A DNA stretch of 15,897 nucleotides from Azonexus sp. (GTDB lineage Bacteria > Pseudomonadota > Gammaproteobacteria > Burkholderiales > Rhodocyclaceae). The stretch spans positions 1 through 15,897 of the forward strand of contig JAKLLI010000026.1 in assembly GCA_023150195.1 (NCBI GenBank), given 5' to 3'. The notes under the pieces are model-generated. The model was given only the letters and a program-made list of their open reading frames with translations. It did no database searches and was not told where the DNA came from. Below are positions 1-15,897 of this stretch, in pieces. Every line of letters starts with the position of its first letter. Position 1 is the first letter of the stretch. A program made the translations under genes and the position numbers.

Positions 1-1477
1 GCCACCACCACAACCAGCGAAGCTTGCGTCGTCCCTCAAGCGTCTTATCCATCCGCTTTGCGAGCCGTTTGGAAAAATAGCTGTCGTACGTTGGATCGTA
101 CGGATTCGCTTCCCCCATGATCTTAGTGTGGGGCCTTTTCAGGTACCCAGCCAAGACCGGTAGTAACTTGTCCTGATCCGCAAAAAGCCAGTCACGTCCC
201 TTGATGCGTTTGAAGTAACGCTGTTTGATCCACCGCTTCCCCTTGTTCGGGTGACGACGGCACGCCCAGCGCCACAGCGCTTCCCAGATTTGATGGTCGC
301 ACTTCGCAAACGTCCGGCTTGCCATCTGACTTCGGTGATAGTTGGCCCACCCCCTGATTACCGGGGTCAGCTTCTCGATCACGTCTATCTGTCTGGCAGT
401 CTTTCTTTCGCGCAACAGGCTGCGGATTTTCCCCAGAAACGCCTTGATATTCTTTTTCGATGGCTGGGTGACCAGCATTCGATTGAGCATCCTGACATTC
501 CACCCCAAGAAGTCGAACCCCTCCGTCACATGCGTGATTTTGGTTTTCTTCTCCGAGAGGATGAGGCCCCGGGTGGCCAGAAATTTCTCCACCAAGGGTT
601 TGACCTTCTCTTCCAGATACTCTTTCGAGCTACCCGTAATGATGAAGTCGTCCGCATAACGCACCAGATTGACCTTTGCCGCACGCGCATCCCGCACCGT
701 TCGGAACAGTGTAGTCAGCTCATGCTGCAGGCCATCCAGCGCCAAGTTTGCCAAAACCGGGGAAATGATTCCTCCCTGTGGCGTACCTGCTTGCGTTGGG
801 AATAGCCTTCCCGTTTCGATAAAACCTGCTTTCAGCCATTTCCGGAGGATGCTCTTGTCCATGCAGACATTGGCAACCAGCCAGTCATGACTGATATTGT
901 CAAAACAGCCTTTGATGTCACCTTCCAGTACCCATTTCGGGGAGGCTTTCCGGCCCAGCACGTTTCGCACTTGTTCGATGGCGTCTGCCGTCGAGCGCTC
1001 ACGTCGGAATCCATAGGAATGATGATCGCCAGTTGTTTCAGCGACAGGCTCCAGCGCCAATAAATACAGCGCTTGCATCGCCCGATCACGCATGGTGGGT
1101 ATACCCAGTGGGCGTTTATCACCGTTTGCTTTCGGGATGTAGATGCGACGCAGCGGTAACGGCTTATATCTCTTGTTGCCAAGATCAACGACCGCCTTCC
1201 ACTTCGCCTCCGGGGTATCCCAAGTTTGTTGATCCACACCTGGAGTTTTCCGGCCTTGATTTTCCGTGACCCGCCGAACTGCCAGCGCTTTCGCGCTGCT
1301 GGATTTGGTCAGGAGTCTCTGCAGGGCGCGAACCTTCCGCCATTCCCCTGCTTTTGCTGCCTTCGTAATACGTGTCTGTAACCTCGCGACAACTTGATAA
1401 GCCTTGACCCATTGAATCTCGTGCCAAGACTGCCAAGCCGTAGAGGCGACATCGCAATTAAACTGCGTTGCGTCCAT
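1..1477 (-). CDS. ltrA: Group II intron reverse transcriptase/maturase, C-terminus outside window
   Basis: This intron-encoded protein binds the intron RNA, helps it fold and splice, and reverse-transcribes it during homing. The frame is open for 492 codons from an ATG at 1477 to the window edge, with no frameshift. The start follows a GGAGG Shine-Dalgarno. Visible parts: an N-terminal RT0-like region containing TPGVD (about 78-82), the RT palm with EGDIKGCFDNI (D187 as first metal aspartate), TPQGGIISP (232-240), and YADD (274-277) carrying the catalytic aspartate pair. The maturase region (about 320-390) contains FDFLGW and RGWANYHR. A basic tail ends in a Trp-rich stretch at the edge; in related proteins this is where an HNH endonuclease domain begins, so one probably lies just outside. 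All visible RT catalytic residues are intact, so the element may be active. The gene starts only 17 nt after the CCA end of a tRNA. Confidence 0.95.
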   Translation of the reverse strand, partial: MDATQFNCDVASTAWQSWHEIQWVKAYQVVARLQTRITKAAKAGEWRKVRALQRLLTKSSSAKALAVRRVTENQGRKTPGVDQQTWDTPEAKWKAVVDLGNKRYKPLPLRRIYIPKANGDKRPLGIPTMRDRAMQALYLLALEPVAETTGDHHSYGFRRERSTADAIEQVRNVLGRKASPKWVLEGDIKGCFDNISHDWLVANVCMDKSILRKWLKAGFIETGRLFPTQAGTPQGGIISPVLANLALDGLQHELTTLFRTVRDARAAKVNLVRYADDFIITGSSKEYLEEKVKPLVEKFLATRGLILSEKKTKITHVTEGFDFLGWNVRMLNRMLVTQPSKKNIKAFLGKIRSLLRERKTARQIDVIEKLTPVIRGWANYHRSQMASRTFAKCDHQIWEALWRWACRRHPNKGKRWIKQRYFKRIKGRDWLFADQDKLLPVLAGYLKRPHTKIMGEANPYDPTYDSYFSKRLAKRMDKTLEGRRKLRWLWWW

Positions 1478-1494
1478 ATCAACCTCCGGTTGTA

Positions 1495-1569
1495 TGGAGC
1501 GGGCGAAGGGAGTCGAACCCTCGTCTCTTGCTTGGGAAGCAAGGGTAATAGCCGTTATACGACGCCCGC
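1495..1569 (-). tRNA. tRNA-Gly(CCC), complete, carried inside the intron
   Basis: On the minus strand the 75 nt from 1569 to 1495 fold as a full cloverleaf with encoded CCA. Acceptor GCGGGCG pairs with CGCCCGC. The D arm is GTA/TAC. The anticodon stem is CTTGC/GCAAG around loop TTCCCAA, giving anticodon CCC. The T arm is GAGGG/CCCTT around TTCGACT, the discriminator is T, then CCA. The T arm and acceptor resemble E. coli glyU (tRNA-Gly CCC). The first 15 bases equal those of the interrupted tRNA-Gly at 2462-2500, and the five bases just before both genes are also the same, suggesting a common origin. The D loop is one base longer and the anticodon stem differs. The gene lies between the intron core and ltrA, in the position of domain IV. 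All stems pair, so it looks functional. Confidence 0.95.
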
Positions 1570-1611
1570 TCTGAACCTTTGGAGGAAGACGCAACTTTTC
1601 CCCGGGCGGGG

Positions 1612-1617
1612 ATTGTA
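1612..1617 (-). promoter_or_regulatory. Probable extended -10 promoter for the intron-carried tRNA-Gly
   Basis: Minus-strand TACAAT preceded by TGC forms an extended -10 (TGnTAnnnT type). It is followed at once by the GC-only stretch CCCCGCCCGGGG, the kind of discriminator found in stable-RNA promoters under stringent control. The tRNA begins about 42 nt downstream. No good -35 hexamer is visible 16-18 bp upstream (CGCAAA at 17 bp). If real, it lets the carried tRNA, and possibly ltrA, be transcribed independently of the host tRNA promoter at 2520-2548. Confidence 0.5.
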
Positions 1618-1972
1618 GCACCAACCCCCTCGGGTTTGCGATTACACAGACTCTTCTCACGAAGAGTCACCAGATAGAAGTCAGCACGCTTTCACGTCAG
1701 GGCAATCGTTTCATCCCCTATCCCGTCCATTACAGACTGGCATTCGCTTTTTCTATCCTCCTCTACCTGCATAGGTAAAGCGACCCTTGCGGGGCACCTT
1801 GTTCTTAAACATATAAGCGATAACCCTCCCAACCGATCTCGGGATCGGCCGGGGTGTTATGGATTGCCTAATTTTTAACGAACGCCTATTCAGGCTTACC
1901 ACGTTCCGTACAAGTAACAGAGTTGGGACGGTCCCGCCTTTCCACCGGTGATGCTATGTCAGCGTGCCCACA

Positions 1973-1978
1973 CCAAGC
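1973..1978 (-). other. EBS1 of the intron
   Basis: Minus-strand GCTTGG is the exact complement of CCAAGC, the last six exon bases (2462-2467) before the intron. IBS1 therefore includes the last two anticodon bases and the 3' side of the anticodon loop. The site lies about 484 nt into the intron, late in domain I, where EBS1 is expected. Confidence 0.7.
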
Positions 1979-2043
1979 AGGTGGACAACCGATCACGTGC
2001 CTTTTGGCAGAGCCCGATACTGCAAGTTGCTTTTGGCTCATCA

Positions 2044-2048
2044 AGCTT
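2044..2048 (-). other. EBS2 of the intron
   Basis: Minus-strand AAGCT is complementary to AGCTT at 2469-2473, one base upstream of IBS1 in the exon. It lies about 66 nt 5' of EBS1, a normal EBS2-EBS1 distance in domain I. The match is only 5 bp, so this assignment is weaker than EBS1. Confidence 0.55.
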
Positions 2049-2461
2049 TACGGTGTTTATCAGCGATTCACTTACGTTGACCATCCAACCCAGCCTAGCG
2101 CCTCATCCGGATGCAACTTCCGGAATCACGCCAGTCCCCTCACGGGGCATGACGTACCCCTTGAGGTGGCTACATTGTCAGAGCGCTTAGTACCCCACCG
2201 TTGCCAGTGACGCACTGCTCCTAGGCTACGAGGTGCTGAAACCTCGGTCCTGTCAGTATCGATTTGGACGGTTGCATACAGCCACAACCACTCAAACCCG
2301 ATTGTTCCGCAGAACAATTACTTATACGGCTTTCGCCGTCTCCGCAAAGCCCCTTTGCGAGGTATTGCAGGCCACTGCAAGCAGTGGTGAATGTGGCGTG
2401 ATTCGTCAGGATAAAGCGCCTGACAGGAGGGAACGCACACTCCATACGACACGTGTCGCAC

Positions 2462-2500
2462 GCTTGGGAAGCTGAGGTATTACCATTATACGACGCCCGC
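2462..2500 (-). tRNA. tRNA-Gly(CCC) 5' exon, interrupted by the group II intron
   Basis: Minus strand 2500 to 2462 gives the first 39 bases of a tRNA-Gly: acceptor strand GCGGGCG, D arm GTA/TAC, 5' anticodon stem TCAGC, loop TTCCCAA (anticodon CCC), then GC, after which GTGCG of the intron begins. By standard numbering the break falls after position 40, inside the 3' anticodon strand. The remaining half (expected to start TGA to complete the stem) must lie beyond the window, after intron domain VI. The gene is either restored by splicing or dead; the second tRNA-Gly(CCC) inside the intron would cover a loss. It is preceded by a good promoter. Confidence 0.9.
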
Positions 2501-2519
2501 TCTGAGGTGATGGGGCGAC

Positions 2520-2548
2520 ATTCTAAGCTGATAACCCCTGCCGTTCAA
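2520..2548 (-). promoter_or_regulatory. sigma70 promoter of the interrupted tRNA-Gly
   Basis: Minus-strand -35 TTGAAC (2543-2548), 17 bp spacer, -10 TAGAAT (2520-2525). Transcription would begin about 12 nt before the tRNA 5' end at 2500. Four of six bases match the -35 consensus and five of six the -10, with an ideal spacer. The promoter would transcribe the tRNA 5' exon and read into the intron. Confidence 0.7.
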
Positions 2549-2606
2549 TCACCATTGCAATTCTCTGCGACTTGACAGCACCTCTCCCGTATTTCGCCCC
2601 CCCGGT

Positions 2607-3956
2607 TTAGTGATGCTGGGTCGCAATCACCTCGCCCGGCACCAGTTGGGGAGTCGGCGCGTCGTCAAGCACCTGCTCCGGGCGCTCGGCTTCGTCCTCG
2701 GTTTCACCGTCCAGCACCGCTGCCAGCTTGGCGGAGTCCAGCGAGTCACACCATTTGGCCACCACCAGCGTCGCCACGCTGTTGCCGATAAAGTTGGTCA
2801 AGGCGCGCGCTTCGGACATGAAGCGATCGATGCCAAGAATGAGGGCGAGTCCGGCCACCGGTACCGTGCCGACCGCGGACAGGGTGGCAGCAAGCACGAT
2901 GAAGCCACTGCCTGTCACGCCGGCAGCGCCCTTCGAAGTTAGCAACAACACCAACAGCAGGGTAATTTGATGCGACAAATCGAGCGGGGTATTTGTCGCC
3001 TGCGCGATGAACACGGCGGCCATCGTCAAATAGATCGCCGTGCCGTCGAGGTTGAAGGAATAGCCGGTGGGTACCACCAGCCCAACCACCGATTTTTTCG
3101 CCCCCGCGTTTTCCATCTTGGCCATCAAGCGCGGCAATGCCGATTCGGAAGAGGAGGTGCCAAGCACCAGAAACAGTTCTTCCTTGATGTATTTGATCAA
3201 CTTGATGACCGAGAAGCCATGCAGCCTGGCAATACTGCCGAGCACAACAAAGATGAAAATCAGGCAGGTCGCGTAAAACGCTCCCATCAGGCTCGCCAGT
3301 TGTTGAAGGCTGGAAATACCGTGCTTGCCAATGGTGTAGGCCATGGCACCAAAGGCACCGACCGGCGCTACTTTCATGATGACGCCGACGATGGCAAACA
3401 GAATGTGGGAAAGACGCTCAATCAGGTCAAAAACCGGTTTTCCGCGCGTCCCAAAGGCATGCAGCGCATAACCGAACAGGACCGAGAAAAAGAGCACCTG
3501 CAGCATGTCACCCTTGGCGAATGCATCGACCACGCTGGTCGGGATAATGTTGATCAGGAATTCGGTGGTGCTCTGCAACTTGCCGGGGCCGGTGTACTTG
3601 TCGATGCCCTTGGTATCCAGCGTGCTGGGGTCGATATTCATGCCGCTGCCCGGCTCCCAGATATTGACCACCAGCAGGCCGATGATCAGGGCAATGGTAC
3701 TGACCACTTCGAAGTAGAGGATCGCGTAGCCGCCTGTCTTGCCAACCTTTTTCATGTCCTCCATACCGGCAATCCCGACGACGATGGTGCAGAAGATGAT
3801 GGGGGCGATGATCATCTTGATCAATTTGATGAAAGCATCCCCCAGGGGTTTCATGTCGGCACCCGCCTGCGGATAAAAGTGCCCCAGCGCCACCCCCAAT
3901 CCAATGGCGATCAGGACTTGCACATACAGACTGCTGAAAACGGATCGTTTGGCCAC
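2607..3956 (-). CDS. dctA: C4-dicarboxylate/H+ (or Na+) symporter DctA
   Basis: Inner-membrane importer of succinate, fumarate and malate, of the DAACS (glutamate/dicarboxylate) family. The N-terminus [15 protein letters not shown] followed by [11 protein letters not shown] is typical of DctA. Family motifs are present: the serine-rich reentrant hairpin [37 protein letters not shown], and [20 protein letters not shown]. About eight hydrophobic segments are visible, and the hydrophilic acidic C-tail ends in HH. I chose the GTG at 3956 (449 aa) because AGAGG sits 6 nt upstream and the family N-terminus starts there. In-frame ATGs at 3974 and 4022 lack a Shine-Dalgarno and would add 6 or 22 residues. 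No clear sigma54 promoter was seen upstream, although some dctA genes are DctB/DctD controlled. The gene is monocistronic. Confidence 0.93.
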
Positions 3957-4229
3957 ACCCCACCTCTTTCTCATGGAATTTCGATGGGGGCGGACTATCG
4001 GCCTTCGGGACCGGGGCAGCAATTGTGGCTATCCGAATTGTGGTTTACCGCAAGCCCCTTGCTGCCCTGTTTTGCGCCACTGTGTAACGCTTCAGGGGCA
4101 GCGTGTAGCAATGATTACCGGGCCGGAACCCTTGGCGCATCGGGCTGACGAAGCAAACAGACACCGTGACGGCAGGCCCGTTTCGCGCTGGACTCGGTGC
4201 CTTTCCACCATTTTGAAGAGGAGTTTTTC

Positions 4230-4697
4230 ATGCGCCCCTACCCTGCCAACAGCCCGCAAGCCCTTGCCCGCATTCTTGCCCTTGGCATGTTGATTGATGG
4301 CGTTGCCGATGAGTCCGAATATCAGTTGATTGCGCAGGATGCCGGTCTGGCTGCGCTTGGCATCGACGGAAGACGTATCGATAGCGTGACCCGGGAGATT
4401 TACGAAGATCTCGAACTGGGCGGCTCAATGACGCGCACGCTGGACCAGCGACTCACGGCCGGCGACCTTTCCCGGGTACTGGGAGAGGTCAGCCTCCCTT
4501 ACCTGCAGCAAACCGTGCTCAGGAGCATCATGCGCATCGTTGTGGCCAATAACGAGTTGAGTCCGGGCGAAGCCCGTTTGCTGCGCGAAGCGCTGGTGCA
4601 TTGGACGAACGACGAAGGGGTCGGACACCATCCCCTGCCGGCCAATCTGCCAACCCGGCGCGCGGCTGACCACGGCGCTGGCCAAGCCCGAGCCTGA
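4230..4697 (+). CDS. TerB-like small helical protein
   Basis: A 155-residue, probably cytoplasmic, mainly helical protein. The ATG at 4230 follows a strong GAAGAGGAG Shine-Dalgarno, so I prefer it over the upstream in-frame ATG at 4197. The pattern LARILALGMLIDGVADESEY followed later by LRSIMRIVVANNELSPGEARLLREAL shows two helical hairpins with acidic D/E-containing turns, resembling TerB/DjlA-type domains. The biochemical role of such proteins is largely unknown; some bind metal and some sit in tellurite or phage stress systems, but nothing nearby supports either role here. The last 25 residues look low-complexity. It converges on the flavin reductase gene with a 3 bp gap and is divergent from dctA. 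Confidence 0.6.
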   Translation: MRPYPANSPQALARILALGMLIDGVADESEYQLIAQDAGLAALGIDGRRIDSVTREIYEDLELGGSMTRTLDQRLTAGDLSRVLGEVSLPYLQQTVLRSIMRIVVANNELSPGEARLLREALVHWTNDEGVGHHPLPANLPTRRAADHGAGQARA

Positions 4698-4700
4698 CCT

Positions 4701-5192
4701 TCAGACGCCAGCGAGCGTGCGGTACTGGCCGGTGTGGAAGAGCAGCGGTGCCGCTTCGGCAATGTCGGCAAAGGCTTCGACCTGTCCAACAAAGATCGTG
4801 TGATCGCCGGCAACATATTGCGTGTGGTTGGCGACTTCGAACGTGGCGCAGCAATCGGGCAGCACCGGGGCCCCGCCAGCGCCGGCACGCCAGGCCAGGC
4901 CGGCAAAACGGTCGGTTGGCCAGGTCGCGAAACGATTGGACAGGTCTTGCTGGCCGTTCGTCAGGATATTGATCGCGTGGTGACTTGCCTTGCGGAAGGC
5001 CTCGAGATTGTGCGACTGGTTATCCAGGCACCACAGCACCAGCGCCGGTTGCAAGGACACGGCAGAAAAAGAGTTCACCGTCAGCCCGATGGGATGACCG
5101 TCCGGGTCGATGGCGGTAACGATGGCAATGCCGGTGGCAAAGCGGCCAAGGGCGTTGCGCAGGGCGCGCGTATCGGTCTGGTCAGGGGTCAT
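4701..5192 (-). CDS. Flavin reductase-like FMN-binding split-barrel protein
   Basis: A 163-residue protein of the flavin reductase-like domain family (HpaC/RutF/SnaC type). These enzymes use NAD(P)H to reduce FMN or FAD, often to supply a partner monooxygenase. Typical features are the N-terminal LRNALGRFATGIAIVTA, then PIGLTVNSFSAVSLQPALVLWCL (flavin phosphate-binding region), and the C-terminal half with GDHTIFVGQVEAF. Length fits the family. No oxygenase partner lies nearby, so the substrate pathway cannot be assigned and no gene symbol is given. The start ATG has only a weak Shine-Dalgarno. It converges with the TerB-like gene and is divergent from mutY with a 64 bp gap. Confidence 0.85.
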   Translation of the reverse strand: MTPDQTDTRALRNALGRFATGIAIVTAIDPDGHPIGLTVNSFSAVSLQPALVLWCLDNQSHNLEAFRKASHHAINILTNGQQDLSNRFATWPTDRFAGLAWRAGAGGAPVLPDCCATFEVANHTQYVAGDHTIFVGQVEAFADIAEAAPLLFHTGQYRTLAGV

Positions 5193-5256
5193 CTGGCGTC
5201 ACTACATGAAAAAGGCCGTATTATCCCGGCTCCCTGTGCTTGCGTCGAGTTGAAAT

Positions 5257-6297
5257 TTGCTGGAAGAACAACGCTTTGCTGAAATCCTGATCCGCTGGCA
5301 ACAGCGTGCCGGTCGTCACGACCTCCCCTGGCAGCAGGCACGCACGCCCTATCGGGTATGGCTGTCGGAAATCATGTTGCAGCAGACGCAGGTCAGCACC
5401 GTCATTCCATATTTTGAGCGATTCATCGAGCGCTTTCCGGATGTTGAGGCGCTGGCGGCTGCGTCCGCCGATGAGGTTCTCGCGCACTGGGCCGGTCTGG
5501 GCTACTACGCCCGCGCCCGCAACCTGCATCGTTGTGCGCAGCAGATTGTCACGGTCCACGGGGGCGCATTCCCGAAAACCGCCGCTACACTGGCGGAATT
5601 ACCGGGCATCGGGCGGTCGACCGCTGCAGCGATTGCCGCGTTTTGTTTCGGGGAAAAAAGCGCCATTCTGGATGGCAATGTGAAGCGGGTCTTGTGCCGG
5701 GTCTTCGGCATCAGCGGGTTTCCCGGCAGCACGGTCGTTGAGCGCAAACTATGGTCGCTGGCGGAAGCCTTGCTGCCCGAAACCGGGATCGGCACCTACA
5801 CCCAGGGCCTGATGGACCTCGGCGCCACCGTATGCACTCGCGGCAAGCCGGATTGCGATCATTGCCCTTTTACCGCCGCTTGTGTGGCTCGCCGCGAAGG
5901 GCGGCAGCGCAGCCTGCCGGAAGCCCGACCCAAACGCATCATTCCCGAACGTCGTGCCAGCTTTGTATTGATTGTCGATGCCCATCAGCGCCTGCTCCTG
6001 CAGCGACGCCCGCCCAGCGGCATTTGGGGAGGCCTCCTCGTTCCCCCGGAAGGCGAAGCCAACGCGCTCCTCGAGCAATTGCAACTCCGGGCACCCCTGC
6101 GACAGAAGCTCCCTCACCTGCTTCACACCTTCACCCACTTTCGCCTCGAACTGCAGCCGACCCTTTGCCGTATCGATGAGACACCGGAAATTCCCCCAGG
6201 GGAGTTCGTATGGATCGCTCTCGAGCACGCCTCCGATGCCGGCGTACCGACACCAATCCGCAAGCTGATCAGGCGGGTTGCCAGCGTGTTGGGCTAA
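5257..6297 (+). CDS. mutY: Adenine DNA glycosylase MutY
   Basis: Removes adenine mispaired with 8-oxoguanine, in the GO base-excision repair pathway. It has 346 residues, normal for the family. Seen: catalytic Glu38 in WLSEIMLQQTQV, the HhH motif LPGIGRSTAAA (115-125), catalytic Asp139 in ILDGNVKRV, and a [4Fe-4S] cluster motif C-x6-C-x2-C-x5-C at 193, 200, 203 and 209. The C-terminal Nudix-like 8-oxoG recognition domain (about 225-346) contains LLQRRPPSGIWGGL and HTFTHFRLEL. The predicted start is TTG at 5257 with a weak upstream GAG; no better in-frame ATG precedes the conserved region. The last 29 bp overlap the 3' end of the convergent HD-GYP gene. Confidence 0.96.
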   Translation: MLEEQRFAEILIRWQQRAGRHDLPWQQARTPYRVWLSEIMLQQTQVSTVIPYFERFIERFPDVEALAAASADEVLAHWAGLGYYARARNLHRCAQQIVTVHGGAFPKTAATLAELPGIGRSTAAAIAAFCFGEKSAILDGNVKRVLCRVFGISGFPGSTVVERKLWSLAEALLPETGIGTYTQGLMDLGATVCTRGKPDCDHCPFTAACVARREGRQRSLPEARPKRIIPERRASFVLIVDAHQRLLLQRRPPSGIWGGLLVPPEGEANALLEQLQLRAPLRQKLPHLLHTFTHFRLELQPTLCRIDETPEIPPGEFVWIALEHASDAGVPTPIRKLIRRVASVLG

Positions 6298-7480
6298 GAC
6301 CCCAGCGGCCAAAATCTTCAGCACGCAGGATTTGTCCGTAGTGATTACCCACGGTGCGCGCCAGATCGACGCGAACAGGGGCAACGTATTGTCGCCGCCC
6401 ACTGTGATAGATCACATTGACCACCGGGCTGAGCAAATTGTCAGGGTGCAGGGACTCAACAACGGCCAAATGCCCGCTCTCCAGCAACACCAGCGTCCCT
6501 ACGGGATAAATTCCCAAGGTCTTGACCAAGCCTGCCACCAGATTCGGGTCATACTGCGCACCCCCCTGCTCATACAATTGTCGCAGTGCTTCGGTCGGCG
6601 ACATGGCAGCACGGTAGGGGCGATGCGAAGTCATCGCATCATAGGTATCAACAATCGCTGCCAGCCGACCGGCAAGCGATATCTCGTCTCCGGCCATGCG
6701 GTAGGGGTAACCACTGCCGTTGTAACGCTCGTGATGTTCCAGCACCACGGCGACGGTAGTTTCCGGCAAGCTGGTCGTGGCTTCCAGCACGGCCAGCCCT
6801 TCTTCGACATGCCCTTGCACAATGCTGAATTCCTGCTGCGAAAGCTGTCCCCGCTTGTCAGTCAGACGGGCATCAATGGCCGCATGGCCAATGTCCTTGA
6901 GCATCGTGCCCAGCGCCATTTTTTCCAGCTCAGGCGCGCCGACACCTTGCTGGCGGCCGAGCGCGATGATCAAGCCGGCCGTGGCCACCGCATGTTCGGT
7001 CGCGTAAGCATCAAGGCGCTTCAGGCGGGCCAGCGGGACCAAGGCATCGGGATTGCGCGCAACTGACTCCATCATCTTGCTGATCACCGGTTCCAGACAG
7101 GCCACTTCTACCGCTCGCCCGACACGTGCCGCCAGCGTCAATTCATCGAGCAACTGCACGCCCTGCTGGAGCAAGCGCCCGGCCCGGCGACGCTCTTCGC
7201 CCAGCGATACCGTCGCCGGCGCCGGCTTGCATGCCACCGGCTGGCGGGCAATCCGCTGGGCGATATCGTGAAGGCCCGCCGCGGGTGGTGGCGGCAGGTC
7301 GATGCCTCGCGCGGTATCGATGCTGACTTCCTCGATACCGGCGGCAATGAGCTTGCGCACGTGGTCCAGGCTGTCCACCTTGAAGCGGCGTCGCCAGACG
7401 CTGTGCGCCAGCCACGACTGGTGCAAATCCACGACATACATGCCGGGCAGCAGGTCATGGACGGACAGTTTCCGGATCAC
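6269..7480 (-). CDS. DUF3391 / HD-GYP domain protein with degenerate HD motif
   Basis: A 403-residue protein: N-terminal DUF3391 (about 1-130, containing LLPGMYVVDLHQSW) then an HD-GYP domain (about 140-350). HD-GYP proteins usually hydrolyse the second messenger cyclic di-GMP. Seen: H163 (EHAVATAGLI), H224, HH 249-250, GYP 257-259 in HHERYNGSGYP, and D278 in VDTYDAM. The namesake HD pair reads K195-D196 (MLKDIG; codon AAG at 6896-6898) in place of HD, and the usual DRPYR reads HRPYR. One metal ligand is therefore lost, so it may bind rather than cleave c-di-GMP. The start is GTG, overlapping the upstream stop as GTGA (7477-7480), which implies translational coupling. The 3' end overlaps mutY by 29 bp. 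Confidence 0.92.
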   Translation of the reverse strand: MIRKLSVHDLLPGMYVVDLHQSWLAHSVWRRRFKVDSLDHVRKLIAAGIEEVSIDTARGIDLPPPPAAGLHDIAQRIARQPVACKPAPATVSLGEERRRAGRLLQQGVQLLDELTLAARVGRAVEVACLEPVISKMMESVARNPDALVPLARLKRLDAYATEHAVATAGLIIALGRQQGVGAPELEKMALGTMLKDIGHAAIDARLTDKRGQLSQQEFSIVQGHVEEGLAVLEATTSLPETTVAVVLEHHERYNGSGYPYRMAGDEISLAGRLAAIVDTYDAMTSHRPYRAAMSPTEALRQLYEQGGAQYDPNLVAGLVKTLGIYPVGTLVLLESGHLAVVESLHPDNLLSPVVNVIYHSGRRQYVAPVRVDLARTVGNHYGQILRAEDFGRWGLSPTRWQPA

Positions 7481-8073
7481 TGCGCGGCTTGACCGCTGCG
7501 TTCGGCCGCCGCTTTTCTGGCCGCCAGGGCGGCCGCATGCTCGGCTTGTTTGCGGGCCACACGGGCTTCGGCTTCCTGCTTGCGCCGGGCGCCTTCCGCA
7601 GCCCGCCGGGCCTTGTCGTCCACCTGTTGCTGGTGCTGCTGCGCATCCTGCGCCTGAGCCGCCTCGACGGCCGCCGCGCGTTGTGCCAGTTCAGCCGCCC
7701 GCGCCGGTTGGGCAGCGGCCAGACGGCGTTCGCGGTCGACCTGCTGTTCCTTCTGAATTTCGCGCGCCAAGGCGAGGCCGGTGTTTTCCGTACTGCGCCC
7801 GGCACGCGTCTGTTCCAGCATCGCCCGCCGGGCATCCTCGACGCAAGCCGTCACGAAAAACCGGGTTTCGCAGGCGGTGCGCTGGCTGGCGAATTGCGCT
7901 TCGGCTTCCTCGCGTCTGGCCTTGCCCTGCGCTTGCAGTTTTTCCGCACGAGCCATGCGTTCCTGCCAGTCGAGCACTTGCTCCGGCGTCGGCGCACTAT
8001 CGGCCAAGGCTGCCGACGAAGCGCCCAGCCCGGAGAGCAGACAAACAGTCAGCAAGAAGAGATTTCGTCGCAT
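7477..8073 (-). CDS. Secreted Ala/Gln/Arg-rich coiled-coil protein, function unknown
   Basis: A 198-residue protein. The ATG at 8073 gives a clear signal peptide: MRRN, a hydrophobic core LFLLTVCLLSGLGASSAA, and likely cleavage after ALA near residue 24. The frame stays open upstream, but that stretch lies inside yheS on the other strand and lacks a secretion signal. The mature part is almost wholly charged helix: repeated A/E/R/K/Q with a heptad look, so an extended periplasmic coiled coil is likely. Two cysteines in CETRFFVTACVEDARR could form a disulfide; this stretch recurs in betaproteobacterial periplasmic proteins of unknown function. It is the first gene of an operon with the HD-GYP gene (GTGA overlap). 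TolA- or envelope-scaffold-like roles are possible but unproven. Confidence 0.8.
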   Translation of the reverse strand: MRRNLFLLTVCLLSGLGASSAALADSAPTPEQVLDWQERMARAEKLQAQGKARREEAEAQFASQRTACETRFFVTACVEDARRAMLEQTRAGRSTENTGLALAREIQKEQQVDRERRLAAAQPARAAELAQRAAAVEAAQAQDAQQHQQQVDDKARRAAEGARRKQEAEARVARKQAEHAAALAARKAAAERSGQAAQ

Positions 8074-8132
8074 GCGAGGGTTGGCCGGCGGCTGGCAAAA
8101 CGGGAAGTGCGAGAATTTTAGCAGCCCACCGC

Positions 8133-8138
8133 TATAAT
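8133..8138 (+). promoter_or_regulatory. -10 box of yheS (near-leaderless)
   Basis: A perfect TATAAT ends 10 bp before the yheS ATG. Transcription would start about 3-5 nt before the start codon. There is no Shine-Dalgarno (preceding bases GGGCCCTC), and the -35 region (CGAGAA at 17 bp) is weak. Confidence 0.6.
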
Positions 8139-8148
8139 TCGGGCCCTC

Positions 8149-10056
8149 ATGATTGCCCTGCGCCAACTCACTTTTGCCCGTGCCGGCCGCCCGCTGGTTA
8201 TCGATGCCAGCCTGCAAATCCATCCTGGCTGGAAAGTGGGCGTGGTCGGTGCCAATGGCTGCGGCAAATCCAGCCTGTTTGCCCTGATTGGCGGTGAATT
8301 GCACGCCGAATCCGGCGATGTGTCGATTCCCACCGCCTGGCATATCGCCCGCGTCGCGCAGGACACGCCGGCACTTCCCAACCCGGCACTCGATTTCGTG
8401 CTTGATGGCGATGTGGAACTGCGGCGAATCGAAGCCGAGCTCGTGGCCGCCGAAGCCCGGGGCGACGGCGAAGCGATTGGCCAGCTTCATGCCCGTTACG
8501 GCGACATTGGCGGCTATGCGGCCAAGGCGCGTGCGGCGGAGGTGCTGCATGGTCTGGGCTTTACCGATGCCGATTTCAGTCGCCCGGTCGCTGATTTTTC
8601 CGGAGGCTGGCGTGTCCGCCTCAATCTGGCGCGTGCGCTTTCCTGCCGTGCCGACCTGCTGCTGCTCGACGAACCCACCAATCACCTCGATCTGGATGCC
8701 GTGCTCTGGCTGGAGCAGTGGTTGAAAAGCACCCCGGCCACGCTATTGCTGATTTCCCACGACCGCGACTTTCTCGATGCGGTCGTCGGACAGATCATCG
8801 CCATTGATCAGCAACGTTTGAGCATGACCAGCGGCGGCTATTCCGATTACGAACGCGCCAAGGCCGCGCGACTGGCCACCCAGCAATCCGCTTACGAAGC
8901 CCAGCAACGCGAAATTGCCCATCTCACGCGCTTCGTCGAACGGTTCAAGGCCAAGGCCACCAAGGCCCGTCAGGCGCAAAGCCGGGTGAAGATGCTGGAA
9001 CGCATGGAAATCGTTGCGGCAGCGCATGTCGATTCGCCCTTCCATTTCAGCTTCCGGGCACCGGAAAGCCTGCCGGATCCACTGCTGGTCATGGAAAAAT
9101 CCGGCGCGGGTTATGTGGACCGCAAGATTCTGGAAAACATCTCCCTGACCCTCAGGCCGGGTTGCCGGATTGGCTTGTTGGGCCGCAACGGGGCGGGGAA
9201 ATCCACCCTGATCAAGCTGCTGGCCAAGGCCATCCCGGCCACGGGCGGCGAGCGCAAGGAAGCCAAGGCACTGAAAATCGGCTACTTCGCCCAGCATCAA
9301 CTGGAACAGCTACGGCTTGACGAATCGCCTTTGCAGCACATGCAGCGCCTTGAACCGCTCACGCCCGAGCAGGAATTGCGGGACTACCTCGGCGGCTTCG
9401 ATTTCCGTGGCGATATGGCCACCCGTGCTGTCGCCCCCTTCTCCGGCGGCGAAAAATCCCGCCTCGCGCTGGCCTTGCTGATTCGTACCCGCCCCAACCT
9501 GCTGCTGCTCGACGAACCCACCAACCATCTCGATCTGGAAATGCGCGAGGCGCTAACCTTCGCCATGCAGGATTTCGAAGGGGGCATGGTCATCGTGTCG
9601 CACGACCGCCATCTGCTGCGCACCTGTGCCGACGAACTGCTGCTGGTGGCGGATGGCAAAGCCACCCCTTTCGATGGCGATCTCGACGACTACGCTGCCT
9701 GGCTGGCGGCGCAGCGTACGGCAGAAAAAGCGCCGGAGCCCGATGCGGCAGCCGAAAAGAGCGAACGTCTGCAGCAACGTGCGGATGCCAAAGCCAGCCG
9801 CCAGGCACTCCTTGCCGAGCGCCGCAAACTGCTGAAAGACATTGAAAAGCTGGATACGCAACTGGCCCGACTGCACGGGGAAAAGGCGGCACTCGATGCC
9901 CAATTCGCCGACCCGGATTTTTATGCCACGGTCGACCGCATCAAAAGCGAAGAAATGCACCGCCAGGCCGCGATGCTCAGCGAACAGATCGATACGATTG
10001 AACTCCAGTGGCTGGAATTTCACGAAACGCTGGACGCCTTGCCGACAGCGGACTGA
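8149..10056 (+). CDS. yheS: ABC-F family ATPase YheS
   Basis: A soluble twin-ATPase ABC-F protein with no membrane domain; members act on the ribosome. It has 635 residues, and length and sequence closely follow E. coli YheS. First cassette: Walker A GANGCGKSS (34-42), signature FSGGWRVRLN (from 150), Walker B LLLLDEPTNHLDL (from 170) and switch SHDRDF. A P-site tRNA interaction-type linker with KAKATKARQAQSRVKMLERM follows (about 267-286). Second cassette: Walker A GRNGAGKST (345-353), signature FSGGEKSRLA, Walker B LLLLDEPTNHLDLEM and SHDRHL. A charged C-terminal coiled-coil extension makes up the last ~90 residues. All catalytic motifs are intact. The ATG at 8149 is only 10 bp after a perfect -10 and lacks a Shine-Dalgarno. 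Confidence 0.94.
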   Translation: MIALRQLTFARAGRPLVIDASLQIHPGWKVGVVGANGCGKSSLFALIGGELHAESGDVSIPTAWHIARVAQDTPALPNPALDFVLDGDVELRRIEAELVAAEARGDGEAIGQLHARYGDIGGYAAKARAAEVLHGLGFTDADFSRPVADFSGGWRVRLNLARALSCRADLLLLDEPTNHLDLDAVLWLEQWLKSTPATLLLISHDRDFLDAVVGQIIAIDQQRLSMTSGGYSDYERAKAARLATQQSAYEAQQREIAHLTRFVERFKAKATKARQAQSRVKMLERMEIVAAAHVDSPFHFSFRAPESLPDPLLVMEKSGAGYVDRKILENISLTLRPGCRIGLLGRNGAGKSTLIKLLAKAIPATGGERKEAKALKIGYFAQHQLEQLRLDESPLQHMQRLEPLTPEQELRDYLGGFDFRGDMATRAVAPFSGGEKSRLALALLIRTRPNLLLLDEPTNHLDLEMREALTFAMQDFEGGMVIVSHDRHLLRTCADELLLVADGKATPFDGDLDDYAAWLAAQRTAEKAPEPDAAAEKSERLQQRADAKASRQALLAERRKLLKDIEKLDTQLARLHGEKAALDAQFADPDFYATVDRIKSEEMHRQAAMLSEQIDTIELQWLEFHETLDALPTAD

Positions 10057-10084
10057 ATTCGGCCGGTCGACCGGGCTTATCGGG

Positions 10085-10090
10085 TAAAAT
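10085..10090 (+). promoter_or_regulatory. Possible -10 box of thrH
   Basis: TAAAAT about 36 bp before the thrH start, following the yheS stop. No convincing -35 is visible. A 12 bp perfect palindrome CCGGTCGACCGG (10063-10074) lies where a -35 would be and could be an operator. Confidence 0.35.
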
Positions 10091-10125
10091 CGCGGCTTTT
10101 CGTATCTCGTCGCCGGAGCCCAACC

Positions 10126-10734
10126 GTGAAAATCGTCTGCCTCGACCTCGAAGGGGTCCTTGTTCCTGAAATCTGGATCGAATTTGCCGAGCGTACCGGC
10201 ATTCCCGAACTCAAGCGCACGACCCGTGACGAGCCGGATTACGACAAGTTGATGACTTATCGCCTGAACATCCTGCGCGAGCACAAGCTTGGCTTGCCGG
10301 ATATTCAAAAGGTGATCGGCGAAATGGGCCCGATGCAGGGCGCCCGCGCTTTCCTCGACAAGCTGCGCGAGGATTATCAGGTCATCATCCTCTCCGACAC
10401 CTTCTACGAATTTGCGCACCCGCTGATGCGTCAGCTGGGCTGGCCGACGCTGTTCTGCCACTCCCTCGAAGCCGACGCGAGCGGTATGCTGGTGAATTAC
10501 CACCTGCGCATGCCCAACCAGAAAAAGGAAGCCGTTCAGCGCTTCAAGGAACTGAACTTCACCATCGTTGCAGCCGGCGATTCGTACAACGACACCGCCA
10601 TGCTCGGCGAAGCCCACGGCGGCATCCTTTTCCACCCGCCGGAGAATGTCATCCGCGAATTCCCGCAGTTCCCGGTCACCATGAACTACGACGAATTGCG
10701 CGCCGAAATCGACAAGGCTTTTGCCCGCGCCTGA
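10126..10734 (+). CDS. thrH: ThrH: bifunctional phosphoserine phosphatase/homoserine phosphotransferase
   Basis: A HAD-superfamily enzyme of 202 residues that very closely resembles Pseudomonas aeruginosa ThrH, which dephosphorylates phosphoserine and can pass the phosphate to homoserine. HAD motif I is CLDLEGVLVPE with nucleophile D7 and E9 (the DxE form typical of ThrH). Motif II is SDT (90-92). Motif IV is GDSYNDT (151-157). The ThrH family tail ILFHPPENVIREFPQFP is intact. The start is GTG at 10126, with GGAG about 8 nt upstream. The yheS stop lies 69 bp upstream and purU 86 bp downstream on the same strand. It probably supports serine/threonine synthesis. Confidence 0.94.
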   Translation: MKIVCLDLEGVLVPEIWIEFAERTGIPELKRTTRDEPDYDKLMTYRLNILREHKLGLPDIQKVIGEMGPMQGARAFLDKLREDYQVIILSDTFYEFAHPLMRQLGWPTLFCHSLEADASGMLVNYHLRMPNQKKEAVQRFKELNFTIVAAGDSYNDTAMLGEAHGGILFHPPENVIREFPQFPVTMNYDELRAEIDKAFARA

Positions 10735-10820
10735 CACGCCGCCCGACCCTTTGTAAGACCCGCTCGTTCCGCTGGCCGCCCCGCAGGGGGCTGGCCGCGT
10801 CGAGATAGCGCTAGGCCATC

Positions 10821-11684
10821 ATGCATAGAGACCGCTTCTACACGCTTTCCGCGTCCTGCCCGGACCAAGTCGGCATCATCGCCAAGGTTTCCGCCTTCAT
10901 CGCCCAACATGGCGGCTGGATTCTCGAATCCAGCTTTCATGCCGACGATGTCACCGGTCGCTATTTCATGCGCATCGAAATCAAGGCGGACTCCCTGCTC
11001 TTCCTGCTCGCCGAATTCCGCAGCCGCTTCAAGGCCGAGGTGGCCGAGCCGCTCTCCATGGACTGGCAAATCAGCGACAGCGCGGTCAAGAAGCGGGTGG
11101 TGGTGCTGGTGTCCAAGCAGGAACATTGCCTTTACGACCTGCTGGCCCGCTGGCAGTCCAAGGAACTGGACATCGAGATTCCCTGCGTCATTTCCAACCA
11201 CGACACCTTCAAGGGGTTTGTGGAATGGCACGGCATCCCCTTCATTCAGGTGCCGGTCACCAAGGACAACAAGGCCGCGGCCTACGCCGAAATCCAGCGC
11301 ATTTTCGAGGATGTGCGCGGTGACACCATGGTGCTCGCCCGCTACATGCAGATTCTGTCGCCTGAACTCTGCGATGCCCTGGCGGGTCGCATCATCAACA
11401 TTCATCACAGCTTCCTGCCCAGTTTTGCCGGGGCCAAGCCCTACCATCAGGCCCACGAACGGGGCGTCAAGCTGATTGGCGCGACCTGCCACTACGTGAC
11501 CAGCGAACTGGATGCCGGCCCGATCATCGAGCAGGACGTAATTCGCATCGACCATTCCGACGCGCCGGAAGACATGGTGCGCTACGGCAAGGACATCGAA
11601 AAAACGGTGCTCGCCCGTGGCCTGCGTTATCACCTGGAAGACCGGGTGCTGGTCCATGGCAACAAAACCATCGTCTTCCGCTGA
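10821..11684 (+). CDS. purU: Formyltetrahydrofolate deformylase PurU
   Basis: Hydrolyses 10-formyl-THF to THF and formate, balancing the one-carbon pool and feeding formate to PurT in purine synthesis. It has 287 residues. The N-terminal ACT domain (about 1-85) starts FYTLSASCPDQVGIIAKVSAFI. The formyltransferase domain (about 92-287) carries the catalytic triad N193, H195 (in NIHHSFLPSF) and D231 (in TSELDAGPIIEQ). The ATG at 10821 fits the family start; its Shine-Dalgarno is weak. The stop is 6 bp before the next gene, so the two are co-transcribed. The GC-rich 86 bp upstream has no clear terminator, so read-through from thrH is possible. Confidence 0.96.
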   Translation: MHRDRFYTLSASCPDQVGIIAKVSAFIAQHGGWILESSFHADDVTGRYFMRIEIKADSLLFLLAEFRSRFKAEVAEPLSMDWQISDSAVKKRVVVLVSKQEHCLYDLLARWQSKELDIEIPCVISNHDTFKGFVEWHGIPFIQVPVTKDNKAAAYAEIQRIFEDVRGDTMVLARYMQILSPELCDALAGRIINIHHSFLPSFAGAKPYHQAHERGVKLIGATCHYVTSELDAGPIIEQDVIRIDHSDAPEDMVRYGKDIEKTVLARGLRYHLEDRVLVHGNKTIVFR

Positions 11685-11690
11685 GGCAAG

Positions 11691-12236
11691 ATGCTGATCC
11701 GCCGCAATGATGCCCTGCTGCTGATTGTTGATCTTCAGGAAAAGCTTGCGCCCGCCATTTTCGAATCGGATCAGGTCGTGCGCAATTCGGTGCGCCTGAT
11801 TCAGGGTGCCCGGCAACTGGCGGTTCCCGTGTTTGTCTCGGAACAGTACGTTAAAGGGCTGGGTCCCAGCCTGGCGGCCATTCGCGAGGCAGCGACCGCG
11901 CCCATGGCGCCTCCTGCGGTCGACGGCTGCTTTTTTGAAAAAACCCATTTCTCCTGTGCGGCCGAGCCTGGCGTGCTTGCGTTGCTTCGCGCTACGGGCA
12001 AACGGCAGATTGTCCTGACCGGTACCGAAGCCCATGTCTGCGTCCTGCAAACTGCCTTGGGCCTCTTGGCCGCCGGCTTTGAGGTGTATCTGGTGGCCGA
12101 TGCCGCCTCGTCCCGCACCCCGGAAAACCGGGCGCTTGCCTCCGAACGACTGCGCGCTGCCGGCGTGCGTATCGTCAGTACCGAAATGGTGTTGTTTGAA
12201 TGGCTGGAACGTGCCGCCACCGACACCATCAAATAA
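11691..12236 (+). CDS. Isochorismatase-family cysteine hydrolase
   Basis: A 181-residue single-domain cysteine hydrolase of the isochorismatase superfamily. Members cleave isochorismate, nicotinamide or other amides and ureas, and the substrate here cannot be told from sequence. The catalytic triad is visible: D14 (LIVDLQEKL), K84 (FEKTHFSC) and C117 (GTEAHVCVLQT). The stretch GTEAHVCV with the cis-peptide region before it is canonical. The ATG follows GAGG overlapping the purU stop, 6 bp after it, so it belongs to the purU transcript. A strong terminator follows 18 bp after the stop. It resembles YcaC-like proteins widespread in betaproteobacteria. Confidence 0.88.
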   Translation: MLIRRNDALLLIVDLQEKLAPAIFESDQVVRNSVRLIQGARQLAVPVFVSEQYVKGLGPSLAAIREAATAPMAPPAVDGCFFEKTHFSCAAEPGVLALLRATGKRQIVLTGTEAHVCVLQTALGLLAAGFEVYLVADAASSRTPENRALASERLRAAGVRIVSTEMVLFEWLERAATDTIK

Positions 12237-12254
12237 GCCTTCATTCACTGCAAT

Positions 12255-12289
12255 AAAAAAACCCGCCGGCACACCGAGCGGGTTTTTTT
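12255..12289. terminator. Bidirectional rho-independent terminator
   Basis: A 12 bp perfect stem AAAAAAACCCGC / GCGGGTTTTTTT with an 11-base loop. It has a seven-T run on the plus strand and, by symmetry, on the minus strand. It ends the purU-hydrolase transcript and can back up amtB termination. Confidence 0.9.
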
Positions 12290-12299
12290 AATCTCCCAG

Positions 12300-12324
12300 A
12301 AAAAGCGGGCACCCGAAGGTGCCC
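12300..12324 (-). terminator. Rho-independent terminator of glnK-amtB
   Basis: Minus strand: GGGCACC, TTCG tetraloop, GGTGCCC, then GC and five Ts. It lies 25 bp after the amtB stop. UUCG is an extra-stable loop common in terminators. Confidence 0.85.
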
Positions 12325-12348
12325 GAAGGGAGAGAGACTACGAATTGC

Positions 12349-13848
12349 TTAGTGGTGGTAGGCGCTTTCGCCGTGGGAGGTGAGGTCAAGACCTTCACGC
12401 TCTTCTTCTTCCGGCACACGCAGACCGATGACGATATCGACCAGCTTGTAAGCCACGATCGAGACGACGCCGGACCACACGATGGCCGTACCCACACCCC
12501 AGAACTGGCTGATCACCTGAGCCGTCATGTCGAACGGTGCGACAGCGTTGGCGACGTAGTCATAGACGCCCGTACCGCCCAGCGCCGGGTCAGCGAAGAC
12601 ACCGGTCAGGATGGCACCGAGGATGCCGCCCACGCCATGCACGCCGAACACATCCAGCGAGTCATCAGCACCCAGCATTTTCTTCAGGCCATTGACACCC
12701 CACAGACAGACCACGCCTGCCAGCAGGCCGATCACGATGGCACCCATGATGCCGACGAAGCCGGCAGCCGGGGTAATCGCAACCAGACCAGCAACCGCAC
12801 CGGAGGCAGCACCCAGCATGGAAGGCTTGCCCTTGAGCATCCACTCGGCGGCCATCCAGGACAGGGTGGCGCACGCGGTGGCAACCCAGGTGTTAACCAT
12901 GGCCAGTGCAGAACCGCCGGAGGCTTCGAGCGCGGAACCGGCATTGAAACCGAACCATCCAAACCACAGCAGGGAAGCACCGATCATCGTGAAGGTCAGG
13001 GAGTGCGGGGCCATGGCCACGTTACCCAGCCCGGTACGCTTGCCAATCATGTAAGCACCGACCAGACCGGCAACCGCAGCGTTGATATGCACAACGGTAC
13101 CACCTGCGAAATCGAGCGCGCCCTTCTGGAACAGGAAGCCCGCCGTTGCACCCATGGCTTCAGCAGCCGCGGCATCGGTGTAGGCGTCAGGACCTGCCCA
13201 GTACCACACCATGTGCGCCATCGGGATGTAAGACAGGGTGAACCAGATCACCATGAACACGAGAATGGCGGAGAACTTGGCGCGTTCGGCGAATGAACCG
13301 ACGATCAGGCCGCAGGTAATTGCCGCGAAGGCACCCTGGAAGATCACGAAGGTCAGCTCGGAGATGGCGACGCCCTTGGAGAAGGTGGCACCCAGAGAAT
13401 CCGGGGTCACACCCTTCAGGAAGAGCTTGTCCAGCACGCCGAAGAAGGCGTTACCTTCGGTGAACGCAGCGGAGTAGCCATAAATGACCCACAACACCGA
13501 AATCAGCGAGAAGACCACGAACACCTGCATTAGCACGGACAGCATGTTCTTGGTGCGAACCAGACCGCCGTAGAACAGGGCCAGACCCGGGATGGACATC
13601 AGAATGACCAAGGCAGCGCAGATCATGATCCAGGCGTTATCGGCCTTGCTCAATACGATCGGGGCAGCTTCGGCCGCGGCCGGTGCAGCTTCAGCGGCAG
13701 CGGCAGCAGGTGCAGCAACCGCCGCCGGGGCTTCAGCAACCGCGGTGGCGACCGGCGCCGCAGCGTCGGCAGCCTTTTCTTCGGCCCAGGCAGGTGCGCC
13801 GAAGGCGACCGCACCCATCAGGGCCAGCATTGCAAAAATCCGTTTCAT
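12349..13848 (-). CDS. amtB: Ammonium transporter AmtB
   Basis: Trimeric inner-membrane ammonium channel/transporter, gated by GlnK. It has 499 residues. A cleavable signal peptide (MKRIFAMLALMGAVAFGAPAWA, about 1-22) is followed by an unusually long Ala/Pro/Glu-rich periplasmic stretch (about 23-63), then eleven expected membrane helices. Seen: FYGGLVR (92-98), D246 of DFAGGTVVH, and the pore twin histidines H254 (in VVHINAAVAG) and H404 (in FGVHGVGGIL). The cytoplasmic C-tail VPEEEEREGLDLTSHGESAY is the conserved GlnK-binding tail. The ATG at 13848 follows AGGAG. glnK lies 11 bp upstream, so this is the classical glnK-amtB unit, here placed behind a porin gene. Confidence 0.96.
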   Translation of the reverse strand: MKRIFAMLALMGAVAFGAPAWAEEKAADAAAPVATAVAEAPAAVAAPAAAAAEAAPAAAEAAPIVLSKADNAWIMICAALVILMSIPGLALFYGGLVRTKNMLSVLMQVFVVFSLISVLWVIYGYSAAFTEGNAFFGVLDKLFLKGVTPDSLGATFSKGVAISELTFVIFQGAFAAITCGLIVGSFAERAKFSAILVFMVIWFTLSYIPMAHMVWYWAGPDAYTDAAAAEAMGATAGFLFQKGALDFAGGTVVHINAAVAGLVGAYMIGKRTGLGNVAMAPHSLTFTMIGASLLWFGWFGFNAGSALEASGGSALAMVNTWVATACATLSWMAAEWMLKGKPSMLGAASGAVAGLVAITPAAGFVGIMGAIVIGLLAGVVCLWGVNGLKKMLGADDSLDVFGVHGVGGILGAILTGVFADPALGGTGVYDYVANAVAPFDMTAQVISQFWGVGTAIVWSGVVSIVAYKLVDIVIGLRVPEEEEREGLDLTSHGESAYHH

Positions 13849-13859
13849 GTCGGGACTCC

Positions 13860-15058
<1,199 letters not shown>

Positions 15059-15121
15059 GGTTTCTCTCCTAAAGCAGAAGTGTCGTTAATAAAAAACAAA
15101 AAACATTGTGCAGCACAAAAT

Positions 15122-15137
15122 AGCAGGAGCCGTGCCA
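15122..15137 (-). promoter_or_regulatory. sigma54 (-24/-12) promoter of porin-glnK-amtB
   Basis: Minus-strand TGGCAC-GGCTC-CTGCT against consensus TGGCAC-N5-TTGCW: a single mismatch, with exact GG-to-GC spacing. Transcription would start near 15111, giving a leader of about 50 nt. Confidence 0.85.
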
Positions 15138-15147
15138 GGCGAGTTTT

Positions 15148-15161
15148 TTGATCAAAATCAA
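15148..15161. promoter_or_regulatory. FNR/CRP-family (FNR/ANR/DNR) box
   Basis: TTGAT-CAAA-ATCAA matches the FNR consensus TTGAT-N4-ATCAA in every defined position. Its centre is about 43 bp upstream of the predicted porin transcription start and just upstream of the -24 element. It could activate an overlapping sigma70 promoter (TATTTT at 15117-15122) or interfere with sigma54 action. Confidence 0.7.
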
Positions 15162-15200
15162 AGGGTTTCAGCAGACTGATCACCCAATGCACTCATTTGG

Positions 15201-15217
15201 CGCACCACACTGGTGCG
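15201..15217. promoter_or_regulatory. NtrC binding site
   Basis: Perfect palindrome CGCACC-ACACT-GGTGCG, matching NtrC consensus GCACC-N5-GGTGC. It is centred about 98 bp upstream of the predicted sigma54 start, a normal enhancer distance. It supports nitrogen-limitation control of the porin-glnK-amtB cluster. Confidence 0.8.
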
Positions 15218-15276
15218 GTTAAAGACCGTCACGCACCGTTGACGAGCGAGCACGAAATTCTGCAGAAATTCCACTG

Positions 15277-15285
15277 TGCTACACT
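15277..15285 (+). promoter_or_regulatory. Extended -10 promoter of ubiK-comM
   Basis: TGC-TACACT, an extended -10, lies 21 bp before the ubiK ATG. The -35 position (ATTCTG at 17 bp) is poor. It is divergent from the porin promoter. Confidence 0.5.
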
Positions 15286-15306
15286 CTTCGCCCCACGGAG
15301 GAAACC

Positions 15307-15552
15307 ATGATTGATCCCAAGCTGCTGGAAGATTTTGGCGCCAAGATGAGCGCCCTGCTGGCCAATTCACCCGCCCGCGATATCGAGAAAAACGCCAAGG
15401 CCATGCTGAGCGGCATGCTGGGCAAACTCGATGTGGTGACCCGCGAAGAGTTCGACATTCAGGCCCAGGTGCTGGCCCGCACGCGCGAGCGCCTGCAGGC
15501 CCTGGAAGCCCGGGTCGATGCGCTGGAAAAATCCCGTACGGGCGGCCAGTAG
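15307..15552 (+). CDS. ubiK: Ubiquinone biosynthesis accessory factor UbiK
   Basis: An 81-residue protein of the UbiK/YqiC (BMFP) family, which assists the soluble Ubi complex in aerobic ubiquinone synthesis and associates with membranes. The N-terminal half MIDPKLLEDFGAKMSALL followed by DIEKNAKAMLSGMLGKLDVVTREEFDIQ is characteristic. The C-terminal third (about 52-76), with LARTRERLQALEARVDALE, is a coiled coil that trimerises in the family. The ATG follows GGAGG with ideal spacing. comM begins 5 bp after the stop. Confidence 0.93.
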   Translation: MIDPKLLEDFGAKMSALLANSPARDIEKNAKAMLSGMLGKLDVVTREEFDIQAQVLARTRERLQALEARVDALEKSRTGGQ

Positions 15553-15557
15553 CTCCC

Positions 15558-15897
15558 ATGGCCCTGGCGGTGGCGCTCAGTCGCGGCCTCGATGGGCTGC
15601 ACGCGCCCTCCGTCACGGTCGAAGTCCATTTGGCTAACGGGCTGCCAGGTTTAACCTTGGTCGGTTTGCCCGATACGGAAGTCCGCGAGGCGCGGGATCG
15701 GGTACGCGCTGCCATCGTCAATTCCGGGTTTGAGTTTCCCGGCAAGCGAATCACGATCAATCTCGCACCGGCCGACCTGCCGAAGGAATCCGGGCGCTTT
15801 GATCTGCCCATTGCGCTGGGCATCCTCGCCGCCAGCGGGCAGATCCCCGCAAACAGCCTGCAAGACCACGAATTTGCCGGCGAACTCTCGTTGACCG
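15558..15897 (+). CDS. comM: ComM/YifB family Mg-chelatase-like AAA+ protein, N-terminal part
   Basis: The first 113 residues of a protein of about 500 that runs off the right edge. ComM is a hexameric helicase that drives branch migration during natural transformation. The N-terminal ChlI-like domain is clear: MALAVALSRGLDGLHAP, VTVEVHLANGLPGLTLVGLPD, EVREARDRVRAAIVNSGFEFP, ITINLAPADLPKESGRFDLPIALGIL. The AAA+ Walker motifs are outside the window. It starts 5 bp after ubiK with no clear Shine-Dalgarno, so translational coupling is likely. Confidence 0.94.
   Translation, partial: MALAVALSRGLDGLHAPSVTVEVHLANGLPGLTLVGLPDTEVREARDRVRAAIVNSGFEFPGKRITINLAPADLPKESGRFDLPIALGILAASGQIPANSLQDHEFAGELSLT

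Follow-up and report, generated by a model that had tools for sequence, protein, structure and literature searches.

Why should a group II intron that breaks a tRNA gene carry, within its own body, a complete copy of the very tRNA that it breaks? Interruption of bacterial housekeeping genes by group II introns is reported to be infrequent (PMC6003770). The question is raised by the window considered here, a stretch of 15,897 nucleotides from Azonexus sp. that makes up the whole of contig C179 in a MAG of 425 contigs and 77% completeness. Here we describe the anatomy of this locus, compare it with its relatives, and weigh the explanations that might account for the presence of the second tRNA.

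The interrupted gene, its intron and the carried tRNA

The features needed for the argument all lie on the minus strand and are given in the order in which that strand is read:

2462..2500, minus strand: 5' half of the interrupted tRNA-Gly(CCC), 39 bases representing tRNA positions 1-40 (junction common to the relatives)
2473-2469, minus strand: IBS2, AGCTT, in the last bases of the interrupted 5' half
2467-2462, minus strand: IBS1, CCAAGC, likewise in the last bases of the 5' half
2461, minus strand: 5' splice site and intron base 1, GTGCGAC (from the sequence)
2099..2247, minus strand: group II intron core, RF02012 group-II-D1D4-7 (Rfam, 111 bits against a cut-off of 34)
2044..2048, minus strand: likely EBS2, AAGCT, complement of IBS2 (from complementarity alone)
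1973..1978, minus strand: likely EBS1, GCTTGG, complement of IBS1 (from complementarity alone)
1495..1569, minus strand: carried (cargo) tRNA-Gly(CCC), complete, with CCA encoded (ARAGORN; Rfam, 58.4 bits against a cut-off of 29)
1483..1487, minus strand: GGAGG, presumed to resemble a ribosome-binding site, between cargo and ltrA (from the sequence)
2..1477, minus strand: ltrA, group II intron reverse transcriptase/maturase, truncated by the contig end (domain and family matches)

A first-pass annotation of the window had read this same order, from the first 40 positions of a tRNA-Gly(CCC) through an intron start, a ribozyme core and a whole tRNA-Gly(CCC) to a maturase, and the order holds on the minus strand. 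The start, GTGCGAC, is of the GTGYG type; the core is matched by an Rfam model; and the carried tRNA does lie between core and ltrA, 17 nt ahead of the start codon (1495-1569 vs 1477). It is the one tRNA that ARAGORN reports in the window in all, and it has T29 and A41 where the interrupted gene has A29. The ltrA product contains RVT_N, RVT_1 and GIIM domains and matches TIGR04416 with 381 bits (cut-off 300), and the ltrA of relatives extends into an HNH domain. In the window the ltrA reading frame runs off the contig end, past which domains V/VI and the second half of the interrupted tRNA would be expected; consequently, the evidence for these parts comes from relatives. Within the window's own genome there was no match to the D5 model, nor was the 3' part of the intron found elsewhere when the related locus L046 served as query.

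Around the carried tRNA, the sequence from 1478 to 1680 (minus strand), up to and across the cargo, folds better than its shuffled versions with a z of -3.9, a value that includes the tRNA itself. Hairpins ahead of the cargo recur among the relatives. No consistent promoter box was found there: TANNAT is present in 20 of the 40 sequences taken from ahead of the cargo, and its position varies. In the window, mutY and a flavin reductase gene lie near the tRNA; the same two genes stand near the tRNA-Gly(CCC) of three maturase-free genomes of the same genus, where the tRNA is uninterrupted.

A clade of introns at a single base of tRNA-Gly(CCC)

Comparison of 80 related loci with ltrA separates 42 that belong to a tRNA-Gly(CCC) clade from 38 that do not. 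The 42 share insertion at the identical base of tRNA-Gly(CCC), with the 3' half downstream, and their hosts are mostly named as beta- and gammaproteobacteria. The maturases of L056 and L057 are identical; of these two loci, one lies in a Planctomycetota-labelled MAG contig that is probably misbinned and the other in a Proteobacteria MAG. In the maturase tree the clade forms 41 rows (40 loci and the window) with a support of 100/100, L084 (frameshifts) and L087 (short) having been left out of the tree and assigned to the clade by their tRNA parts alone. Across the 100/100 branch lie 38 rows, of which 23 are strictly at the groEL stop-codon site; a looser groEL label fits 37 rows of the tree, including these 23. 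The closest maturase to that of the window is that of L046 (Azonexus sp. R2A61), with 97% identity.

The pairing of tRNA and ltrA first noticed in the window recurs widely. ARAGORN finds an intact tRNA-Gly(CCC) directly ahead of ltrA in 36 of the 80 loci, all of them in the clade, with the anticodon CCC in 36/36 and full acceptor and T stems in every one. No tRNA other than Gly(CCC) was found by ARAGORN within 1.5 kb of ltrA in any of the 80, and none of the 38 loci outside the clade (0/38) has a tRNA near the ORF. The tRNA 5' half, ending CTTCCCAAGC immediately before the intron, was read in 35 of the 42 clade loci (in L023 by eye); it was also found in L084 and, for the split locus L045, on its second piece, L183. 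Downstream of the ORF, the 3' half comes next in 39 of the 42, and in L041, L055 and L058 a match to the T arm plus acceptor sits further downstream. Domain V/VI (RF00029) was present in 8/8 clade loci given to Rfam, as well as in L066 from the groEL side. The first-pass annotation had made the placement of the tRNA inside the intron depend on domains V/VI and the tRNA 3' half lying beyond ltrA, and in the relatives this is where they are.

Several members depart from the common plan. In L084 (Duganella sp. CF517) the maturase gene is frameshifted and the carried tRNA is intact; in G159 (L175) intron and cargo are present and ltrA is cut off near the contig end. We had considered L058 (Solimonas sp. 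SE-A11) a dead intron and rejected this, as D5/D6 and the 3' half lie downstream past an extra ORF. This ORF, between ltrA and domain V (6715-7143 in L058, with a matching region in L055), has no Pfam match in L058. In L041, at about 6690-9000, domain V is seemingly interrupted by the likely start of a second group II intron (GTGCGCC...), and there is an additional D5 match at 9002.

The carried copy differs from its target

The insertion falls between tRNA positions 40 and 41, and the anticodon-stem pair 29:41 (-12/+1 with respect to the insertion) straddles it. EBS1 (GCTTGG) complements IBS1 (CCAAGC), which includes two anticodon bases, and EBS2 (AAGCT) complements AGCTT at tRNA positions 29-33, a fit that would explain the choice of the CCC isoacceptor.

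Cargo and exons could be compared in the 33 of 42 clade loci in which both exon halves and the cargo are readable. The cargo is identical to its own interrupted tRNA in none of them (0/33) and differs from it at 29:41 in 28. Specifically for L034, L059 and L077, this pair is the sole difference, changed on both sides such that the stem remains paired; L030 is changed at 31:39 instead, and in four of the 33 (L022, L028, L043 and L050) the cargo shows no change between -12 and +1. At occupied sites, A29 is the base in 33/36 and T41 in 30/33; three are T29/A41, and that pair is therefore no absolute bar to insertion. Among 37 cargos, T29/A41 occurs in 23, G29/C41 in 10 and A29/T41 in 4, and these last four look like targets. 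T41 is also the base in 127 of 133 CCC tRNA rows from family genomes without the maturase, among the matches listed and with the rows related to one another. (The 133 are the 150 listed less 11 of ltrA genomes and less G167, G067, G159, G228, G197 and G130; the rows of G228, G197 and G130 are not tRNAs, and that of G063, a tRNA-Gly(CCC), is counted.) Pairing with EBS2, scored in 33 of 36 loci (none was obtained for L047, L049 and L050), is better for the occupied site than for the cargo in 20, equal in 11, some of these via G-U, and worse in 2. To judge from these comparisons, the cargo is altered at the target in most members and would be a poor target for its own intron.

The carried tRNA is not inherited strictly with the intron. 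Divergence of cargo and maturase shows a rank correlation of 0.02 over 528 pairs, on which grounds co-inheritance was rejected; since the cargo sequence does not follow the maturase, the cargo gets exchanged. Indeed, one cargo sequence is found with differing exon tRNAs (e.g., L024, L026, L031 and L033). Moreover, three cargos are identical to a tRNA that is broken at a different locus, that of L077 matching L056/L057, that of L046 matching L030 and that of L050 matching L043, which suggests that a former cargo can turn into a later target, or that host tRNAs can turn into cargo.

Copy number of tRNA-Gly(CCC)

A pattern search for CCC tRNAs found the cargo to be the only tRNA-Gly(CCC) in 40 of the 42 host genomes; the two hosts without a match are those of L032 (N run) and L087 (contig start). 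In 28 of 30 fetched loci ltrA starts about 30 nt past the pattern match, the remaining cargo matches were tied to intron loci by coordinates or belong to split introns, and further matches in G036, G041 and G008 are not tRNAs according to ARAGORN. A closer look at nine genomes (BLAST with the native tRNA, ARAGORN on the 30 best matches) gave the cargo as the sole CCC tRNA in 9/9, both exon halves in 7/9 and a tRNA-Gly(UCC) in 8/9.

Within the family sample, the maturase occurs in 14 of 199 genomes and the CCC pattern in 175, nearly always in one copy. The earlier suggestion that the target is possibly essential is among the weaker parts of that interpretation: the pattern is present in 150 of 164 near-complete family genomes, and 14 of the 164 (e.g., G043, G066 and G092) gave no match. 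The tRNA-Gly(UCC) could read GGG, and the CCC tRNA may be dispensable where the UCC tRNA is present, as it may be in those 14 genomes.

Split introns and relics

Six of the 42 clade loci lack an intact tRNA beside ltrA. L032 has an N run inside the tRNA, and L087 starts within the ORF. For the other four the cargo is found elsewhere in the genome: L051 starts within the ORF at a contig end, with its cargo on L128, right ahead of an ltrA start, and in L045 (Thauera propionica), L055 (Solimonas fluminis) and L048 no more than the cargo 3' end precedes ltrA. The intron 5' part with the cargo lies 21.6 kb from the ltrA part in Thauera propionica (L183 and L045), 88.7 kb from it in Solimonas fluminis (L182 and L055), and on a separate contig in the third case (L184 and L048). 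Tyrosine integrase genes adjoin the cargo in Thauera propionica and Solimonas fluminis. Given these genes and the cargo 3' end left at ltrA, genomic islands appear to have integrated in the carried tRNA, using its 3' end as attachment site and thereby splitting the intron. In both of these genomes, no CCC tRNA other than the cargo was found.

Two genomes retain only remnants. G167 (100% complete) still has the cargo and roughly 90 bp of intron, flanked on either side by transposase-type genes, and neither ltrA nor an exon half was found; in G067 (96% complete) about 300 bp of core, the cargo and an ltrA stub are left, and no exon halves were found. Neither genome yielded a CCC tRNA apart from the cargo. 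We infer from this arrangement that the carried gene probably works in place, and the two relics are the best evidence to that effect. Three standalone cargo-like tRNAs (L177-L179, in G052, G125 and G201) were considered as further relics and rejected, having little or no intron flank; these uninterrupted tRNA-Gly(CCC) genes may have served as sources of cargo or have undergone conversion by it.

What the carried tRNA may be for

We put at a little over two in three the probability that the element is a self-rescuing homing retroelement: a group II intron that interrupts tRNA-Gly(CCC) behind base 40 and holds a target-altered replacement tRNA-Gly(CCC) in its domain IV. Self-rescue had been offered from the window as the simplest model, and with the relatives at hand it is the best-supported reading, the cargo being the only CCC tRNA in 40 of 42 hosts and outliving the intron in two relics. 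The carried tRNA likely takes over from the interrupted gene, insofar as gene content and sequence can tell. Under this model, intron RNA and maturase would recognize the anticodon arm of the resident tRNA-Gly(CCC) via EBS1/IBS1 and EBS2/IBS2, and the intron would retrohome into it. The cargo would be part of the intron transcript, from which RNase P and 3' processing would release it, leaving the host a CCC-reading tRNA, and splicing may also restore the exon tRNA. Homing into the altered cargo would be poor, an expectation that, like retrohoming and release, is drawn from the anatomy; the intron would decay later and the cargo would remain as the resident gene.

This reading must be weighed against others. 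Splicing could be the main source of tRNA-Gly(CCC), with the cargo as a second source for dosage or slow splicing. Conservation of the exon halves is good, 27 of 33 exon tRNAs having all five anticodon-stem pairs (against 24 of 36 cargos), so splicing may still supply the exon tRNA, and D5/D6 were present in each of the eight clade loci searched. However, the relics G167 and G067 lack the exons but still have the cargo, the two parts of the intron are 21.6 and 88.7 kb apart in two other genomes, and dosage does not explain the changes at 29:41. We accordingly regard splicing as an unlikely main source.

The position of the tRNA, ending 17 nt ahead of ltrA in the window and just ahead of it in 36 loci, would also suit a processing device, in which cleavage by RNase P and at the tRNA 3' end would release an ltrA mRNA that has a short leader. 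Any tRNA would serve this end, yet the anticodon is CCC in 36/36, matching the interrupted gene, and the relics retain the tRNA without ltrA; that processing is the main role is quite improbable. More improbable still is a tRNA captured once by chance and kept as a neutral passenger. The free exchange of cargo, in which any of several sequences will do, is compatible with this, but a passenger would not be expected in every fully readable clade locus, with full acceptor and T stems in all 36, and as the only CCC tRNA found in 40/42 hosts. Finally, although the window comes from a fragmented MAG and ends inside ltrA, an assembly artefact or chimeric contig is refuted. Neither chance nor assembly error can account for an array that recurs in 36 of 80 related loci, and the array is present in single-contig genomes (G003/CP054864.1, G114 and G181) as well as in isolates, among them Azonexus sp. 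R2A61 and Rhodanobacter thiooxydans.

The self-rescue reading is directly testable with the tRNA pairs of L034, L059 and L077, which differ at 29:41 alone. If true, it would explain how a retroelement persists in a tRNA gene of which its hosts usually have one copy, and it would offer a way for a mobile tRNA gene to take the place of the host's own. More generally, the clade points to a way around the housekeeping-gene barrier: insertion plus a spare copy.

Comparison with known systems

The closest maturase relatives in the sample, on the opposite side of the 100/100 branch, are the groEL stop-codon introns of Azotobacter vinelandii and relatives. They have the same Rfam core and D5 as the tRNA-Gly(CCC) clade (L066) and, like it, are site-specific in a housekeeping gene, but their target is groEL and no tRNA was found near the ORF, whereas the target in the window is tRNA-Gly(CCC). 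According to PMC4465626, the A. vinelandii intron belongs to a subset that is monophyletic and was described by Michel et al., 2007. The first-pass annotation had claimed that a tRNA as cargo in a bacterial group II intron was novel; the literature searched contradicts this nowhere and contained no description of such a cargo, though Michel et al., 2007 (Biochimie 89:542), which is cited for this lineage, may contain some of it.

The chloroplast trnK intron with matK is also a group II intron with a maturase within a tRNA gene (PMC4424553). It differs from the tRNA-Gly(CCC) intron in its dependence on splicing. To our knowledge, it carries no tRNA. Genomic islands, too, use tRNA genes as integration sites without depriving the host of a functional tRNA, whose 3' end they restore by site-specific recombination. 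The tRNA-Gly(CCC) intron, in contrast, disrupts the anticodon stem and brings an entire second gene.

The nearest likeness in strategy may be found among engineered home-and-rescue and cleave-and-rescue drives, which likewise break a host gene and bring a target-altered copy (PMC7968924 and PMC7951863), and for this reason the intron is likened to them as a natural counterpart. It carries a copy of the gene that it interrupts, and the copy is altered at the target (at 29:41 in 28 of 33 loci, at 31:39 in L030). The intron differs from these drives in being natural, bacterial and guided by the RNA of a ribozyme, in having a tRNA as target, and in that its rescue is inferred. We would accordingly regard the tRNA-carrying element as a variant of the group II intron whose strategy resembles that of such drives. 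A broader and more tentative proposal, to which we give somewhat less than even odds, is that of a natural bacterial home-and-rescue drive racing its own target: the element would break a single-copy tRNA gene and supply a recoded, poorly hit copy, and the cargo of a dead element would become the resident tRNA, to be attacked by later elements with other cargo. Self-rescue, if true, would mean that the rescue principle of engineered drives also occurs in nature.
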